A stretch of DNA of 64,000 nucleotides, from NCBI RefSeq assembly GCF_000689395.1, contig NZ_HG966617.1, positions 349,521 to 413,520 on the forward strand. The letters are read 5' to 3'. This document shows positions 1 through 64,000 of the stretch, piece after piece. A program made the translations under genes and the position numbers. Within the stretch, counting starts at the first letter, position 1; each line of letters begins with the position of its first letter. The notes beneath the pieces are model-generated. The model did no database searches. It was not told where the DNA came from and saw only the letters and a program-made list of their open reading frames with translations. The DNA is from Candidatus Phaeomarinobacter ectocarpi. GTDB lineage: Bacteria > Pseudomonadota > Alphaproteobacteria > CGMCC-115125.

Positions 1-302
1 CGAAACATCCGTGGCTTGGGATTGCCCGGTTGTGGCTCTGGCGTGACGGTGCCGGCTTCGGCAAATCCAAATCCAAGTGCGAGGAGGGCGTCCGGTACGC
101 GTGCATCCTTGTCAAAGCCCGCGGCCACGCCGATGGGATTTGGAAAGGACAGGCCCATGGCTTGCGTTTGCAAAACAGGATCTGCGGGTGTCGTATCGGT
201 TGGCCCAAAGCCTGCCGCCAGAGCCCGTACCGCCAGCACGTGGGCCAGTTCGGGTGGCAATTTGCGCAACAGACGTGCGCCAATCCTGGCAAATGTGCTC
301 AT
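1..302 (-). CDS. pyrD: Dihydroorotate dehydrogenase (quinone), class 2, N-terminal part only
   Basis: PyrD oxidises dihydroorotate to orotate in pyrimidine synthesis, passing electrons to the membrane quinone pool. Reading the minus strand from an ATG at 302 gives about 100 residues before the window ends. They include the class 2 N-terminal helix region ([13 protein letters not shown]) and the FMN-barrel start [14 protein letters not shown] followed by [20 protein letters not shown], which are signature class 2 sequences. The gene is cut by the left edge, so catalytic residues further on cannot be seen. Its ATG overlaps the TGA of the DUF952 gene upstream (ATGA, 299-302), which indicates translational coupling in one transcript. 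Confidence 0.93.
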
Positions 303-658
303 GAACCTGTGTCCGCATCCAGGGAGGGCACCCGAGGGGCACCTTCATCGTCCATGGGCAAAGATTTCACCCAGAGCGCGGCAGATGTCGGCAGCACGCC
401 GTAGAGGTGCGGGAAGAGTTGCCCACCTCTGGATTCCTCCCACTTGAGGGCCGCTCCAAGAGGGCGCGAATCAACAGCCACGATCACAAGGTCGGGGGTG
501 TTGCTGAAATACAGGCGGGCCGTCTCCGGCGTCTGCTCCGCCGTCGAAAAGTGGATGTATCCATCGGCCAGATCGATGCCGGCACCGGCAAATTCGCCTG
601 CGCTTTCGGCCTCATGCCAAAGCGACTTTGGGCAGATTTTGTAAATCACGGATGTCAT
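299..658 (-). CDS. DUF952 family protein
   Basis: A small 119-residue soluble protein beginning [18 protein letters not shown] and containing [20 protein letters not shown] and the acidic end ...LPMDDEGAP. This is the DUF952 pattern (IYKI, W..A, DGFIHLSTAEQ). The family is small and has no established reaction, although its fold is often compared with ADP-ribosyl-cyclase or ADP-ribosyltransferase-like proteins. I chose the ATG at 658 because DUF952 proteins start just before the YKI strand; an upstream in-frame start at 694 would add 12 unlikely residues. The stop overlaps the pyrD start by 4 bp. DUF952 genes upstream of pyrD are a common alphaproteobacterial arrangement, as far as I recall. 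Confidence 0.88.
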
Positions 659-711
659 GAGAGGTGAGGTGCCACAGGGGGAAAGCGGCGGCAAGGGTGG
701 CTTGCGGACAA

Positions 712-725
712 AGGAATTTGTTCCT
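712..725. promoter_or_regulatory. Candidate repressor operator (dyad AGGAA-TTTG-TTCCT)
   Basis: A 5+4+5 inverted repeat sits 35 bp upstream of the S24-type repressor gene, between it and the divergently transcribed DUF952/pyrD unit. LexA/CI-type repressors usually bind short dyads in their own promoters, so autoregulation is a reasonable inference. The dyad is short, so chance occurrence is possible. Confidence 0.35.
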
Positions 726-759
726 ATGTTGGGAGTAACTGATTCAAAGGCCGCACCTC

Positions 760-1434
760 ATGCTTACCCATCGCGAAATCTGGCAAGCCATTGATACGCT
801 CGCACTGCGCTCGGGTCTGAGCGCGTCGGGCCTTGCGCGCGCAGCAGGTCTCGACCCCACCACTTTCAACCGCTCCAAACGCATGGCATCCAACGGCAAG
901 CAGCGCTGGCCTAGCACGGAAAGCCTGTCCAAGGCGCTTGAAGCCGCAGGCACCAGCATGGAGGAGTTTGTCGGTTTTATCCGTGACGGTGGCACGCTTG
1001 AGGACGTGGATGGTTTTGCAAATCCAGGCAGTTTCGGCGGTGGAATTCCGGTGATCGGTCTTGCTCAGGCAGGCACTGGTGGCTTTTTCGGTGATGCTGG
1101 GTTTCCGGTAGGTGGCGCATGGGAGCGGGTTGACCTGCCTGGCGCTTCGCCCGGCGCGGGTGATGAAAACATGTATGCGCTGGAGATTTCCGGCGACAGC
1201 ATGGCGCCGGTCTATCGCAAAGGCGACATCATCGTTGTCTCTCCTGCCGCTGCTGTGCGCGTGGGGGACCGCGTGGTCGCCAAGACGCTGGATGGCGAGG
1301 TCATGGCCAAGGAGCTGCGCGCGCAGAACGCCAAACGCATTGTGCTCGCGTCACTCAATCCGTCCTTTGAAGACCTTGAGTTCAAGCCGTCTCAAATTCA
1401 GTGGCTCGCCCGCATCGTCTGGGCCCGCCAGTAA
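760..1434 (+). CDS. S24/LexA-type transcriptional repressor with HTH domain
   Basis: A 224-residue protein with an N-terminal XRE-like helix-turn-helix (about residues 5-65, LSASGLARAAGLDPTTFNRSKR) joined to a C-terminal S24 peptidase domain. The S24 half shows the nucleophile motif SGDSMAP (Ser147), a likely general-base lysine in GDRVVAK (Lys175) and an Ala-Gly pair in AQAGTGG (104-105) placed where LexA/CI proteins cut themselves. It therefore probably self-cleaves on a signal such as RecA filaments, although the ligand is unknown. There are no phage genes nearby, so it looks like a chromosomal stress regulator and not a prophage repressor. It is divergent from DUF952/pyrD. Confidence 0.88.
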   Translation: MLTHREIWQAIDTLALRSGLSASGLARAAGLDPTTFNRSKRMASNGKQRWPSTESLSKALEAAGTSMEEFVGFIRDGGTLEDVDGFANPGSFGGGIPVIGLAQAGTGGFFGDAGFPVGGAWERVDLPGASPGAGDENMYALEISGDSMAPVYRKGDIIVVSPAAAVRVGDRVVAKTLDGEVMAKELRAQNAKRIVLASLNPSFEDLEFKPSQIQWLARIVWARQ

Positions 1435-1446
1435 TCTGCGTCGTGG

Positions 1447-2253
1447 CTAGTAGCTGGCCTGTGCCTGATCAATTTCGCGTTTGAGCATCGCCTCATTGCC
1501 GGACCGATAGGCCCGTAGCAGCCTATCCACCCGCCGGGCTGTAAACCGTTCAAAGGCGTTTTGCCGCTCGGCATTGCTGGCAACGATCAGGATGCGCTCG
1601 GCTTCCCGCCCGAAGCTATCCGCGTTGTGTGCAAGCAATTGAAGTGCACATTGGTACAAAACGATGATGCTCACATCCGGTGTATTCACCGCCTTGCGAA
1701 GGTCCGCAAGGCCATCAGCGCGGCTGGCATCATAAAGCGCTGACGCAAGGAGCGGCCCGGCACCCTTCACGATTTCAAGATGCCACGTTCCCGACAAGGC
1801 CCTTGCCCAGGCATTTTCAGGGTCAAGAGAAAGGGCTGAATCGATGGCCGCCCGCGCCTGTGTGGCAAGTCCCTGCTGGTGCGCGATGTAGTCGCCAAGC
1901 GCGCGCCCTTGATACCCAAGCGCCACGGCCAGTTGCATGTGCCCTTCTATGTACTTCGGGTCGCGCGCAATGGCTGCGGCAGCGGCTTCCTGTGCCTCAG
2001 CCACAAGTTGCCCTCGACCGCTCCACGATCCGGTCTGCGCTTTGGCTAGGAGAGCTCGGGCAGCCAGCGCGTCGCCCGCCGCAGTCTGTTCCAAACGCGC
2101 CGTATGTGCCGCTTCCGCGTATTTGCCTATGGCATAGAGTTCATATGCCTGAGTGGATACGGCGGTTTCAGTCTGCGCCGGCCAGACAGCCGCAGGCAGC
2201 GTCATCAACGCAACGCCAAGCAGAGTGCTTGTAAAACCAAGGGGAACCTTCAT
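1447..2253 (-). CDS. Secreted TPR-like repeat protein
   Basis: A 268-residue protein starting MKVPLGFTSTLLGVALMTLPAAVWPAQT, a clear signal peptide with cleavage near Ala-Gln. The mature part is Ala-rich and helical with TPR-like signatures (AYELYAIGKYAEAAHTA, IARDPKYIEGHMQLAVALGYQGRALG, ALSLDPENAWARALSGTWHLE). It probably acts in the periplasm as a protein-interaction scaffold; no enzymatic motif is visible. I placed the start at 2253 because a longer start at 2289 would put 12 polar residues before the signal peptide. It lies directly downstream of lysK on the same strand (62 bp) and converges with the S24 regulator. Confidence 0.75.
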   Translation of the reverse strand: MKVPLGFTSTLLGVALMTLPAAVWPAQTETAVSTQAYELYAIGKYAEAAHTARLEQTAAGDALAARALLAKAQTGSWSGRGQLVAEAQEAAAAAIARDPKYIEGHMQLAVALGYQGRALGDYIAHQQGLATQARAAIDSALSLDPENAWARALSGTWHLEIVKGAGPLLASALYDASRADGLADLRKAVNTPDVSIIVLYQCALQLLAHNADSFGREAERILIVASNAERQNAFERFTARRVDRLLRAYRSGNEAMLKREIDQAQASY

Positions 2254-2315
2254 GACCACATGATTTGCTTTGTTCGTTCTGCAAAGCAAGGCGTGCAGAC
2301 AATCAAAGCCGGATC

Positions 2316-3926
2316 CTATGCACTTTTCTCCAGCGCCTTTGCAATCATCTGGCGCGTCTCCTCAATGCCGTACAAGGCAACAAAGGACCCGAAACGCGGA
2401 CCTTGCGACTGTCCAAGCAGCACTTCATACAGCGCACTGAACCAGGCCCGCAGTGGCTCAAATCCGTGCTCTTTGCCAACTGCAAAGACTTCGTTCTGGA
2501 TGGTTTCCGCGTCCGCATTGCTGTCCAGCGCACCGATACGATCAGACAGTGCCTGCATAGCTTCAGCCTCCTGAGAGGTGGGGGCACGGAAGACTTTCGC
2601 TGGTTTCACAAAGTCGTGGAAATAGGTGATGGCGTAGCCGACCATCTCGTCCAGCAGCGGATAGGTCTTGGGTGTGGCACCGGGCACATAGCGCGAAATG
2701 AAGCCCCACAGCACATCCTTGTCTTCGGAGTTCGATGCGCTCACGAGATTGAGCAGGATGTTGAACGAGATCGGCACATCATCCGTGGGCGGATTGCCGT
2801 TATGGATGTGCCAGACAGGGTTCATCAGCTGCTTGGCCGGTTCCAGCTTCGCGTAGCTGGCCCGATGCGACAGATATTCATCCACATTCTTCGGGATCAC
2901 ATCAAAGTAGAGACGCTTGGCCTTACGCGGTGACGCAAACATGAAATTGTTCAGGCTTTCAGGAGACGCGTAGCGCAGCCACTCATCAATGGTCAGCCCA
3001 TTACCGCGTGACTTGGAAATCTTCTCGCCGTTCTCGTCCAGAAACAGTTCGTAGTTGAAGCCCTCAGGCGGCTGACCACCCATGGCCTTGCAGATGCGGC
3101 TGGACAGCTTCACGGACTCGATCAGGTCCTTGCCGGCCATCTCATAGTCGACGCCAAGTGCGAACCAGCGCAGCGCCCAGTCGGCCTTCCATTGGCACTT
3201 AACGGCTCCACCGGTGACGGGCACGTCTACCGGGTCACCCGTTTCTGGGTCTTCATAGGTCACAATGCCCTTGGCCGTGTCGCGTGCCACCAGCGGCACC
3301 TGAAGCACAACACCGGTGCGCGGACAGATGGGCAGGAACGGCGAATAGGTTGCCTGACGTTCTGGCCCAAGCGTGGGCAGAATAATGCCCATGACCTTGT
3401 CATAGACCTCAAGCATCCGCATCAGCGCGTCGTCAAAGCGACCGCTTGTGTAGTTGTCCGTGGCGCTTTCAAACTCATAGTCAAAGCCAAAGCGGTCCAG
3501 GAAAACGCGCAGCCGTGCATTGTTGGCCGCGCCAAAGCTTGTGTGCTCGTTGGAGAACGGATCCGGCACGCGCGTTAGCGGCTTGCCCAGATGCTGCTGC
3601 ATCATCTCCTGATTGGGCACATTGTCCGGCACCTTGCGCAGGCCGTCCATGTCGTCGGAGAAACAAACAAGCTTGGTTGGGACATCGCTCAGGACACTGA
3701 AGGCATGACGCACCATTGAGGTACGAGCAACTTCACCAAACGTGCCGATATGCGGCAGTCCGGAAGGACCATAGCCTGTTTCAAACAGCACAAAGCCTTT
3801 GTCGCCGAGTCCCTGTTTTTCCACCCGAGTCACCAGTTTCCGGGCCTCTTCAAAAGGCCAGGCCTTGCTGTCATTCGCAAGGGCGGAAAGGTCATCTGCC
3901 AGGGTCTGGGTGGAGGTGTCGTTCAT
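2316..3926 (-). CDS. lysK: Lysine--tRNA ligase, class I
   Basis: Charges tRNA-Lys with lysine. The 536-residue protein has the class I HIGH-type motif PHIGT (residues 58-62) and the KMSKS-type motif KISKS (302-306), plus a C-terminal all-helical anticodon-binding region. Class I LysRS is unrelated to the usual class II enzyme and is typical of Archaea and of many Alphaproteobacteria, which supports the assignment of the host. Length matches the family. It is divergent from the histidine kinase at 4098 and is followed on the same strand by a TPR protein. Confidence 0.97.
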
Positions 3927-4097
3927 TGGGAAAAGTCCCGGTTCAAAGCTAAAGCGTTAATAGAATTTAAGGTCGCGGACCCTAGAGTTGCGAGGGTGCG
4001 CCGTCAATTCGACCGGTAAAGGGTCGTGGTGATTTTGCGCGACTTTGTGGGCAGGTATCCGGATGTAGTCTTGGATGCCGTGGTGAATAGGGCAGAA

Positions 4098-6017
4098 ATG
4101 CATCCACGTGTGTCACAGCTGGTGCAGCGGGCAACCAAGACGCCTGAACGCGACAAGACGTCGGGCGGGACCAATGGCCCGATTGATCCGGCACTTGCGG
4201 CGCGCGCCCGTACAGATTTGATCGACTTCCTGTATGCCCAGTCCGCTACCGGCCGTTTGACACCGGTATTCGTGTTTTGCATCTGTTTTGCGCTGTTTTT
4301 CCCTTATGTCTCGTGGTGGACATTGCCGTTGATCCTGGCATTCCAGGTCGGTGGAACTGCATTGGGTGAGGTACTCCGCCACCGCCACGCACGGCTGTCT
4401 CCTGATGCGGACCGGGAGCCGTGGGCCCGCGGCTACATGCTGGTAAGTGCGATCTGCGGCGTGAGCTGGGGGCTTGTCGGTGTGCTCTGGCTCATTCCAG
4501 AAAAACCAGAACTGCAGGTGGTGCTGGTTATCGTTCTCATTGCCGGCGTGACCGGTACGCTTGTTTCCCGATCGCCTCACCTCCCGTCCTTGTACGCATT
4601 CTCGGTCGCTCTTGGGGCGCCGTTCATTGGTGTGCAGCTCACCATGGGAACCTATGGAATTGCCATTGCCGTTCTGGCGCTGCTGTTCGCTTACAGTATG
4701 TTGGGTTGGGCAAGAGGGCTCAATCGGATGTATGTGCGTGAAGCAGCCGCCCGGCTTAGGTCAAATGATCTCGTACAGGCCCTGGAAAGTGCACGCGACG
4801 TGGCCGAAGCGCGTGCTGAGGAAGCCATAGAGGCGCGCCACGCTGCAGAGGCGGGTGCCCGGGCGAAGACGGAGTTTCTGTCAACCATCAGCCACGAAGT
4901 GCGCACACCGCTCAATGGTATTCAGGGCATGGCAGAGCTGATGCAGGACACGTCATTGTCGGATAGTCAGCAGGACTGCCTCACGACCATTCGTGAAAGT
5001 GCGGACAATCTCGGAATCATTCTCGATGACATCATCGATATGTCACTTCATGAGTCCGGCTCCGTCGACTATGACCGAGTGCCCTATGACCCGAGGGTTG
5101 TTGCGTCGCAGATCATCGGCATCCATGAGCCCGAGGCACGCCGCAAGGATATTCAGATCAACCTCGTGGTCCTGCCGGAGGTTTCGGCGCAGGTGGTTGG
5201 CGATGACAAACGGTGTCGTCAGGCGCTCCTCAATCTCGTTGGCAATGCTGTGAAGTTCACAGATAGTGGCAAAGTCTCAATCAAGCTGTCCATTGAATTG
5301 GCACCGGAACTGGGTGCGGACGTCCTGCGTTACGCGGTGCGGGATACAGGCATCGGTATTGCGCCTTCAGGCCTGCCCAACCTGTTTACAGAGTTCGTTC
5401 AGGTGGATCAGTCGACCACCCGGCGCCATGGCGGTCGGGGTCTTGGCCTCGCGCTGGTCAAACGTATTGTGGAGCAGATGGGCGGCACTGTGGGTGTGCG
5501 CAGCACCCTGGGCGAAGGCTCAGAATTCTGGTTCGACGTTCCCTTGTCAGAAAAAGCCAGTGCCGGCGGCGCCGACACAAAGGCTGAGGACAAGATGCGG
5601 ACGATCATCACGTCCAAAATCACCGATCTCGAAAACACCTTGGGGGATGCCAAGGCACATGAAATTGTTGAGGCGTGCCTGGATGCCGTGTGGACACTCG
5701 CGGAAGCCATCGAGTCCGCGAGGCGCATCGGTGATATTGAGGCCATCGGCCGAGCCGCCCATGACCTCAAGTCAACGGCTGGTAACATCGGCTTGAGTGC
5801 CCTTGAGGCACGCGCCGGTGCAATTGAAGCGGCCGTGCGCTGCAGCGATGGGGTAACCGCACTTGAGCAGGCGTCCTTGGTGGCGGGCGAAACGGCCATG
5901 GCGCAGACCGATCTGGTGGCCAGCCATCCGCAGATCGCCCATATACGCCCGATCCGCGGACGGTCAGCCGACGCGACGTCCAACAAGGGAGCGCAAACGA
6001 AGGCAAAAGCCTCGTAA
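4098..6017 (+). CDS. Membrane sensor histidine kinase with C-terminal HPt domain
   Basis: A two-component kinase. From the ATG at 4098 it has five or six hydrophobic segments, a short coiled coil rich in Ala/Glu/Arg, and then HisKA with the H-box STISHEVRTPLNG. The HATPase domain has an N-box (LLNLVGNAVKF), DTGIGIA and GGRGLGLALVK. The last roughly 130 residues form an HPt-like helical domain with AAHDLKSTAGNIG. There is no receiver domain between HATPase and HPt and no response regulator gene next to it, so the phosphorelay partner must be encoded elsewhere. Start choice: AGGG precedes ATG 4098; a GTG at 4026 preceded by AAAGGG is the alternative and would add 24 residues. Confidence 0.92.
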   Translation: MHPRVSQLVQRATKTPERDKTSGGTNGPIDPALAARARTDLIDFLYAQSATGRLTPVFVFCICFALFFPYVSWWTLPLILAFQVGGTALGEVLRHRHARLSPDADREPWARGYMLVSAICGVSWGLVGVLWLIPEKPELQVVLVIVLIAGVTGTLVSRSPHLPSLYAFSVALGAPFIGVQLTMGTYGIAIAVLALLFAYSMLGWARGLNRMYVREAAARLRSNDLVQALESARDVAEARAEEAIEARHAAEAGARAKTEFLSTISHEVRTPLNGIQGMAELMQDTSLSDSQQDCLTTIRESADNLGIILDDIIDMSLHESGSVDYDRVPYDPRVVASQIIGIHEPEARRKDIQINLVVLPEVSAQVVGDDKRCRQALLNLVGNAVKFTDSGKVSIKLSIELAPELGADVLRYAVRDTGIGIAPSGLPNLFTEFVQVDQSTTRRHGGRGLGLALVKRIVEQMGGTVGVRSTLGEGSEFWFDVPLSEKASAGGADTKAEDKMRTIITSKITDLENTLGDAKAHEIVEACLDAVWTLAEAIESARRIGDIEAIGRAAHDLKSTAGNIGLSALEARAGAIEAAVRCSDGVTALEQASLVAGETAMAQTDLVASHPQIAHIRPIRGRSADATSNKGAQTKAKAS

Positions 6018-6034
6018 GCGTCGCCTGCATCGCT

Positions 6035-9001
6035 ATGATGCAGGCACCCATGTCCAATTCGTCTGATTCATCACTGCCGCCCACAGGGTCCAGCGCAATT
6101 CAGCGCCGGGTGATGGTGCCTGATGCCTCCGCATTGGTGGCAACGCCGCGTGGCTCGATCGTGCTGACAACTGAAGGTGAAATTGTCGAGCTGACGAAAG
6201 CGCAGACAGCGGAACGGCTGAAACGTGAGCCGCATCTCATCGTGCACACCCGGTTCACGGCTAGACGCTTTGGCGTGCGTTTGGGTGACATGGCGCAGTC
6301 CTTTGATGCGCTGGAGCTGTTTGGCTTTGTCTACCCGGCACAGTTTTGCACACCGACACCGCTAGGGTTGGCGCGCACTCTGTCTTTGGTGGATCCAGCG
6401 CACACACCGGAACCGGAAGAGCTTGCCGTTGAATTGCTCACTGCCGCCCGCACCTTGGCCCAGACACTTGCCGATCAGGATTACCCGGGCCGTGATCAGG
6501 CCGCTGCGCTGGCCCGTACCATGGACAAAGCAGGGTGGGCGTGGGGGCCCGTCGTAACGGCTGCCCTCGGCGCCCCCAGATCCTATGCAGATACGGGATG
6601 GCTGACCGGCCTTGAAGCATGGAAGAAGTTACCCGAGTGGGAAGAGACGGCCGCGCGCGGCAAACCGGGCAATCGTCCCGTCGCACCGGAGGAGGCTGGT
6701 GGTCGTTTGCGCCAGCTCGTGGGCGCAGGGGCAGAAGATCGCCAGGGTCAAAAGGATTATGCCAGTGCCGCATCCCGCGCTTTCCTGCCGCGGGAGCCCG
6801 GAGAGCCGCATCTTGTGCTAGCGGAGGCTGGAACCGGAACCGGCAAGACACTGGGCTACATCGCGCCTGCAAGCCTGTGGGCCGAGCGCAATGATGCGCC
6901 GGTGTGGCTGTCGACCTACACCAAGAACCTGCAACGCCAGCTCGATCAGGAGCTCACCAAACTTTATCCGGACCCGGAGCAAAAATCATCCAAGGTTGTG
7001 CTGCGCAAAGGCCGCGAGAACTATCTGTGCCTGCTCAACTTTGAAGAAGGAGCCGGGCGGGCTGCAGCAGGCGTGGCAGCGCCAGGCGCACCGGGCAATC
7101 CGTCACTTATTCCTTTGGGCCTCATCGCGCGCTGGATACGGGCAACACGAGACGGCGACATGCTCGGCGGTGACTTTCCGTCCTGGCTGGTGCCCGGTGC
7201 CGCGCGCGCGGGCAATGAAGGTGGCATCGGCCTGACAGATCGGCGTGGTGAGTGCGTGTACTCCGCCTGTCCGCACTACAAGACCTGTTTCATTGAACGC
7301 GCCACACGCAAATCGCGTAACGCAGACATCGTGGTGGCAAACCATGCACTTGTGCTCACGCAGGCAGCCAATGCACATATTCCAGACGCGAGCGGTGAGC
7401 TGGTCCTCTCCGAAAATACCCAACGGGTTGTGTTTGACGAAGGGCATCACGTCTTCGATGCAGCCGACGGCGCTTTTTCCGTTGTCCTCTCCGGCTTTGA
7501 AACCGCTGAACTTCGCCGCTGGATTCGCGGCTCCGAGGCGCGACGCTCCCGCAGAACCCGTGGCCTGCGCGAGCGTGTCGGCGACCTGATCGAAGATATC
7601 GATGAAGGCCCAAAACTGCTGGACGAGGCTGAGAGCGCTGCGCGTGTGCTTGCAGGCCCGGGCTGGCAGACACGCATTCAGACTGAAGCAGCAAACACCC
7701 CGGCGGAACAGTTCCTGGCGCAGGTGCGGTTGCAGGTGCTGACGCGCAACACAAATGACACAACGCCGTTCTCGCTGGAAACACAGGTATCGCCGCCCAT
7801 TGAGGACCTGCCAGCGACAGCATCTCGTCTCTCCAATGGACTTGGAGAACTTGCACGACCGTTGCGGGCGATAGCGGGCCTGTTGTCCAAGCGTCTCCAG
7901 GAGGAAGGCGACAGCCTTGAACCCGCGACCCGTATGCGCATCGAGGCTGCCTACGGTGCCATCATCCGTCGCACTGGCGGCCTCATCCCGTCATGGATGG
8001 CAATGCTGCAGGGTATTGGACGCGAGCCGGACGAAGGCTTTGTTGAATGGTTTGAACTCGAGCGGTCAGATGGGCGTGAGCGCGACATCGCCATGCGCCG
8101 CCACTGGTTGGATCCAACGATACCGCTCGCAGAGGTCGTGTTGGACCGCGCACAGGGCGTTTTGGTGACCTCCGCTACCCTGAGAGATGAACCGGTCCTG
8201 CAAACCGCACCAGTGGAAGACGTTCTCGACCCATTCAGTGGCGCATCACGGGACATCCATGACATGCCCGACATGTCGGCTGGCCCCACCATGGCTGAGC
8301 CCCCTGAAGATGAAATGCACTGGGCCAGCGCGGAAGTACGCACGGGCGCCATGCATCTGGCGGCACCGGCGATCCGGGCCAGTTTTCCATCGCCGTTTGA
8401 CTACGCCAATCAGGTCCGCGTGTTTGCCGTCCATGAACTGGGCCGTGCCCGGCTGGATGTATTGGCAGGTGCCTACCGTACGCTGTTTGAAGCATCCGGC
8501 GGCGGTGCCCTCGGGATATTTACAGCCATTGCCCGGCTGCGCGCCGTCCATGAGCGGCTGCAGCCTGCCCTCGCCGCCAAAGGGCTTAACCTTTATGCCC
8601 AGCACGTGGATGCCATGGACGTGGGCACGTTGGTGGACATTTTCAAAAGCGAGCGTGACAGCTGTCTGCTGGGCACCGATGCAGTGCGCGACGGCGTGGA
8701 TGTTCCCGGTGATGCGCTGCGAATGCTTGTGTTTGATCGCGTGCCCTGGCCGCGCCCGGACATTCTCCACAAGGCCCGCCGCTCGGCGTTCGGCGGTGGG
8801 CGGTATGACGACATGATTGCGCGATTGCGCCTGCGTCAGGCTTTTGGCCGGCTGATCCGGTCTGCTGATGATCGCGGCGTTTTCACCATTCTGGCGCCGC
8901 TTCCTTCCAAACTGCTTGGCGCACTGCCCAAAGGCGTTGTTGTGGAGCGGGTGGGACTTGCGGAGGCAGCGCAGGCCAGCGCCGACTTCTTAAATCAGTA
9001 G
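6035..9001 (+). CDS. ATP-dependent DNA helicase, DinG/XPD-like with Fe-S cysteines
   Basis: A 988-residue superfamily 2 helicase. Walker A is AEAGTGTGKT (about residues 265-275). A four-cysteine cluster region includes ECVYSACPHYKTCF (about 405-420), as in the Fe-S domain of DinG/XPD enzymes. The DEAH-like box reads DEGH (about 468), and the C-terminal motifs are GTDAVRDGVDVPGD and RQAFGRLIRS. These enzymes unwind 5'-tailed DNA, R-loops and similar structures. The first 200 residues form an extra domain (PDASALVATPRG, FDALELFGFVYPA) that resembles a degenerate nuclease-like module common in alphaproteobacterial DinG homologues. ATG 6050 is an alternative start. Confidence 0.9.
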   Translation: MMQAPMSNSSDSSLPPTGSSAIQRRVMVPDASALVATPRGSIVLTTEGEIVELTKAQTAERLKREPHLIVHTRFTARRFGVRLGDMAQSFDALELFGFVYPAQFCTPTPLGLARTLSLVDPAHTPEPEELAVELLTAARTLAQTLADQDYPGRDQAAALARTMDKAGWAWGPVVTAALGAPRSYADTGWLTGLEAWKKLPEWEETAARGKPGNRPVAPEEAGGRLRQLVGAGAEDRQGQKDYASAASRAFLPREPGEPHLVLAEAGTGTGKTLGYIAPASLWAERNDAPVWLSTYTKNLQRQLDQELTKLYPDPEQKSSKVVLRKGRENYLCLLNFEEGAGRAAAGVAAPGAPGNPSLIPLGLIARWIRATRDGDMLGGDFPSWLVPGAARAGNEGGIGLTDRRGECVYSACPHYKTCFIERATRKSRNADIVVANHALVLTQAANAHIPDASGELVLSENTQRVVFDEGHHVFDAADGAFSVVLSGFETAELRRWIRGSEARRSRRTRGLRERVGDLIEDIDEGPKLLDEAESAARVLAGPGWQTRIQTEAANTPAEQFLAQVRLQVLTRNTNDTTPFSLETQVSPPIEDLPATASRLSNGLGELARPLRAIAGLLSKRLQEEGDSLEPATRMRIEAAYGAIIRRTGGLIPSWMAMLQGIGREPDEGFVEWFELERSDGRERDIAMRRHWLDPTIPLAEVVLDRAQGVLVTSATLRDEPVLQTAPVEDVLDPFSGASRDIHDMPDMSAGPTMAEPPEDEMHWASAEVRTGAMHLAAPAIRASFPSPFDYANQVRVFAVHELGRARLDVLAGAYRTLFEASGGGALGIFTAIARLRAVHERLQPALAAKGLNLYAQHVDAMDVGTLVDIFKSERDSCLLGTDAVRDGVDVPGDALRMLVFDRVPWPRPDILHKARRSAFGGGRYDDMIARLRLRQAFGRLIRSADDRGVFTILAPLPSKLLGALPKGVVVERVGLAEAAQASADFLNQ

Positions 9002-9125
9002 GGCGCGGGTGGCGCTTGCCCGGCAACCGGTGATTGCCTAGTGTCCGCAGCCGGACCACACATCTGTTCTGTGCGGTCCGTGTTTTCCTGTTTTTATCCG
9101 ACTCTCTATCAAGGTGGCATTCTGC

Positions 9126-9539
9126 ATGGCCTCGACGATCAATCCGCAATCTGCACTCATTTACGTGATGGTCACCATGGCCGCCGTTGACGGCAACATT
9201 TCCGACGATGAGCTCAAGAAAATCGGCAACATCACTGCCGTGCTGCCGGCCTTCAAAGACTATTCCCAGGAGAAGCTAGTGCCGACCGCACAGGAATGCG
9301 CGGCCATCCTTCAGGAAGACGATGGTCTGGAAACCGTGCTCGGCCTCGTGAAGGAAGCGTTGCCGGTGCATATGCGTGAAACGGCCTACGCCATGGCAAC
9401 AGAGGTGGCCGCCGCAGACCTGCAGATCGGCCAGGAAGAGCTACGCCTTCTGGAAATCATCCGCCACAAGCTGGATGTTGAACGTCTGATTGCCGCCGCC
9501 ATTGAACGCGGCACGCGGGCCCGTCACCTGCGCCCCTAG
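9126..9539 (+). CDS. TerB-family (tellurite-resistance-like) protein
   Basis: A 137-residue all-helical protein with the TerB pattern: ALIYVMVTMAAVDGNISDDELKKIG near the N-terminus and the matching repeat METAYAMATEVAAADLQIGQEELRLLEII later. The paired Asp/Glu-rich loops after AAVDG and AAADL are the proposed metal-binding positions of the family. Function is unproven; TerB-like proteins are linked to membrane stress and metal sensing. ATG 9126 has AAGG upstream at suitable spacing; a GTG at 9114 is a less likely start. Confidence 0.88.
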   Translation: MASTINPQSALIYVMVTMAAVDGNISDDELKKIGNITAVLPAFKDYSQEKLVPTAQECAAILQEDDGLETVLGLVKEALPVHMRETAYAMATEVAAADLQIGQEELRLLEIIRHKLDVERLIAAAIERGTRARHLRP

Positions 9540-9547
9540 CATCGGAC

Positions 9548-10279
9548 CTAGCTGCAGGGCTCTTCGTAGACTTCTGTCAGCAACCCATCCGTCTCGCCGG
9601 ACCCAAGTGCTTCAGCCGTCACTCGGCCTACCGGCTCGAATGATGTCGCCATGCAGTTTTCGGCGCCATCATACATGGAGACCACGCGCTTTTTCAGGAC
9701 CAGGTCAGTGCCATCCCAGGTGTAAATGTCCGCGCCATATGTCGCGGCATTGCTGCGCCATTCGCTGGTAACCTCATTCCGGGCCGCATCGAATTCCGGC
9801 GCACTTAACATGTTGAGCTGAGTCGCGACCACGTGGCGGTGTGTCTTGGGATTATAGATCGCATTGAAGTAGGCGACATTCGGCCCGGCAGGCAGAAACT
9901 CGATCAGCCGGAAATCCGTGTAGCCATCAAAGTTGAAATCCCCGAACTCAAAGCCATTGGCTTCCATGGTCATGGGTGCGCGGCTGTCCACGTCGTCAAG
10001 CACCGTCCGGGACTTGCCGTTGGGTGTCTTGGCAGTTTCGATGCGCGTCACATGCCATTCGTCAGTGTCTGCCAGAATATCCCAGTACAGGCGAACGGCC
10101 AGCGTGTGCCCGCCCTTCTTCATGATACCGGTGCAAATCACCGGGTCGCCGAATTCAGCCTCCGCAACAGGCGTGCAGGGCGAGGATTTTGCGTCTGAAG
10201 CCAGCGCAGAAGAGACGAAGCTCGTGCCAGCCAGAAAGGCGGCAAGGGTGAGGGCGGCGAGGGGTGCTGTATTTGTCAT
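9548..10279 (-). CDS. Secreted hypothetical protein, FG-GAP/XAC2610-like
   Basis: A 243-residue exported protein with an N-terminal signal peptide (LAALTLAAFLAGTSFVSSALA). The core contains GFEFGDFNFDGYTDFRL, an Asp-rich calcium-binding-like loop that recurs in XAC2610-type and FG-GAP-like beta proteins, and four cysteines that could form disulfides. It probably sits in the periplasm or on the cell surface. No enzymatic activity is indicated. It converges with the TerB-like gene, leaving only 8 bp between the stops. Confidence 0.7.
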   Translation of the reverse strand: MTNTAPLAALTLAAFLAGTSFVSSALASDAKSSPCTPVAEAEFGDPVICTGIMKKGGHTLAVRLYWDILADTDEWHVTRIETAKTPNGKSRTVLDDVDSRAPMTMEANGFEFGDFNFDGYTDFRLIEFLPAGPNVAYFNAIYNPKTHRHVVATQLNMLSAPEFDAARNEVTSEWRSNAATYGADIYTWDGTDLVLKKRVVSMYDGAENCMATSFEPVGRVTAEALGSGETDGLLTEVYEEPCS

Positions 10280-10349
10280 GCGCTAATAATTTCAGCCGCT
10301 CGCAAAACCGTCAATTGACTTGCTGGCCAGTCCGGACATTTTAGGGGTC

Positions 10350-11156
10350 ATGGAGCAGTTTTTTACCAGCAATGAAGGTGCCATCCGGCTTGCAGCGTTT
10401 GCAGGCCTGTTAACCCTGTTCATCTTGGCAGAAGCCCTTTGGCCTCGCCGGGACAGAACACTGGGACGATTACAGCGGTGGACCACAAATGGCCTCATGA
10501 CGATCCTCAACACGGTCGCCCTGCGCGTGGCGGTTCCGGTGCTGGCGGTGGGCGCCGCCGGATTTGCCCAGCGCATGGACATAGGCCTGCTCAATTTGCT
10601 GGACGTTGCCCCGTGGGTGACGGTGCTCGCGGCGATTATCATCCTGGATGCAGCGATCTACGCACAGCACCTGGTTTTTCACCATGTGCCGGTCTTGTGG
10701 CGCATTCATCGGGTTCATCATGTGGATCGCGATATCGATGTCACGACCGCCTTGCGGTTCCACCCGGTTGAAATCCTGCTGAGCATGGCCATCAAGATTG
10801 CGCTGGTCGTTGCCTTGGGCGCGCCACCTGCAGCAGTCATCATTTTTGAAGTGCTGCTCAATGGAACGGCGATGTTCAACCATGCAAATCTGCGATTGCC
10901 CGTGGGGGTCGACCGGGTTTTGCGCTGGCTGATCGTGACGCCGGATATGCACCGGGTGCATCACTCGGTGCGGGTGCCGGAAACAAACAGCAATTTTGGA
11001 TTCAACCTGTCGCTTTGGGACAGGCTGTTTGGTACCTATAAGGACCAACCCGAAGATGGTCATACGTCAATGACCATCGGTCTTTCCGAATTTCAGGATG
11101 ATCGCCCCGCACGCCTTGGCTTTTCGCTGTGGCTGCCATTTTCAAAGCGCCCATAG
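10350..11156 (+). CDS. Sterol desaturase / fatty acid hydroxylase family protein
   Basis: A 268-residue membrane di-iron protein. It has four hydrophobic segments and the family's histidine boxes: HLVFHH, HRVHHVD, FNHANL and HRVHHS. These ligate a di-iron centre that hydroxylates or desaturates lipids; the exact substrate is not predictable. ATG 10350 follows AGGGG and is preferred over a TTG at 10320. The SixA-like phosphatase follows 12 bp downstream, so the two are probably co-transcribed. Confidence 0.9.
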   Translation: MEQFFTSNEGAIRLAAFAGLLTLFILAEALWPRRDRTLGRLQRWTTNGLMTILNTVALRVAVPVLAVGAAGFAQRMDIGLLNLLDVAPWVTVLAAIIILDAAIYAQHLVFHHVPVLWRIHRVHHVDRDIDVTTALRFHPVEILLSMAIKIALVVALGAPPAAVIIFEVLLNGTAMFNHANLRLPVGVDRVLRWLIVTPDMHRVHHSVRVPETNSNFGFNLSLWDRLFGTYKDQPEDGHTSMTIGLSEFQDDRPARLGFSLWLPFSKRP

Positions 11157-11168
11157 CGGAGATTTCCC

Positions 11169-11702
11169 GTGAAACGATTGCTGCTTCTCCGCCATGCCAA
11201 ATCCGACTGGTCCGACGAAGATCTGGATGATCACGCCCGCACGCTTAATGCCCGCGGTCGCGCCGCAGCAACTCGCATGGGCCAGTACATCAAGGAAAAC
11301 GGCCTCGTACCGCAACTGATCGTGTGCTCCACGGCCACCCGCACGCGGGAGACGCTGGAGCTGTTGCAACAGGAAATGGGCACGGAGGCCAAAGTCTGCT
11401 TTGACCGGGGCATGTATCTGGCAATGCCCGAACAGATGCTCGACGTGGCCCTTGAACATCTGCAGCAGGCTGAGACAGAGCCGGACTGCGTTTTGATCCT
11501 CGCCCATAACCCCGGCACACACAGCCTTGCTCTGGGGCTTGCTCATTCCGGCGATGCACAGGTGCTAAGCACGCTGCAGCGCAAATACCCCACAGCCGCG
11601 CTGACAGTGATCGACTGCGACGCCAGCGACTGGTCGGACCTGCCGGCAGGCGGACACCTCAAGGCGTTCGTCATGCCCCGTACGTTGCCCGACGTCAGTT
11701 AA
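11169..11702 (+). CDS. SixA-like histidine phosphatase
   Basis: A 177-residue phosphoglycerate-mutase-superfamily protein starting MKRLLLLRHAKSDW, where RHAK provides the phosphoaccepting histidine. The second active-site histidine lies in ILAHNPGTHSL, and RTLNARGRAAA is the conserved Arg-containing stretch. SixA dephosphorylates HPt domains of phosphorelays in E. coli; a link with the HPt-bearing kinase at 4098 is possible but speculative. Its last 8 bases overlap the 3' end of the convergent solute-binding gene. Confidence 0.9.
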   Translation: MKRLLLLRHAKSDWSDEDLDDHARTLNARGRAAATRMGQYIKENGLVPQLIVCSTATRTRETLELLQQEMGTEAKVCFDRGMYLAMPEQMLDVALEHLQQAETEPDCVLILAHNPGTHSLALGLAHSGDAQVLSTLQRKYPTAALTVIDCDASDWSDLPAGGHLKAFVMPRTLPDVS

Positions 11703-12777
11703 GGGCAAACGGCAGGTAGCGGTCAGACAGTTCAGCGATGCGGCCTTCCCGCGCGAGCTGATCCAGCGCCTGATTGACCCTGCCCAGCAACTCACCATTG
11801 TCTTCGCGCAGGGCAAAGCCGATGCCGGGCCCGAAAAATTCTGTACTGAATACAGGTTGACCCGACATGACGCAGCACGCCGCTGATGGGTCATTCAGCC
11901 ACCGGTTGAGACGCACCGCGTCGTCAAAAACCGCCGCCACCTGATCGTCCAGCAATGCCTGATAGGTGGAGATTGCATCCGGATAGGTCTGGATGGTCAC
12001 GTTATCATTCCGATTGGCAAGATAGGCCGCCATGCGGGTGCCAGCCTCAACGCCTATCGGCCCGCGGATGCGCGCAGCAACATCTCCCTCCTGTGTGGCA
12101 TAGGCCGCGGCGGTTCCAAAATAGGGATGTGAAAAGACAATGCCGTCAGGCGGCTGTCTTGGAATACGCAATGAGGCTGCCACCGCCTGATAGTCGTTGT
12201 TCGACAGCCCGGGCAGCAACTCGTCCCAGCGCCGCGAGACAATCTCGCAGGTGATTTTGAGTTCAGCACAAACCGCGTAGACCAGATCAATCTCCAACCC
12301 GCGCAAGGCACCGGTGGCATCTACAAAATTAAAGGGCGGATAGTCGCCTTCTGTTGCGATCACGAGTGTGGGTGAGACTTGGGCCGGTTCTTCGGCGGCC
12401 GGCTCAATGGGATCTGCTACAGGCTCGTCAGTATCCCGACCCGGTCTTGGGAGCGGCAGTGGCGGCGGTGGCCCCAGAGTGATGACCGACGATGTCGCCA
12501 AGGCGATGTCCGGTGGCGACTCCAATGCGATGACGTCTCCGGCAGGCACCGTCAGCACACCATCCGCCAGCACCGGCCCATAGGGCAGGTCCATGACGGC
12601 TAGTCCGTCAAGGCGGGTGGCGACAAGACCGGCAGCCCAGAACAATAAGGCAAGGATGACGGCAGAACGGCGACCATGTGGCCAGGTGACGAGCCAGCGG
12701 CCTGCGTATCTCAGCCATGTTTGCAGCTTTCCCTGCGTCACATCCCGGCTCCACTTGCTGGACCTGTTACGGGCCAT
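11695..12777 (-). CDS. Membrane-tethered extracellular solute-binding (SBP_bac_3) protein
   Basis: A 360-residue protein with a cytoplasmic N-terminus, one transmembrane helix (about residues 38-55, AVILALLFWAAGLVATR), a linker of about 80 residues that ends Pro-rich (LGPPPPLPLPRPG), and then a family 3 solute-binding domain from LVIATEGDYPPFNF with GLEIDLVYAVC, YFGTAAAYA and the C-terminal AREGRIAELSDRYLPF. Family 3 proteins bind polar amino acids for ABC import or act as sensor modules. No permease or ATPase gene is adjacent, so it may serve as a fixed sensor or an orphan receptor. I chose ATG 12777; the reading frame stays open upstream to 12855. Confidence 0.82.
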   Translation of the reverse strand: MARNRSSKWSRDVTQGKLQTWLRYAGRWLVTWPHGRRSAVILALLFWAAGLVATRLDGLAVMDLPYGPVLADGVLTVPAGDVIALESPPDIALATSSVITLGPPPPLPLPRPGRDTDEPVADPIEPAAEEPAQVSPTLVIATEGDYPPFNFVDATGALRGLEIDLVYAVCAELKITCEIVSRRWDELLPGLSNNDYQAVAASLRIPRQPPDGIVFSHPYFGTAAAYATQEGDVAARIRGPIGVEAGTRMAAYLANRNDNVTIQTYPDAISTYQALLDDQVAAVFDDAVRLNRWLNDPSAACCVMSGQPVFSTEFFGPGIGFALREDNGELLGRVNQALDQLAREGRIAELSDRYLPFALN

Positions 12778-12790
12778 CCATAGCGCTGGA

Positions 12791-13063
12791 TTATGACGAT
12801 TTGCTGCCGCCGAACAGAACGTCGAACAAGCGCACCACAATCCAGATGGGCACAACGATGATGGCGCCCATGATCAGGTACTTGCCGGCCCATGCAAACC
12901 AGTCGATTGCCCAGCCCCAGACATTGCCAATGGTGGCAAAGGCATCTTCCCAGACCATCATCGGGTCCATGCCGGTGATCGCCAGAAGCAGCCCCACGCA
13001 AACGCTGGCGATGGCGATTTTGAGAATTACAGCGGGAGGTGAGCCGCCAAAAATGTTGTTCAT
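12791..13063 (-). CDS. Small two-TM membrane protein, DUF6460-like
   Basis: A 90-residue protein with two strong hydrophobic helices (AVILKIAIASVCVGLLLAI and YLIMGAIIVVPIWIVVRL) separated by an amphipathic stretch with WGWAIDWF. The layout, with an N-terminal FGGSP and a central tryptophan-rich segment before a second helix, matches small alphaproteobacterial proteins that I tentatively place in DUF6460. Function is unknown. It is 13 bp upstream of the solute-binding protein on the same strand, so the two are probably co-transcribed, possibly as an extension of the ligase operon. Confidence 0.75.
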   Translation of the reverse strand: MNNIFGGSPPAVILKIAIASVCVGLLLAITGMDPMMVWEDAFATIGNVWGWAIDWFAWAGKYLIMGAIIVVPIWIVVRLFDVLFGGSKSS

Positions 13064-13214
13064 GTCTCAAAAATCCTTCCGGCACCCGGTTTGGGCCCTG
13101 TTTACGTCACACGGCCGCACTGTCTGTGGACACCATAAGGCACAAAAACAAGGCGCGAAATGTGGCAGGCTGGGGCCGCGCCGGGACGTGGCACTTGCGC
13201 CACATTCAGCGTTT

Positions 13215-14798
13215 TCACACCTCCGGTAGCAATTTCTCCAGTGTTTCCAGCGTGTCTGCCTCGGCAGGTGGCTTGTCCCAGCGCAATCGCGAAACCCTAG
13301 GAAAGCGCATCGCCACTCCTGATTTGTGCCGTGTTGACCGATTGAGGCCTTCAAATGCCACTTCGAGAACCAGGCCTTCGTCCCGCGTGTGAGTCACTTC
13401 ACGGACGGGGCCAAAGCGGTTGGTGGTGTTGCCGCGAACGAATTTGTCGATCTGCTTCAGCTCGTCATCGGTAAACCCGAAATAGGCTTTGCCCACCGGC
13501 ACAAGGTCATCGCCGCGCCAGACGCCAAATGTGTAGTCGGAGTAAAACGAAGACCGTTTGCCGTGCCCGCGTTGGGCGTAAAGCAACACCGCATCAATGA
13601 TGAAGGGGTCACGCTTCCACTTCCACCACGGACCTTTGGGGCGTCCGGGCTCGTAGACACTGTCACGGCGCTTCAGCATCAAGCCTTCGACGCCGGTCGA
13701 CAGGTTTTCGGCGCGGGCCGCCGCCAGATCATCCCACGTCTCGAAGACAAGCTGCTCGGAGACGTCGATCCGATCAGGCGTGGTGCGGTCGTGCCATGCC
13801 AGCAGTCTTTGGCGGCGCTTCACGAAGGGAAGCGCCCGCAAGTCTTCACCCTCAATCACCAGCGCATCATAAGCGCGAATAAACGCCGGACTTTCTGCAA
13901 GCGTTTTCTTGGAAACGGTCTTGCGGTTCAGGCGTTTCTGCAGGTCTGCGAAGGGCCGCGCGGCGCCGTCCTGGCCGATCAGCAGCTCACCATCCAACGA
14001 TGCGTCAAAATCCAGTGCCTCAATCACATCCGGGAATGCCTTCGAAATGTCATCTCCTGTGCGACTGTACAGACGACGAACACCATCTTCCGACACGGCC
14101 TGGACACGAATGCCATCCCACTTCCATTCAGCCAAAAAGTCCTTGGGGACAAGTTTTTCAAAGTCAGTTTCCGTGATGGGGTGAGCCAGCATCACCGGGC
14201 GGAACGGCGCCAGCGCTGCGTGGGCAGGCTTTTCTGTTTTTCCCTCCGCCCATGCAAATAATTCCGTATACGGTACATCAAGCCCGTGCCAGAGTTCTTC
14301 CACTTCGTTCACGGGCAAACCGCCAAACTGCGCGACAGCGGTTTTTGCAAGGCGTGCCGATACACCAACGCGAAGCCCGCCGGTCACAAGTTTGATAAGT
14401 GCCCAGCGGCCATTTGCATCCAGCGCGTCCAGCCAGCCTTCGATGAGCCGGGGCGTATCTGTCTTGGCGGCGCCCCGCAGTGTCTCGACCACCTCAGACA
14501 AGCCAGGCACCCGGTTGGCGCCGGGGCGTTGTGGCCAAATCAATGCTGTTGTTTCCGCCAGATCACCCACATAGTCGTAGGAAAGTTCAAACAGAACCGG
14601 ATCCACACGTGCGGACACAAGCTCGCGAATAAGACCCGCCTTGGCGTGCCTGAATTCGAGGCCACCGGTCAGAGCCGCCAGCGCATAGCCACGCTCGGGG
14701 TCCGGCACGTCGCGAAAGTAATCCACCATCAGCGCCAGTTTGCCATTTCGGCGGGGCTCATAGGACAAGGCGTCCAGAAATTGGGCGAACAGGTTCAT
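13215..14798 (-). CDS. Ligase-associated (cisplatin-type) ATP-dependent DNA ligase
   Basis: A 527-residue ATP-dependent DNA ligase. The nucleotidyl-transfer lysine is in EWKWDG (Lys226), followed by RLYSRTGDDIS (motif Ia-like), LDGELL (motif III), EGLMLKR (motif IV) and WWKWKRD (motif V). The N-terminal 200 residues are a helical DNA-binding domain and the C-terminus is an OB fold. Length and architecture match the LigB/LigC-like ligase of the Lhr-MPE-Exo-Lig repair gene cluster studied in Pseudomonas (Ejaz and Shuman). The stop of the exonuclease gene overlaps its ATG (ATGA, 14795-14798). Confidence 0.95.
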   Translation of the reverse strand: MNLFAQFLDALSYEPRRNGKLALMVDYFRDVPDPERGYALAALTGGLEFRHAKAGLIRELVSARVDPVLFELSYDYVGDLAETTALIWPQRPGANRVPGLSEVVETLRGAAKTDTPRLIEGWLDALDANGRWALIKLVTGGLRVGVSARLAKTAVAQFGGLPVNEVEELWHGLDVPYTELFAWAEGKTEKPAHAALAPFRPVMLAHPITETDFEKLVPKDFLAEWKWDGIRVQAVSEDGVRRLYSRTGDDISKAFPDVIEALDFDASLDGELLIGQDGAARPFADLQKRLNRKTVSKKTLAESPAFIRAYDALVIEGEDLRALPFVKRRQRLLAWHDRTTPDRIDVSEQLVFETWDDLAAARAENLSTGVEGLMLKRRDSVYEPGRPKGPWWKWKRDPFIIDAVLLYAQRGHGKRSSFYSDYTFGVWRGDDLVPVGKAYFGFTDDELKQIDKFVRGNTTNRFGPVREVTHTRDEGLVLEVAFEGLNRSTRHKSGVAMRFPRVSRLRWDKPPAEADTLETLEKLLPEV

Positions 14799-15835
14799 GA
14801 TGCCGTGTCCGCTGCGGGAGCATCTATGCTTTCGCCATCTTCGTCATCGTAGCCAACAAGGCTCAATGGCTTGGCGGCGACACCCATCTGTGTGGCGGCA
14901 TGTACAAGCGCGTCTTCGCGCCCATGGGTCACCCATAGTTCCTGCGGTGACAGTTCCGCAATGGTTGAGATCAGTTCGTCCCAGTCCGCGTGGTCTGAGA
15001 TGATCAATGGCAGCTCTACAGCTGCCTGCCGCGCTCTGGCCCGCACCCGCATCCATCCACTGGCAAAGGCCGTCACGGGATCAGCAAACCGGCGTGACCA
15101 CCTGTCCCGTGTGGCAGAGGGTGGGGCGACCACAATCTCACCAGCAAGGTCTTCCTTGGAGTGACCCGCGCCAGGTAGCAGGTCACCCAGATCAACGCCG
15201 AACTCCTTGTAGAGGGCACAGAGTTTTTCCATCGCGCCATGCAGATAAATCGGTCGTTCGTAACCCTGTTCACGCAGATGCATGATCACGCGCTGCGCTT
15301 TGCCAAGTGCATAGGCACCCACCAGATGTGTTCGCTCTGGAAAGCGGGCAAGTGACGCAATGAGTTTGGCAGTTTCATCTTCGGTCGGCGGATGGCGAAA
15401 GACGGGCAGGGCAAACGTGGCTTCGGTGACAAACACATCGCAGGGCACGGGCTCAAACCTGGCGCATGTCGGGTCACGGCGGCGTTTGTAGTCTCCGGAC
15501 ACAACAATGCGGGTGCCATCATGTTCAATCACCGCCTGAGCGGACCCAAGAACATGGCCCGCCGGGACAAGCTTAACATCCACGCCATTGATGGATGTGC
15601 TTTCCCCATAGGCGACGGACTGGCGCGTCCCTGTAAAATCCACCCCGTAGCGCACAGCCATGATCGCCAGCGTTTCTCGCGTCGCCAGAACGGCCCCATG
15701 ACCCGCACGCGCGTGGTCCGCATGGCCATGGGTAATCACCGCCCGGTCCACCGGACGCACCGGGTCGACGTAGAAGTCGCCGACGGGGCAATAGAGCCCC
15801 TCGGGCATGGGATGCAGTAATTTGTCAGCGGGCAT
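14795..15835 (-). CDS. Ligase-associated DNA damage response exonuclease (metallo-beta-lactamase fold)
   Basis: A 346-residue MBL-fold nuclease. The metal-binding motif HGHADHA lies at residues 36-42, then AGHVLGSAQ, VVSGDYKRRRDPT (the conserved Asp) and the beta-CASP-like end with SDHADW and WVTHGRED. This matches the SNM1/Pso2-like exonuclease of the ligase-associated cluster, which trims damaged DNA ends before ligation. GAGG lies 9 bases before ATG 15835, which is why I prefer it over ATG 15841 or TTG 15850. First gene of a two-gene unit with the ligase; divergent from the Lhr helicase across the LexA box. Confidence 0.93.
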   Translation of the reverse strand: MPADKLLHPMPEGLYCPVGDFYVDPVRPVDRAVITHGHADHARAGHGAVLATRETLAIMAVRYGVDFTGTRQSVAYGESTSINGVDVKLVPAGHVLGSAQAVIEHDGTRIVVSGDYKRRRDPTCARFEPVPCDVFVTEATFALPVFRHPPTEDETAKLIASLARFPERTHLVGAYALGKAQRVIMHLREQGYERPIYLHGAMEKLCALYKEFGVDLGDLLPGAGHSKEDLAGEIVVAPPSATRDRWSRRFADPVTAFASGWMRVRARARQAAVELPLIISDHADWDELISTIAELSPQELWVTHGREDALVHAATQMGVAAKPLSLVGYDDEDGESIDAPAADTAS

Positions 15836-15857
15836 GGCCATGCGCCTCAATCTAGGC

Positions 15858-15872
15858 GAACATTACGAGAAC
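15858..15872. promoter_or_regulatory. LexA/SOS box, GAAC-N7-GAAC
   Basis: GAAC, seven bases (ATTACGA), GAAC in the short gap between the divergent exonuclease and helicase genes. Read on the minus strand it is GTTC-N7-GTTC, exactly the direct-repeat LexA box known for Alphaproteobacteria. Its place between two divergent DNA repair operons means one site could control all four genes. Confidence 0.75.
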
Positions 15873-15904
15873 CCAAGCCCAAAGTTTCAAGTTTTCCGCG
15901 ATTC

Positions 15905-18442
15905 ATGACATCCGCCCCCAAAACCAAGCAGGCAGCCAAAAAGCGCGCAACGCTGCCGCAAACCGCCTTGCCGGATGCCTTTGCGGCGTGGTTTGCCTCG
16001 CGCGGCTGGGAAGCTCGGGCCCATCAGATTGAACTGGCGAAAGCGGGTCTGGCGGGAAAGTCGGCCCTGCTCATCGCGCCCACCGGCGGCGGCAAGACCC
16101 TGGCCGGCTTCTTGCCAAGTCTTATCGAGATTGCTGACAAAGGTCCGCGCAAGCCCGGACAGGTCCGCAAGCTGCACACGCTCTACATCTCGCCCCTCAA
16201 GGCACTGGCAGTGGATGTGGCCCGTAACCTCGAAATGCCCATCGATGAAATGGGCCTCGATATCCGCGTCGAGACCCGTACCGGGGACACACCGCAAAAC
16301 CGGAGACAACGCCAGCGCCGCGACCCGCCGGACATCCTGATGACAACACCGGAGCAGCTGGCGTTGCTGTTGTCCTATACGGACAGCGATCGATTTTTCT
16401 CCGGTCTCAAGGCCGTGGTGCTTGATGAACTTCACGCACTGGCCCCGTCCAAACGCGGCGACCTGCTGTCGCTTGGCCTGGCGCAGCTGCGCCGTCTGTC
16501 AACCAATGTGCGGTTTACCGGCCTATCTGCCACGGTCGAAAACCCGGACAGATTGCGACGATATCTCGTGCCGCAAGACGGGACGGATGATGCCCTGTCC
16601 GAACTAGTGACGGGCGCAGGTGGCACCTCCCCGGACGTGTCCATTCTTGCAAGCAAGGAACGCATCCCCTGGTCCGGGCACTCAGCCCGCCATGCAATGG
16701 AAGAAGTGTATCAGGCCATTTGTGCCAATAAACTGGTACTGGTGTTTGTCAACACACGCAGTCAGGCGGAGTTCGTTTTCCAGTCACTTTGGCACTTGAA
16801 CGAAGACACGCTGCCCATCGCCTTGCACCACGGGTCGCTGGCCACGGACAAACGCCGCAAGGTGGAAGCGGCCATGGCCAAGGGTGAGCTGCGCGCAGTG
16901 GTGTGCACCTCCACCCTGGACTTGGGCATCGACTGGGGTGACGTGGATCTGGTGATCAATATCGGCGCGCCCAAAGGGGCCAGCCGTTTGCTCCAGCGCA
17001 TCGGGCGCGCCAATCACCGGCTGGATGAGCCAAGCCGGGCGCTCCTGGTCCCGTCCAACCGGTTTGAAGTTCTGGAGTGCGAGGCGGCGCGCGAAGCCGC
17101 CATGACCGCCACACAGGATGGCGACGTTGATCGTCCTGGTGCGCTGGATGTTCTGGCCCAGCACATCCTTGGTATCGCCTGCGCGGCTGCATTTGATGCA
17201 GATGACCTCTATCGCGATGTGATTTCCGCATCGCCCTATCGCGAACTGCCGCGCGAAACATTCGATCAGGCCGTCAACTTCGTGGCGACCGGCGGCTATG
17301 CCCTCAAAAGCTATGACCGCTTTGCGCGCCTTCGCCAGACGCCTGAAGGCCAGTGGCGTTTGGCGCATCCATCGATCGCCCAGCGCTTTCGCATGAATGT
17401 GGGCACCATCGTCGAGGCGCCGATGCTCAAAGTGAAGATGGTGCGTGCCGGCGGTCGTGCAAAACGCGGTGGTCGTGTCATCGGTGAGATCGAAGAATAC
17501 TTCATTGAACAACTCGCACCTGGCGACACGTTCCTGTTTGCAGGCTACGTGCTGAAGTTCGAGGGCATTCATGAGCAGGAGGCGCTGGCCTCCAAAACCA
17601 AGGACGACACCCCCGCCATTCCCGCCTACTACGGCGGCAAGTTTCCACTCTCGACCTATCTGGCCGGCCGCGTCCGCGAGATGCTGTCAGACCCTTCCTA
17701 TTGGCCGAACCTGCCTGAACAAGTGTCTGAATGGTTGCAAATACAGCAATGGCGATCGGTATTGCCCAAGCCGGGTGAGCTGCTGCTCGAGATCTTTCCG
17801 CGTGCGGACAAGTTCTACATGGTCATGTACCCGTTTGAAGGACGGCTGGCGCACCAGACGCTTGGCATGTTGCTGACCCGGCGGCTGGACAGGTTTGGCG
17901 CACGACCCATGGGCTTTGTCGCCAGCGAGTATGCGCTAGCAGTCTGGTGCCTGCGTGACCCGGGGCTGATGGCCCAGCAGGGAGACCTCACCTTTGGCGA
18001 TCTGTTTGACGAAGACATGCTAGGCGACGATCTGGAAGCATGGCTTGCGGAAAGCTATCTGCTCAAACGTACCTTCCGGAACTGCGCCGTGATCGCAGGC
18101 CTCATTGAGCGGCGGTTTCCCGGTCACGAAAAATCAGGCCGACAAGTGACGTTCTCTTCTGACCTCATCTACGACGTATTGCGTGAGCACGAGCCAGATC
18201 ATTTGCTCATGCAGGCAACATGGGCTGACGCTTCCTCCGGACTACTCGATCTGAAGCGTCTCTCGAGCCTTCTGGCCCGCGTCAAAAACAGAATCGTGGT
18301 AAAGCGGCTTGATCGGGTGTCGCCCTTTGCGGTGCCTGTGATGCTGGAGATCGGCAAGGAGTCGGTGCCCGGCGAGGCAAATGAGAGCCTTCTGGCTGAA
18401 GCGTCAGAGAGTCTGATTGAAGAGGCAATGCGGCTGATATGA
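15905..18442 (+). CDS. Ligase-associated DEXH-box helicase (Lhr-core type)
   Basis: An 845-residue superfamily 2 helicase. Walker A is APTGGGKT (residues 58-65), Walker B DELH is near 175, SATV near 205, the Ib region has TPEQ, and motif VI is QRIGRANHR (about 363). The winged-helix and Lhr-core C-terminal domains follow. Lhr-core enzymes translocate 3' to 5' on single-stranded DNA. The four-gene context identifies it as the helicase of the ligase-associated damage-response cluster. Its TGA overlaps the next ATG (ATGA, 18439-18442), which indicates coupling to the PdeM nuclease. Confidence 0.95.
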   Translation: MTSAPKTKQAAKKRATLPQTALPDAFAAWFASRGWEARAHQIELAKAGLAGKSALLIAPTGGGKTLAGFLPSLIEIADKGPRKPGQVRKLHTLYISPLKALAVDVARNLEMPIDEMGLDIRVETRTGDTPQNRRQRQRRDPPDILMTTPEQLALLLSYTDSDRFFSGLKAVVLDELHALAPSKRGDLLSLGLAQLRRLSTNVRFTGLSATVENPDRLRRYLVPQDGTDDALSELVTGAGGTSPDVSILASKERIPWSGHSARHAMEEVYQAICANKLVLVFVNTRSQAEFVFQSLWHLNEDTLPIALHHGSLATDKRRKVEAAMAKGELRAVVCTSTLDLGIDWGDVDLVINIGAPKGASRLLQRIGRANHRLDEPSRALLVPSNRFEVLECEAAREAAMTATQDGDVDRPGALDVLAQHILGIACAAAFDADDLYRDVISASPYRELPRETFDQAVNFVATGGYALKSYDRFARLRQTPEGQWRLAHPSIAQRFRMNVGTIVEAPMLKVKMVRAGGRAKRGGRVIGEIEEYFIEQLAPGDTFLFAGYVLKFEGIHEQEALASKTKDDTPAIPAYYGGKFPLSTYLAGRVREMLSDPSYWPNLPEQVSEWLQIQQWRSVLPKPGELLLEIFPRADKFYMVMYPFEGRLAHQTLGMLLTRRLDRFGARPMGFVASEYALAVWCLRDPGLMAQQGDLTFGDLFDEDMLGDDLEAWLAESYLLKRTFRNCAVIAGLIERRFPGHEKSGRQVTFSSDLIYDVLREHEPDHLLMQATWADASSGLLDLKRLSSLLARVKNRIVVKRLDRVSPFAVPVMLEIGKESVPGEANESLLAEASESLIEEAMRLI

Positions 18443-19191
18443 TTTCCATCTGTGGTGAGCGTCTGGTGCCTGACGCGTCCGGCGCGCTGCACGTGCCAGC
18501 GCATAACACCCTCATCGTGTCAGACCTGCACCTTGAAAAAGGATCGTCCTATGCCCGCCGCGGCGTGGCGCTGCCGCCCTATGACACACGCGCTACCCTC
18601 AAACTGCTGGCGCGGGTCCTTCGCAAGTACCAGCCTGCGCACGTCGTCAGTCTGGGCGACAGTTTTCATGACCCGGAGGGGCCTGAACGTCTGACTGGTG
18701 CTGACCGTGACGCGCTGATTGCCATGACATCGGCCCACGACTGGTTATGGATCGCCGGCAACCATGAGGGACTGGTCGATGGTCACGTGCTGGGTGGTCG
18801 GGCCGAAGAAGAATCTGACCTTGGCAATCTCATCCTGAGGCATGAGCCACAGGTGGCCCCAGCGACAGGTGAAATTGCCGGGCACTTGCACCCCTGTGGT
18901 GTGGTTCGCCAGCGCGGCCGGCGATTGCGGCGTCGGTGTTTTGCCACGGATGGCACCCGATTGGTGATGCCGGCATTCGGCGCATACACCGGTGGCCTCA
19001 ATGTCCTGGACGATGCATTTGCACCGTTGTTTCACGGCCCCTTCAACGCACTGCTCATGGGCGAGACACAGGTTTACCCGATGCCGGGAAAACGTCTTGT
19101 ACCGGATGATATGCAGCCCGCATCGGCCAGGGGCAGCAAGCCTAACTCCGCAACACAATTCCTACGACGGTCAGTCCCAGCGCGCCGATAA
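18439..19191 (+). CDS. pdeM: Ligase-associated DNA damage response endonuclease PdeM
   Basis: A 250-residue calcineurin-like metallophosphoesterase. Metal ligands are visible as SDLHLEKG (Asp29, His31), GDSFHD (Asp74), GNHEG (Asn108, His109) and GHLHP near 150. Family members are Mn-dependent DNA nucleases that work beside Lhr, Exo and the ligase. The C-terminal 17 residues overlap the 3' end of the convergent DUF3429 gene by 50 bp. That tail (...ATQFLRRSVPARR) is basic and may be unimportant. Confidence 0.94.
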   Translation: MISICGERLVPDASGALHVPAHNTLIVSDLHLEKGSSYARRGVALPPYDTRATLKLLARVLRKYQPAHVVSLGDSFHDPEGPERLTGADRDALIAMTSAHDWLWIAGNHEGLVDGHVLGGRAEEESDLGNLILRHEPQVAPATGEIAGHLHPCGVVRQRGRRLRRRCFATDGTRLVMPAFGAYTGGLNVLDDAFAPLFHGPFNALLMGETQVYPMPGKRLVPDDMQPASARGSKPNSATQFLRRSVPARR

Positions 19192-19636
19192 CCAGGATGC
19201 TGAGCCGTACGCGATAGCCGCCATACCACATAGGCGCTTCGCGCAACCGCGACGCCTGTGCATCGGATGCAGCCTGTCCCCAGAACGATATGATGAGCAG
19301 GGCGAGCCCCCATGCAGGCGGCACAAACAACGCAGCCCACGCAAGCAGCGATGGCATCACCGAAAATGTCAGGCGCTTGAGGAGTTGCTCGTCTTCGGGA
19401 AAGAGCATCGCCAGCGACCAGCGAACGCCGCCGAGGAAGGACAGGATCACGGCCCCGTAAGCAATCTGATAGGTGAGGACCGTCTGCGCTTCAGGACGCG
19501 GATAGAGGAAAAAGATGATGACGGCCGTCGTGACAAACGGAATGACGCCCGCATAGCCAAGTAGGGCTGCGGCGCGTGGCGGATCAGCGGGGTCCCGCGG
19601 GTCTGCCGCAGGCTCGGTCTCTGCCTCGTCTGTCAT
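19142..19636 (-). CDS. DUF3429 membrane protein
   Basis: A 164-residue protein with five predicted transmembrane segments and the DUF3429 pattern AALLGYAGVIPF, YGAVILSFLGGVRWSLAM and LAWAALFV. The acidic 25-residue N-terminus is cytoplasmic. Function of the family is unknown. Start taken at MTDEAE (19636); a further start at 19654 is also open. The last 50 bases are shared with the convergent pdeM gene. Confidence 0.87.
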   Translation of the reverse strand: MTDEAETEPAADPRDPADPPRAAALLGYAGVIPFVTTAVIIFFLYPRPEAQTVLTYQIAYGAVILSFLGGVRWSLAMLFPEDEQLLKRLTFSVMPSLLAWAALFVPPAWGLALLIISFWGQAASDAQASRLREAPMWYGGYRVRLSILVIGALGLTVVGIVLRS

Positions 19637-19731
19637 TTTGAAGTCCCCCTTCACCGCGTGTTTGCAGGCATCACCCCCCGGAGATGCTCTGCAGCGATGT
19701 GCTCTAGCATACGATGTTACCGCAGCAGCCT

Positions 19732-20505
19732 CTAACCAAGTGTTGCCAGCGCAGGAAACAGGTCAATCAGCCAATAGGCAATGGTTTCTAGCGACCCGAA
19801 GAAAATCAACAGGCCTGTCCCCACCAGCAGCAGGCCCGCCGCAATTTCTACTTTGTGCATGTGTTTGCGGAAGCGCGCGGAAAAGGCGAGGAAACTGCGC
19901 ACACCCAACGCGGCAAGCAGGAACGGCATGCCCAGGCCAAGCGAATAGACGCTCAGCAGCGAGACGCCATAGCCAAGATCATCCCGGCTTGCTGCGATCG
20001 ACAGGATCGTTGCGAGGATCGGACCAATACAGGGCGTCCAGCCAAAGCCGAACGCGAGACCAATGGAATAGGGGCCAAGCGCCTGCATCACCGCAGACCG
20101 TTCCGCCCGCTCTCCATCCCCAGAGGGGCCAAGCGTTGCCGGCATCATCCGCATTTCGCGGTCGAGCAGGGCAATGCGGAAAAGCCCCATATAATGCAGG
20201 CCAAGAATGATGATTGTCGCCCCGGCCACATATCCAATGACGACCTTGTTGGCGAGAATAAGCGGACTGATTACTGATGCCGTGGCGCCCAGGGCGACGA
20301 ACACGGTTGAGAAGCCGAGGACAAATCCGGAAGCGCCGATCAGCGTGCGGCGGGTAACGGCTTCGTCGTCTTCCTGAAGGGCTTCAAACGTCGTGCCCGC
20401 CATGAAGCTCAAATAGGCAGGCACCAGCGGCAGTACGCAGGGGCTCAGGAAGCTGATCAGCCCCCCGATAAACGCTGCGAGATATGAAATACTGCCCGTG
20501 TCCAT
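19732..20505 (-). CDS. CcdA-like cytochrome c biogenesis / thiol-disulfide transporter
   Basis: A 257-residue polytopic protein of the CcdA/DsbD transmembrane family. It begins with a helix carrying SPCVLPLVPAYLSFMAG, and a second conserved cysteine is in GWTPCIGPILA; these two cysteines carry electrons across the membrane to periplasmic thioredoxin-like proteins for cytochrome c maturation. About six transmembrane helices. No thioredoxin-domain partner is adjacent. It follows the TIGR02186/TauE pair on the same strand after a 130-bp gap. Confidence 0.93.
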   Translation of the reverse strand: MDTGSISYLAAFIGGLISFLSPCVLPLVPAYLSFMAGTTFEALQEDDEAVTRRTLIGASGFVLGFSTVFVALGATASVISPLILANKVVIGYVAGATIIILGLHYMGLFRIALLDREMRMMPATLGPSGDGERAERSAVMQALGPYSIGLAFGFGWTPCIGPILATILSIAASRDDLGYGVSLLSVYSLGLGMPFLLAALGVRSFLAFSARFRKHMHKVEIAAGLLLVGTGLLIFFGSLETIAYWLIDLFPALATLG

Positions 20506-20635
20506 GCTGTGGTTTGCCGTGCGCTGACTTGCAGGTGTTGGAATACAAAGACAGCATCATATGGCGCAGATGCGTCATTGGCCCGTCAAACCCACGTGAT
20601 CACATGCGCGGAATCCGCGCAGGCGTGGCAGAGGG

Positions 20636-21424
20636 TTAACGCTCGCGGAACACGGTTCCAGCGACCCAGCCTGCAAACAGCGCCACCAGCACCGCAGCGA
20701 TCCCATAGAAGAACGGCGTTTTCTGAGCAAAATTGTACATGAAGCGCTCAACGCCTGATTTGTTGATGATCAGGTTGATCGACCGCTGGCCGCTGATCGC
20801 GCCATTGCGCACAAGATAGACCGTTGCGACGTATGAGCCGACCGGCACGTTTGCCGGCAGTGCGATCTCAGCGCGAAACAGGGACGGGCCAACAAAGGTG
20901 ATTGAGCCGGGGGCTTCCGCATAGAGCCCCTCGTTCAGCTTCGCCCGCACAACGGCGTCACGATAGGTGACGGGCAGGACAATCGCGTCGTCACCCGTCG
21001 AGATGTCCAGTGCCGGCAGACCGATTTCCGCGTTCTCGAAGACCCTTGTCGAGGCAATTTCATCCAGCGGGCGTGTGCTCGCGACATGATAGAATCCCGG
21101 CGCTGCAGGAACGTCATAAGCGTCGGTGTTGACCCAGATGCCGGCAATCCGCTCCTTGCGCCGAATGACCAGCGGCTCATACGGACCGCGAACGACGGCA
21201 ACAATGTCCCGCTGCAGGGCAGGGGTCACATTGTCCGGTGCATCCACATTGCCGAACAGGAGAATTTCTGCACCGGTGAAGTTGGAGGTGATGGCAATCA
21301 GGTTCTCGCTGAGGTCAGCGACAATTGCCTCGCCATCCATGGGCGTCCCGTCGATGATCTGCGCCGAGGCTGTTGCCGGAACAACAAGCAGTAAAAGCAA
21401 GGCGTGAATGAGAGGTCGGATCAT
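20636..21424 (-). CDS. TIGR02186 family protein (periplasmic, membrane anchored)
   Basis: A 262-residue protein with an N-terminal signal peptide (LLLLLVVPATASAQ), a periplasmic beta-rich domain starting EAIVADLSENLIAITSNFTGAEILLFG, and a C-terminal transmembrane anchor (FFYGIAAVLVALFAGWVAGTVF). The NFTG.E.LLFG stretch is diagnostic for the family. Its job is unknown; genes of this family usually stand beside a TauE/SafE exporter, as here, where the start (21424) overlaps the exporter stop by 4 bp. Confidence 0.88.
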   Translation of the reverse strand: MIRPLIHALLLLLVVPATASAQIIDGTPMDGEAIVADLSENLIAITSNFTGAEILLFGNVDAPDNVTPALQRDIVAVVRGPYEPLVIRRKERIAGIWVNTDAYDVPAAPGFYHVASTRPLDEIASTRVFENAEIGLPALDISTGDDAIVLPVTYRDAVVRAKLNEGLYAEAPGSITFVGPSLFRAEIALPANVPVGSYVATVYLVRNGAISGQRSINLIINKSGVERFMYNFAQKTPFFYGIAAVLVALFAGWVAGTVFRER

Positions 21425-22344
21425 AGGCCGCTCCCGATCATCACGGTGAACAGGTCATCCGGTGTGGCCACAAGGTCCCAGGCAAGGCGCAGGCAGACCG
21501 CAATAACCATCAAGGCGAGAAGGGCGCGCAGTTGCTCACCGCGCAGTTTGTGCCCGACGCGGACCCCCACCTGGGCGCCCAGAACACCGCCAACGAGCAG
21601 CAGCATTGCGAGCACAATATCGACTGTCTGGTTGAGGGTTGCGTGCATGATGGCGGCCAGGCCAGTCACGAACATGATCTGAAACAGCGACGTGCCAACA
21701 ACGACATTGGTCGGCATGCGCAGGAGGTAGATCATGGCCGGGACCATGATGAAACCGCCACCCACGCCCATGATGGCCGCCAGTATGCCGACCGAGAGAC
21801 CAATCAGGAGCGGCGGAATGGCTGAAATGTAAAGCCGCGAACGACGAAAGCGGACCTTGAAGGGCAGCCCATGTATCCAGCCATGAGTTCCCGGCTTGCG
21901 CGACGAAACAGACTTGCCCGAGCGCGACGCCTGAATGGCGCGGACACTTTCCACCATCATCAAAGCGCCGATGACCCCGAGAAACACCACATAGGCCAGG
22001 GAGATAAACAGGTCGATCTGGCCTTCAGAGCGAAGGGCACTGAAGATCAGGACACCGATGATCGAGCCGACAGCGCCACCCGCCAGCAACACCCCGGCCA
22101 TTTTGAAATCGACGGCCTTGCGCCGCCAATGGGCCAGCACACCGGACATGGAGGTGGCCACAATCTGGACCGCTTCTGTGCCCACGGCGACCGCTGGGGG
22201 AATGCCGGTAAAAATCAGCAGCGGCGTCATCAAGAAGCCGCCGCCGACACCAAACATGCCCGACAGAAAGCCAACCGCGCCGCCAAGCCCCAGCAACACA
22301 AATGCGTTGACTGAAATCTCAGCAATGGGGAGGTAAATCTGCAC
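21421..22344 (-). CDS. Sulfite exporter TauE/SafE (TSUP) family protein
   Basis: A 307-residue inner membrane protein with about eight hydrophobic helices in two related halves, each with the TSUP signature: GFLSGMFGVGGGFLMTPLL and GILAAIMGVGGGFIMVPAM. TSUP proteins export sulfite, sulfonates or related anions. Coupling by a 4-bp overlap with the TIGR02186 gene suggests that the two proteins act together, probably on a sulfur-containing anion. Confidence 0.93.
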   Translation of the reverse strand: MQIYLPIAEISVNAFVLLGLGGAVGFLSGMFGVGGGFLMTPLLIFTGIPPAVAVGTEAVQIVATSMSGVLAHWRRKAVDFKMAGVLLAGGAVGSIIGVLIFSALRSEGQIDLFISLAYVVFLGVIGALMMVESVRAIQASRSGKSVSSRKPGTHGWIHGLPFKVRFRRSRLYISAIPPLLIGLSVGILAAIMGVGGGFIMVPAMIYLLRMPTNVVVGTSLFQIMFVTGLAAIMHATLNQTVDIVLAMLLLVGGVLGAQVGVRVGHKLRGEQLRALLALMVIAVCLRLAWDLVATPDDLFTVMIGSGL

Positions 22345-22468
22345 CCTGCGTCAGATCCCTGTGCGGCTATGGTTTGGTGTCTGGTGCCCCGGCCGGAACG
22401 GCACAGCGCATGCCCATCTTGCTAGCACACAAGAAACCATTCAGCCATGGTCGCAGGCATATTGAGCG

Positions 22469-25400
22469 CTAGATTGCAGCCTTTTGCAGCGCGTCCATCA
22501 GCCGGCCGTCAATGCGACCCGTCACCGCCAGGCCCTTGTCGCGCTCAAACTTGCGTACCGCATCCAGCGTCTTGTTGCCGGGGCGGCCATCCGCAGGGCC
22601 TGCATCATATCCGAGCGAACCCAGAATGCGCTGGGCTTCGCGAACCATGGCTGCGGGTGTCATCTCAGCCTGCCACGACACCTGATTGGCTGCCGCATCT
22701 GCTGAGCGTGGCGTAAAGGTGCGTGCTGCAAGTTCTGCATCCACCAGCTTGGCGGCGTCTACGGAGTTCTTGAGGGCTTCAGCCCGCGCACCTGCGTCCG
22801 CGTCACCATTGGCTGACGCGATGGTAAACCACTTATAGGCCTCGGCGAGGTCGCGCTCTACGCCCAATCCGCGCTCGTGAAGGATCGCCAGATTGTATTG
22901 GGAGTCCGCAAGGCCGTGCTGCGCAGCAGCCTCGAAGCTGCGTGACGCGCCGGCAAAGTCCTGCGGTCCGCCGGCACCTTCGGCCTGCATGACGGCCAGA
23001 TTGTGCATGGCTTTGACATTGCCTTGCGCTGCTGCGCGCTCATACCAGGTGCGGGCCTTGGTCGGATTCTCCGGAAGGCCAAGCCCCTTTTCAAACATGG
23101 TGCCCAGACGATACTGCGCCGGTGCCAGACCCTGTTCGGCAGCACGGTTCAGCCAATACGCCGCCTGTTCGTTGTCCTGAGGTACGCCGCTTGATCCGTT
23201 GGCGTAACGCTGACCAATTTCATACTGCGCTGATGCGTCGCCATTTGTTGCCGCTTCGCGCAGTGTCTGACGCTGCGGCTCAGCTGGAGACGTAGGCAGT
23301 GAAGCCACATCCACTTCCTGGCGTGGCGTAATGGACGTTGGGCCGTTGATGGATTGACCAGCCACAGCCTGTTCGGCAGAGGATGGAACATCTGCGGGCG
23401 CTGATGCTTCGGCCGGGCTTACAACGTCCGGCAATTCGCGGGCCGGCGGACGCGTTGTCTCACCGGCATCTGCAATCTCAGATGGAGCCGTGTCAGTTGC
23501 CGGGGTCTCGGCCTCAGCCTCGGCATCCGGTGTCACATCAAGCGGCGTGACATCCACTGTCGGCGCATCCAGCTCCGCCATGACATCCAGAGGTGCCGTG
23601 ACATCATCTGGTGGACCAGCAACTTCCTTAGGGCCGCCCCCCATCATCACCACGATGAGGCCGGCAACGGCCACTACCGCAAGGCCCGCAGCAATAAGTG
23701 CCAGTGGTTTACGGCTGCCGGACATCATGCCCGCACGCTGTGTCTGCTCGTCATCTGCAAAAGGTGAGCGCGCGGTGTCAGGGCCTGCGGAGCCAGCTGC
23801 GGCACGCGCCGCCTGGCGGGCAGACTCCAGAAAATCATTGCGCGCGGCAGGCTCCAATGGGGCCGCTGTATCCTGAGCATGATCCGGGAATGGTGGCTCA
23901 CCAAACGGGCTGCTCTGGCCATCCGCCATGTCCGGACTTGGCATGAAGGGCGGTGCGCCCATCTGCCCTGCTTCAGGCGGTGGACCAAACGGACCTTCAT
24001 CAGCTGTTGCCGTCCAGTCCGTAGCTGGCGGAGGCGGAGGCATGGCTGCGGCCGAATTCTGGTCCGCGGCAGGGGCGCCGGCCATGAAGCCAAGCTCTGG
24101 CCCTGTATCAAAGGCTGTGCCTTTGTTGGCGGCCTCAATCAGATTGAGACGTGCGTCCACATTCTCGACGCTGGACTTGATCTGCTGAATGTCATCGGTG
24201 GGATTTGCGCCATCGAGTTTACGCAGCAGTTCGTCAGATACTTCTTCGACTTTTGCCAGCGCTTTGGCGGACCGCTGATCGGTTGTCTGCAGCCGGTCAG
24301 CCATCTCTTCGATGGCGGTTTCAAGCGCTGCCAACGGCTCGGCGAAAACTTCCTTGCCACCTGCACCAATGTTGGCGATCTCGCGCATTTGACCGGCAAT
24401 GTCGGTGACGCTGGTCTCAATGGTGTGGATGGCTTGCGCGCTTTGCTGCTCGGACTGTTCGATACGTTGCTGGGTTGCCACATGCTGCTGGCCCACCTCG
24501 TCCACTCGCTGCTCGAGTTGGGACACAAGCTGAGCGGTGACGGACCCTTCCTGACGCGCCGCATCAGTGGCCGCAGAAACAGCTGCCTCGCGGACGGTGT
24601 CCAGACGGCTGCCCATATTGTCGATGGCGCCTGCAATCTGGTCCACATCTCGCTGGGTGTTATTTTCAACCTGACCAAGCCGCCCGACCATCTCGGTGAC
24701 GTTCTGCTGCAGGGCAGAGATCGTGCCTTCCAGAGTCTGGATGGCTTCGACGCCAACGCCGGGCTTGGTTTCAGAGGCGGCTTTTTCAAGCTTCTCAAGG
24801 TCGTCACGCAAACCACCAAGGGCCTTGGCCGTGCGCGCGTCTGATGCCTCGATATGGTCCACGACATTGCCGATGGCGCGCTCAAGGGCGGCAACAGCGT
24901 CGTCGCTGGCGCCGCCACGCGTATTGATGGCAGCAACAGCTTGTGCGGCCTGTTCGCGCGCCGTCGTGGCAGCACTTTCCGTTGTATCTAGCCGCCGCGA
25001 AAGATCTGTCAGCGCTGACTGCAGGTGGCGCACCGTTTCCGGTGTTTCCATGCCAACGGTCTGCACTTGCTTTGAGGCTTCATCCGCCCGCCGCTCGGTT
25101 TCCTCAAGGCGGTTGGAAATGGCGCGCAACCCGCGTTCGACGGTCCGCATGGCATCCGTATTGAGGTGTTCCGCGCGCTCAAGGCCACGCTCTGATTTTT
25201 CAAGACGCTCCCGCAGGTCAGCCAGTGTTGAATCCAGCCCGGACCCGCTGCCACCAGACAAAAGACCCGGCTCGCGGCTCATCCGTTCCGTCCGCTCAAG
25301 GCGTGTGGACATGTCGGCCAGCGTCTCATCCAGACCCGTAAGGGCGTTTTCGCTGCGCCGCTCGGAGCGTTCAAGTCTGTGGACGAGGTCTCTGAGCGCG

Positions 25401-25657
25401 TCAGTCACCGGACTGAAATCGATCTGTAGAGCCTGCTGAGGCATGGGATTTCCCGAAGAGGACGCTGGCGGTCGGAGCGCTGTGTCTGCGGAAATGTCCG
25501 CTTCTTCCTCGTCCGATGCGTCGATGATTTTCTCGTTGAGCCATTGCCCAAGGGTCTTCCCCTCGCGGCGAGCGGCGATTTTCGCCGCTTCGCGAGCTTC
25601 GGGCTCTATGCCCTTCACACTCCAGGGAACCCCAGGTCTCATCCGAATCGCATCCAC
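22469..25657 (-). CDS. PodJ-like polar localisation protein: coiled coil, TM, SEL1 repeats, peptidoglycan-binding
   Basis: A 1062-residue protein with a recognisable PodJ-type plan. The N-terminus RPGVPWSVKGIEPEAREAAK leads to about 480 residues of coiled coil, then a Pro/Gly-rich acidic region, a single transmembrane helix (about 645-668, LALIAAGLAVVAVAGLIVVMM), and an acidic Pro/Thr periplasmic linker. Four or so SEL1 repeats follow (about 800-965, e.g. QYEIGQRYANG, AQYRLGTMFEKGLG), with a PG_binding_1 domain at the end (about 1000-1062, LGYDAGPADGRPGNKTLDAVRKFE). In Caulobacter PodJ organises one cell pole. Two GANTC sites flank the start. No other polarity genes are near. Confidence 0.88.
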   Translation of the reverse strand: MDAIRMRPGVPWSVKGIEPEAREAAKIAARREGKTLGQWLNEKIIDASDEEEADISADTALRPPASSSGNPMPQQALQIDFSPVTDALRDLVHRLERSERRSENALTGLDETLADMSTRLERTERMSREPGLLSGGSGSGLDSTLADLRERLEKSERGLERAEHLNTDAMRTVERGLRAISNRLEETERRADEASKQVQTVGMETPETVRHLQSALTDLSRRLDTTESAATTAREQAAQAVAAINTRGGASDDAVAALERAIGNVVDHIEASDARTAKALGGLRDDLEKLEKAASETKPGVGVEAIQTLEGTISALQQNVTEMVGRLGQVENNTQRDVDQIAGAIDNMGSRLDTVREAAVSAATDAARQEGSVTAQLVSQLEQRVDEVGQQHVATQQRIEQSEQQSAQAIHTIETSVTDIAGQMREIANIGAGGKEVFAEPLAALETAIEEMADRLQTTDQRSAKALAKVEEVSDELLRKLDGANPTDDIQQIKSSVENVDARLNLIEAANKGTAFDTGPELGFMAGAPAADQNSAAAMPPPPPATDWTATADEGPFGPPPEAGQMGAPPFMPSPDMADGQSSPFGEPPFPDHAQDTAAPLEPAARNDFLESARQAARAAAGSAGPDTARSPFADDEQTQRAGMMSGSRKPLALIAAGLAVVAVAGLIVVMMGGGPKEVAGPPDDVTAPLDVMAELDAPTVDVTPLDVTPDAEAEAETPATDTAPSEIADAGETTRPPARELPDVVSPAEASAPADVPSSAEQAVAGQSINGPTSITPRQEVDVASLPTSPAEPQRQTLREAATNGDASAQYEIGQRYANGSSGVPQDNEQAAYWLNRAAEQGLAPAQYRLGTMFEKGLGLPENPTKARTWYERAAAQGNVKAMHNLAVMQAEGAGGPQDFAGASRSFEAAAQHGLADSQYNLAILHERGLGVERDLAEAYKWFTIASANGDADAGARAEALKNSVDAAKLVDAELAARTFTPRSADAAANQVSWQAEMTPAAMVREAQRILGSLGYDAGPADGRPGNKTLDAVRKFERDKGLAVTGRIDGRLMDALQKAAI

Positions 25658-25827
25658 CCTCTTTGATTCGGAAGGTATTCATAGGTGAGTCTTGTGTAAA
25701 GCGCGGGCCCTACCCCAAGATATGGTCAGGACGCGCGGAAAATTGCGAAAAACGGCCCGTCACGTGAATGGCGCAACCGCGATTTCGTTAAGGCTAGTTA
25801 GGGCGGGGTAAAGAAGGTGTTAACGCG

Positions 25828-26664
25828 TCAGCTGCCAGGCACCGATTGTGCGCCGTTTTCTGCCGGTTTTGGCGGGCTCTCTTCACCACTGGTCCCTGGC
25901 GTGGGGGTGAGCGTCACCGTGGGCGGCAGTTCAGGGCGTGGTTCTGGCGGCGGCGGTGGCCGGTAAGACGGCTCGCTTGCCAGCAACATCACGATGTAGG
26001 TGGCCCGACCATTGTCAGCCACGCCAATGCCTATGTGGCCATGTCGCTGGTCTAGGAGGTTCTCTCGGTGGGCAACTTTTCCGATCCAGGCTTCAACAGC
26101 CGCCAAAGCCGTTTCCGCAGCGCTTGCATCTGGCTGGATCCTTCGCATCGCGATGTTTTCTCCGATGATGCCGTCAAAGTCTGGAAAAATCGCAAAGACG
26201 CGCTCGCGCGGTCCGTCTCCCTCCGGTGAGCGGTGGTCCATGTAGACTCGCTCCACCATGTCCCGCGCATGCCGACGGGCAATGGTCTCAAACCCTTCAT
26301 CCTGCTTGACTTTGCGTGCGCCCATGCTTTTGCGGGCGCGGGATACAGCCTTGTAGAGCGCCTTGCGGAGTTCGCTGATCTCCTCGGTTTCCGGCTCGTC
26401 CCTGGGTTCTTCTTCCGCCTCCGGATCATCTGTGTCCGTACGGTCTGCAGCTTCTGCCGTTTCAGGTTCAATTTGGCTGCTTGGTTTGACGGATTGTGCG
26501 GCTGCTGGTGACGTGGCGTCCTGACCGAATGATGTCGCGACCATCAAGGCAACCAGCGCTGCAACGAGTGCAGGGCGTGAAATCACATCGATGGGGTGGT
26601 GTGACGCTTTTGGGAGCACAGGACGTCCTGACGAGTTAAGCAAGTTGGGAGCACTATGACCCAC
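25828..26664 (-). CDS. CAP-domain (SCP-like) exported protein
   Basis: A 278-residue protein with a hydrophobic export segment at about residues 30-48, an acidic Glu/Asp/Pro linker, and a CAP/SCP domain (about 95-225). Family hallmarks are ARRHARDMVE, YMDHRSPEGDGPRERV and IGENIAM. The C-terminus is a Pro-rich tail. Bacterial CAP proteins are often sporulation- or envelope-related, but the role is not known. The gene is downstream of no operon and faces the MerR regulator with a divergent promoter region. Confidence 0.82.
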   Translation of the reverse strand: MGHSAPNLLNSSGRPVLPKASHHPIDVISRPALVAALVALMVATSFGQDATSPAAAQSVKPSSQIEPETAEAADRTDTDDPEAEEEPRDEPETEEISELRKALYKAVSRARKSMGARKVKQDEGFETIARRHARDMVERVYMDHRSPEGDGPRERVFAIFPDFDGIIGENIAMRRIQPDASAAETALAAVEAWIGKVAHRENLLDQRHGHIGIGVADNGRATYIVMLLASEPSYRPPPPPEPRPELPPTVTLTPTPGTSGEESPPKPAENGAQSVPGS

Positions 26665-26733
26665 CGGGAAACCTTGGAAAAGCGCCGTCTTTGGACAGAA
26701 TTAACAGCTGTAAGTTCTAAAAGAAAACTCACT

Positions 26734-26751
26734 GTTGACGTTTACGTCAAC
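26734..26751. promoter_or_regulatory. Perfect 18-bp palindromic operator GTTGACGT-TT-ACGTCAAC
   Basis: An 8+2+8 perfect dyad centred 92 bp before the MerR gene, overlapping a possible -35 hexamer (TTGACG). MerR-family LiuR sites in Proteobacteria, regulators of branched-chain amino acid and fatty acid breakdown, have this shape and a similar TTGACG/CGTCAA core. The gene downstream is a MerR regulator heading a beta-oxidation operon, so autoregulation and control of the operon are likely. Confidence 0.7.
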
Positions 26752-26834
26752 GGAACCTAGAGTCCCGCCGCTTCAAGAAACCCGGCCCCTTAAGGCTGCG
26801 GAACCGTGAACCAGGGACGAAAGGTGCAGAACTC

Positions 26835-27380
26835 ATGAGCCAACACACTGCCGATCCGGCGATGGACAACATGAAGAACGGCGCGGCCAAGCTCCCACCC
26901 CACGCGGCGCGCCCGGGCGAACCCGGCCATGACGCCAACGGGCCGACATTTTCAATCACGCAGTTGGCTGAAGAATTCGATGTCACGACGCGTGCCATCC
27001 GCTTCTACGAAGACAAGGACCTGCTGCATCCTGCCCGTGAGGGCCAGACGCGCGTCTATTCCACCCGCGACCGTGCCCGCCTGCAGCTGATCCAGCGCGG
27101 CAAGCGCGTAGGGTTCACCCTGTCTGAAATTCGCGAGATCATCGACCTCTACGACCTGCGCGACGGCTTTACCAAGCAGCTTGAGCTGGCCCGCGGCAAA
27201 TACGCAGCCCAGATCGAGAAACTGAAAGCCCAGCGTCAGGACATCGACGAGTCGATTTCACATCTGCAGAACGGCATCGAGTTTGTTGAGGGCGAGTTGT
27301 CCAAGCGCGCTGCCGCCGACAAGACCAAGGGCGCCTCACAAAGTAGTGCCGACCATACCAATCAGTCCGCACAAGCCTAG
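26835..27380 (+). CDS. MerR-family regulator of acyl-CoA degradation (LiuR-like)
   Basis: A 181-residue protein with a 38-residue basic N-terminal extension, then a MerR winged helix (about 39-108: FSITQLAEEFDVTTRAIRFYEDKDLLHPAR) and a coiled-coil dimerisation helix (LELARGKYAAQIEKLKAQRQDID). There is no C-terminal ligand domain, so it is a short MerR of the kind that includes LiuR. It precedes two acyl-CoA dehydrogenases, thiolase and FadJ, and a perfect palindrome lies in its promoter. It most likely represses the operon until an acyl-CoA ligand appears; the ligand is not predictable. Confidence 0.9.
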   Translation: MSQHTADPAMDNMKNGAAKLPPHAARPGEPGHDANGPTFSITQLAEEFDVTTRAIRFYEDKDLLHPAREGQTRVYSTRDRARLQLIQRGKRVGFTLSEIREIIDLYDLRDGFTKQLELARGKYAAQIEKLKAQRQDIDESISHLQNGIEFVEGELSKRAAADKTKGASQSSADHTNQSAQA

Positions 27381-27487
27381 GTAACAGGGAGCGAGCGCGA
27401 CCGGTCTTTGATGATCGGTCCATTTATCAACCCATTCAGACCGCCTCGCATGCGATACAGCGCGGGCGGCCAGGAGCACCACCACAG

Positions 27488-29278
27488 ATGGCAAGTTACA
27501 AAGCCCCCACCCGAGAATACGGCTTCCTGCTGCATGAGCTGCTGGACCTCTCGCGTTTCTCAAACCTTCCGGGTTTCGCGGACGCCACGCCTGATCTGAT
27601 CGACCAGATCATGGAGCAGGCGGCAAAGTTCTCCGAAGAAGTCCTCCAGCCTCTCAACAAGGTGGGCGACGAACAGGGCTGCGTACTGAAAGACGGCGAA
27701 GTAACAACGCCAGAAGGGTTCCGCGACGCCTATCAGCAATTGGTGGAAGGCGGCTGGCCGTCGCTCGTATGTTCGCCGGATTATGGCGGGCAGGGCTTCC
27801 CCAACACGATTGGTGTTCTGTTCAACGAAATGGTGTCGTCCGCCAACATGGCCTTCGGCATGTACCCAGGCCTCAGCCACGGCGCGTATTCGGCGCTGAC
27901 CCATCACGGGTCTGATGAACTCAAGGACATCTATCTGCCCAAGCTCGTCTCCGGCGAGTGGACCGGCACCATGAACCTCACCGAACCCCATTGCGGGACA
28001 GATGTAGGCATGTTGCGCACAAAGGCGGTTCCCAATGGTGACGGCACCTACGCGATCACAGGTCAGAAGATCTGGATTTCCGCCGGTGAGCACTCCATGG
28101 CGGACAACATCATCCATCTGGTGCTGGCCCGTATCGAAGGTGCACCCGGTGGCGTCGGCGGCATTTCACTTTTCGTCGTGCCCAAGTTCCTCGTCAACGA
28201 GGATGGCTCGCTGGGTGAGCGCAATACGCTTCAGTGCGGTGGTCTCGAAGAGAAAATGGGCATCCACGGCAATGCCACCTGCGTCATGAACTATGACGGC
28301 GCCAAAGGCTGGGTTGTTGGTGAAGAGAACAAAGGCCTGAAGGCCATGTTCACCATGATGAATGAGGCCCGCCTCGGCGTTGGCATGCAGGGCATCTCTC
28401 AAGCTGAGGTTGCCTATCAAAATGCCCGCGATTTTGCGCTGGATCGAATCCAGGGCCGTGCCCTGACAGGTCCCAAAAATCCGGACGGCCCCGCTGACCC
28501 TATCATCGTGCATCCTGACGTACGCCGTATGCTGATGAATATCCGCGCCTTCAACGAAGGTGCACGGGCACTTCTTGTGTGGACGGCGCTGTGGGGTGAT
28601 CTGGCTGAAAAAGCCGAAGACGAGGAAACCCGTCAGAAGGCGGATGATCTGATGGGCCTCATGACTCCCATCGTCAAAGGCTACTTCACCGACAAGGGCT
28701 TTGCCCATGCGGTTGAAGCGCAGCAGGTGTATGGCGGCTCTGGCTACACCAAGGAATGGGGCGCTGAGCAGTTCGTGCGTGATGCTCGCATTGCCATGAT
28801 CTATGAGGGCACAAACGGCATTCAGGCGCTGGACCTTGTGGGCCGCAAGCTCGCCTCCAAGGGTGGCCGCGCTGTCTTCTCGTTTTTCAAGGAAGTCGAC
28901 GACTTTGTCGCCGCCAACAAGGACGACGCCAAGCTGGCGGAATTCATTACGCCGCTGAGCGATGCGCGCAAAGAGCTAGAAGAAGCCACCATGTGGTTCA
29001 TGGAAAACGCGCTGGAAAATCCCGACAACGCAGGCGCCGGCTCAGCTGACTACCTTCACCTGTTTGCCCTGACAGCTATCGCGCTGATGTGGGCGCAGAT
29101 GGCAAAGGCGGCAAACACTGGCCTCGCTAACGGCTCCGGCGACAAGGACTACTACGAGACCAAGCTCGCCACCGGTCGCTATTTCATCAATCGCATTCTG
29201 CCGCAGACCACCACACACCTGACCGCCGTCAAAGCCGGTGCCGATGACGTGATGGCGCTGACCGCAGAGCAGTTCTAA
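27488..29278 (+). CDS. Acyl-CoA dehydrogenase, long form with C-terminal extension (FadE/DmdC type)
   Basis: A 596-residue FAD enzyme that introduces the trans-2 double bond in acyl-CoA. Motifs are MNLTEPHCGTDVG (FAD contact), QKIWISAGEHS, and late YGGSGYTKEWGAEQFVRDARIAMIYEGTNGIQALD. The extra approximately 150-residue C-terminal domain groups it with long acyl-CoA dehydrogenases such as 3-(methylthio)propionyl-CoA dehydrogenase DmdC and FadE5-like proteins; the exact chain or thio substrate is not determined. AGGAG lies 11 bases before ATG. Second gene of the beta-oxidation operon. Confidence 0.92.
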   Translation: MASYKAPTREYGFLLHELLDLSRFSNLPGFADATPDLIDQIMEQAAKFSEEVLQPLNKVGDEQGCVLKDGEVTTPEGFRDAYQQLVEGGWPSLVCSPDYGGQGFPNTIGVLFNEMVSSANMAFGMYPGLSHGAYSALTHHGSDELKDIYLPKLVSGEWTGTMNLTEPHCGTDVGMLRTKAVPNGDGTYAITGQKIWISAGEHSMADNIIHLVLARIEGAPGGVGGISLFVVPKFLVNEDGSLGERNTLQCGGLEEKMGIHGNATCVMNYDGAKGWVVGEENKGLKAMFTMMNEARLGVGMQGISQAEVAYQNARDFALDRIQGRALTGPKNPDGPADPIIVHPDVRRMLMNIRAFNEGARALLVWTALWGDLAEKAEDEETRQKADDLMGLMTPIVKGYFTDKGFAHAVEAQQVYGGSGYTKEWGAEQFVRDARIAMIYEGTNGIQALDLVGRKLASKGGRAVFSFFKEVDDFVAANKDDAKLAEFITPLSDARKELEEATMWFMENALENPDNAGAGSADYLHLFALTAIALMWAQMAKAANTGLANGSGDKDYYETKLATGRYFINRILPQTTTHLTAVKAGADDVMALTAEQF

Positions 29279-29321
29279 CCAACCGAACACGACAAAAACC
29301 TACTCAGGGAGACACGCAGGC

Positions 29322-30479
<1,158 letters not shown>

Positions 30480-30511
30480 AAAGTTTCATCCGCTTACTGA
30501 TTAACAAGACC

Positions 30512-30537
30512 AACACGTATTAGACCCAATACGTTTT
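30512..30537. promoter_or_regulatory. Imperfect dyad, ACGTATT-N6-AATACGT, upstream of thiolase
   Basis: A 7-bp perfect arm pair (30515-30521 and 30528-30534) flanked by AA/TT extends to 26 bp with one mismatch pair. It lies in the 84-bp gap between acyl-CoA dehydrogenase and thiolase. It could be a second operator or internal promoter element of the operon, or an RNA hairpin that sets the relative expression of the genes. The arms are AT-rich, so it is not a typical terminator. Confidence 0.45.
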
Positions 30538-30563
30538 AGACAAAGCCAATAGGGAGACCTCCA

Positions 30564-31769
30564 ATGGCCGAATGCTACATCTACGATCACGTCCGCACCC
30601 CCCGCGGCAAAGGCAAGTCAGACGGTTCACTGCATGAAGTGACCGCTCTTGAGCTTGCAACACAGGTTCTAGAAGAACTGCGCGACCGCAATGACCTCGA
30701 CACATCCAAGGTCGATGACGTTGTGATGGGCTGCGTGGACCCGGTTGGTGAAGCCGGCTCGAACATTGCCCGCGTTGCCGTGATGAACGCTGACTACGCC
30801 CAGACAACTGCCGGCGTGCAGATCAACCGCTTCTGCGCTTCAGGCCTTGAGGCCACCAACATGGCAGCAGCCAAGGTGATGTCCGGCGAAGCTGACATGG
30901 CTATCGGTGGCGGCATTGAAAGCATGAGCCGCGTTGGCATGGGTGCCTCAGGTGGCGCCATGGCCTCTGACCCGGCTGTTGCTCTCAAGACCTACTTCAC
31001 GCCTCAGGGCATCGGCGCTGACCTCATCGCCACAAAGTACGGCTTCAGCCGCGACGACGTGGATGCCTATGCGGTTGAAAGCCAGAAGCGTGCTGCCCAC
31101 GCCTGGGACAATGGCTATTTCGACAAGTCCGTGATGGCTGTGAAAGACATCAACGGCCTGACGATCCTGGACAAGGATGAGCACATCCGTCCCGACGCCA
31201 CCATGCAGTCCCTTGCGGCTCTCAACCCGTCCTTTGCGGCTCTTGGCGAGTTTGCCTTTGATGGCGTGGCAACGGATCGCTACCCGGAAGTTGAAGCTCT
31301 CAACCACGTGCACCATGCCGGTAACTCTTCGGGCATCGTGGACGGCTCCGCTGGCGTCCTGCTCGGCACCAAGGAAATGGGCGATGCGCTTGGCCTCAAG
31401 CCGCGCGCGAAGATCCGCACCATGGCCTCCATCGGTTCCGAGCCATGCATCATGCTCACAGGTCCAGCCGACGTTTCTGCCAAGGCCCTCAAGAAGGCCG
31501 GCATGGAAGTCGACGACATTGACCTTTATGAGCTGAACGAAGCCTTTGCCTCCGTCGTGCTGCGCATGATGCAGGCTCTGGATATCGACCACGAAAAGAT
31601 GAACGTGAATGGCGGCGCCATCGCCATGGGTCACCCGCTGGGTGCCACTGGCGCCATGATCCTCGGCACCGTGCTCGATGAGCTCGAACGCCGTGACCTC
31701 AACACCGCGCTCGCAACGCTTTGCGTTGGTGCCGGCATGGGCACAGCCACAATCATCGAACGCGTCTAA
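30564..31769 (+). CDS. Acetyl-CoA C-acyltransferase (thiolase)
   Basis: A 401-residue thiolase: catalytic Cys in [12 protein letters not shown] (about residue 91), the GHPLGATGA histidine motif and the C-terminal [13 protein letters not shown]. It cleaves 3-ketoacyl-CoA to acetyl-CoA and a shortened acyl-CoA. It is the third enzyme of the operon, after the two acyl-CoA dehydrogenases, and supplies the final step of the cycle completed by the FadJ-type protein downstream. AGGGAGA precedes ATG 30564. Confidence 0.95.
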
Positions 31770-31787
31770 CGCATCCGCTTAGGCGTT

Positions 31788-31813
31788 GCCGGAGTGACAC
31801 ATCTCACTCCGGC
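31788..31813. terminator. Inter-cistronic hairpin after thiolase
   Basis: GCCGGAGTGA and TCACTCCGGC pair over 10 bp around a 6-base loop, immediately after thiolase and before the fadJ-like gene. No T-run follows, so full termination is unlikely. It more probably stabilises the upstream message or attenuates reading into the 754-residue gene. Confidence 0.5.
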
Positions 31814-31852
31814 GAGCCCGAGTGCATGCCCTCCGTATAGGGAGCATTTAAA

Positions 31853-34117
31853 ATGTCAGACTACGAAAATTTTGGATTTGAAGTTGATGGGGACGGCATT
31901 GCCGTTGCCACATGGGATATGCCCAACCGCTCTATGAACGTTCTGAGCCAGTCCTCCATGAAGGACCTGTCAGACATCATTGAAAAAGTCGCCTCCGACG
32001 ACGCCATCAAGGGCCTCGTCATCACGTCAGGCAAGGGCGCGTTTTGTGCCGGTGCTGATCTGTCCATGATGAGCTCCAACTCAGGTGGCGGCTCAGGCGG
32101 CTCCGAGCAGGACAAGGTGAAGGCGCTGTATGAAAACAACCTCGCTTTCAACATGCAGCTGCGCCGCATGGAAAGCTGCGGCAAGCCGATTGCAGCAGCC
32201 ATTCCCGGCACGGCACTTGGCGGTGGCCTTGAAGTAACGCTCGCCTGCCACGCCCGCTTTGTGGCGGACAACCCGCGCGCCCAGCTTGGCCTGCCCGAAA
32301 GCAAGGTCGGTCTTCTGCCCGGCGGTGGCGGCACACAGCGTCTGCCCCGCATGATCGGTTCAGCAGGCGCGCTGCCGCTCATTCTGCAGGGCACAGCACT
32401 GTCTCCTGAAAAGGCCGCAGCTGCTGGCATCGTCAACAAGGTGGTTGCCGGTGACAAGCTGGTGGACGAAGCCAAGGCCTGGATCAAGGAAGGTCTGGCC
32501 GGCGAAACCATCAAGCTCGGCAAGCGCGGACCCGAAGTCCTCGCAGCCGCACTGCAGCCATGGGATCGTCCCAAATACCGCATTCCCGGTGGCGGCCCGC
32601 ACGACAAGAACGGTGGCTCGACCTTCACCATGGCCAACGCCATGCTGAACAAGACCACCCACCAGAACTACCCGGCTCAGCAGTACATTCTGGCAGCCGT
32701 GTATGAAGGTGTTCAGGTGCCCATCGAAGCCGGTCTGCGGATTGAAAGCCGCTACATGACCAAGCTGATGATGGACCCGCGCTCCAAGGCGATGATCCGC
32801 TCGCTCTTCCTCTCCATGCAGGAACTCTCCAAGGGCGCGCGTCGTCCACAGGGCGTTGACAAGTGGGAAGTGAAGAAGCTCGGCATCCTGGGTGCCGGCA
32901 TGATGGGCGCAGGCATTGCCTATGTGTCCGCCAAGGCGGGCATGGACGTGGTGCTGCTCGACCGTGATCAGGCCGATGCCGATAAGGGCAAGTCCTACTC
33001 TGAAGCTCTGCTCGACAAGGCCATCTCCCGCGGCAAGTCCACGGACGAAAAGAAGGCGGCCCTGCTCGGCAAGATCAAAGCCACAACCGACTATGACGAT
33101 CTGGAAGGCTGCGACCTCGTGATCGAGGCCGTGTTCGAAGATCGCGGCATCAAGGCCGACGTCACCAAGAAGGCCGAACCGAAGATCGCCAAGGGCGGCA
33201 TCTACGGCTCCAACACCTCGACCCTGCCGATCACCGGCCTGGCCGAAGCCTACTCCAAGCCTGCTGAATTCATCGGCATCCACTTCTTCTCCCCTGTGGA
33301 CAAGATGCAGCTGGTGGAAATCATCATGGGCGAGCAGACCAATGATGAGACCCTCGCCAAGGCCATGGACTATGTGGCGCAGATCAAGAAGACGCCGATT
33401 GTCGTCAATGACAGCCGCGGCTTCTACACGTCACGCTGCTTCGGCACCTATGTGAGCGAAGGCATTGCCATGCTGGCGGAAGGCATCGAGCCTGCCATCA
33501 TCGAGAATGTCGGCAAGATGACCGGCATGCCCATGCCGCCTCTGGCCCTCAACGACGAAGTCTCTCTCGACCTTGGTTACAAGGTGCGTCAGCAGACCAA
33601 GAAGGATCTGGGCGACAAATACGTCGAAGGTCCCGCTGACAAGATCGTCGAAGAGATGGTTGTCACCCATGGCCGTCTTGGCAAGAAAGTCGGCAAGGGC
33701 TTCTACGATTGGCCGGCGGAAAAAGGCGGTAACAAGCGCCTGTGGCCGGACCTGCATAAGGTCGTGGAACACACCAAGACCATCGATGACGTGGACACGG
33801 ACGAGTTGAAAAACCGCTTCCTGTTCATTCAGGCACTTGAGGCTGCAAGGTGCTTTGAAGAAGAAGTGGTGACAGACGTCCGCGACGCAGACGTCGGCGC
33901 CATCCTCGGCTGGGGCTACGCGCCGTGGTCAGGCGGACCGCTCTCGCTCATCGACATGACGGGCACAGACAAGTTCGTCGCTGAATGCGACAAGCTCGCC
34001 CAGAAATACGGCGACCGCTTCAAGCCCAACGCCCTCCTGCGCGACATGGCCAGCAAGGGCGACACCTTCTACAGCCGCTTCAACCCGGCCGCGAAGGTAG
34101 CCGCCGCTGCTGAATAA
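31853..34117 (+). CDS. FadJ-type bifunctional enoyl-CoA hydratase / 3-hydroxyacyl-CoA dehydrogenase
   Basis: A 754-residue fusion. The N-terminal crotonase domain has AFCAGADLSM and LGLPESKVGLLPGGGGTQRLPR (both catalytic Glu positions appear kept). The NAD-binding HAD domain starts near residue 340 with GILGAGMMGAGIAY, then CDLVIEAVFED, IGIHFFSPVDKMQLVEI (catalytic His region) and a duplicated C-terminal helical domain. It performs steps two and three of beta-oxidation. The C-terminal end is Ala-rich. Last gene of the operon; a strong hairpin follows at 34128. Confidence 0.95.
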   Translation: MSDYENFGFEVDGDGIAVATWDMPNRSMNVLSQSSMKDLSDIIEKVASDDAIKGLVITSGKGAFCAGADLSMMSSNSGGGSGGSEQDKVKALYENNLAFNMQLRRMESCGKPIAAAIPGTALGGGLEVTLACHARFVADNPRAQLGLPESKVGLLPGGGGTQRLPRMIGSAGALPLILQGTALSPEKAAAAGIVNKVVAGDKLVDEAKAWIKEGLAGETIKLGKRGPEVLAAALQPWDRPKYRIPGGGPHDKNGGSTFTMANAMLNKTTHQNYPAQQYILAAVYEGVQVPIEAGLRIESRYMTKLMMDPRSKAMIRSLFLSMQELSKGARRPQGVDKWEVKKLGILGAGMMGAGIAYVSAKAGMDVVLLDRDQADADKGKSYSEALLDKAISRGKSTDEKKAALLGKIKATTDYDDLEGCDLVIEAVFEDRGIKADVTKKAEPKIAKGGIYGSNTSTLPITGLAEAYSKPAEFIGIHFFSPVDKMQLVEIIMGEQTNDETLAKAMDYVAQIKKTPIVVNDSRGFYTSRCFGTYVSEGIAMLAEGIEPAIIENVGKMTGMPMPPLALNDEVSLDLGYKVRQQTKKDLGDKYVEGPADKIVEEMVVTHGRLGKKVGKGFYDWPAEKGGNKRLWPDLHKVVEHTKTIDDVDTDELKNRFLFIQALEAARCFEEEVVTDVRDADVGAILGWGYAPWSGGPLSLIDMTGTDKFVAECDKLAQKYGDRFKPNALLRDMASKGDTFYSRFNPAAKVAAAAE

Positions 34118-34127
34118 ATGGCGCCAA

Positions 34128-34160
34128 GTACGGTCGGGAATTCTCGATTCCCGACCGTAC
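34128..34160. terminator. Strong hairpin after the beta-oxidation operon
   Basis: Two 14-base arms, GTACGGTCGGGAAT and its exact complement, around a TCTCG loop. It lies 11 bp after the fadJ-like stop and before the AT-rich island. There is no T-run, yet the stem is strong enough to end or protect the operon's message. It also marks the left limit of the island. Confidence 0.55.
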
Positions 34161-34204
34161 ATTAAGGTGTTAGAAATAGGAAAATTAACCTATCATTAGA
34201 TACT

Positions 34205-34210
34205 TATAAT
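34205..34210 (+). promoter_or_regulatory. TATAAT -10 element of the AT-rich island
   Basis: A perfect consensus -10 hexamer in AT-rich DNA 42 bp before the first island gene. The -35 region is poor. It gives the three island genes their own promoter, separate from the upstream operon. Confidence 0.4.
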
Positions 34211-34251
34211 TGTACTAGATTGACGAATCATAGGGATGGCGGGAACACAAA

Positions 34252-34707
34252 ATGGCGCATTGCCAAATGCGATCGGATACAACGCACAATATATATGGCC
34301 TACGTGCTGCGGCGCTGGACGCAGCCTTGGCCTTTGACAGCGCACTAAATGATAAGCCAATTGATTTAGACGCAATTGAGCGCTTCGGAACTCTAATTTC
34401 TGCATACACGAAATCGAGCGCTGATCAACCGGATGGGTCTGGAGTGAAAGACCCTTTGTCACTCAGCGTTCTTGATCATGCAATTGGTGAGTCATTGGGA
34501 GTGGAGTTATCAACGCTTGACCAACTCTCACGAGAAATCAAAAAATACATTGAAAGGCTATCTAAACATGGCCTTGATCACGACAATAGAATGACAGAGG
34601 GGCGAAACTTTTGCATAGCAGTTCATAAAGCACTAATGTCTGACTACAGTCCAATTGACTCAAAGCAGACAACCCGTGGACGGCAAAACATCACAACATG
34701 GTTCTGA
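34252..34707 (+). CDS. Unknown helical protein, first gene of the AT-rich island
   Basis: A 151-residue protein I do not recognise. It is mostly helical (ALDAALAFDSALNDKPIDLDAIERF, VELSTLDQLSREIKKYIERLSKH), with no signal peptide, no membrane helix and no obvious catalytic motif. Codons are AT-rich, unlike the flanking operon. Its 3' end overlaps the start region of the HEXXH gene by 32 to 53 bases. ATG 34252 is upstream of an alternative ATG at 34267. Overlap and shared composition suggest that it works with the next two genes. Confidence 0.65.
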   Translation: MAHCQMRSDTTHNIYGLRAAALDAALAFDSALNDKPIDLDAIERFGTLISAYTKSSADQPDGSGVKDPLSLSVLDHAIGESLGVELSTLDQLSREIKKYIERLSKHGLDHDNRMTEGRNFCIAVHKALMSDYSPIDSKQTTRGRQNITTWF

Positions 34708-35905
34708 ATACCGACTTCAGAATTTCAGGCAGCAAATACGGCGTTTGAAATCTGGGGAGTATGCTTATCACGACTCCGAAGATGCTCTTCGTCAACTTGA
34801 TGATATTGCGTCGAGTTTTGAAGAGCGGCTGATAAAAAGCCGTGGTGCATTTCCAGATATTAGAAAGCGCCAAGAAGCTGAAGCAAATTCGTTCATCAAC
34901 CTATGTCATCCAATCCTTGGAATAATACTCAGATCTTCAAATGTACGGAATGCATTCGAAGTATACGAGCCTCTCAAAAAAATAATTGAAAGTTATCTAG
35001 GTGAGGATAGTCATCTAATTCTTTCATCCGAATGGGATTATACGCCTTTTACCTGGCCCATGGGACTCATTGAGCTCCCCAAGTACGTAATCATCGGACT
35101 TCCTGCGTCAGAATCAGACAATCCGCTTTTGTTGCCGCTCGCAGGTCATGAGCTTGGACATTCTGTCTGGCCGCAAAAAGGCCTTCATGGGCACTTTCTG
35201 AATATACTCAAAGACAAAGTGGTCGAATACTATCATGAAAATTGGGACAATGATGTTTCAGGTCTGCCCAAAATAAATTTGGCGCAGCTTGAAGAGGATA
35301 TGTTTTCACGACGAATATGGATCAATTCACTGGCGTGGTCGCTTAGACAGTCAGAAGAGTCGTTTTGTGATGCTCTCGGCGTACGGATATTTGGGAGAAG
35401 TTATCTTCATGCTTTCTCATATCTCTTGGCGCCAAGTCTCGGTGCCCGTAGCACCGACTACCCGTCGGCAAGACTCAGATCGCGCATAATTGAGTCTGCA
35501 ATGGCGAGGCTAAGTGGGTCTGATGAGAGTTGGTTCGGCGCGCAATTTGAGTCTCAGGACTCAAACGAAATTGACCCATTGGCGAGTTTTCAATTGGCTG
35601 CGGCTGATTACGCGACTGATCAGATATTTGAGCAACTGATCGATAAGGCTTTTGAGGTTTCAAGCTCCAGTGGAGTTAACTCGCCAGATAATACTGAGGT
35701 CGCCTCGATGTTGGAGTGTTTTAAAAGTGGTATTCCCAAAGATGGTATTGGAGACCTACAGGACATAGTACAAGCCGGTTGGGAGCTCGCTGATTGGTTC
35801 CACAAAGAAGAAATTGTTGATCAACGCAAGAACTTGGAGCAAGTTGGAGAGTTGATTTTAAAGACCATTGAAGTCTCTGAATTTCATCGGAGAATTTCGA
35901 ATTGA
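34655..35905 (+). CDS. HEXXH metalloprotein (gluzincin-like), island gene 2
   Basis: A 416-residue soluble protein. Residues 160-171 read LPLAGHELGHSV, with the zinc motif HELGH at 165-169. About 66 residues later SEESFCDALG (233-242) gives a plausible third ligand, Glu235, in the E-x3-D pattern of gluzincins, followed by YPSARLRSR. So it is likely a zinc protease or a protease-like protein. There is no in-frame ATG before residue 136: the start is TTG 34655 or GTG 34676, which leaves it overlapping gene 1. The stop shares the bases TTGA with the next start. Substrate unknown; a family match could not be made. Confidence 0.75.
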   Translation: MTQSRQPVDGKTSQHGSEYRLQNFRQQIRRLKSGEYAYHDSEDALRQLDDIASSFEERLIKSRGAFPDIRKRQEAEANSFINLCHPILGIILRSSNVRNAFEVYEPLKKIIESYLGEDSHLILSSEWDYTPFTWPMGLIELPKYVIIGLPASESDNPLLLPLAGHELGHSVWPQKGLHGHFLNILKDKVVEYYHENWDNDVSGLPKINLAQLEEDMFSRRIWINSLAWSLRQSEESFCDALGVRIFGRSYLHAFSYLLAPSLGARSTDYPSARLRSRIIESAMARLSGSDESWFGAQFESQDSNEIDPLASFQLAAADYATDQIFEQLIDKAFEVSSSSGVNSPDNTEVASMLECFKSGIPKDGIGDLQDIVQAGWELADWFHKEEIVDQRKNLEQVGELILKTIEVSEFHRRISN

Positions 35906-36537
35906 TAATAAGTTCCAATGATCTTCGTGCTCGCTTCGAGCGTGATGCTGATGATCCGAAGAAAATTTGTCTTGTTCCCGGGATCTCTGATGACAATGGA
36001 AATTTTGATCAGTCTACCGGCGTTGACTTGCGCCTGGGTCGTTGGTTTCTAACACTCAGACAATCACGGGTTTCCAAGTTGCCGCTCAAGCAGAGCTACG
36101 AGAGCCTCGACAAATTCGCGCGATCAGGACGCGAGTACTTTGTTCCATTTGGCAAGTCATTCATCTTGCATCCTGGCAGGTTCGTTCTGGGCATCACACT
36201 TGAGTGGATGAGGCTGCCATCAGATGTTGCTGCCTATGTGACGGGTAAGTCGTCACTAGGTCGGAGTGGTCTAATAATTGAGACGGCTTCCGGAATCCAG
36301 AGTGGCTTCTCAGGTTGCTTAGCGTTGGAAATGACAAATGTTGGAGAGATACCGCTCGAAATCTATCCGGGTATGAAAATCTGCCAATTGTTTTTCCACG
36401 CCACATCTGATGAGTCAGTCTACGACGGGTCATTTGGTGGCACCAGGAAGCCGCGTTTGAGGCCTATTTCGCCAGATTCCATTTTAGAGTCTTTACGAGA
36501 GAAACAATCCCCAGCAGCACCATTGTTGCGATTCTAA
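35902..36537 (+). CDS. dCTP deaminase / dUTPase-fold protein, island gene 3
   Basis: A 211-residue protein of the trimeric Dcd/dUTPase fold. It starts MIISSNDLRA, as Dcd enzymes do, from a TTG that overlaps the previous stop (TTGA). The core GKSSLGRSGL (Ser117, Ser118, Arg121) and LALEMTNVG (Glu143) keep residues used for the deamination chemistry, followed by PGMKICQLFF. The usual I-D-P-G-F/W turn is I-Q-S-G-F here (Gln133). It may be an active dCTP deaminase, a dUTPase-like enzyme, or a nucleotide sensor. It is not obviously the housekeeping dcd, given the island location. Confidence 0.82.
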   Translation: MIISSNDLRARFERDADDPKKICLVPGISDDNGNFDQSTGVDLRLGRWFLTLRQSRVSKLPLKQSYESLDKFARSGREYFVPFGKSFILHPGRFVLGITLEWMRLPSDVAAYVTGKSSLGRSGLIIETASGIQSGFSGCLALEMTNVGEIPLEIYPGMKICQLFFHATSDESVYDGSFGGTRKPRLRPISPDSILESLREKQSPAAPLLRF

Positions 36538-36624
36538 GCTGCACGGTTTTGCTGCTGACCTCAGTTCAAATTATCTTGTAGCAGCCTTGCAATTTCTCTC
36601 ATCATCAAGCTTGGAAGCGAACAA

Positions 36625-37017
36625 ATGACACTCGAACGCGGGCTGGCGATCTACACGCTCATCAGTGCAACGCTGCACTTCTCGCTGGAGACGTATCACT
36701 TCGTTCAGTACGGCTCGTTTCTGCCGATGCTGATTGTGGACTACATCGCCATCTCTCTTTTTGTGTTTGCGTCCTATGTGGCGTTGAGCAATCGCTACGG
36801 CAGTGCTGCTGGGCTGCTGTGCGGCGCGTGGGGCTTTGCGTTTTGCCTCAACTACCGGGCGTTCTTCTGGCGGTATCAGGAGCTCGTGAATGGCAGCGCG
36901 CAGAGTGCTGAGCCGATGGAGGTTGTGGCGTCCATTCTCGGTGTTACGCTCATCATTTCCGGCAGCGTGTTCCTGCTGACACTGTGGATGGCATTCCCAC
37001 GCCGCGCGAAAGCCTGA
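36625..37017 (+). CDS. Small four-TM membrane protein, unknown
   Basis: A 130-residue polytopic protein with four hydrophobic stretches (YTLISATLHFSLETYHF, MLIVDYIAISLFVFASYVAL, AAGLLCGAWGFAFCLNYRAFFW, GVTLIISGSVFLLTLWMAF) and a basic C-terminus. No family recognised. It follows the AT-rich island by 87 bp and has G+C nearer the chromosome average, so it is probably not part of the island. The next small membrane gene starts 11 bp later. Confidence 0.65.
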   Translation: MTLERGLAIYTLISATLHFSLETYHFVQYGSFLPMLIVDYIAISLFVFASYVALSNRYGSAAGLLCGAWGFAFCLNYRAFFWRYQELVNGSAQSAEPMEVVASILGVTLIISGSVFLLTLWMAFPRRAKA

Positions 37018-37028
37018 TTGCGTGATCA

Positions 37029-37337
37029 ATGACTCTGTTTTTGCACTACTACGGGCTTTATGCCGTCAGATTTTCTCACTGGATTAGTGAGGATGCCTTG
37101 AGAGGTGCCATATTCTATGTGTCGGCCGTCTTGTACTTCCCCTTTGTTTGGCTCGTCACGAAGGAAATGTCAGAGGCAGTCCATGTTGTTGCAATGGTTG
37201 TATCCGCCTTCATAGCGGTCTTTCTGCTTTTGTATTTACACTTCACATTTGAGACCAAGCGTAAATCTGCCGAGATGGCGGCCTTTTTGAAAAAGCAAGG
37301 CCGCGGAAGATTTTCACGTAAGCGTTCCAACAAATAA
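37029..37337 (+). CDS. Small membrane protein, unknown
   Basis: A 102-residue protein with two hydrophobic helices (AIFYVSAVLYFPFVWLV, VHVVAMVVSAFIAVFLLLYL) and a strongly basic tail (KKQGRGRFSRKRSNK). No family recognised, and its G+C is lower than that of its neighbours. Ribosome binding is weak (upstream TGATCA), and the start lies 11 bp after the previous gene. A hairpin at 37372 lies beyond its stop. Confidence 0.5.
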   Translation: MTLFLHYYGLYAVRFSHWISEDALRGAIFYVSAVLYFPFVWLVTKEMSEAVHVVAMVVSAFIAVFLLLYLHFTFETKRKSAEMAAFLKKQGRGRFSRKRSNK

Positions 37338-37371
37338 GCACGGCAGAAGTGGAAGGCATCCTCCCGCCTTG

Positions 37372-37394
37372 CCCCTCCGGTCAAGCCGGAGGGG
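37372..37394. terminator. GC-rich hairpin between convergent genes
   Basis: CCCCTCCGG and CCGGAGGGG pair over 9 bp around TCAAG. It lies after the stop of the small membrane gene and just beyond the stop of the convergent PH-domain gene. It can act in both directions, although no T-run is present. Confidence 0.45.
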
Positions 37395-37407
37395 GGCCGG
37401 GGGTGTG

Positions 37408-37869
37408 TCAGGCCGCCGCCACCGGCACCAGCCTGTCTTCTTCTGTCAGCAACAACGGCTCTTCGATGGAGACGTCCAGGCTCTCGATCAGTGCCTTGCG
37501 GAACTCGATGGGCTTTGCAATCGCGGGCAGACCGAAGTCGCCAATGTCGACGCCGCGCACATTGAGTGTGCCGTAGCCAAGGAGACGTCCCAGCAGGCTT
37601 TGCTCCAGCGTAATGGCGTGGATGCGCGCTGCGTTGAACTCGTCCGTGCGCCGCGAGATGAAGCCGCGCTTGTAAATGAAGCGTCTGTTGGTGACGACCA
37701 GTTCCGTCGTCCATTTGCGCATCTGGCGGGAGAAAAACACAGCGACGCCGATCAGCAGCCAACCGGCCAGCAAAAGCCAGGCCCAGGAGATGAAACTATA
37801 CGTCCAGTGAAACCGCCCCCTTGCCAGAATGACTTCCCGGGGCGCAAGCGTAAGTGAAACGTAAGACAT
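37408..37869 (-). CDS. PH domain-containing membrane protein (bPH2/YdbS type)
   Basis: A 153-residue protein with a PH-like domain. It begins MSYVSLTLAPREVILARGRFHWTYSF, has two adjacent hydrophobic helices (AWLLLAGWLLIGVAVFF), and then the bPH2 core ELVVTNRRFIYKRGFISRRTDEFNAARIHAITLEQSLLGRLLGYGTLNVRGV, typical of YdbS/YdbT-like proteins. Function is unproven, perhaps in membrane stress or secretion. Start at 37869 is set by a strong AGGAGGG 7 bases upstream. Two genes converge at its 3' end. Confidence 0.85.
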   Translation of the reverse strand: MSYVSLTLAPREVILARGRFHWTYSFISWAWLLLAGWLLIGVAVFFSRQMRKWTTELVVTNRRFIYKRGFISRRTDEFNAARIHAITLEQSLLGRLLGYGTLNVRGVDIGDFGLPAIAKPIEFRKALIESLDVSIEEPLLLTEEDRLVPVAAA

Positions 37870-38129
37870 ATATTTCCCTCCTATATACGCACATGGTTTG
37901 CCCGATAGCCCACCTGTGCTTCGTGTTGTCTGCATCTCCTTTTGAGTTTCAGTCTTGATGCCCACTGTATATGGGGCCCACTTGGCCTGTATTCGAGCAG
38001 TTTCGGCGACTGTAAATGTCGATTCTGTGTGTCGCGCATTGCATTTGTGTCTGGGCATTTGTGTCCGTTAAGGTTGCTCCCAACAACACACATGAAAACG
38101 ACCAAAAACAGCAATTCGGGAGACGCATC

Positions 38130-39047
38130 ATGGCCAGTGAAGGTCTGAAACAGGTTCTGGAACTCTTGGCGGCAGCCCCCATCGCGGAAGGCGAAAAAAC
38201 CGTTCAGGAACAGCGCGACGGCATGGTGGCAGCAACGGCTGCGTTCCCCGTGGCGGAAGGCGCCATCATTGAGCCGGTGACGGCAAATGGCGTGCCGGGC
38301 GAATGGGTGTCGATGCCGGGCGCGTCTGACAAGCACGCGGTGCTGTATCTGCATGGCGGTGGCTATGTCATCGGCTCGCCGATCACACATCGCTCACTGG
38401 CAGCAGCCATTGCCGGCGAAACAAACTCAAAGCTTCTCGTGATCGACTACCGCATGGGGCCGGAACATGCCTGCCCGGCGGCGATTGATGACGCGGTTGC
38501 GGCGTACCAGTTCCTGCTTGATCAGGGCTATGACGCCGCCAACATCGCGATCTCCGGCGACAGCGCAGGCGGTGGCCTGACCATGGCAACGCTCGTGGCC
38601 CTGCGCGACCAGGGCATGGCCCTGCCGGCAGCCGCCGCACCGATTTCCCCATGGGTCGATCTCACCGGTAACTCACCAACATTGGTGAGCCGCGCTGACG
38701 TGGACCCGATGGTGCAAAAAGACGGCCTGCTTCAGATGGCGGATCACTATCGCGGCAGCCTGCCCAATGACGACCCACGTGTGTCGCCGCTCTTTGCAGA
38801 TCTCAAGGGCCTGCCGCCACTGCTGATCCAGGTGGGGGACCACGAAACCCTGCTCGGTGATTCAGAAGAGCTCGACAAGCGCGCCAAGGCCGCTGGCGTC
38901 GAGAGCACGCTGGAAATCTGGGACGAGATGATCCACGTGTTCCACATGTTCCATTTCATGATGCCCGAAGCCGCAGAAGCCAACCGCCGTATCGGTGAGT
39001 TCTTCCGTACCAAATGGGGTGTCGCAGCTGCGAACGCGGCTGAATAA
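38130..39047 (+). CDS. Alpha/beta hydrolase, hormone-sensitive lipase family
   Basis: A 305-residue HSL-type (family IV) esterase. The oxyanion motif HGGGYV and the nucleophile GDSAGGG (Ser in the ISGDSAGGGLTMA helix) are clear, with the downstream YRMGPEHACPAAIDDAVAAY and the His region EIWDEMIHVFH. It hydrolyses short to medium acyl esters. The C-terminus is Ala-rich. ATG 38130 has GGGAGA upstream. A GST-like gene follows after 2 bp, probably in one operon. Confidence 0.92.
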   Translation: MASEGLKQVLELLAAAPIAEGEKTVQEQRDGMVAATAAFPVAEGAIIEPVTANGVPGEWVSMPGASDKHAVLYLHGGGYVIGSPITHRSLAAAIAGETNSKLLVIDYRMGPEHACPAAIDDAVAAYQFLLDQGYDAANIAISGDSAGGGLTMATLVALRDQGMALPAAAAPISPWVDLTGNSPTLVSRADVDPMVQKDGLLQMADHYRGSLPNDDPRVSPLFADLKGLPPLLIQVGDHETLLGDSEELDKRAKAAGVESTLEIWDEMIHVFHMFHFMMPEAAEANRRIGEFFRTKWGVAAANAAE

Positions 39048-39049
39048 AC

Positions 39050-40141
39050 ATGGGTCAAAATACGCTGTATGGCGGCGCCATTTCCCTCTACACGGGCAAG
39101 GCACGCGCCTATATGGACTGGAAACAGGTTCCGTATACGGAAGTTCTGGCCAATGTGGATGTCTATAAGGGCATCATTCTGCCTCGCGTTGGCTGGCCGG
39201 TGATCCCGGTTCTGGTCACCGACAAGGATGAGACGGTCCAGGACACGACCGAGATCATTGACCACTTCGAGGCCCTGGACCCCGATCCGTCGATCTATCC
39301 TTCGGGCTCGGCCCAGAAGATGGCCGCGTTGCTGATTGAAGTCTTCGGTGACGAATGGATGAAGCTTCCCGCGATGCATTATCGCTGGAACTACAATGAA
39401 GACTGGATCCTCACCCAGTTCGGGGCGCTTTCCGCTCCTGATGCGTCGCCGGAAGAGCAGCGCGAAATTGGTGAAAAACGCGCGGGTCCTTTCAGGGGCT
39501 CGCTGCCTTTCCTGGGTGTGCTGCCGGAAACCCGCAGCGCCATCGAGGAAAGCTACGAAGCGTTGCTTGCCGATATGAGCACGCATTTCGAAACCCACGA
39601 TTATCTCTTCGGCTCGCGACCGTCGATTGGCGACTACGGTCTCATCGGTCCGCTCTATGCGCACAACTACCGTGACCCCAAGTCAGGCGAGATGATGAAG
39701 GCTACAGCGCCACGGGTCGCGCGGTGGGTTGAGCGTATGGTGAAGTCACCGACACCGCGCGGCGGTGAGTTTCTCGCCAATGACGAAGTGCCAGACACGA
39801 TCATTCCGCTGCTCAACCGCTTTGCAGTCGAGTATCTGCCGGTGCTCGAAAAAACGGTAGCAGCCTTCAACGCCTGGGCGGCAGACAATGCATCAGGCAC
39901 CGAAGTGCCGCGCGCCCTGGGCGTGCATGAGTTCACCCTTGGCGGCGTGACGGCTGAACGCGCGATCTTCACGTTCGACCTGTGGATGCTGCAGCGCCCG
40001 CTGGATTTCTATGCGAGCCTCAAAGGGGCGAACAAAGAGGCCGTGGATGCGATGCTCGAAAAGTCTGGCCTGTCGGGCATCACCCGGATGCCTGCCTATC
40101 CACGCATCGCCCGTCCAAACTTCAAAACCGCCCTCGCCTAA
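39050..40141 (+). CDS. Glutathione S-transferase family protein
   Basis: A 363-residue GST-like protein, longer than a standard GST. The thioredoxin-fold N-terminus is LYGGAISLYTGKARAYMDWKQVPYTEVLANV with VPVL-like strand IPVLVTDKDETVQDTTEIIDHFE (cis-Pro and Asp region). Helical GST_C sequence follows, e.g. YLFGSRPSIGDYGLIGPLYAHNY, then an extra region at the end. A role in conjugation or in ester/aldehyde detoxification beside the hydrolase is plausible. It follows the hydrolase by 2 bp. Confidence 0.85.
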   Translation: MGQNTLYGGAISLYTGKARAYMDWKQVPYTEVLANVDVYKGIILPRVGWPVIPVLVTDKDETVQDTTEIIDHFEALDPDPSIYPSGSAQKMAALLIEVFGDEWMKLPAMHYRWNYNEDWILTQFGALSAPDASPEEQREIGEKRAGPFRGSLPFLGVLPETRSAIEESYEALLADMSTHFETHDYLFGSRPSIGDYGLIGPLYAHNYRDPKSGEMMKATAPRVARWVERMVKSPTPRGGEFLANDEVPDTIIPLLNRFAVEYLPVLEKTVAAFNAWAADNASGTEVPRALGVHEFTLGGVTAERAIFTFDLWMLQRPLDFYASLKGANKEAVDAMLEKSGLSGITRMPAYPRIARPNFKTALA

Positions 40142-40147
40142 GGGCTA

Positions 40148-40176
40148 TTGAATGCACCACCGGGGCTCACTAGATT
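40148..40176 (+). promoter_or_regulatory. Candidate promoter of the EncFtn gene
   Basis: TTGAAT (40148-40153), exactly 17 bases, then TAGATT (40171-40176). The predicted transcription start near 40183 falls inside the hairpin below, so the EncFtn mRNA would begin after the first arm and would not form the terminator. Confidence 0.45.
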
Positions 40177-40206
40177 AGACATGTTCTAATCTAGTGAGCC
40201 TCTTTT
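40164..40206. promoter_or_regulatory. Perfect 16-bp hairpin with T-run: terminator and possible Irr-box
   Basis: The arms run 40164-40179 and 40185-40200, are exactly complementary around CATGT, and are followed by TCTTTTT. As RNA this is a strong intrinsic terminator for the GST operon. As DNA its centre, TTAGACATGTTCTAA, matches the alphaproteobacterial Irr-box TTTAGAA-N3-TTCTAAA at most defined positions and overlaps a promoter -10. The next gene is an iron-storage homologue, which suits Irr control. Confidence 0.6.
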
Positions 40207-40226
40207 TCCAGCAACGGAGCATCCCC

Positions 40227-40535
40227 ATGTCGAGCGAAGGCCTGCACGAGCCCATTGAAAAGCTGAGCGAGAAAACGCTCAACATGCACCGCGCCATTGT
40301 GTCCTTGATGGAAGAACTGGAAGCCGCTGACTGGTATCGCCAGCGCGCTGACGGCTGCTCGGACGAGGCGCTCAAGAAAATCCTCACGCACAATATGAAT
40401 GAGGAAATTGAGCATGCCGTCATGGTGATGGAATGGTTGCGCCGCAACGACGAGGTGTTCGCGCGTGAAATGAAAGAACGTCTGTTCACGGACGATCCCA
40501 TCGTGCAGCCGCATAGCCATCCAGACGCGCACTAA
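40227..40535 (+). CDS. EncFtn-type encapsulated ferritin-like protein (lone)
   Basis: A 102-residue protein close to Rhodospirillum rubrum EncFtn, the ferroxidase normally packed in encapsulin shells. Residues Glu29, Glu30, Glu32, Trp36, Glu60 and His63 match the EncFtn iron sites (Glu31, Glu32, Glu34, Trp38, Glu62, His65 by two-residue offset), in MEELEAADWY and NMNEEIEHAV. The protein ends right after DDPIVQPHSHPDAH and lacks the C-terminal shell-targeting tail; there is no encapsulin gene beside it. It may act as a free ferroxidase. Start 40227 (MSSEGLHEP) matches the family N-terminus; TTG 40194 is excluded. Confidence 0.9.
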   Translation: MSSEGLHEPIEKLSEKTLNMHRAIVSLMEELEAADWYRQRADGCSDEALKKILTHNMNEEIEHAVMVMEWLRRNDEVFAREMKERLFTDDPIVQPHSHPDAH

Positions 40536-40645
40536 CACGTCAAACAAGAAGACTTGCCGCCACCCGTCCACTTGCTAGACTTGGGTCCAACAAGTGACCC
40601 GGCACAAGCCGGGCTGCCCGCCAAAGGGCATCACGGGAGGCAGAA

Positions 40646-41509
40646 ATGGACTACACGCAGATCACGTATCACCGTGACGGCGCGCTGGGCGTCGTCACCA
40701 TGAACCGTCCAGACAAACTCAACGCCTGGACGCCGCGTATGGCTGAGGAAATGGCCCATGCGTTTGAGTCCGCCAACAATGACACGGATGTCTCCTGCAT
40801 CGTTTTGACCGGTGAAGGCCGCGGCTTTTGCGCCGGCGCTGACATGGAAGAGACCTTCCAATCCCGCATTGATGGCGTCGACCCGGGCAAGGATACCGCC
40901 GGAGGGTCGGGCGGGCTGCCGGCTAACCTCGACTGGATCGGGCTTGTACGATCTTCCAAGCCAATGATCGCTGCCGTCAACGGGCCAGCGGTTGGTATCG
41001 GTGTTACGCAGATTTTGCCTTTTGACGTCATCATCGCGGCCGATCATGCCAAGTTCGGACTGGTGTTCGTCAAGGTCGGCATCGTCCCCGAACTCGCATC
41101 TTCGCACTTCGCCACGGCCCGCATGGGCTTTGGCAAGACCAGCGAAATGATGCTGTCCGGCAAGCTCTACACTGGCGCTGAAGTTGCTGAGTTTGGTCTC
41201 GCCAACTATGCGGTTCCTGCCGAGCAACTCTGGGACAAGGTGCGCGAAGTCGCAGACATGTTCGACGCCAATCCGCAGCCTATGATGCGGATGACCAAGG
41301 AACTCCTGTCTCAGAACATGGCCGAGCACGACATGGCGCTGGTGCAGCGGCGCGAAACAGATGCCCTCAAAGAGTGCTGGACCATGGCGGAACACCATGA
41401 GGCAGTGGATGCCTTCCTCAACAAGCGTGACCCGGACTTCAAGGCGGCCGCATCGCGGGCCCGGACTGCAGCAGAGAAGTCTGCAGCCAAGAAGTCAGCC
41501 GCAGAATGA
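40646..41509 (+). CDS. Enoyl-CoA hydratase/isomerase family protein
   Basis: A 287-residue crotonase-fold protein. NRPDKLNAWTPRM, RGFCAGADMEE and GIVPELASSHFATARMGF are the expected substrate and oxyanion regions; the second catalytic Glu is in VPE. It hydrates trans-2-enoyl-CoA or acts on a related acyl-CoA. The C-terminus is a basic Ala/Lys tail (AAEKSAAKKSAAE). GGGAGG precedes ATG. It overlaps the next gene by 4 bases (ATGA). Confidence 0.93.
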   Translation: MDYTQITYHRDGALGVVTMNRPDKLNAWTPRMAEEMAHAFESANNDTDVSCIVLTGEGRGFCAGADMEETFQSRIDGVDPGKDTAGGSGGLPANLDWIGLVRSSKPMIAAVNGPAVGIGVTQILPFDVIIAADHAKFGLVFVKVGIVPELASSHFATARMGFGKTSEMMLSGKLYTGAEVAEFGLANYAVPAEQLWDKVREVADMFDANPQPMMRMTKELLSQNMAEHDMALVQRRETDALKECWTMAEHHEAVDAFLNKRDPDFKAAASRARTAAEKSAAKKSAAE

Positions 41510-42354
41510 GTGTGCTCGACATTCAGCATCGTGATGGCGTTGCGTATCTCACCCTGGCGCGGCCTGAAAAGCGAAACGCTCTCTCGCTTGCCCTGCAGCA
41601 GGAGCTATCTGATGCCCTGTGGGATGCGGATGAACGCACGGACATTCACTGTGCCGTCATAAGCGGGCAGGGCACGGACTTCTGTGCGGGCTATGACCTC
41701 GCCGAGCGCCCGCCCCGCGACGAAACAAAGCGCGGTGTCAAGACAATCGATGACGACATCTGGCAGCTTGAACGCCAGCAGCGCCTGCGCATGACGATCT
41801 TTGACATGCACAAGCCGGTGATCGCTGCCATACACGGTCGGTGTCTGGCTGGGGGAACGGATCTGGCTTTTCTGGCCGACATGGTGGTTGCCGCTGACGA
41901 CGCAACAATCGCATTTCCGCCCGCTCGTGACCTGGGGTCGCTGCCAAACCAGATGTGGCTCTATCACTGCGGGCCGCAATGGGCCAAGCGGTTGCTGCTG
42001 ACAGGCGACAGCATTACCGGCAAGGATGCAGCTCAGATTGGGCTGGTGCTCAAATCTGTGCCAGCGGATGAGTTGACAGCTGAGGTGGAACATCTCGCGC
42101 AGCGTCTCGCGATGATCGATCCGGATTTGCTCACCACACAAAAGCGTATCGTCAATCTTGGGCTGGAACTGATGGGCGCACGCACCCTGCAGCGCCTGGC
42201 CTGTGAAAACGATGCGCGCGGCCATCGCGCCAAGGCGGCGGACACATTCCGCGCCAACGTAAGAGACAAAGGCCTCAAGGCCGCATTCGCGGAGCGCGAC
42301 GACAAGTTCGGCGCAAGCTTTGTGGATCCCAATGCGCCGGAACACGGCAAGTAA
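41506..42354 (+). CDS. Enoyl-CoA hydratase-related protein
   Basis: A 282-residue crotonase-fold protein translated from the ATGA overlap with the previous hydratase. It has LARPEKRNALSLAL, DFCAGYDLAE and an oxyanion loop IHGRCLAGGTDLAF. The second catalytic region is PPARDLGSLPNQMW, where the usual Glu is not evident, so its reaction may differ from plain hydration. Partner of the upstream hydratase and of the hydrolase 24 bp downstream, all co-oriented. Confidence 0.88.
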   Translation: MSVLDIQHRDGVAYLTLARPEKRNALSLALQQELSDALWDADERTDIHCAVISGQGTDFCAGYDLAERPPRDETKRGVKTIDDDIWQLERQQRLRMTIFDMHKPVIAAIHGRCLAGGTDLAFLADMVVAADDATIAFPPARDLGSLPNQMWLYHCGPQWAKRLLLTGDSITGKDAAQIGLVLKSVPADELTAEVEHLAQRLAMIDPDLLTTQKRIVNLGLELMGARTLQRLACENDARGHRAKAADTFRANVRDKGLKAAFAERDDKFGASFVDPNAPEHGK

Positions 42355-42378
42355 TCCTCATCATTCTGGAGCAACACC

Positions 42379-43551
42379 ATGGCCAAGACCTACGACGTCG
42401 AGCGTGAGGCGCTCTTCCTGCACTGGACCGAGAAGTCAGCCTTCAAGGAAACCTATGCGGGCGCTATGGACACGGTGGTGGTCGAAGGCCAGCACCTGAA
42501 ACCCAAGGGGTCGACCAGCAAGACGGTGCTGGTGTTCATGCATCCAACCGGCACGATGAACCTGCTGCCCATGCCAAACGCCCTGGCGGCGGCGGGCATT
42601 CCCTGCCTCACCTGCGGCAGTCGGTATCCGCACAATGATACGGCGCTGATCATGGAAAAAGTGATCCTCGATCTGGGTCACTACATCCGCTACGCCAAGG
42701 AGAAGCTGGGCTACGAAAAGGTCATTCTTGCCGGCTGGTCTGGCGGCGGGTCTCTGTCGATGTTCTATCAATCGCAGGCGGAAAACCCGACCATCGAAGC
42801 CACGCCGGCCGGTGACCCTGTGGATGTCGTGGGAGCGGGCCTCATTCCCGCCGACGCAGTGCTGCAGCTCGCAGCCCATGTCAGCCGCGCGATCATTCTG
42901 ACCGAGTGGCTGGACCCGGCTGTGGCGGACGAACTGGATCCTGAAAAGCGGATCAGGGAGCTGGATCTCTACGATCCTGAAGCGCCCAACCAGCCGCCCT
43001 ATTCAAAGGACTTTCTGGAAACCTATCGTGCCGCGCAGATCGCCCGGTCTCAAAGCATTGACGACTGGGTGCGTGAAAAGCTGGCGCACTTCAAAGCCAC
43101 AGGTCGAGAAAACGAAGAGCATTGTTTTGTTGTGTACGGCACAATGGCGGACCCGCGCTGGCTGGACCTCTCGGTTGATCCCAACGATCGCAAGGGCCCC
43201 AACTGGTGCTTCATGGGTATTCCCAAAACGGTCAACATGATGCCCGCCGGGCTTGCGCGTTTCAGCTCCTTGCGCGCCTGGCTGTCGCAATGGTCCTACA
43301 AGGAAAGCCGGGCCGATGGCCCCAAATGCGCCGCAGGTATCAAGGCGCCGTTCCTCGTGATCGATAACTCAGCGGACGATGGCTGTACGCCAAGTCATGC
43401 GGATCGCATCTATGCGGGTATCGGCCATGACGACAAGGAGCGTCATACGATCCAGGGCGCGACCCATTACTATATCGGCCAGCCGGACAAGATGGGCGAA
43501 GCCGTGAAAATCATCATCGACTGGCTGGGGCGCAAGAACATGCTGGCCTAG
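42379..43551 (+). CDS. Alpha/beta hydrolase
   Basis: A 390-residue hydrolase. The nucleophile elbow is GWSGGGS, the oxyanion region is FMHPTGTMNLLPM, and the C-terminus shows the Asp/His pair region VIDNSADDGCTPSHAD and GATHYYIGQ. The large cap region is characteristic of long hydrolases. It follows the two crotonases by 24 bp and could act on a CoA-derived or ester intermediate. The substrate is not predictable. Confidence 0.85.
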   Translation: MAKTYDVEREALFLHWTEKSAFKETYAGAMDTVVVEGQHLKPKGSTSKTVLVFMHPTGTMNLLPMPNALAAAGIPCLTCGSRYPHNDTALIMEKVILDLGHYIRYAKEKLGYEKVILAGWSGGGSLSMFYQSQAENPTIEATPAGDPVDVVGAGLIPADAVLQLAAHVSRAIILTEWLDPAVADELDPEKRIRELDLYDPEAPNQPPYSKDFLETYRAAQIARSQSIDDWVREKLAHFKATGRENEEHCFVVYGTMADPRWLDLSVDPNDRKGPNWCFMGIPKTVNMMPAGLARFSSLRAWLSQWSYKESRADGPKCAAGIKAPFLVIDNSADDGCTPSHADRIYAGIGHDDKERHTIQGATHYYIGQPDKMGEAVKIIIDWLGRKNMLA

Positions 43552-43630
43552 GCCGGCCGTTGGAACGCATCACATTTCGGTCCCATTCAACGCCTAGAAG
43601 GCAAATCGGGTGCCGGAAGGGGTGTATTCC

Positions 43631-44104
43631 ATGATCACGGCAAAACAGTTTTTTATCTCCGCCGTCTTATGCGCAGCGATGGTTCCGTTGAGCGCGACCG
43701 CTCAGGCAGGCCTTTTTGAGGCGCAAGCGGAAGAGACCGGTCGCTACACGATGGAACCGGTTGATGGCGGGTTTCTCCGGCTCGACACACAAACCGGTGC
43801 GGTCTCCGTATGCTCGGGCAGCGGTGATGCCTGGTCCTGCACACCGGCCCAGGATGAGCGCTCAAAGCTTGAAGAAGAAAACGCGCAGCTGCGCGCGGAC
43901 AATCTGGCCCTGCGCGAACAGATCAGTGAGCTGGGTGAAAAGCCGAATGTGACCACGCCCGAAGATGTGGACGCGGCCATGGACGCCTTCGAGACCGTGG
44001 CAGAGCGCTTCGGACGCATCATCAAAATCATGCGCCGCGAGATGGAAGAGCTCGACCAGGACCTCAACGCACCGGCTGACCAGGATACAGACCCCGCCAA
44101 TTAA
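43631..44104 (+). CDS. Secreted hypothetical protein with coiled coil
   Basis: A 157-residue protein with a signal peptide (MITAKQFFISAVLCAAMVPLSATAQA). The mature part has a small domain with MEPVDGGFLRLDTQTGAVSVC, with two cysteines that could pair, followed by a coiled coil (SKLEEENAQLRADNLALREQI) and an acidic end. It probably works in the periplasm; no family recognised. ATG 43631 is the start of the signal peptide. It converges with the thioesterase-like gene 9 bp away. Confidence 0.72.
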   Translation: MITAKQFFISAVLCAAMVPLSATAQAGLFEAQAEETGRYTMEPVDGGFLRLDTQTGAVSVCSGSGDAWSCTPAQDERSKLEEENAQLRADNLALREQISELGEKPNVTTPEDVDAAMDAFETVAERFGRIIKIMRREMEELDQDLNAPADQDTDPAN

Positions 44105-44113
44105 AGGCATCTG

Positions 44114-45037
44114 CTACGCGCCAATGCCCTCAACCAGCTGGCTTTCAAGATGTGCGCGCATGGCGTCTGGAATACCGATGGCTTTGCGGGCCACCAGATC
44201 AAGCGTCACTGCAACGGCTTCTGCCGTGGCAACTGCCTTGCCTGTTTCCATATCAAACATCCAGTGCGCCCAGGTGTAGGTCTTGGGTCCCACATGTTTG
44301 AGGCCACTGCGCAGGGTGAGAATGTCCCCTTCCTTGGGCCAGCTGCGATAGACAAAGCGGTACTCAAGGGCAGCGCCGCCAATGTTTGGATCGTTGGACC
44401 GATCATCCCCACGGGTCTGTGACAACAGGTTGGCAATGGAGTCCGAGACCAGACCCATGAAATGCTGCTGGTTCATGTAGCCATGCGGGTTGCACTGGTT
44501 GGGTTTAACCGTGCCCTGCCATGTATAGACCATGCCCATGTCGTCTGCCTGCGCCAGCGTCGGCGCGTCTACGGGAGGACCCATGTCCAGGCCGCGAGGT
44601 TGACCATGGGTCGGCAGGTCGACCGTGTGAGCCTTGATGGCAGCATCCATGCTGGCCGGCAAAGGTTGTGGCTCGCGCGTTTGCGCATCCACGAGAATAA
44701 CATCCGCATTGATGGTAGCCGACACAACGCCCGATGCCGAATTGGTCAGCTCTTCATAGACTTTGAGTGTATCGCCATCACGTCCAGTGATGCCACCTTC
44801 GAGTGTCAGCCCGGCGCCGGGGCGCTGCTCACGATGAAACCGGATATGGTGTTCACGCGGCAGCAGAACGCGGCTGGTCTGCCGCGCCACTGTCGGCCCA
44901 TGCCCCAGGTGATGCGACAGCACAGACAGGCCCTCATTGGCCTTGGCCACATAGAACTGCACGTTCATGTGCCCCATATCGTCACATTCCCATGTCTGCA
45001 CACTTGAGCGCAGCAGCGGCACCAGATTGGTCATCAA
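44114..45037 (-). CDS. Double-hotdog thioesterase-like protein
   Basis: A 307-residue protein with two hotdog halves. The first has ECDDMGHMNVQFYVAKANEGLS and LPREHHIRFHREQRPG; the second has NPHGYMNQQHFMGLVSDSIANLL. The D-x-x-GHMN motif is the active-site helix of 4HBT-type acyl-CoA thioesterases, where Asp acts as a base. It likely cleaves an acyl-CoA. A paralogue lies 18 bp upstream (45056-45859), in one unit behind a TetR regulator. Start ATG 45037 (or 45034). Confidence 0.85.
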   Translation of the reverse strand: MMTNLVPLLRSSVQTWECDDMGHMNVQFYVAKANEGLSVLSHHLGHGPTVARQTSRVLLPREHHIRFHREQRPGAGLTLEGGITGRDGDTLKVYEELTNSASGVVSATINADVILVDAQTREPQPLPASMDAAIKAHTVDLPTHGQPRGLDMGPPVDAPTLAQADDMGMVYTWQGTVKPNQCNPHGYMNQQHFMGLVSDSIANLLSQTRGDDRSNDPNIGGAALEYRFVYRSWPKEGDILTLRSGLKHVGPKTYTWAHWMFDMETGKAVATAEAVAVTLDLVARKAIGIPDAMRAHLESQLVEGIGA

Positions 45038-45055
45038 AGAAACTCCGAATACGAA

Positions 45056-45859
45056 TTAAGCAAAATCTGTTTGGGGTATGGGCGGCTTGACCGCACGGCG
45101 CGTGGAGAGATCCATCATCACGCCGACACCCTCCGCAATGAAGCAGCACGCGCCGGTTACAGCGTCAAAGCCCACATGCTTGTAATGCAGTGCCTTGCCT
45201 GTCGGCGGTGTAAAGCCCGTCACAATCTCAAGAGCCCGGCCCGGCGGGGCAGGGGCCAGGCGCGTCACGCGCAGCTCCAGTGAGGCTGTGCCAAGGCCGG
45301 CCTCTGCCTGCTGTCGGCGACCAAACCCCACAAGCGACCACAGATGCGCCTGTGAGCGAGAGACCCGTTGCAGAAAGGCCGGGATCGTCATCTTGTCATG
45401 CAGGCAGTCGTCTTCCTGGATGGCTGACAAGTGCGTTCGCGTCAGGCCCTGCGCCTTTGCTTCAGCCAGAGAGAGGGCACCCGGCGTTGCCTGCGTGATC
45501 GAACGTGGTTGTGCATCTTCGCTGATGTTAGCTGCGGGGGCCTCCGGCGCGCGGCCAGAGGCATAGGTGCTCAGCGCGGTCGCGCAGACAAGACCTGTGC
45601 CGACATTCTCAATGCTATGCACCAGCTGATCACTGCCGGTGGAGGCGGACATCACCCGTACGCGGTCACCTGTGAGCATCTCCTTGTGAAATCGAAGATG
45701 CATCTGCAGAGGAATATTGTGGCGGCTCTCGCTGCCGCCATTGAGCACGGTCAGCACCCGAGCTCCCGCCTCTGCCTTGGCGGCATAGTGCTGGATGTTC
45801 ATATGCCCCATCTCATCGCATTCCGCGACGGCAACGGCGCTCAAAAAGCTTTCAATCAT
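45056..45859 (-). CDS. Double-hotdog thioesterase-like protein, paralogue
   Basis: A 267-residue relative of the 44114 gene. It shares AECDEMGHMNIQHYAAKAEAGARV and LQMHLRFHKEMLTGDRVRV, plus a second domain with LGTASLELRVTRLAP and GFDAVTGACCFIAEGVGVMMDLSTRRA. The D-E-x-GHMN helix suggests thioesterase activity. The pair could form a heteromer or act on different acyl groups. It lies between the TetR regulator and its paralogue, all on the minus strand. Confidence 0.82.
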   Translation of the reverse strand: MIESFLSAVAVAECDEMGHMNIQHYAAKAEAGARVLTVLNGGSESRHNIPLQMHLRFHKEMLTGDRVRVMSASTGSDQLVHSIENVGTGLVCATALSTYASGRAPEAPAANISEDAQPRSITQATPGALSLAEAKAQGLTRTHLSAIQEDDCLHDKMTIPAFLQRVSRSQAHLWSLVGFGRRQQAEAGLGTASLELRVTRLAPAPPGRALEIVTGFTPPTGKALHYKHVGFDAVTGACCFIAEGVGVMMDLSTRRAVKPPIPQTDFA

Positions 45860-45940
45860 GGGGGAGGTACTTGCAGGCGGGAGGGCAGATGAAGGAGTTC
45901 GTCTGCACTATGGCACGCAGCCAGACGCTTGTCAGACGTC

Positions 45941-46525
45941 TCATGAGTAGCGAGCGACGAGGGCGGACGCCACATCTATGTCCTCGACTTCGAGGGATGC
46001 CAGGCGACCACTGCTGGAAAGCTGAGCAAGGCCCACAAGTCCGCACCAAAGGGCAATCGTGTCCAGGGCCTGACTGCTGGCGTCATCGCCGCGTGCGCCA
46101 CCGGCGCCAACTCCGCGGTCCAGCTGGCGAAGAATGGAAATAATACGTCCCGTAAGCGCGCGCTCGGTGACTTCAGGCACATCGCCGCGATGCGCGGCAA
46201 TGAGGAGCGGTCCCACTCGGTCAAGCGCCTGAGTGCAGATGGATGCCTGGGTGCTCAACGTCTCATCCTCCTGGCGCATCGCTTTTGCCAGCTGGTCGAG
46301 CGCATCAAGGGCAATTGCGGCGAGCAGCGCTTCTTTTGAGGCGAAGTAGCTGTAAACCGCGCCGGCAGTGTATCCGGCACGGGCGGCCACGGCGCGCATG
46401 GTCAAACCTGATATTCCAACCTCGTCCAGAAGTTCGCTTGCCGCTGCGCGAATATGGGCGGCGCGCGATTCCTGCCCCTGCGCCTTGCGGATGTCCCGCG
46501 CGACCCGTGCGTCTGTATCGACCAT
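45941..46525 (-). CDS. TetR-family transcriptional regulator
   Basis: A 194-residue TetR repressor. The N-terminal HTH lies in HIRAAASELLDEVGISGLTMRAVAARAGYTAGAVYSYFASKEALLAAI (residues about 24-70). The C-terminal ligand domain is divergent, as usual. It sits 81 bp upstream of the two double-hotdog genes, all on the minus strand, and two related dyad copies lie in its promoter. It probably represses the thioesterase genes and itself. Confidence 0.92.
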   Translation of the reverse strand: MVDTDARVARDIRKAQGQESRAAHIRAAASELLDEVGISGLTMRAVAARAGYTAGAVYSYFASKEALLAAIALDALDQLAKAMRQEDETLSTQASICTQALDRVGPLLIAAHRGDVPEVTERALTGRIISILRQLDRGVGAGGARGDDASSQALDTIALWCGLVGLAQLSSSGRLASLEVEDIDVASALVARYS

Positions 46526-46578
46526 TTTTGTCTTTCCGCTCCAGAAACTCAGCGAATTGGAAAACGATGAGCATAAAA

Positions 46579-46593
46579 TTAAACAAAGGTCAA
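46579..46593. promoter_or_regulatory. Operator-like repeat copy 1, TTAAACA-N5-CAA
   Basis: TTAAACAAAGGTCAA, 54 bp upstream of the TetR start. It shares 12 of 15 positions with copy 2 (46660-46674), and both fit a TTRAACA/TGTTYAA dyad plan. A likely TetR site. Confidence 0.4.
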
Positions 46594-46659
46594 TTTATTA
46601 TGGAGGGAGGTGTGCTTTCGGAGCTGCCTGTTCGGCAAGATTGATCAACAAACAAATAA

Positions 46660-46674
46660 TTAAACAGTGTTCAA
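46660..46674. promoter_or_regulatory. Operator-like dyad copy 2, TTAAACA-G-TGTTCAA
   Basis: TTAAACA and TGTTCAA face each other around one base, with only one mismatch in symmetry. It lies 135 bp before the TetR start, just after the stop of the hydrolase gene. Confidence 0.45.
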
Positions 46675-46677
46675 TAG

Positions 46678-47655
46678 CTAGAGGAGCCTTAGGAAAAACC
46701 GGTCAATCTGTGCCAGGGCTTTCTCAGCAAGCTCACCCGGAAACGCAATGAAACCGTGGGCTCCGCCTGGGTAGACACCCAGTTCAGCCTTGTTGCCTGC
46801 GGCCATCCATCGGCCATGCATGAACAGCGTATCGTCCAGCAGTCCGTCGCGCGTGCCGACCACAAACAGGGCATCCGGCATCGCACCCAGATCTCCGTAC
46901 AGGGGAGAGATATCTGGTGACCGCAGATCAGACCCATCAGGGATGAACCGGTCCACAAAATGGGTGACATCGCGGGTGGAAAGGGTGGGGCCGGTATTCC
47001 CGAAAGCGCGCATGCTGGGCGTCATCCCAAGGTCAAAGCAGCCAAATGTCAGATTTGCCCCTTTGAACGGCGTCATGCCGTGACGTTCCTTGAGGCGCAG
47101 CAGGGTCACCGCCGCCAGATGACCGCCAGCGGATTCGCCGCCTATAAAGAGCGGCCCGGATGAGAATTCCCCCGCATTGGCCACCAGCCATAGGGCGGCA
47201 GCCTCGCAATCGTCGGGCCCGGCGGGATAGGGGTGCTCCGGTGCCAGACGGTACTCGACGGAGATACAGGCAAGCCCGCAGGTGTCCGCCAGCCGCTCCA
47301 GCAGCGAATCCTGCTGATTGGCACCGCCAAAGACCCAACCGCCCCCATGCAGATGCAGATAGACGCCTTTCGCCTCACCTTTCTCGCCCTGGGGCTCGAT
47401 GATGTGGAGCGTGATCTTGCCGCCGGGACCATCAATCTCGACATCACGCGCCCGCTCACTCACCGGTGCTGCAGGAAAGGGGCCTTCGCCGCGCTCTCGC
47501 ATGCTGCGCGCTTCTGCGGCCGACATGGACCAGGGGTCCGCCGCATTGGTCACAAGGTCCATGATCACCGCATTGATGTCGTCTGTTTCCTTGCTCACAG
47601 CACCGGACATGAAGAGCGCCGGATTGAGGACTGTCGGTTCAGGTGGAGTTGTCAT
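46678..47655 (-). CDS. Alpha/beta hydrolase (HSL family, HGGGW type)
   Basis: A 325-residue hydrolase with the oxyanion motif HGGGWV, the nucleophile GGESAGGH, the [23 protein letters not shown] stretch and the catalytic Asp/His region [19 protein letters not shown] and [10 protein letters not shown]. It resembles acetyl-hydrolase or lactone esterases. ATG 47655 has AAGG 9 bases upstream. It is upstream of the TetR gene on the same strand, separated by 152 bp. Confidence 0.9.
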
Positions 47656-47876
47656 TGCGGCCATCCTTGGCGTGAGTCGAATTTCCAATATCCAAGCTTA
47701 GCGCCATGCTGCGCCGAGAACATCCCGCAGCACGGCTAACGTTGATATCCAGTGTGCGCGAATGCCGCAGTGCTTCACGTCAGGGCGGTGACGCAGATCA
47801 ATTACCCGGCCGTCTGCGCGTCGGAAAATGTCCTCATGGTTGACACACCATTCAACGAAAGAGGGGGACCGGCATC

Positions 47877-48524
47877 ATGCAGTCCAAACATATCGTCAAC
47901 ACACTCGCGGCCGCGCTTCTTGGCGCAACGGCCCTCACAATGCCAACATTCGCAGCTGCCGAAGATGGCGCAAGCGGACAGAGCCCATGGCAGATTCGGG
48001 CGCGCATCATCGGCGTCATTCCCGATGAGGACTCAAGCCTCACACCGAATATCGGCAGCGTGGATGCAGACGGCGCCGTGGTGCCGGAGATCGACATCTC
48101 CTATTTCTTCACGCCCAACATCGCAGCCGAGCTGATCGCTGCCACGTCGCCGCACGACATGAAGGTGAACCTCAATGGCGGCGGGTCGCTTGATCTCGGT
48201 GACGTGTGGGTGCTTCCACCCACCTTGCTGCTGCAGTACCACTTCATGCCCGACGGTCAGGTCCGTCCTTATGTTGGTGCCGGTATCAACTACACGCACC
48301 TCTACAATGCGGACGATACGCCGGGCACCAGCGTCGACTATGACGGTGGATTCGGCTGGGCCCTTCAGGCTGGCGTCGATGTGCCCATCGGCGGCAACTG
48401 GTCCTGGAACTTCGACGTGAAGAAAATCTTCGTCAACGTGGAAGCCACAGTGAATAGCGCGGTAAAGGCAGACGTGGATCTTGATCCATGGGTCGTCGGT
48501 ACCGGTATCGGCTACCGCTTCTAG
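47877..48524 (+). CDS. OmpW-family outer membrane porin
   Basis: A 215-residue protein with a signal peptide (AAALLGATALTMPTFAAA), then the OmpW barrel starting SPWQIRARIIGVIP with GINYTHLY, YDGGFGWALQAGVDVPIGGNWSWNFDVKKIF and the terminal aromatic F of an outer membrane barrel (GTGIGYRF). OmpW forms an eight-stranded channel for small hydrophobic molecules, which suits a lipid-degrading cell. A bidirectional terminator follows. Confidence 0.92.
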   Translation: MQSKHIVNTLAAALLGATALTMPTFAAAEDGASGQSPWQIRARIIGVIPDEDSSLTPNIGSVDADGAVVPEIDISYFFTPNIAAELIAATSPHDMKVNLNGGGSLDLGDVWVLPPTLLLQYHFMPDGQVRPYVGAGINYTHLYNADDTPGTSVDYDGGFGWALQAGVDVPIGGNWSWNFDVKKIFVNVEATVNSAVKADVDLDPWVVGTGIGYRF

Positions 48525-48545
48525 ACCGACGAACGATCCAGACAA

Positions 48546-48577
48546 AAAGGGCGGCGTTCATCAGAACGCCGCCCTTT
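48546..48577. terminator. Bidirectional intrinsic terminator
   Basis: AAAGGGCGGCGTTC and its complement pair over 14 bp around ATCA, flanked by A-runs and T-runs on both strands. It separates the convergent OmpW and symporter genes and can stop transcription in either direction. Confidence 0.85.
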
Positions 48578-48598
48578 CTTGTGAGTAGTGCGAGACAC

Positions 48599-50371
48599 CT
48601 AGTGGGTGTGCGCAACTCCGGCACCTGTTGGCACGCGGATGTCTTCCACCATGTCCTGCACCTCGGCGGGAGGGGCAGCAGTAAACATCCGCACCGCAAA
48701 GGCCACGAGGAAGTTGAGCACCATGCCGACGGTGCCGCTGCCTTCCGGCGAAATACCCAGGAACCAATGCTCGGACGAATTCAGCTCTGGCGAGATGAAC
48801 TTGAAGAACACGATATAGACAAAGGTGAAGGCCAGGCCTGTCACCATGCCCGCAATTGCGCCTTCGCGGTTCATGCCCCGCATGAAGATGCCCATGAGGA
48901 TAGCGGGGAACAGCGACGCCGCAGCTAGCCCGAAGGCAAAGGCCACGACTTGCGCCACAAATCCCGGCGGATTTATCCCCAGATACCCGGCAACGCCAAT
49001 GGCCACAGCCGCCGCTATGCGGGCGTAACGTAGCTCCTGCTTGTCGGAAATATTAGGCATCAGCGTCTTTTTCATGAGGTCATGACTGATGGAGGTGGAA
49101 ACCACCAGCAGCAGACCGGCCGCTGTGGACAGGGCTGCCGCGAGACCACCTGCCGCCACCAGCGCGATCACCCAGCCTGGAAGCTGTGCAATTTCCGGAT
49201 TGGCCAGAACGAAGATGTCACGATCAACATAGATCTCGTTGTCCGAAGCCGTTGGCGTATTGGATAGTGCCCGCTCACCATTGGGACCAGCCTCGCCCGT
49301 ATAGGTGGGTTTGCCTTCATAGGGCGCGCCGGACCCATACTGGATGACGCCGTCATTGTTCTTGTCCATCCAGCCGATGAGGCCGATCTGCTCCCAGTTT
49401 TTGAGCCAGCCCGGCGCTTCCTGATAGGACGTATTGTTGACCGTATCGATGAAGTTGATCCGCGCAAACGCCGCCACGGCCGGGGCCGTTGTGTAGAGCA
49501 GCGCAATGAAGATCAGCGCCCACAAGGCTGAGACGCGAGCATCTGACACCTTGGGAACCGTGAAGAAGCGCACGATCACATGCGGCAGACCCGCTGTGCC
49601 GACCATCAACGCAAAGGTAATGGCAAAGACGTCAATAACTGCCTTCGACCCTTCCGTATACGCCGTAAAGCCAAGGTCAACGAGGGTCGCGTCCAGTTTC
49701 GCCAGAACCGACATGCCCGACCCATCCGCCATGGTGGAACCAAGGCCCAGCTGCGGAATGGGATTGCCCGTCACGAGGATGGAAATGAAGATCGCAGGCA
49801 CAAGATACGCAAAGATCAGCACGCAATACTGTGCGACCTGCGTGTAGGTGATGCCTTTCATGCCGCCGAGCACCGCATAGACGAAGACAACCGCCATGCC
49901 GAGGACGACCCCAAGCTCGATATCCACCTCAAGGAATCGCGAGAACACGATGCCCACACCGCGCATCTGCCCGGCTACATAGGTGAATGAGATGAAGATG
50001 AGACAGATGACGCCGACAATGCGGGCAGTGGACGAGTAGTACCGTTCACCGATGAAGTCCGGCACGGTGAATTGCCCGAACTTGCGCAGATAAGGCGCTA
50101 GCAGCAGCGCCAGCAGCACGTAACCGCCGGTCCAGCCCATGAGATAGACTGAGCCGTCATAGCCAGCAAAAGCAATGATGCCGGCCATGGAGATGAAGCT
50201 GGCGGCACTCATCCAGTCAGCCGCCGTCGCCATGCCATTGGCAATCGGGTGTACGCCGCCTCCTGCCACATAGAACTCGCTTGTAGAGCCCGCGCGTGAC
50301 CAGATGGCGATGCCGACATAAAGCGCGAAAGACGCGCCGACGAAAATGTAAATCAGTGTTTGCGTTTCCAT
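48599..50371 (-). CDS. Sodium:solute symporter (acetate/monocarboxylate type, ActP-like)
   Basis: A 590-residue symporter of the SSS family, VC2705-like subgroup. It has about 13 transmembrane segments, starting METQTLIYIFVGASFALYVGIAIW, with EFYVAGGGVHPIANGMATAADWMSAASFI and GGLAAALSTAAGLLLVVSTSISHDL. It carries a long loop with KNNDGVIQYG between helices. Members take up acetate or other short acids with Na+. It pairs with the DUF4212 gene 20 bp upstream. A longer frame upstream to 50494 is excluded because 50371 has the expected N-terminus. Confidence 0.93.
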   Translation of the reverse strand: METQTLIYIFVGASFALYVGIAIWSRAGSTSEFYVAGGGVHPIANGMATAADWMSAASFISMAGIIAFAGYDGSVYLMGWTGGYVLLALLLAPYLRKFGQFTVPDFIGERYYSSTARIVGVICLIFISFTYVAGQMRGVGIVFSRFLEVDIELGVVLGMAVVFVYAVLGGMKGITYTQVAQYCVLIFAYLVPAIFISILVTGNPIPQLGLGSTMADGSGMSVLAKLDATLVDLGFTAYTEGSKAVIDVFAITFALMVGTAGLPHVIVRFFTVPKVSDARVSALWALIFIALLYTTAPAVAAFARINFIDTVNNTSYQEAPGWLKNWEQIGLIGWMDKNNDGVIQYGSGAPYEGKPTYTGEAGPNGERALSNTPTASDNEIYVDRDIFVLANPEIAQLPGWVIALVAAGGLAAALSTAAGLLLVVSTSISHDLMKKTLMPNISDKQELRYARIAAAVAIGVAGYLGINPPGFVAQVVAFAFGLAAASLFPAILMGIFMRGMNREGAIAGMVTGLAFTFVYIVFFKFISPELNSSEHWFLGISPEGSGTVGMVLNFLVAFAVRMFTAAPPAEVQDMVEDIRVPTGAGVAHTH

Positions 50372-50391
50372 TGGTGTTCCCCTCTCCCGAT

Positions 50392-50742
50392 CTAGTCGTC
50401 GTCGACGCCGTAGCGCCGGTCGATGCGCTTCATTGCAAACACGTAGTAGGCAATGAGGCCGATGAAGACGTAGATCGAGCCCTGCTGGGCCCACCAGAAA
50501 CCAAGTTTGAAACCGAAAAACTGAATGCTGTTGAGCGGCTCGGCGAACAGAATGCCGAAGCCGAAAGACACAACAAACCAGATGACCAGAAGAATGCCGA
50601 GCAGCCGCAGATTGGCGTGCCAGTAGCCACGCACATTCTGTTCGCTCAGGACTTCTGCATCGTGATGATCATGGGCAGGCCTATTGCCGCCCTCATGATG
50701 GTAGACGTTCTTGTCTCCATCGCCTCCCTGCGTGTTGGACAT
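50392..50742 (-). CDS. DUF4212 small subunit of the symporter
   Basis: A 116-residue protein with a His-rich soluble N-terminus and two transmembrane helices (LLGILLVIWFVVSFGFGILF, QGSIYVFIGLIAYYVFAMKRID). It is the DUF4212 partner that accompanies VC2705-type sodium:solute symporters, probably a small subunit. AGGGAGGG lies 6 bases before ATG 50742. First gene of the pair; symporter follows after 20 bp. Confidence 0.9.
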   Translation of the reverse strand: MSNTQGGDGDKNVYHHEGGNRPAHDHHDAEVLSEQNVRGYWHANLRLLGILLVIWFVVSFGFGILFAEPLNSIQFFGFKLGFWWAQQGSIYVFIGLIAYYVFAMKRIDRRYGVDDD

Positions 50743-50844
50743 CAGCATCCCTCCCTAGCTTAGCCCGCATGGATTCTTATTTTTGTTTTGCAAAACCCTA
50801 GCGTCAGAAAATTCAAAAGGATACCGGCCTCGTCTTGACCTGAA

Positions 50845-51462
50845 TCAAGGCTTGTTTGGCGCAATCATCAGCACATCGCGGATGAGAGCGGTCACGGCAT
50901 CGGGATCATTTGCCTTTGTATGCGGATCGAGTTTCCTGATTTCCGGCGACAGGCTGAACACGGTGCCAGCGATCGCGATAGCAGAATAGTGCAAAAGCGT
51001 GGGGTCGCCGGGGCGCACAAGCCCTGATGCCTGCCCTTCTTTTATGACGGCAATCGAGTTTTCGTAGAAACGCCGAAGATGGGTCTCAACGAGCCAGGTC
51101 AGCCTCTCGCTGTCATGCTTGCCTTCATGCAGGATGATGCGATGCAGATCCGCGTCAGCTGCAAACATATTCACCAGCGCGCGAATGGGGCTCATCAGAC
51201 GGGTTTCATAGTCCGCATCATCATCAAGCCGGTCCATTTCTTCGGTGAAACCTTCTCCCACCTGGGCAAACACACCATCCACCACGGCGCGCCAAAGCTC
51301 TTCCTTGGAGGCAAAGTGATAGAGCAGGAGGCTTTGCGCTACCTCGGCTGCTTCGGCAATCCGTCGAGTGCTAGCCGCCTCGAATCCTGCCTCGGCGAAG
51401 CGGGATTTAGCGGCCTCAAGGATGCGCTCGCGAGCCCGCTCTTTTGTCGATTTCTGAGTGAT
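50845..51462 (-). CDS. TetR-family regulator, start codon apparently ATC
   Basis: A 205-residue TetR regulator. The HTH TKERARERILEAAKSRFAEAG, ASTRRIAEAAEVAQSLLLYHFASKEELW (51460 downward) is in the same frame as the C-terminal domain. Between an in-frame stop upstream (about 51549) and a GTG at 51285 there is no ATG, GTG, TTG or CTG. Starting at GTG 51285 would delete the HTH. The most natural N-terminus is ATC at 51462, giving (M)TQKSTKERAR, with AAGGA upstream. An ATC start would be rare, and a sequencing or assembly error is possible. Divergent from the hydrolase operon; three dyads lie between them. Confidence 0.8.
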   Translation of the reverse strand: MTQKSTKERARERILEAAKSRFAEAGFEAASTRRIAEAAEVAQSLLLYHFASKEELWRAVVDGVFAQVGEGFTEEMDRLDDDADYETRLMSPIRALVNMFAADADLHRIILHEGKHDSERLTWLVETHLRRFYENSIAVIKEGQASGLVRPGDPTLLHYSAIAIAGTVFSLSPEIRKLDPHTKANDPDAVTALIRDVLMIAPNKP

Positions 51463-51509
51463 GGTCCTGGTCCTTCTGGCGTGATTGCCTCGATAGATAC
51501 CGCAATCAT

Positions 51510-51523
51510 TGATCGTGCGATCA
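51510..51523. promoter_or_regulatory. TetR operator dyad copy 1, TGATCG-TG-CGATCA
   Basis: A perfect 6+2+6 dyad within the divergent promoter region of the TetR gene and the hydrolase operon. Copies 2 and 3 follow at 22 and 50 bp (centre to centre). Confidence 0.55.
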
Positions 51524-51531
51524 GAAAAAAT

Positions 51532-51545
51532 TGATCAGTTGATCA
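51532..51545. promoter_or_regulatory. TetR operator dyad copy 2, TGATCA-GT-TGATCA
   Basis: The same 14-base plan as copy 1, with only the inner base of one arm changed. It lies 54 bp before the hydrolase ATG. Confidence 0.55.
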
Positions 51546-51559
51546 GGATTGATTAGGTT

Positions 51560-51573
51560 TGATCAATCGATCA
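51560..51573. promoter_or_regulatory. TetR operator dyad copy 3, TGATCA-AT-CGATCA
   Basis: Third copy, 26 bp before the hydrolase ATG, which would overlap its core promoter or transcript start, as expected for a repressor. Confidence 0.55.
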
Positions 51574-51598
51574 ATAAGTCTGCGAGCAGAAAGCGGTA

Positions 51599-52435
51599 AT
51601 GCAACGCGAAACCCACCTCTTGAACGAAATCCATGCGGTTCGCTTCACCGGCGACACGCCCAAATATGCCCTTGTGGTGTCTCATGGGATCGGCGCCCAT
51701 GGCGGCATTTACGACATCTTCTGTGAGCAACACGCAGCGCGCGGGGCCGACATCTGGTCTTACGATGCACCGGGCCATGGCAGATCCACCACCAACCGCC
51801 CGCGCGGGCAGTGGACAATGGAGGAGTGGGCGCAGGCGAGCCGCGACTGGGCGGCCCACGTGAAGCAGGAGACCGGTCTGCCGGTTTTTACCCTTGGCTC
51901 AAGCCTCGGTGTGGCAGCAGCGATTTCCGCGATCAATTCAAACGACGTGACCGGCGCAATCTGCATGGGGTCGCCCGCTGTGCCCGGCGCGCCCATGTTC
52001 AAGGCTCTGAGAGAGGCATGGCGCAACGACGCGGTAAAGCAGGTGCTGGGTCAGCTGGGCCGGGCCGCACGCCTCGACATCAAAACATTCTTCAACTTCG
52101 ACGAAGACTACGGCTATGCAGGTGCCAGTGAGCAAAAGCAGCTCGATCCATGGAACACATGGTCCTATGACCTTGAATCCTGGGCGTCGTTCTTCCAATA
52201 CGATCCAGAACAGCCGCCCGAGGCCAACACCAAGCCGGTGCTGTACACCGCCGGGGAGAAAGACCCAAGCTTCCCGCCCGACGTCATCAAGCTGGCGGCA
52301 TCTGCCATTGGCGGCCCGGTGACCCTCAAGGTTTTTGAAGACGCAGGGCATCAGCTTATGCTGTTTGAAACGACGCGTTTTTCAGATGCCGTGCACGATT
52401 TCTGCCTGTCCACACTTCGCGATGAGGATGCCTGA
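51599..52435 (+). CDS. Alpha/beta hydrolase (monoacylglycerol lipase-like)
   Basis: A 278-residue hydrolase of the serine aminopeptidase/MGL group. Motifs are VVSHGIGAHGGIYDIF (oxyanion), YDAPGHGRS, the nucleophile GSSLGV, and the C-terminal EDAGHQLMLFE with the catalytic His. It may open a ring-cleavage product or hydrolyse an ester in the pathway of the following two enzymes. It is the first gene of a TetR-controlled unit; VOC protein follows after 2 bp. Confidence 0.9.
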   Translation: MQRETHLLNEIHAVRFTGDTPKYALVVSHGIGAHGGIYDIFCEQHAARGADIWSYDAPGHGRSTTNRPRGQWTMEEWAQASRDWAAHVKQETGLPVFTLGSSLGVAAAISAINSNDVTGAICMGSPAVPGAPMFKALREAWRNDAVKQVLGQLGRAARLDIKTFFNFDEDYGYAGASEQKQLDPWNTWSYDLESWASFFQYDPEQPPEANTKPVLYTAGEKDPSFPPDVIKLAASAIGGPVTLKVFEDAGHQLMLFETTRFSDAVHDFCLSTLRDEDA

Positions 52436-52437
52436 TC

Positions 52438-53142
52438 ATGGTCAAACCAAACGCACTCCATCACCTGGCGCTTTCAACCGGCGACATGAAAACGCAGATT
52501 GAGTTTTTCACCGATGTGCTGGGCATGGAACTGGTCGCGCTCTATTGGATGCATGGCGTCGAAGGCGCATGGCACGGCTTTCTCAAGCTCAACGAAAATT
52601 GCGCCGTCGCCTTTGTGCACACATCCAGAAATGGCGAGATTACTCCGGTGATGGGCGTGTCCCATGCGGGCAATCCCGGCGAAAGCTCAGCACCCGGAAC
52701 AATGCAGCATCTGGCTCTCAACGTGGACAGCGCCGCGGACCTCATCGCCATGCGGGACCGTATCCGCTCACGGGGTGTGCCGGTGTTTGGACCGATCCAC
52801 CACGGCTTTTGCTCGTCGATCTATTTTGCCGGGCCTGAAAACCTGTCTCTTGAGGTCGCCACCTCTGCTGATGTGGAGCACCCATTGTCTAGCGATGTTT
52901 GGATTGATCCGGAAGTTGCTGCGCTGGCCGGTATCTCTGCCGAGGACATCAAGCGCTACAAGGCGCCCAAGCCATATGAAGGCGCCAATGGCGATGTGCC
53001 GCAGCCGGAATATGATTCATCCAAGCCACATCAGTTCTATCCAAAGGAAGTATATGATCTGATGCTGGGGACACCGGACGACGCACTGACCCTGGCGGCC
53101 AGCGAAACCACGCCACCGGGCCTGGCGTCTGCCTCTAAGTGA
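52438..53142 (+). CDS. VOC-family (glyoxalase/extradiol dioxygenase-like) protein
   Basis: A 234-residue protein whose first approximately 140 residues form paired beta-alpha-beta-beta-beta units: LHHLALSTGDMKTQIEFFTDVLGMELV and MQHLALNVDSAADLIAMRDRI...IHHGFCSSIYFAGPENLSLEVAT. The two His and the Glu (LSLEV) are placed as metal ligands of VOC enzymes. It could be an extradiol dioxygenase or lyase/isomerase-type enzyme. The C-terminal 80 residues are an extension without recognised motif. Operon partner of hydrolase and FAD monooxygenase. Confidence 0.85.
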   Translation: MVKPNALHHLALSTGDMKTQIEFFTDVLGMELVALYWMHGVEGAWHGFLKLNENCAVAFVHTSRNGEITPVMGVSHAGNPGESSAPGTMQHLALNVDSAADLIAMRDRIRSRGVPVFGPIHHGFCSSIYFAGPENLSLEVATSADVEHPLSSDVWIDPEVAALAGISAEDIKRYKAPKPYEGANGDVPQPEYDSSKPHQFYPKEVYDLMLGTPDDALTLAASETTPPGLASASK

Positions 53143-53207
53143 GTGTCGCGAAGCAACCTGTGCCAGAACAACAGTGACATCAGACCACCAGTGAAAGCAG
53201 TCTCCCC

Positions 53208-54392
53208 ATGAAGGCCATCATCGCAGGCGGCGGCATCGGCGGACTGACTGCGGCTTTGGCCTTCCGGCATTTTGGCTGGGAGGTTGAGGTTCACGAGCGT
53301 GCGCCGGAGCTTGGCGAGGTCGGCGCCGGCATCCAGATCAGCCCCAACGGCATGAAGGTGCTACGCGCACTGGGCCTTGCGGACCGCGTTGCAGAAAACG
53401 CGTTTGAGCCCGAAGCGTTGGAAATGCGCATGGGCCGGTCCGGACGGCGTATTTTTCGGGTGCCGGTTGGCGATGCTGCAGTTGCGCGTTGGGGTGCCCC
53501 ATACCTACACGTGCACAGAGCCGATCTCGTGGAAGCGCTTTCGACCGAACTGGAAGACCGCGCGCCGGGCTGTGTGCATCTGTCCTCAGCGGTGACCGGT
53601 TACGATCATTCAGCCAATGGCATTGTGGCGCTGACCAACGCAGGTGCATCCCCTGAGGGCGACGTGCTCATCGGAGCCGACGGCATCCATTCCGCCGTTC
53701 GCACGCAGATGCTGGGGCCAGAAACCCCTGTGTTTACCGGCAACGTGGCATGGCGCGCCGTTGTGCCCATCGAAAGACTTGGCGATCTTGCACCGCCGCC
53801 AACCGCGTGCATCTGGCCGGGACCCGGCCGCCACGCGGTGACCTATCGTCTGCGCCGCGGGACGCTGGCCAATCTCGTGGGTGTCGTTGAACGCGACGAT
53901 TGGCGCGGTGAAAGCTGGACCGAGCAGGGCACCCGCGAAGAAGCCCTGGCCGATTTTGCCGGATGGCACCCCATCGTTACCAATCTGATTGAAAAAGCCG
54001 ACGCGCATTTCCGCTGGGCACTGTTTGACCGGGCACCACTTACACAATGGAGCGATGGCCGCGCCACTCTCATGGGAGATGCAGCCCACCCCACTTTGCC
54101 CTTCATGGCGCAGGGTGCCGTAATGGCGATCGAGGACGCATTTGTTCTGGCCAGGGCGTGTGCTGACGCATCGAGCGATATTCCGTCGGCGCTTGAGCGT
54201 GTCTATGCATCGCGCATCAAGCGGACCAGTGGCGTGCAACTGGGGTCGCGAGCCAACGCGGCCACCTTCCACAAGCCGACAACCGCCGCACAACTTGCAA
54301 CCTACGGCCCCATGTGGCTCGCAGGCCGCATCGCGCCAGACATCGTGCGCGCCCGTCAGGACTGGCTCTATGCGGAAGATGTGACCGCGTAA
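53208..54392 (+). CDS. FAD-dependent aromatic-ring monooxygenase
   Basis: A 394-residue group A flavin monooxygenase like salicylate or 3-hydroxybenzoate hydroxylases. It has GGGIGGLTAALAF (dinucleotide fold), ADGIHSAVR (DG motif) and MGDAAHPTLPFMAQG (GD motif). It uses NAD(P)H and O2 to hydroxylate an aromatic acid or similar compound; the exact substrate is not predictable. With the VOC protein and hydrolase it could form a small aromatic degradation route. It converges with the acyl-CoA dehydrogenase at 54404. Confidence 0.92.
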   Translation: MKAIIAGGGIGGLTAALAFRHFGWEVEVHERAPELGEVGAGIQISPNGMKVLRALGLADRVAENAFEPEALEMRMGRSGRRIFRVPVGDAAVARWGAPYLHVHRADLVEALSTELEDRAPGCVHLSSAVTGYDHSANGIVALTNAGASPEGDVLIGADGIHSAVRTQMLGPETPVFTGNVAWRAVVPIERLGDLAPPPTACIWPGPGRHAVTYRLRRGTLANLVGVVERDDWRGESWTEQGTREEALADFAGWHPIVTNLIEKADAHFRWALFDRAPLTQWSDGRATLMGDAAHPTLPFMAQGAVMAIEDAFVLARACADASSDIPSALERVYASRIKRTSGVQLGSRANAATFHKPTTAAQLATYGPMWLAGRIAPDIVRARQDWLYAEDVTA

Positions 54393-54403
54393 GACGAAGA
54401 GTC

Positions 54404-55606
54404 CTACAGGCCCAGTTGTCGCGCCGTCAGGTCGCGCATGATTTCTTCAGAGCCGCCGCCGATCGCGTTGACCCGCACTTCGCGATAGATGCGTTCCACA
54501 CGACCGCCGCGCAGATAGCCATTGCCGCCAAGTATCTGCATGGCTTCGCGCGCACAAAATTCCATCGTCGTGGTGGCCTGAACCTTCAGCATGCTGAGAT
54601 CCGCCACCGGCGTTTCGCCCTGGGCAACGCGCCAGGCACAAATCTCAAGGTAAGCCTGCGTCGCCTGAATGCGCTGATACATGTCAGCGATCTTGTGACG
54701 GATCACCTGATGGTCCGCCAGCCGCTTGCCAAACGTCGTGCGTTCGCGCGCCCAGGCAGCAGCATCTTCAAGGCAGACGCGGGCCATGGCATTGGCGCCT
54801 GCCGCCATGCCCAGCCGTTCGCCATTGAAATTCATCATGATGCCGATGAAGCCGTTGTTTTCAGTGCCGATGAGGTTTGCTTTCGGCACTTTCACATCAT
54901 CGAAATAGAGCGCTGCCGTGTCCGACGCCCACCAGCCCATCTTCTTGAGCGGCGTGCGCGAGAAGCCGGGCATGTCCGCCTCGATGAGCAACAGGGAGAT
55001 TCCCTTGGTACCCTCACCGCCGGTGCGCACCGCGGTCGTGACATAGTCAGCCCGCATGCCGCCGGTGATGAACATTTTCGAGCCGTTGATCAGGTAGTAG
55101 TCGCCCTTGTCCTCGGCGCGGGTATGGATGTTGGCTACATCTGATCCACCAGACGGCTCGGTAATACCAAGCGCAATGTGCTTGTCGCCATCCAGCACCG
55201 GCGGTGCAATCCGCTCTTTCATTTCTTCAGAGCCGATATTGATGATCGGCGGCAGCCCGATGCCATGCACCATCAGGCTCGCATTGATGCCGCCGGCACC
55301 GACGCGCGCGAGTTCCTCGGACGTCACGATGCTGTGGTAGTGGTCGATCCCCTCCTTGATGCCGCCATACTGCTCAGGATAGCCCATGCGCAGCAGACCG
55401 ATATCGGAGGCCTTCTTGTAGAGCTCTTCGGGAAATTCTTCTGCCTCATCCCACTCGGATGCAAAGGGCATGATCTCTTTTTCGATCCATTTGCGCAGCG
55501 TCTGCCGCCATGCGTCATGGTCCTCATTTGAAAACGGCGAGGGCGCGCGGGTGGTGTCAAAGTTCAGATCAGGCAGAGACTTGAGCGGCTTGGCAGCTTG
55601 CGACAT
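54404..55606 (-). CDS. Acyl-CoA dehydrogenase
   Basis: A 400-residue acyl-CoA dehydrogenase. It has GITEPSGGSDVAN, GSKMFITGGMRADYV, the RTTFGKRLADHQVIRHKIADM helix and the C-terminal LGGNGYLRGGRVERIYREVR plus GGGSEEIMRDLTARQLG. Start at ATG 55606 follows AGGA; an ATG at 55648 is the alternative. A TTGACG-CA-CGTCAA dyad lies 78 bp upstream, so it may share control with the MerR-led operon at 26.8 kb. Divergent from the small gene at 55757. Confidence 0.94.
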   Translation of the reverse strand: MSQAAKPLKSLPDLNFDTTRAPSPFSNEDHDAWRQTLRKWIEKEIMPFASEWDEAEEFPEELYKKASDIGLLRMGYPEQYGGIKEGIDHYHSIVTSEELARVGAGGINASLMVHGIGLPPIINIGSEEMKERIAPPVLDGDKHIALGITEPSGGSDVANIHTRAEDKGDYYLINGSKMFITGGMRADYVTTAVRTGGEGTKGISLLLIEADMPGFSRTPLKKMGWWASDTAALYFDDVKVPKANLIGTENNGFIGIMMNFNGERLGMAAGANAMARVCLEDAAAWARERTTFGKRLADHQVIRHKIADMYQRIQATQAYLEICAWRVAQGETPVADLSMLKVQATTTMEFCAREAMQILGGNGYLRGGRVERIYREVRVNAIGGGSEEIMRDLTARQLGL

Positions 55607-55683
55607 CGGGCGTGTTTCCTGTGGTTCTTGTTCTGGACGCGCAGACATGCCGCGCTGAGTGCTGCCGCCATTGTGCGCCACGT

Positions 55684-55697
55684 TTGACGCACGTCAA
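55684..55697. promoter_or_regulatory. Second LiuR-like operator, TTGACG-CA-CGTCAA
   Basis: A perfect 6+2+6 dyad that shares TTGACG/CGTCAA with the palindrome at 26734-26751. It lies between divergent acyl-CoA dehydrogenase (55606) and the small gene (55757). Confidence 0.6.
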
Positions 55698-55756
55698 CGC
55701 GCGCTTGTGCTGTTGCTGCGTAGGGTGAGGGTGCCCCTGCGTCTCAGGGGAGCAAC

Positions 55757-55984
55757 ATGGAGGCTTGTAAGCCCATGGAAAAAGTATGTTTGGACAGACT
55801 GGGCGATGTCGGCCAGCTGATCGAGTTCAATATGTCATCGGAAGCCGCAAAGAAACTGCAGGCCCTGCACATCTGCTCAGAGCGGTCGGACTGCCAGTAC
55901 TGGCAATCCTGCATCAACCGCGTTGAAGACTTGTGGAACCGGCAGATGTATGCCGCTGAACCGGCCAGCCGCCTGCCATCTTAG
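55757..55984 (+). CDS. Small cysteine-rich protein, unknown
   Basis: A 75-residue protein with cysteines at 4, 11, and in HICSERSDCQYWQSCI (a C-x5-C-x5-C set). That could bind zinc or an Fe-S cluster, but there is no family recognised. AGGGGAG precedes ATG 55757; an internal ATG at 55775 is also possible. It is divergent from the acyl-CoA dehydrogenase, sharing the promoter region with the TTGACG-CA-CGTCAA dyad. Confidence 0.55.
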   Translation: MEACKPMEKVCLDRLGDVGQLIEFNMSSEAAKKLQALHICSERSDCQYWQSCINRVEDLWNRQMYAAEPASRLPS

Positions 55985-56015
55985 CCGATGGAAGCGCCGG
56001 TCTGGAATTAAGCGT

Positions 56016-56624
56016 CTAAACTGCCGCTGCGTACGGTGGCGCAGGATCATATTCCATTGCCCGCTGCGTCGCGCGTGCATGATCTGGGCTGTGCATCTGG
56101 CCGACAAGCCAGAGTGCCATGTCGATGCCGGCTGACACGCCTGCCGCCGTAACGACTTTGCCGTCGCGCACATAGCGTGTGTTCTCAAGGACCTCTGACG
56201 CTTCGTCGCGCTTGCGCAACTGGTCAATGAACCCCCAATGGGTCGTCACGCGTTTGCCCTTGGCAGCACCTGATGCGGTCAGCAGCAAGGCGCCGGTGCA
56301 CACGCTGGTTGTCCATGTGGTGGATTTGTCCACGGCCGCAATCCACTCAAGCACCGCCCTGTTCTTAACTTCCGTGCGCGTGCCCTGACCGCCAGGCACC
56401 AGCAGCACATCAAGGGCAGGGGCATCTTCAATGGATGCGTGGGACTCGATCACCATGCCTTTGCGGCATTTCACCTTGTCGCCATTCTCCGAAATCAGAA
56501 ACACATTGTCCGGTTCGGGCTTGCCCTGAAGCGCGAACACCTCGTTGGACATGGTGAACACCTCATAGGGCCCGACGAAATCAAGCTCTTCCGCATCATC
56601 AAAAATCAAAAGTCCGATATTCAT
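56016..56624 (-). CDS. DJ-1/PfpI family protein (isonitrile hydratase-like)
   Basis: A 202-residue PfpI-family protein. The nucleophile elbow SVCTGALLL contains the catalytic cysteine, with IGLLIFDDAEELDFVGPYEVF at the N-terminus and VSAGIDMALWLVGQM later. It resembles isonitrile hydratase (InhA) and catabolic amidases; the exact substrate is unknown. It is 12 bp downstream of the GlxA-type regulator gene on the same strand, and both share the same enzyme-like domain. Confidence 0.85.
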   Translation of the reverse strand: MNIGLLIFDDAEELDFVGPYEVFTMSNEVFALQGKPEPDNVFLISENGDKVKCRKGMVIESHASIEDAPALDVLLVPGGQGTRTEVKNRAVLEWIAAVDKSTTWTTSVCTGALLLTASGAAKGKRVTTHWGFIDQLRKRDEASEVLENTRYVRDGKVVTAAGVSAGIDMALWLVGQMHSPDHARATQRAMEYDPAPPYAAAV

Positions 56625-56636
56625 GGGGTGTCAGTC

Positions 56637-57773
56637 CTACTGCATGCCTGGATGTGTGGGGGACGAAATGTCCAGCGGCGTGACTGGCCCGTGCGGACCC
56701 ATCACCGGCATCCGCCGGAAGCGGGAGCGATAGTCAGCCGGGCTGACCCCAACGCGGCGATGAAACGCCCGGCGCATCTGCTCCGCGCTTGAAAAACCGC
56801 ACGCCCACGCAATGGATTCTGTGTCGTCTGTGGTTTCTTCCAGATGGCGGCGCGCGGCCTCCACGCGGGCCACCTCCACAAACCGGCCTGGCGTCAGGCC
56901 GGTTTCACTCACAAAAGCCCGAGCCAGTGTGCGCTCGCTCATATGTGCCCGCTCGGCCAGAGCGGGAACAGACAGATCCTCCGACACATTGTCGAGAACC
57001 CATTGAGCAACATCGCCGATCTTGCCCTTGGCCGCATGTTGCGCGACCAGCTGTGCTGAGAACTGGGACTGACCGCCGGGGCGGATCATGAAGAGGACGT
57101 GGCGGCGGGCAACTGACAAGGCCATGTCGCGTCCGCAATCCTGTTCCACCAGTGCCAGTGCCAGATCCATGCCCGCAGTAACGCCAGCAGATGACCAGAT
57201 GTGCCCGTCCCGGACATATATGGAGTCAGCGTCAACCGTCAGTGTAGGGAACATTTTGGCAAGGACATCCGCAACGTTCCAGTGCGTCGTCACCCGGCGG
57301 CCATCGATCAAGCCCGCTGCGGCAAGAATGAACGTACCCGTGCACACGGACGTAATGCGCGTGGCCCGGGCACCTGCGCGCGCAACTACATCAAGAACGG
57401 CTGGGTCGCGCATGGCAGCTGTTGTGCCGTGTCCTCCAGGAACCATCAGCGTGTGCAGTCCATCAAGATACTCATCTGTGAGGTCTGCAAAGCTGATGTC
57501 GGCAACCATCTGCATGCCGGAGTTTGTTTTGAAAGGCCCGGCTGTTTCAGCCGCGATCGTCAGTTCGTACTCGGGAAAGTTTTCATGCGGCTTTGGCTGA
57601 TAGCCGTCCATGACCCAGGATTCCGGGTTCAGCCGGGCATCATTCACACCAGCCAGAATTTCAAACGGTCCGGTGATGTCGAGGATCTGGACATCGTGAT
57701 AGGCGATCATCAGCACCCGCTTGGGCGCTGGTGGCGCTGATTTCTCAGCATTTTGGCGCTTTTTTGAGGTCAT
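56637..57773 (-). CDS. GlxA-type AraC regulator with DJ-1/PfpI domain
   Basis: A 378-residue regulator with an N-terminal DJ-1/PfpI domain (VLMIAYHDVQILDITGPFEILAG, SVCTGTFILAAAG) and a C-terminal AraC HTH_18 (SVPALAERAHMSERTLARAFVSETGLTPGRF and ESIAWACGFSSAEQMRRAFHRRVGVSPADYRSRF). These regulators sense small molecules through the DJ-1-like domain. It probably controls the adjacent PfpI gene 12 bp downstream. Start 57773 (MTSKKRQ) is chosen over a frame-extending 57869. Confidence 0.9.
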   Translation of the reverse strand: MTSKKRQNAEKSAPPAPKRVLMIAYHDVQILDITGPFEILAGVNDARLNPESWVMDGYQPKPHENFPEYELTIAAETAGPFKTNSGMQMVADISFADLTDEYLDGLHTLMVPGGHGTTAAMRDPAVLDVVARAGARATRITSVCTGTFILAAAGLIDGRRVTTHWNVADVLAKMFPTLTVDADSIYVRDGHIWSSAGVTAGMDLALALVEQDCGRDMALSVARRHVLFMIRPGGQSQFSAQLVAQHAAKGKIGDVAQWVLDNVSEDLSVPALAERAHMSERTLARAFVSETGLTPGRFVEVARVEAARRHLEETTDDTESIAWACGFSSAEQMRRAFHRRVGVSPADYRSRFRRMPVMGPHGPVTPLDISSPTHPGMQ

Positions 57774-57874
57774 GCCCCAATCATAGCAATGCGGGGCATC
57801 TGGCGGAAAGGCCAAACACCCCACATATTCGGTCAGCGAATGGGTGGCATGGTGCCAGCCCACCCTCAACTAGC

Positions 57875-58729
57875 CTATGCCTTGAGCGTGCACTTGCCGT
57901 TGTTGATCACCACCACGTCGCGTTCCTTCAGGCGGGCGCGGAAGGAGGCAATGTTTCCGTCCTTCCAGACATCCACCAGAATGGTCTCGCCGGGGAAGAC
58001 CGGAGACGAAAAGCGCACATCGAACCCGGTGATGGCCGTGTGGTCATATTCTGCAACCGATCCAAGGATGGCCCGGCAGCAGGTGCCGTAGGTGCACAAC
58101 CCATGCAGGATGGGGGCAGGGAAGCCTGCAGCGGTCGCAAATTCCGGATCTGCATGAAGCGGGTTGCGGTCACCGGACAGCCGGTAGAGCAGAGCCTGGT
58201 CCGGGCGCGTGTCGACCTCAATGGTTTCATCCGGCGCACGATCAGGAATGGGATGCGGCTTGGGTGCGCCTTCGCTGGGGCCGCCAAAGCCGCCGTCACC
58301 ACGGGCAAACGTTGTGCTGGTTAGCGTGCACAATGCGTCGCCGGAATCAGCCAGCCGAATGTCCGTCTCGGTCACAATGACTGCACCTTTGTCAGCGCCC
58401 TTGTCATATGCGCCGATCACCTTGCTATCGGCGATGATGTCGGCGGCAGCCGGAAGCGGTTGGTGCAGCGTGAGTTTCTGCTCCCCATGCACAACCATCA
58501 AATAGTTGATGCCGGAGTCCCGTAGCGGCCCGGCACCCCAGGCAATGACCGTTGCCATGGTTGGCACCGTCTTGAGGTCGCTCTCATAGACGTAAGGCAG
58601 CTCTTTTGGCGCGAGCGGGTCGCGCGCCATGCCTACGCCCAGTGCATAGAGCATGGTCTCGCGATCTCCATAGGAGAATCGCTCGTCTTTTGAAGTGAGA
58701 GACATGATGTGATCGTAGTCGATGGCCAT
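57875..58729 (-). CDS. MaoC-type double-hotdog (R)-enoyl-CoA hydratase
   Basis: A 284-residue protein like the hydratase 2 part of peroxisomal MFE-2. The second hotdog has the signature YRLSGDRNPLHADPEFATAAGFPAPILHG, where Asp and His of the DxxxxH set lie. The N-terminal hotdog is substrate binding (LTSKDERFSYGDRETMLYALGVGMA). It hydrates trans-2-enoyl-CoA to the (R)-3-hydroxyacyl-CoA. No partner is adjacent; a dyad GTCTGT-N6-ACAGAC (58818-58835) lies upstream. Confidence 0.93.
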   Translation of the reverse strand: MAIDYDHIMSLTSKDERFSYGDRETMLYALGVGMARDPLAPKELPYVYESDLKTVPTMATVIAWGAGPLRDSGINYLMVVHGEQKLTLHQPLPAAADIIADSKVIGAYDKGADKGAVIVTETDIRLADSGDALCTLTSTTFARGDGGFGGPSEGAPKPHPIPDRAPDETIEVDTRPDQALLYRLSGDRNPLHADPEFATAAGFPAPILHGLCTYGTCCRAILGSVAEYDHTAITGFDVRFSSPVFPGETILVDVWKDGNIASFRARLKERDVVVINNGKCTLKA

Positions 58730-58936
58730 TCCATTTCCTCGGTCTGTGGATTTTTGTCGCCATTTTGGCTGGAATTCCGGGGTTTTTGCCCGGCCGGGGT
58801 CGTAATTACGGCTAAGTGTCTGTTGGGCGACAGACAGGGCTCTACTTTTGAGACACTATAGGTAGCGCGCGGTGAATCGCAGCAGGTTGCTCGTCCGTGC
58901 CCTTTCACAGGTTGAATGTCACGATTGGGGTGTCCC

Positions 58937-59107
58937 ATGACACTTGATGACAGCATTATTGACCACCCGGAGCGCAAGCCTCAACAGCCAGCCGACAGTG
59001 AGCCGCTGCCGCGCGATTGGCCTGCTGGCCTGCTGCGTCTGTTGGCGGGTGGCGCCACGCTCGCCCTGTGGGCTGTCATAGCCGCCGTGATTTACTCAAT
59101 CGTATAG
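58937..59107 (+). CDS. Small single-TM membrane protein
   Basis: A 56-residue protein with an acidic N-terminus (MTLDDSIIDHPE), a polar/proline stretch and one membrane helix (LLAGGATLALWAVIAAVIYSIV). No family known. GGGG lies 8 bases before ATG 58937; an ATG at 58916 is further upstream. A secreted gene follows 55 bp later. Confidence 0.5.
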   Translation: MTLDDSIIDHPERKPQQPADSEPLPRDWPAGLLRLLAGGATLALWAVIAAVIYSIV

Positions 59108-59162
59108 CCGCACCTTTGCTAGTAGGCTCTCCTCGGGATTTTCAGACCGAAGGAAGAGCAAA

Positions 59163-59645
59163 ATGGTGCCGGGCAAATTTTTTGGATCTCTGTTTATCGG
59201 TCTGACGCTGGTGCTGTCCGGCGCAACGACAAACGCGCGTGAACACACGTTGGAGGCCGATGCCAACCAGCAGGTATCACTACCTGCCGCAGACACGACT
59301 GTCGTTACACCGCCGGAAGAAATGACCGAGGCGATCCGGGCGGTGTTTCCCGAAAGCTATTCCCAGTTCATGAACGTGAGTTATGAGCGACAGGACGCTG
59401 GCACCGGACGGGATCCGGAAATCTGGCCCAAGGCAGCCAGCTTTCTAGTCCCCGCAAAAGCCTATGAGGCGACCATCGCCGGTGAACTGGACAGCCGCGT
59501 TGCCGCCCTGATTGGCCGCGTGCTGCGCCCTGACGATGCTCATTGTGAAGACGTGTCAGTGGGCGATCCCGAGGACTACGGTTGGATGGCTTGGCCAGAC
59601 AAACGCGTCCGCAAGATCACTGTGACGTTCAACGTTGCGTGCTGA
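59163..59645 (+). CDS. Secreted hypothetical protein
   Basis: A 160-residue exported protein with a signal peptide (FFGSLFIGLTLVLSGATTNA). The mature part is about 135 residues with two cysteines (HCEDVSV, VAC end) and a lone PEEMTEAIRAVFPESYSQFM helix. No family recognised. Codon use and G+C match the neighbours. It converges with a small membrane gene, whose stop lies 2 bp away. Confidence 0.62.
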   Translation: MVPGKFFGSLFIGLTLVLSGATTNAREHTLEADANQQVSLPAADTTVVTPPEEMTEAIRAVFPESYSQFMNVSYERQDAGTGRDPEIWPKAASFLVPAKAYEATIAGELDSRVAALIGRVLRPDDAHCEDVSVGDPEDYGWMAWPDKRVRKITVTFNVAC

Positions 59646-59647
59646 TG

Positions 59648-59989
59648 CTAGCCAGCCGACCGATCACCGATGAGCAGTTTGACGGGATCGCCTTTGGCAT
59701 CTGCAATCGCCCAGAGCAGATACGGCGTGAGGAACAGGATGCCACCGACCTGTGCCAGCGGCATCAGCAGAATGCCACCGGTTGAAAATTTGTGCCGCCA
59801 TCCAATCCAGATCGCCGACAGGGTGAGGTAGGCGAGAAAGTCCACATTGAACTGGCCTGACCAGTTCATGGCGGTGATGTTGCCGATAAACACGTCACTT
59901 AGATTCATGCCCGTCTGGCTTGCTGCCGTATAGGTCAGCGCGGCAACCGCAATGAAATAGAAAATGGCAACGATGCGAAGGACCATCAT
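59648..59989 (-). CDS. Small membrane protein, paralogue A
   Basis: A 113-residue membrane protein with three to four helices. It shares with paralogue B (60026-60373) the pattern NWSGQFNVDFLAYLTLSAIWIGWRHKFSTGGI and YLLWAIADAKGDPVKLLIGDRSAG. The order and the W.GQFN..F and LLWA..DA.GD blocks show duplication. Function unknown. GGAG precedes ATG 59989. Paralogue B is 36 bp upstream on the same strand. Confidence 0.75.
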   Translation of the reverse strand: MMVLRIVAIFYFIAVAALTYTAASQTGMNLSDVFIGNITAMNWSGQFNVDFLAYLTLSAIWIGWRHKFSTGGILLMPLAQVGGILFLTPYLLWAIADAKGDPVKLLIGDRSAG

Positions 59990-60025
59990 GGTGCGTCTCC
60001 TTGTCGATGTGTTTTGGTGTGGAAC

Positions 60026-60373
60026 TTAGCTGGAAGCAGCGCGCTGGCGGCCGAGCATGACGATCTTCATGTCCCCATCGGCGTCGTTGAGGGCCCAAAG
60101 CAGGTAGAGCGGCAGAACGCCCATGCCGCCGAACACGCCCAGCACCCCAAGTGCAAGGCCGCCGGGGGAGAAGTGATGGCGCCACGCCATCCACAGGCCG
60201 GACAGCAGCAGGAATCCGAAGAAATCGAGATTGAACTGGCCCGGCCAGGTCATCTGCGCCATGTCGCCGAAAAATATCTGAAACAGGCCCATGCCGTGAT
60301 TCATGATCACGACCAGAGTGTAGGCGGCCAGGATCAGCCAGAAGCCGATCAGAAAGAGCCGGAAAGCTGTCAT
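60026..60373 (-). CDS. Small membrane protein, paralogue B
   Basis: A 115-residue membrane protein with three to four helices (LFLIGFWLILAAYTLVVIM, LDFFGFLLLSGLWMAWRHHF). It shares with paralogue A the WPGQFNLDF block, WRHHFSPGG and YLLWALNDADGDMK. The two look like a tandem duplication. No known role. GGGGGA lies four bases before ATG 60373. Confidence 0.75.
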   Translation of the reverse strand: MTAFRLFLIGFWLILAAYTLVVIMNHGMGLFQIFFGDMAQMTWPGQFNLDFFGFLLLSGLWMAWRHHFSPGGLALGVLGVFGGMGVLPLYLLWALNDADGDMKIVMLGRQRAASS

Positions 60374-60483
60374 TTTATCCCCCAATCCTCATCCCGCACT
60401 GCGGTGCGGTTGTTTAGGTACCCTACCAGCGGAAGGGGAGCAGACAATTACCTCGCGGGTAATGTCTGGTTCGGGCCTAAGTG

Positions 60484-60963
60484 TCAGTGCTCGCCAAGCA
60501 CCTTCCACAGGCTTGTGGACTGACAGATCAATTCGTCGCCCACAAAAAAGTCTGCAGCGCAGAACACGACTGCCCGTGTCTTGCGGGTCAGGCGTGTGTG
60601 ACCCACCACAAGATCGCCTTGCCTGGCCGTGCCCGTAAAACTCGTCTGCATGCTGAGGGTCACACAGGGCCTGCGTTTGCTGGCATTCCAGGCTGTGCCG
60701 CCAACAATGGCATCCGCGAATGTCATGACCATGCCCGGATGCAGCTTGCCCTCCGCATCCACATGGCGGTCGTCTACCACGAAGGCTTCCTTGCGCACGA
60801 TGCCGTCATTCTCCGCCACTTCACTGTAGAGCGGCCCAACAAAGGCCTCGAATGGATCACGCAGCTCCATGGGCTTGTACCCCTCCAGGTCCTGATCTGG
60901 ACGCGGACAGGGAAGGGCCGGGCGTTCATTGTCTCCCTTGAGGGCGTCGCGTGCTTCAGTCAT
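60484..60963 (-). CDS. PaaI-type acyl-CoA thioesterase
   Basis: A 159-residue hotdog thioesterase with the active-site block AEGKLHPGMVMTFADAIVGGTAW. It matches PaaI/YbgC-type enzymes that cleave acyl-CoA. Start 60963 (MTEARD) shares 8 bases with the stop of the next-door thioesterase upstream. The ORF frame is open further upstream, but that would put unrelated sequence in front of a complete hotdog domain. Confidence 0.87.
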   Translation of the reverse strand: MTEARDALKGDNERPALPCPRPDQDLEGYKPMELRDPFEAFVGPLYSEVAENDGIVRKEAFVVDDRHVDAEGKLHPGMVMTFADAIVGGTAWNASKRRPCVTLSMQTSFTGTARQGDLVVGHTRLTRKTRAVVFCAADFFVGDELICQSTSLWKVLGEH

Positions 60964-61369
60964 GGCGCACCACCTTGTAGACGCCGGTCGCTGCCATGAG
61001 CATGCGCGGCGCGTTTTCGCCGTCAGCTTGCGCCCGGACATCACACGACAGGAAGACAACACTGCGCGTCCGGCGCGTGATGAGTGCCGTCGCCGTGACC
61101 AGGTCGCCCAGCTTGCCGGGTCCTGTGAAATCGCAATTGACTGACAAGGCTTCCACAGCCCCGTCGGCAGCGGCACGCGCGGCACCGGCCAGAACAATGG
61201 AGGCAAACGACATCATCATGCCGCCATGCAGCATGTCGGCCCCGTTGAGATGCTGCTGGTCAATGGTAAAGCTCAACGTGAATGCGTCGTCCGTGCCGTT
61301 GACGCGGGTGACCGGGCCAACATAGGCCTCAAAGCCGCGTGACTGAGGGCTCGTCGATGAAGATGTCAT
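60956..61369 (-). CDS. PaaI-type acyl-CoA thioesterase, second copy
   Basis: A 137-residue hotdog protein with the active-site block NGADMLHGGMMMSFASIVLAGAARAA. It lies directly upstream of and overlaps (8 bases) the 60484 gene on the same strand. The two share the same fold and probably the same transcript, acting on different acyl chains or forming mixed oligomers. Divergent from YjbQ (61451). Confidence 0.87.
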   Translation of the reverse strand: MTSSSTSPQSRGFEAYVGPVTRVNGTDDAFTLSFTIDQQHLNGADMLHGGMMMSFASIVLAGAARAAADGAVEALSVNCDFTGPGKLGDLVTATALITRRTRSVVFLSCDVRAQADGENAPRMLMAATGVYKVVRHD

Positions 61370-61450
61370 GAGTATGAGTGCCTGCGCGAGTGCGGGGATA
61401 AATGATTTCGCGCTCTATGTAGCCGCGCATTGGCCGGGTTAAAAGGGGGC

Positions 61451-61867
61451 ATGCACCAGCACGCCCAGACACTTGCCATTCGTACACCCGGCTCTGGCCT
61501 TTTCGACATCACGTCAAAGGTCAAAGCGGTGGTTTCTCAGTCGGCCATCACAAATGGGCTGGCGACACTCTTCATCCGCCACACGTCCGCCTCCCTGACC
61601 ATTCAGGAAAATGCGGACCCGGATGTGCTGGTCGATCTGAAGGATTTCTTTGAACGCATTGCGCCCTTCACCGAAACTTATCAGCACGCGACCGAAGGGC
61701 CGGACGATATGCCGGCGCATATCAAGTCAGCTCTGACGGCCACATCTTTGAGTGTGCCGATCAGTGCCGGTCGTATGGCGCTGGGGACCTGGCAGGGCAT
61801 CTATGTGTTTGAACATCGGACCCGCGCCCATGACCGGGAAATAGTTGTGCATGTCATGGGCGACTGA
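61451..61867 (+). CDS. yjbQ: YjbQ family (secondary thiamine-phosphate synthase, UPF0047)
   Basis: A 138-residue protein with the YjbQ signature IRHTSASLTIQENADPDVLVDLKDFFERI and HIKSALTATSLSVPISAGRMALGTWQGIYVFEHR. Members have weak thiamine-phosphate synthase activity and are widespread. AAGGGGG lies 4-6 bases before ATG 61451. It shares 14 bases with the end of the convergent membrane gene. Confidence 0.93.
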   Translation: MHQHAQTLAIRTPGSGLFDITSKVKAVVSQSAITNGLATLFIRHTSASLTIQENADPDVLVDLKDFFERIAPFTETYQHATEGPDDMPAHIKSALTATSLSVPISAGRMALGTWQGIYVFEHRTRAHDREIVVHVMGD

Positions 61868-62228
61868 CTTGTGGCTTCCACCAATGATGAATTGCATCAA
61901 GGATAAGTATCGCTCCGCCAAGCAGCATAGCGACGATGCTCGCCGCGAACAGATAGATTGCCCCGAAAATAAGCGATAGCTGGCCGTCTCTGCCGCACGC
62001 AGACACGGCCATGATGCACTCCGGCTGCGACTCGCCGAGCGCGTCCACCAAGTAGGCATCACCGCAATAAGTCGCAAAACCGAAGTCTATAACATCGAGC
62101 AGAATGCCAGCAGCGACCGGTGAAGACAGGATAGCTGGAACTATGACAAGCGCACTGACAACGAGAACTGCGCAAGTGGCCGCCCCGGCTGACAGGATCC
62201 AACGCCCAACGCGTTGGCCCGGCCTCAC
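61854..62228 (-). CDS. Small membrane protein, unknown
   Basis: A 124-residue protein with two or three hydrophobic helices (ATCAVLVVSALVIVPAIL, LIFGAIYLFAASIVAMLLGGAILIL) and a loop with three cysteines (TYCGDAY, PECIMAVSACGRD). GTG start at 62228. No family recognised. Overlaps YjbQ at the 3' end and ends in a short basic stretch. Expression is not certain. Confidence 0.5.
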   Translation of the reverse strand: MRPGQRVGRWILSAGAATCAVLVVSALVIVPAILSSPVAAGILLDVIDFGFATYCGDAYLVDALGESQPECIMAVSACGRDGQLSLIFGAIYLFAASIVAMLLGGAILILDAIHHWWKPQVSRP

Positions 62229-62231
62229 CCG

Positions 62232-62723
62232 CTAGGAGCCCATCGGCGCCATGCTGATCGGGCCGATGCTTTCCGGGTCTTCGATGTCTTCACCGATCCA
62301 GCGTGCCGGCACGCCCATTTCGACGAGCGCGTCGCGGACAACCTGCGTGCGCTCAACAGGGCCGTCTTCGGTGGCCAGCGACACATGGCTCAGATCAAGA
62401 CCGGTCACTTCAGCGGCGATCACGTCAAGGGTATCGCGGGCCGGGTCCGTCAAGTCACTGCCGTCCACGGGGAAGTAGATAACGTAAGTGTAGCCAAAAG
62501 GCGGTGTGTCACTCTCGGTGCTGAAACCGGCTTCTTCGCCGGCAAAGGCCGGTGCGGTGGCCGTGATGTGCACGACAGATGTGGCAAGGGCTGGAACTGC
62601 GGCGTCGGTGTCCAAAGAGGCAGGGCCGCCATTGGCGAAAGCCGCCATGCCGCCAATCGTGAAGGCGCATGCACCCGCAAGCGCCATAATGCCAAACTGC
62701 CGTCTAATGCTGAGCCGTCCCAT
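62232..62723 (-). CDS. Secreted OmpA-like-domain protein
   Basis: A 163-residue protein with a signal peptide (FGIMALAGACAFTIGGMAAFA). The mature part ends with an OmpA-like unit: YVIYFPVDGSDLTDPARDTLDVIAAEV, then VERTQVVRDALVEMGVPARWI. It lacks part of the peptidoglycan-contact motif, so the binding function is doubtful. AGGAGG lies 9 bases before ATG 62723. Faces the thiolase operon across a 409-bp gap. Confidence 0.72.
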   Translation of the reverse strand: MGRLSIRRQFGIMALAGACAFTIGGMAAFANGGPASLDTDAAVPALATSVVHITATAPAFAGEEAGFSTESDTPPFGYTYVIYFPVDGSDLTDPARDTLDVIAAEVTGLDLSHVSLATEDGPVERTQVVRDALVEMGVPARWIGEDIEDPESIGPISMAPMGS

Positions 62724-63132
62724 ATTCCAATTCCTCCTGGTCACACCGCGGTCCTGTGAAGACCCGATGGGGGAGCCCGAAATCGCCTCCCCGACACCTA
62801 TGAGAGTGGGATCTGAATCCGGCGGGCACATGATCTCTCCAAGGTGAACGATTGGTCATTTCATGGCTCAAATGCGGCAATGACGCAGGGGCAATCTGCT
62901 AATGCGCTGATTCCAATGGGTTATTGAATGTGACCGGGGATGCCGGAATTAACCCTTCCGGCACGGGCCTGAACCCCTTATGGTTCGCGCCGACTTGCGG
63001 GTTTCAATTTCGTACCCGCTGCCAAACCAATTCCAGTGTGGCCCTGCTGCTCTGCGCAGACTTTTCGCGCGGAACGGCGCCCAAGACCCGATATCCAAGG
63101 GGCCGGCACAAATTCCAACAAGGAGTGACAGC
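62724..63132. other. 409-bp intergenic region with dyad
   Basis: This gap between the divergent OmpA-like gene and the thiolase holds one clear structure: TGCCGGAA (62941-62948) and TTCCGGCA (62956-62963), an 8+7+8 inverted repeat without a T-run. It could be an operator or a hairpin for the thiolase transcript. No other gene, tRNA or repeat was seen in it. AAGGAG precedes the thiolase ATG. Confidence 0.4.
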
Positions 63133-64000
63133 ATGAGAGAAGCAGTCATCGTTTCCACTGCCCGTACCGGTCTTGCAAAGTCCGGCCGTGGTGGCTTCAA
63201 CATGACCCACGGCGCAGCCATGGGTGGCCACGCCCTCAAGCACGCCATCGAGCGCGCCAAGATCGAGCCCGGTGAAGTCGACGACGTCATCATGGGTTGC
63301 GGCACACCTGAAGGCGCAACAGGCCAGAACGTCGGCCGTCTTGCTGCCATCTGGGCAGGCTGCCCGGTCACCACGTCTGGCGTGACCGTCAACCGTTTCT
63401 GCTCTTCCGGTCTGCAGACCATCGCCATGGCCGCTGGCCGTATCGTCAATGACGGTGTGGACGTGGTTGCTGCCGGTGGCGTTGAGTCCATTTCGCTGGT
63501 GCAGATGTCCGGCGCAATGAACCTCAACAACATCACCGAAGAAAAGCTGATGGAGAGCTACCCCGCTCTTTGGATGCCGATGATCGAAACTGCTGACATC
63601 GTGGCTGACCGCTACAATGTGAGCCGCGAAGCGCAGGACGAGTATTCTCTCCAGTCGCAGCAGCGCACAGCAGCCGCTCAGCAGGCTGGCAAGTTCGACG
63701 ACGAAATCGTGCCAATGAACACGAAGATGAAAGTCGTCGATCGCGAAACCAAGGAAGAGTCGATTGTTGACTACGTCGTCGACAAGGACGAGTGCAACCG
63801 TCCCCAGACCACTCTTGAAGGCCTGAATGGCCTGCCGCCTGTTCGTGGTGAAGGCAACTACATCACAGCCGGTAATGCCTCCCAGCTGTCCGATGGCGCC
63901 TCCATGGTCGTCATGATGGAGCGCAAGGAAGCTGAACGTCGTGGCCTCGACATCATGGGTGCCTTCCGCGGCTTCCAGGTTGCTGGCTGCGAGCCGGATG
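63133..64000 (+). CDS. Acetyl-CoA acyltransferase (thiolase), 5' part
   Basis: A thiolase of the FadI/FadA type that continues beyond the right edge (289 residues seen). It has MREAVIVSTARTGLAKSGRG, the catalytic cysteine in NRFCSSGLQTIAMAAG (about residue 91) and GGVESISLVQM. It is distinct in sequence from the 30564 thiolase. The His motif GHPLGA is outside the window. It could be the first gene of another fatty-acid unit. AAGGAG lies before ATG 63133. Confidence 0.93.
   Translation, partial: MREAVIVSTARTGLAKSGRGGFNMTHGAAMGGHALKHAIERAKIEPGEVDDVIMGCGTPEGATGQNVGRLAAIWAGCPVTTSGVTVNRFCSSGLQTIAMAAGRIVNDGVDVVAAGGVESISLVQMSGAMNLNNITEEKLMESYPALWMPMIETADIVADRYNVSREAQDEYSLQSQQRTAAAQQAGKFDDEIVPMNTKMKVVDRETKEESIVDYVVDKDECNRPQTTLEGLNGLPPVRGEGNYITAGNASQLSDGASMVVMMERKEAERRGLDIMGAFRGFQVAGCEPD

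Follow-up and report, generated by a model that had tools for sequence, protein, structure and literature searches.

Organisation and base composition of the locus

The window analysed here is a stretch of 64,000 nucleotides of Candidatus Phaeomarinobacter ectocarpi. Three co-oriented open reading frames, spanning 2.3 kb at positions 34252-36537, lie within a variable slot that follows a fadJ-like gene, and the ORF coordinates agree with the earlier note in that neighbouring frames overlap (by 53 and 4 bases). These three genes are referred to as the trio, and the features of the locus are as follows.

34118..36624, no strand: variable slot, from the end of the fadJ-like gene to a 130-aa membrane gene
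34128..34160, no strand: inverted repeat, 14 bp and perfect, with a 5-base loop; a hairpin without a T run that follows the fadJ-like gene on the slot's left border
34252..34707, plus strand: gene 1, ATG start, 151 aa, predicted small helical protein
34655..35905, plus strand: gene 2, TTG start, 416 aa, gluzincin-like protein
35902..36537, plus strand: gene 3, TTG start, 211 aa, DUT-fold dCTP deaminase

Gene 2 could alternatively start at position 34676, where there is an in-frame GTG.

Segments of 600 bases in the interior of the trio have a G+C content of 0.42-0.49, compared with 0.51-0.53 for segments straddling its borders and 0.53-0.65 for the remainder of the 64 kb, so that the low G+C is local, as had been proposed. 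The values for genes 1, 2 and 3 are 0.458, 0.448 and 0.484 (45-48%, close to the 43% sampled previously), against 0.56-0.62 in seven nearby genes; at third codon positions they are 0.41, 0.41 and 0.49 against 0.71-0.76. An eighth nearby gene, the 102-aa ORF at 37029-37337, is low too (G+C 0.456, third-position 0.553).

The letters TATAAT, previously taken as the trio's own promoter, are present at 34205-34210, but a private promoter is not supported: four promoter-like sites were found in 34050-36700 against 4.1 expected by chance, none of them upstream of gene 1. A tRNA-linked insertion was rejected, as the 64-kb window contains no tRNA and the repeats around the trio are short and of chance size.

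The three protein families

Gene 3 matched Pfam PF22769 (E=1e-30; 107.3 bits, cut-off 27) and NCBIfam TIGR02274 (115.2 bits, cut-off 92.8), confirming its assignment to the dCTP-deaminase fold. The distinction drawn in the earlier note from the anti-phage deaminases of the cytidine-deaminase fold was also upheld, since PF00383 had no match in the trio and PADLOC 2.0.0 (2023), searched at E up to 10, returned no match for any trio protein. The host genome encodes a two-domain dcd and, besides this, a single-domain protein matching the family, possibly dut; gene 3 is therefore extra.

Readable active sites were available for 27 deaminases and 29 gene-2 proteins from further trios. In the alignment of 28 of the 30 distinct trio deaminases (the partial protein of L028 and that of L034, with unread bases, were left out, and six others were trimmed at the homologous start), Ser117, Arg121, Thr128, Ala129 and Glu143 are present in all 28. 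Ser117, Arg121 and Glu143 align with Ser111, Arg115 and Glu138 of E. coli Dcd, which we take to have roles in deamination. The position of the motif-3 aspartate is occupied by histidine in 25 of the 28 and by glutamine in three, including Gln133 of the window's gene 3. This aspartate is kept in the solved deaminases aligned, including those of E. coli (1xs1) and Mycobacterium tuberculosis (2qxx), and in all seven readable relatives on viral contigs outside trios, two more being unreadable. Gene 3 thus resembles housekeeping Dcd in its DUT fold family and its Ser/Arg/Glu residues, but differs in the motif-3 replacement and in lying behind a gluzincin gene; compared with E. coli Dcd it is also one residue shorter before Thr-Ala.

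Gene 2 contains the motif LAGHELGH at residues 162-169 (HExGH at 165-169) and ExxxD at 235-239. His165, Glu166, His169, Glu235 and Asp239 are invariant in all 30 aligned proteins (of 34 distinct ones, the frame-broken L030, L033, L048 and L050 being left out), and the HEXXH gluzincin-like character ascribed to gene 2 was borne out by this signature. Glu235 and Asp239 lie on a long helix (216-246) of the predicted model, and Glu235 is presumably the third zinc ligand, as in M48 peptidases and thermolysin. HELGH...ExxxD, which we take to be the M48 motif, is common to gene 2 and the M48/Ste24-ZMPSTE24 gluzincins, but a Pfam search of gene 2 with E values of up to 1 gave no family, and the structural similarity to that group is only Z 5.6-6.2 by VIA-align (6bh8, 2ypt, 4aw6 and 4il3; rmsd 6.2-6.8 over 185-200 residues, covering both motif helices). 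Among NCBIfam families SagB alone appeared (E 0.2, far under its cut-off); gene-2 profiles found nothing credible among PDB sequences (best E 0.21, a designed protein), and the best Foldseek match in the PDB, at E 1.1, was unrelated. Gene 2 is a putative protease of the gluzincin type, and its architecture may be Ste24/M48-like.

Gene 1 had no family match above cut-off in the Pfam, NCBIfam and PADLOC profiles. A five-helix bundle is predicted (AlphaFold2, pLDDT 76.7), and an FC pair at residues 120-121 is conserved (alignment of 31 of 32 distinct proteins, L043 left out). The best Foldseek match in the PDB reached E 0.14, and VIA-align returned helical bundles, including FliS at Z 8.5, which may reflect no more than a common arrangement. 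A HEPN toxin appeared in the Foldseek list (prob 0.82, E 0.35). Identity with HEPN was rejected, the candidate RxnH histidine being His in 9 of the 31 aligned proteins.

Linkage and distribution of the trio

Trio loci were identified in 34 genome contigs. The deaminase gene lies directly behind gene 2 in 29 of these (one with unread bases); in three others (L025, L028 and L035) its start is present and broken off near the contig end, and in the remaining two the contig ends before it, with 109 and 2 bases left. A gene-1-sized ORF directly precedes gene 2 in 33 of the 34, and in the remaining one, L033, it is recovered by frame translation. In 28 of the 34 loci it matches a gene-1 profile built from two sequences (E<0.01); for the three identical Rhizobium loci the match follows from how the profile was made. 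The distance matrices of the three families correlate with one another (rho 0.697, 0.682 and 0.722; for each, 0 of 1000 permutations). The trio is closely linked and its families have diverged congruently, in agreement with the earlier view of the trio as one unit. On viral contigs the linkage is not strict: L065 carries a gene-1 ORF with a gene-2 remnant, the deaminase not being found, and in L064 gene 2 is interrupted by a frame break. A gene of 112-116 aa occurs upstream of four trios (L032, L034, L041 and L042); it is absent from the window and therefore lies outside the trio core.

The recurrence of the triplet in unrelated bacteria, raised in the earlier note as a check, was found in that the 34 genome loci fall, judging by the titles of their records, in seven or more phyla. 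Binning errors could inflate this host range, since every record from beyond the alphaproteobacteria is either a metagenome assembly or unclassified. Among 72,556 plasmid records, 10 carry the trio, each a conjugative plasmid of a single Rhizobium lineage; the trio was also present on an IMG/VR record carrying a packaging module and on a second viral contig, L064. Three congeners gave no match (G002 among them has a completeness of 81%), nor did the remaining 384 of 385 genomes of the class or the remaining 397 of 398 genomes of the phylum. Phage records searched by tblastn with gene 2 of the window and of L047 gave no match, nor did E. coli genomes searched by DNA similarity. The trio is carried by mobile elements as well as chromosomes, the window's copy being chromosomal, with a patchy distribution, and it is a horizontally acquired, moving module.

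The genomic slot and neighbouring genes

In congener G003, the equivalent of the slot is occupied by an anti-phage dCTP deaminase (PADLOC dCTPase, E=1.7e-157) with a cytidine-deaminase zinc domain (PF00383), a fold unrelated to that of gene 3. In congener G001, the fadJ-like gene is followed by a toxin-antitoxin pair and by a gene with a Ymh domain; no counterpart of the 130-aa gene was matched in that genome, so the right border of the slot differs.

At least six of 32 non-identical genome loci (a raw count, with the Rhizobium duplicates L022 and L027 excluded) have a gene for type IV, III or I restriction, a subtilase, a caspase-domain or a CHAT protein no more than two genes away from the trio, and viral contig L064 likewise has such a gene within this distance. 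These numbers are lower bounds, as the first 25 of 297 flank families were viewed; five of 135 flank ORFs, each of at least 892 aa (L039, L040 and three of L043), were left out. Directly 3' of the trio, four loci encode a subtilase (Rhizobium and L034), a caspase-domain protein (L031) or a CHAT protein (L064). PADLOC gave no match for 14 of the 20 flank proteins picked as promising. Housekeeping neighbours were also observed, namely transketolase (L038), isopropylmalate synthase (L048), RNA methyltransferase (L024) and FecR (L032). Homologues of the trio are not confined to housekeeping positions, a point on which the earlier note had made its suggestion depend, given their occurrence on plasmids and viral contigs and beside defence genes at several loci.

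Comparison with known systems

Judging from its genomic context, the trio probably has a role in defence, and it is probably a phage-defence system that has not been described. Rosmerta-type and other ImmA/IrrE defence systems share with it a HEXXH protease-like protein, but gene 2 has no PADLOC RmrA match and the trio lacks an HTH partner by Pfam. A predicted M48 metallopeptidase gene has been reported within a protective island (PMC12255303); its own role is not stated in the passages concerned, where, unlike in the trio, type I restriction and DarTG are found alongside the peptidase and no dCTP deaminase appears. AvcD and the PADLOC dCTPase resemble the trio in predicted dCTP substrate, in an attack on the nucleotide pool (as proposed for the trio below) and in the slot shared between congeners, but the congener's protein has the CDA zinc domain and the trio a DUT fold with two protein partners. 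According to PMC10511110, AvcD depletes dC nucleotides upon infection and has an RNA antitoxin, in contrast to the trio's protein partners. Literature searches on dCTP deaminase- or dUTPase-like proteins in connection with defence or proteases, with most subscription papers and bioRxiv outside their scope, listed no description of a defence unit in which a HEXXH protein is paired with a dCTP deaminase of the DUT fold.

Possible function of the trio

On the leading, still tentative reading, to which a probability of about 45% is given, the horizontally moved trio would be an anti-phage module, abortive or replication-arresting, with gene 3 as effector and gene 2 as switch. Gene 3 would convert dCTP to dUTP and not go on to dUMP, the aspartate for dUTP hydrolysis being absent, and would so starve or poison phage DNA synthesis. 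Gene 2 would cut a partner once infection is sensed, the simplest target being the gene-1 helical protein, which would keep the system inactive until then. In favour of this reading are the linkage of the genes, their mobility and patchy distribution, the defence genes in the slot and nearby, the conserved active-site residues and the presence of another dcd in the host, with AvcD and the M48 peptidase gene as precedents; the missing PADLOC matches and the housekeeping neighbours at some loci count against it. That gene 3 is the effector and gene 2 the switch is something we infer by analogy, and the roles could be permuted; loss of the motif-3 aspartate might impair deamination as well.

A defence module with the roles swapped, in which the DUT-fold protein senses the nucleotide pool by binding dCTP or dTTP, the gluzincin acts as effector or opens a protease cascade and the small protein is an adaptor, appears rather unlikely. 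It draws on the replacement of the motif-3 aspartate throughout the trio deaminases, in contrast to its retention in the solved and viral-contig relatives. In passages of PMC4827122, an Asp-to-Asn change at this position of human dUTPase abolishes turnover and leaves binding intact, and phage dUTPases can signal as switches by binding the Stl repressor (PMC5593958), both of which count in its favour. Mere binding, however, would not need the deamination Ser, Arg and Glu, which are invariant. The caspase-fold or subtilase genes directly after the trio also agree with swapped roles, but they were seen in those four loci only, and no second protease gene adjoins the trio of the window. In its fuller form, itself unlikely, a DUT-fold protein without dUTP hydrolysis would read phage-disturbed dCTP/dTTP and release the Ste24-like gluzincin via the small helical protein, with a cascade through the neighbouring caspase-fold or subtilase protein in some lineages.

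The small first gene, the overlapping starts, the occurrence on plasmids as well as on a viral contig and the toxin-antitoxin genes adjoining the fadJ-like gene of G001 would fit a toxin-antitoxin-like or element-stabilising (addiction) module with no specific anti-phage role. This is quite improbable, as the trio also resides on chromosomes, including the window's, and a defence gene occupies the slot in G003. Simple addiction modules, furthermore, do not usually consist of three genes of which two encode conserved enzyme active sites. Most doubtful is a metabolic or stress module, in which a spare pyrimidine-nucleotide enzyme and a maturation protease would serve in DNA damage or mobile-element replication: DUT-fold dCTP deaminases are indeed present on viral contigs and the family profile matches 13 of 14 well-known control genomes, but a two-domain dcd already serves the host, and the patchy distribution, the motif-3 change and the alternation of the slot with a defence gene speak against such a role.

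If the proposed reading of the trio as an anti-phage module with gene 3 as effector is true, defence through the nucleotide pool has arisen a second time, on the basis of an unrelated enzyme fold, and is coupled to proteolysis. The alternation of both dCTP deaminase folds in one slot of sister species would then represent convergent, exchangeable immunity, and the HEXXH family of gene 2 would have a first hypothesis on its role.

Locus and composition

The trio of overlapping genes studied here encodes a small helical protein (gene 1), a gluzincin-like HExxH protein (gene 2) and a dCTP deaminase of the DUT fold (gene 3). It was placed by reading of open reading frames (ORFs) between two neighbours whose names were given by eye:

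31853-34117, beta-oxidation fadJ-like gene, left neighbour
34252-36537, + strand, the trio, three same-strand genes
36625-37017, 130-aa membrane gene, right neighbour

Gene 2 overlaps gene 1 by 53 bases, and gene 3 overlaps gene 2 by 4. G+C content is 0.458, 0.448 and 0.484 for genes 1, 2 and 3 (0.41, 0.41 and 0.49 at third positions), and seven nearby genes lie at 0.56-0.62 (0.71-0.76 at third positions). Low G+C (0.456) was also found in an eighth nearby gene, a 102-aa ORF at 37029-37337. The small stretch holding this ORF (37018-37409, G+C 0.46) had no match beside the corresponding slot of the congener G003, and a short sequence at about 37373-37412 matches several dispersed sites in another congener, G001, in the manner of a REP-type repeat. 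No tRNA or notable bounding repeat was seen around the trio in the window, which belongs to a complete chromosome of 3.4 Mb.

Slot contents in congeners

The slot between the two neighbours can be compared within the genus. In G003 the flanking genes are shared with the window (94% and 88-92% DNA identity), and the slot, in DNA of 0.46-0.51 G+C, holds a different gene:

L017:838-2385, opposite strand, 516-aa protein matching PADLOC dCTPase (E=1.7e-157), the already known dCTP deaminase of anti-phage defence (AvcD kind)

This protein carries the zinc deaminase domain PF00383, and neither the window genome nor G001 has its gene. Beside its fadJ-like gene G001 has a Gp49/HTH toxin-antitoxin pair and a Hypoth_Ymh protein; the right border differs there, as the 130-aa membrane gene has no match in G001. 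The fragmented assembly of a third congener, G002, ends its contig before the slot. Gene 2 was absent from all three congeners. Since the contents differ between congeners, sequence comparison indicates that the slot is an exchangeable site in the genus, in one case occupied by a proven defence family.

Linkage of the three genes across genomes

A tblastn search with gene 2 recovered ten Rhizobium conjugative plasmid records of one lineage, and both of the two inspected carry the identical three-gene set and order; proteins of one Rhizobium locus (L003) share 24, 38 and 51% identity with genes 1, 2 and 3. Scanning genome contigs with a three-sequence profile gave 34 loci, by record title from at least seven phyla: alphaproteobacteria, deltaproteobacteria/Desulfobacterales, Planctomycetota, Verrucomicrobia (with Opitutales and Kiritimatiellae), Hydrogenedentota, Armatimonadetes, Parcubacteria, 'Methylacidiphilales' and unclassified bacteria. 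Part of this host range rests on binning, because the non-alphaproteobacterial records are all metagenome assemblies except one unclassified 'Bacterium MnTg02'.

The deaminase gene lies directly 3' of gene 2 in 29 of the 34 loci; in L025, L028 and L035 its start is present and is broken off by a stop or divergence near the contig end, and in the remaining two the contig ends 109 and 2 bases past the gene-2 ORF. Directly 5' of gene 2, an ORF of 136-228 aa was found in 33 loci and, via frame translation, in L033. A two-sequence gene-1 profile matched at E<0.01 in 28 of the 34, three Rhizobium loci doing so by construction, and gave no match at that threshold in L033, L037, L046, L050, L051 and L053. 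Frame breaks split gene 2 in L030, L033, L048 and L050. Mean identity within families is 21% for gene 1, the most divergent, versus 36% and 49% for the other two. Pairwise distances of the three families are correlated (rho 0.68-0.72; none of 1000 label permutations as high), which indicates that the genes have travelled and diverged jointly.

Parts of the trio also occur on three viral contigs. One (L004/L019) has genes 2 and 3 with a gene-1 end at the contig edge; L064, an IMG/VR contig that looks like a prophage by eye, has all three genes, gene 2 with a frame break. L065 (7574-8273) has an ORF for gene 1 and a remnant of gene 2, and no deaminase was found there, so that it is either a decayed trio or a variant lacking gene 3. 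An 11.7-kb IMG/VR record with the trio at its end encodes a portal, head protease, capsid, two connectors, HNH, and small and large terminase, and no tail gene was recognised among ten ORFs scanned; it resembles a capsid-forming satellite and may be a fragment.

Predicted proteins

Gene 3 scored above curated cut-offs as a DUT-superfamily dCTP deaminase. All 28 sequences share Ser117, Arg121, Thr128, Ala129, Gly131, Glu143, Cys161 and Gln162; of these, Ser117, Arg121 and Glu143 align with E. coli Dcd Ser111, Arg115 and Glu138, which we take to be deamination residues. The conserved Glu143 argues that the predicted enzyme retains deamination. Of the 28 trio deaminases, 25 have His at position 133 and three have Gln; Asp stands there in the solved deaminases compared and in all seven non-trio relatives from viral contigs whose motif could be read (two more were unreadable). 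An Asp-to-Asn change in the third motif of human dUTPase abolished turnover and left binding unaffected (PMC4827122). Given this effect and the replaced Asp, the trio enzyme is probably unable to hydrolyse dUTP. The host already carries a two-domain dcd of its own plus another single-domain match, which may be dut, so that gene 3 is surplus to metabolism.

Neither gene 1 nor gene 2 has a credible family in Pfam, NCBIfam, PADLOC or PHROGs. Among 30 aligned gene-2 homologues G164, H165, E166, G168, H169, E235 and D239 are invariant; by sequence, an HExGH motif with ExxxD downstream is what marks gluzincins, in which the Glu of the second motif is the third ligand. The 30-sequence alignment gave an AlphaFold2 model (pLDDT 87.5, pTM 0.89) for which Foldseek found nothing convincing. 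VIA-align matched this model to the ZMPSTE24/Ste24p entries 6bh8, 2ypt, 4aw6 and 4il3 at Z 5.6-6.2, values common by chance (unrelated helical entries reach up to 7.8), over 185-200 residues covering both motif helices at rmsd 6.2-6.8. The likeness is given weight only because one HExxH...ExxxD family supplies four entries, and with the longest alignments. Gene 1 is predicted as a five-helix bundle (pLDDT 76.7), for which structure comparison found no informative fold; Ala25 is conserved in all 31 sequences, Phe120 in 30 and Cys121 likewise in 30.

A second DUT-fold cassette

The same genome holds a second low-G+C DUT-fold cassette (L073, C1:3238500-3247500, at 3922-5755, minus strand), encoding 134-aa, 185-aa and 249-aa proteins. 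The last is DCD-like and apparently carries a membrane segment at its C terminus; by eye, the deamination Glu is missing from the expected place. No counterpart occurred among the PF22769 matches of G001 and G003. Related proteins lie on 23 plasmid records (eight over at least 80% of length), one copy next to genes for ImmA/IrrE and thymidylate synthase. The two kinds of cassette are linked by homology between the 134-aa first gene product (L073:5351-5755) and a 112-116 aa protein directly 5' of four trios (E 6e-13 for L034):

L032:9120-9458
L034:9104-9454
L041:9148-9489
L042:9136-9483

Neighbours and proposed role

Within two genes of the trio are type IV restriction/GmrSD-like (L023), type III restriction (L045), type I specificity (L051), caspase-domain (L031), subtilase (L034 and Rhizobium) and CHAT (L064) genes. 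By raw count, defence-type neighbours occur at no fewer than six of 32 distinct genome loci and on L064 as well; housekeeping neighbours occur at several loci, and 14 of 20 flank proteins hand-picked as promising had no PADLOC match. On the conjugative plasmids a Fic gene lies 5' of the trio, with a subtilase-trypsin, trypsin and AAA gene run and an integrase downstream. Behind the trio of one Rhizobium plasmid (L002:14034-22275), the subtilase-trypsin protein, trypsin-like protein and AAA ATPase likely form a defence or conflict operon themselves.

We consider the trio a defence system with a probability of about 0.78. A unit of gluzincin, DUT-fold deaminase and small helical protein is absent from PADLOC 2.0.0, and no account of one was found in the literature searched. 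Defence by nucleotide depletion is already known (PMC10511110), and a predicted M48 peptidase gene is noted in a protective island (PMC12255303).

The main rival reverses the roles: the DUT-fold protein would sense nucleotides and the gene 2 protease would be the effector. The caspase-fold or subtilase genes 3' of the trio in four loci favour this reading. Gene 3 would most economically be the effector, consuming dCTP, because its deamination residues are conserved, its hydrolysis residue is lost and it alternates with a dCTP-deaminating defence gene; this particular division of roles is tentative, at a little under even odds. With gene 3 as effector, the role of switch would naturally fall to gene 2, a linked gluzincin with an invariant active site; gene 1, which diverges most within the trio, may be the natural inhibitor or sensor.
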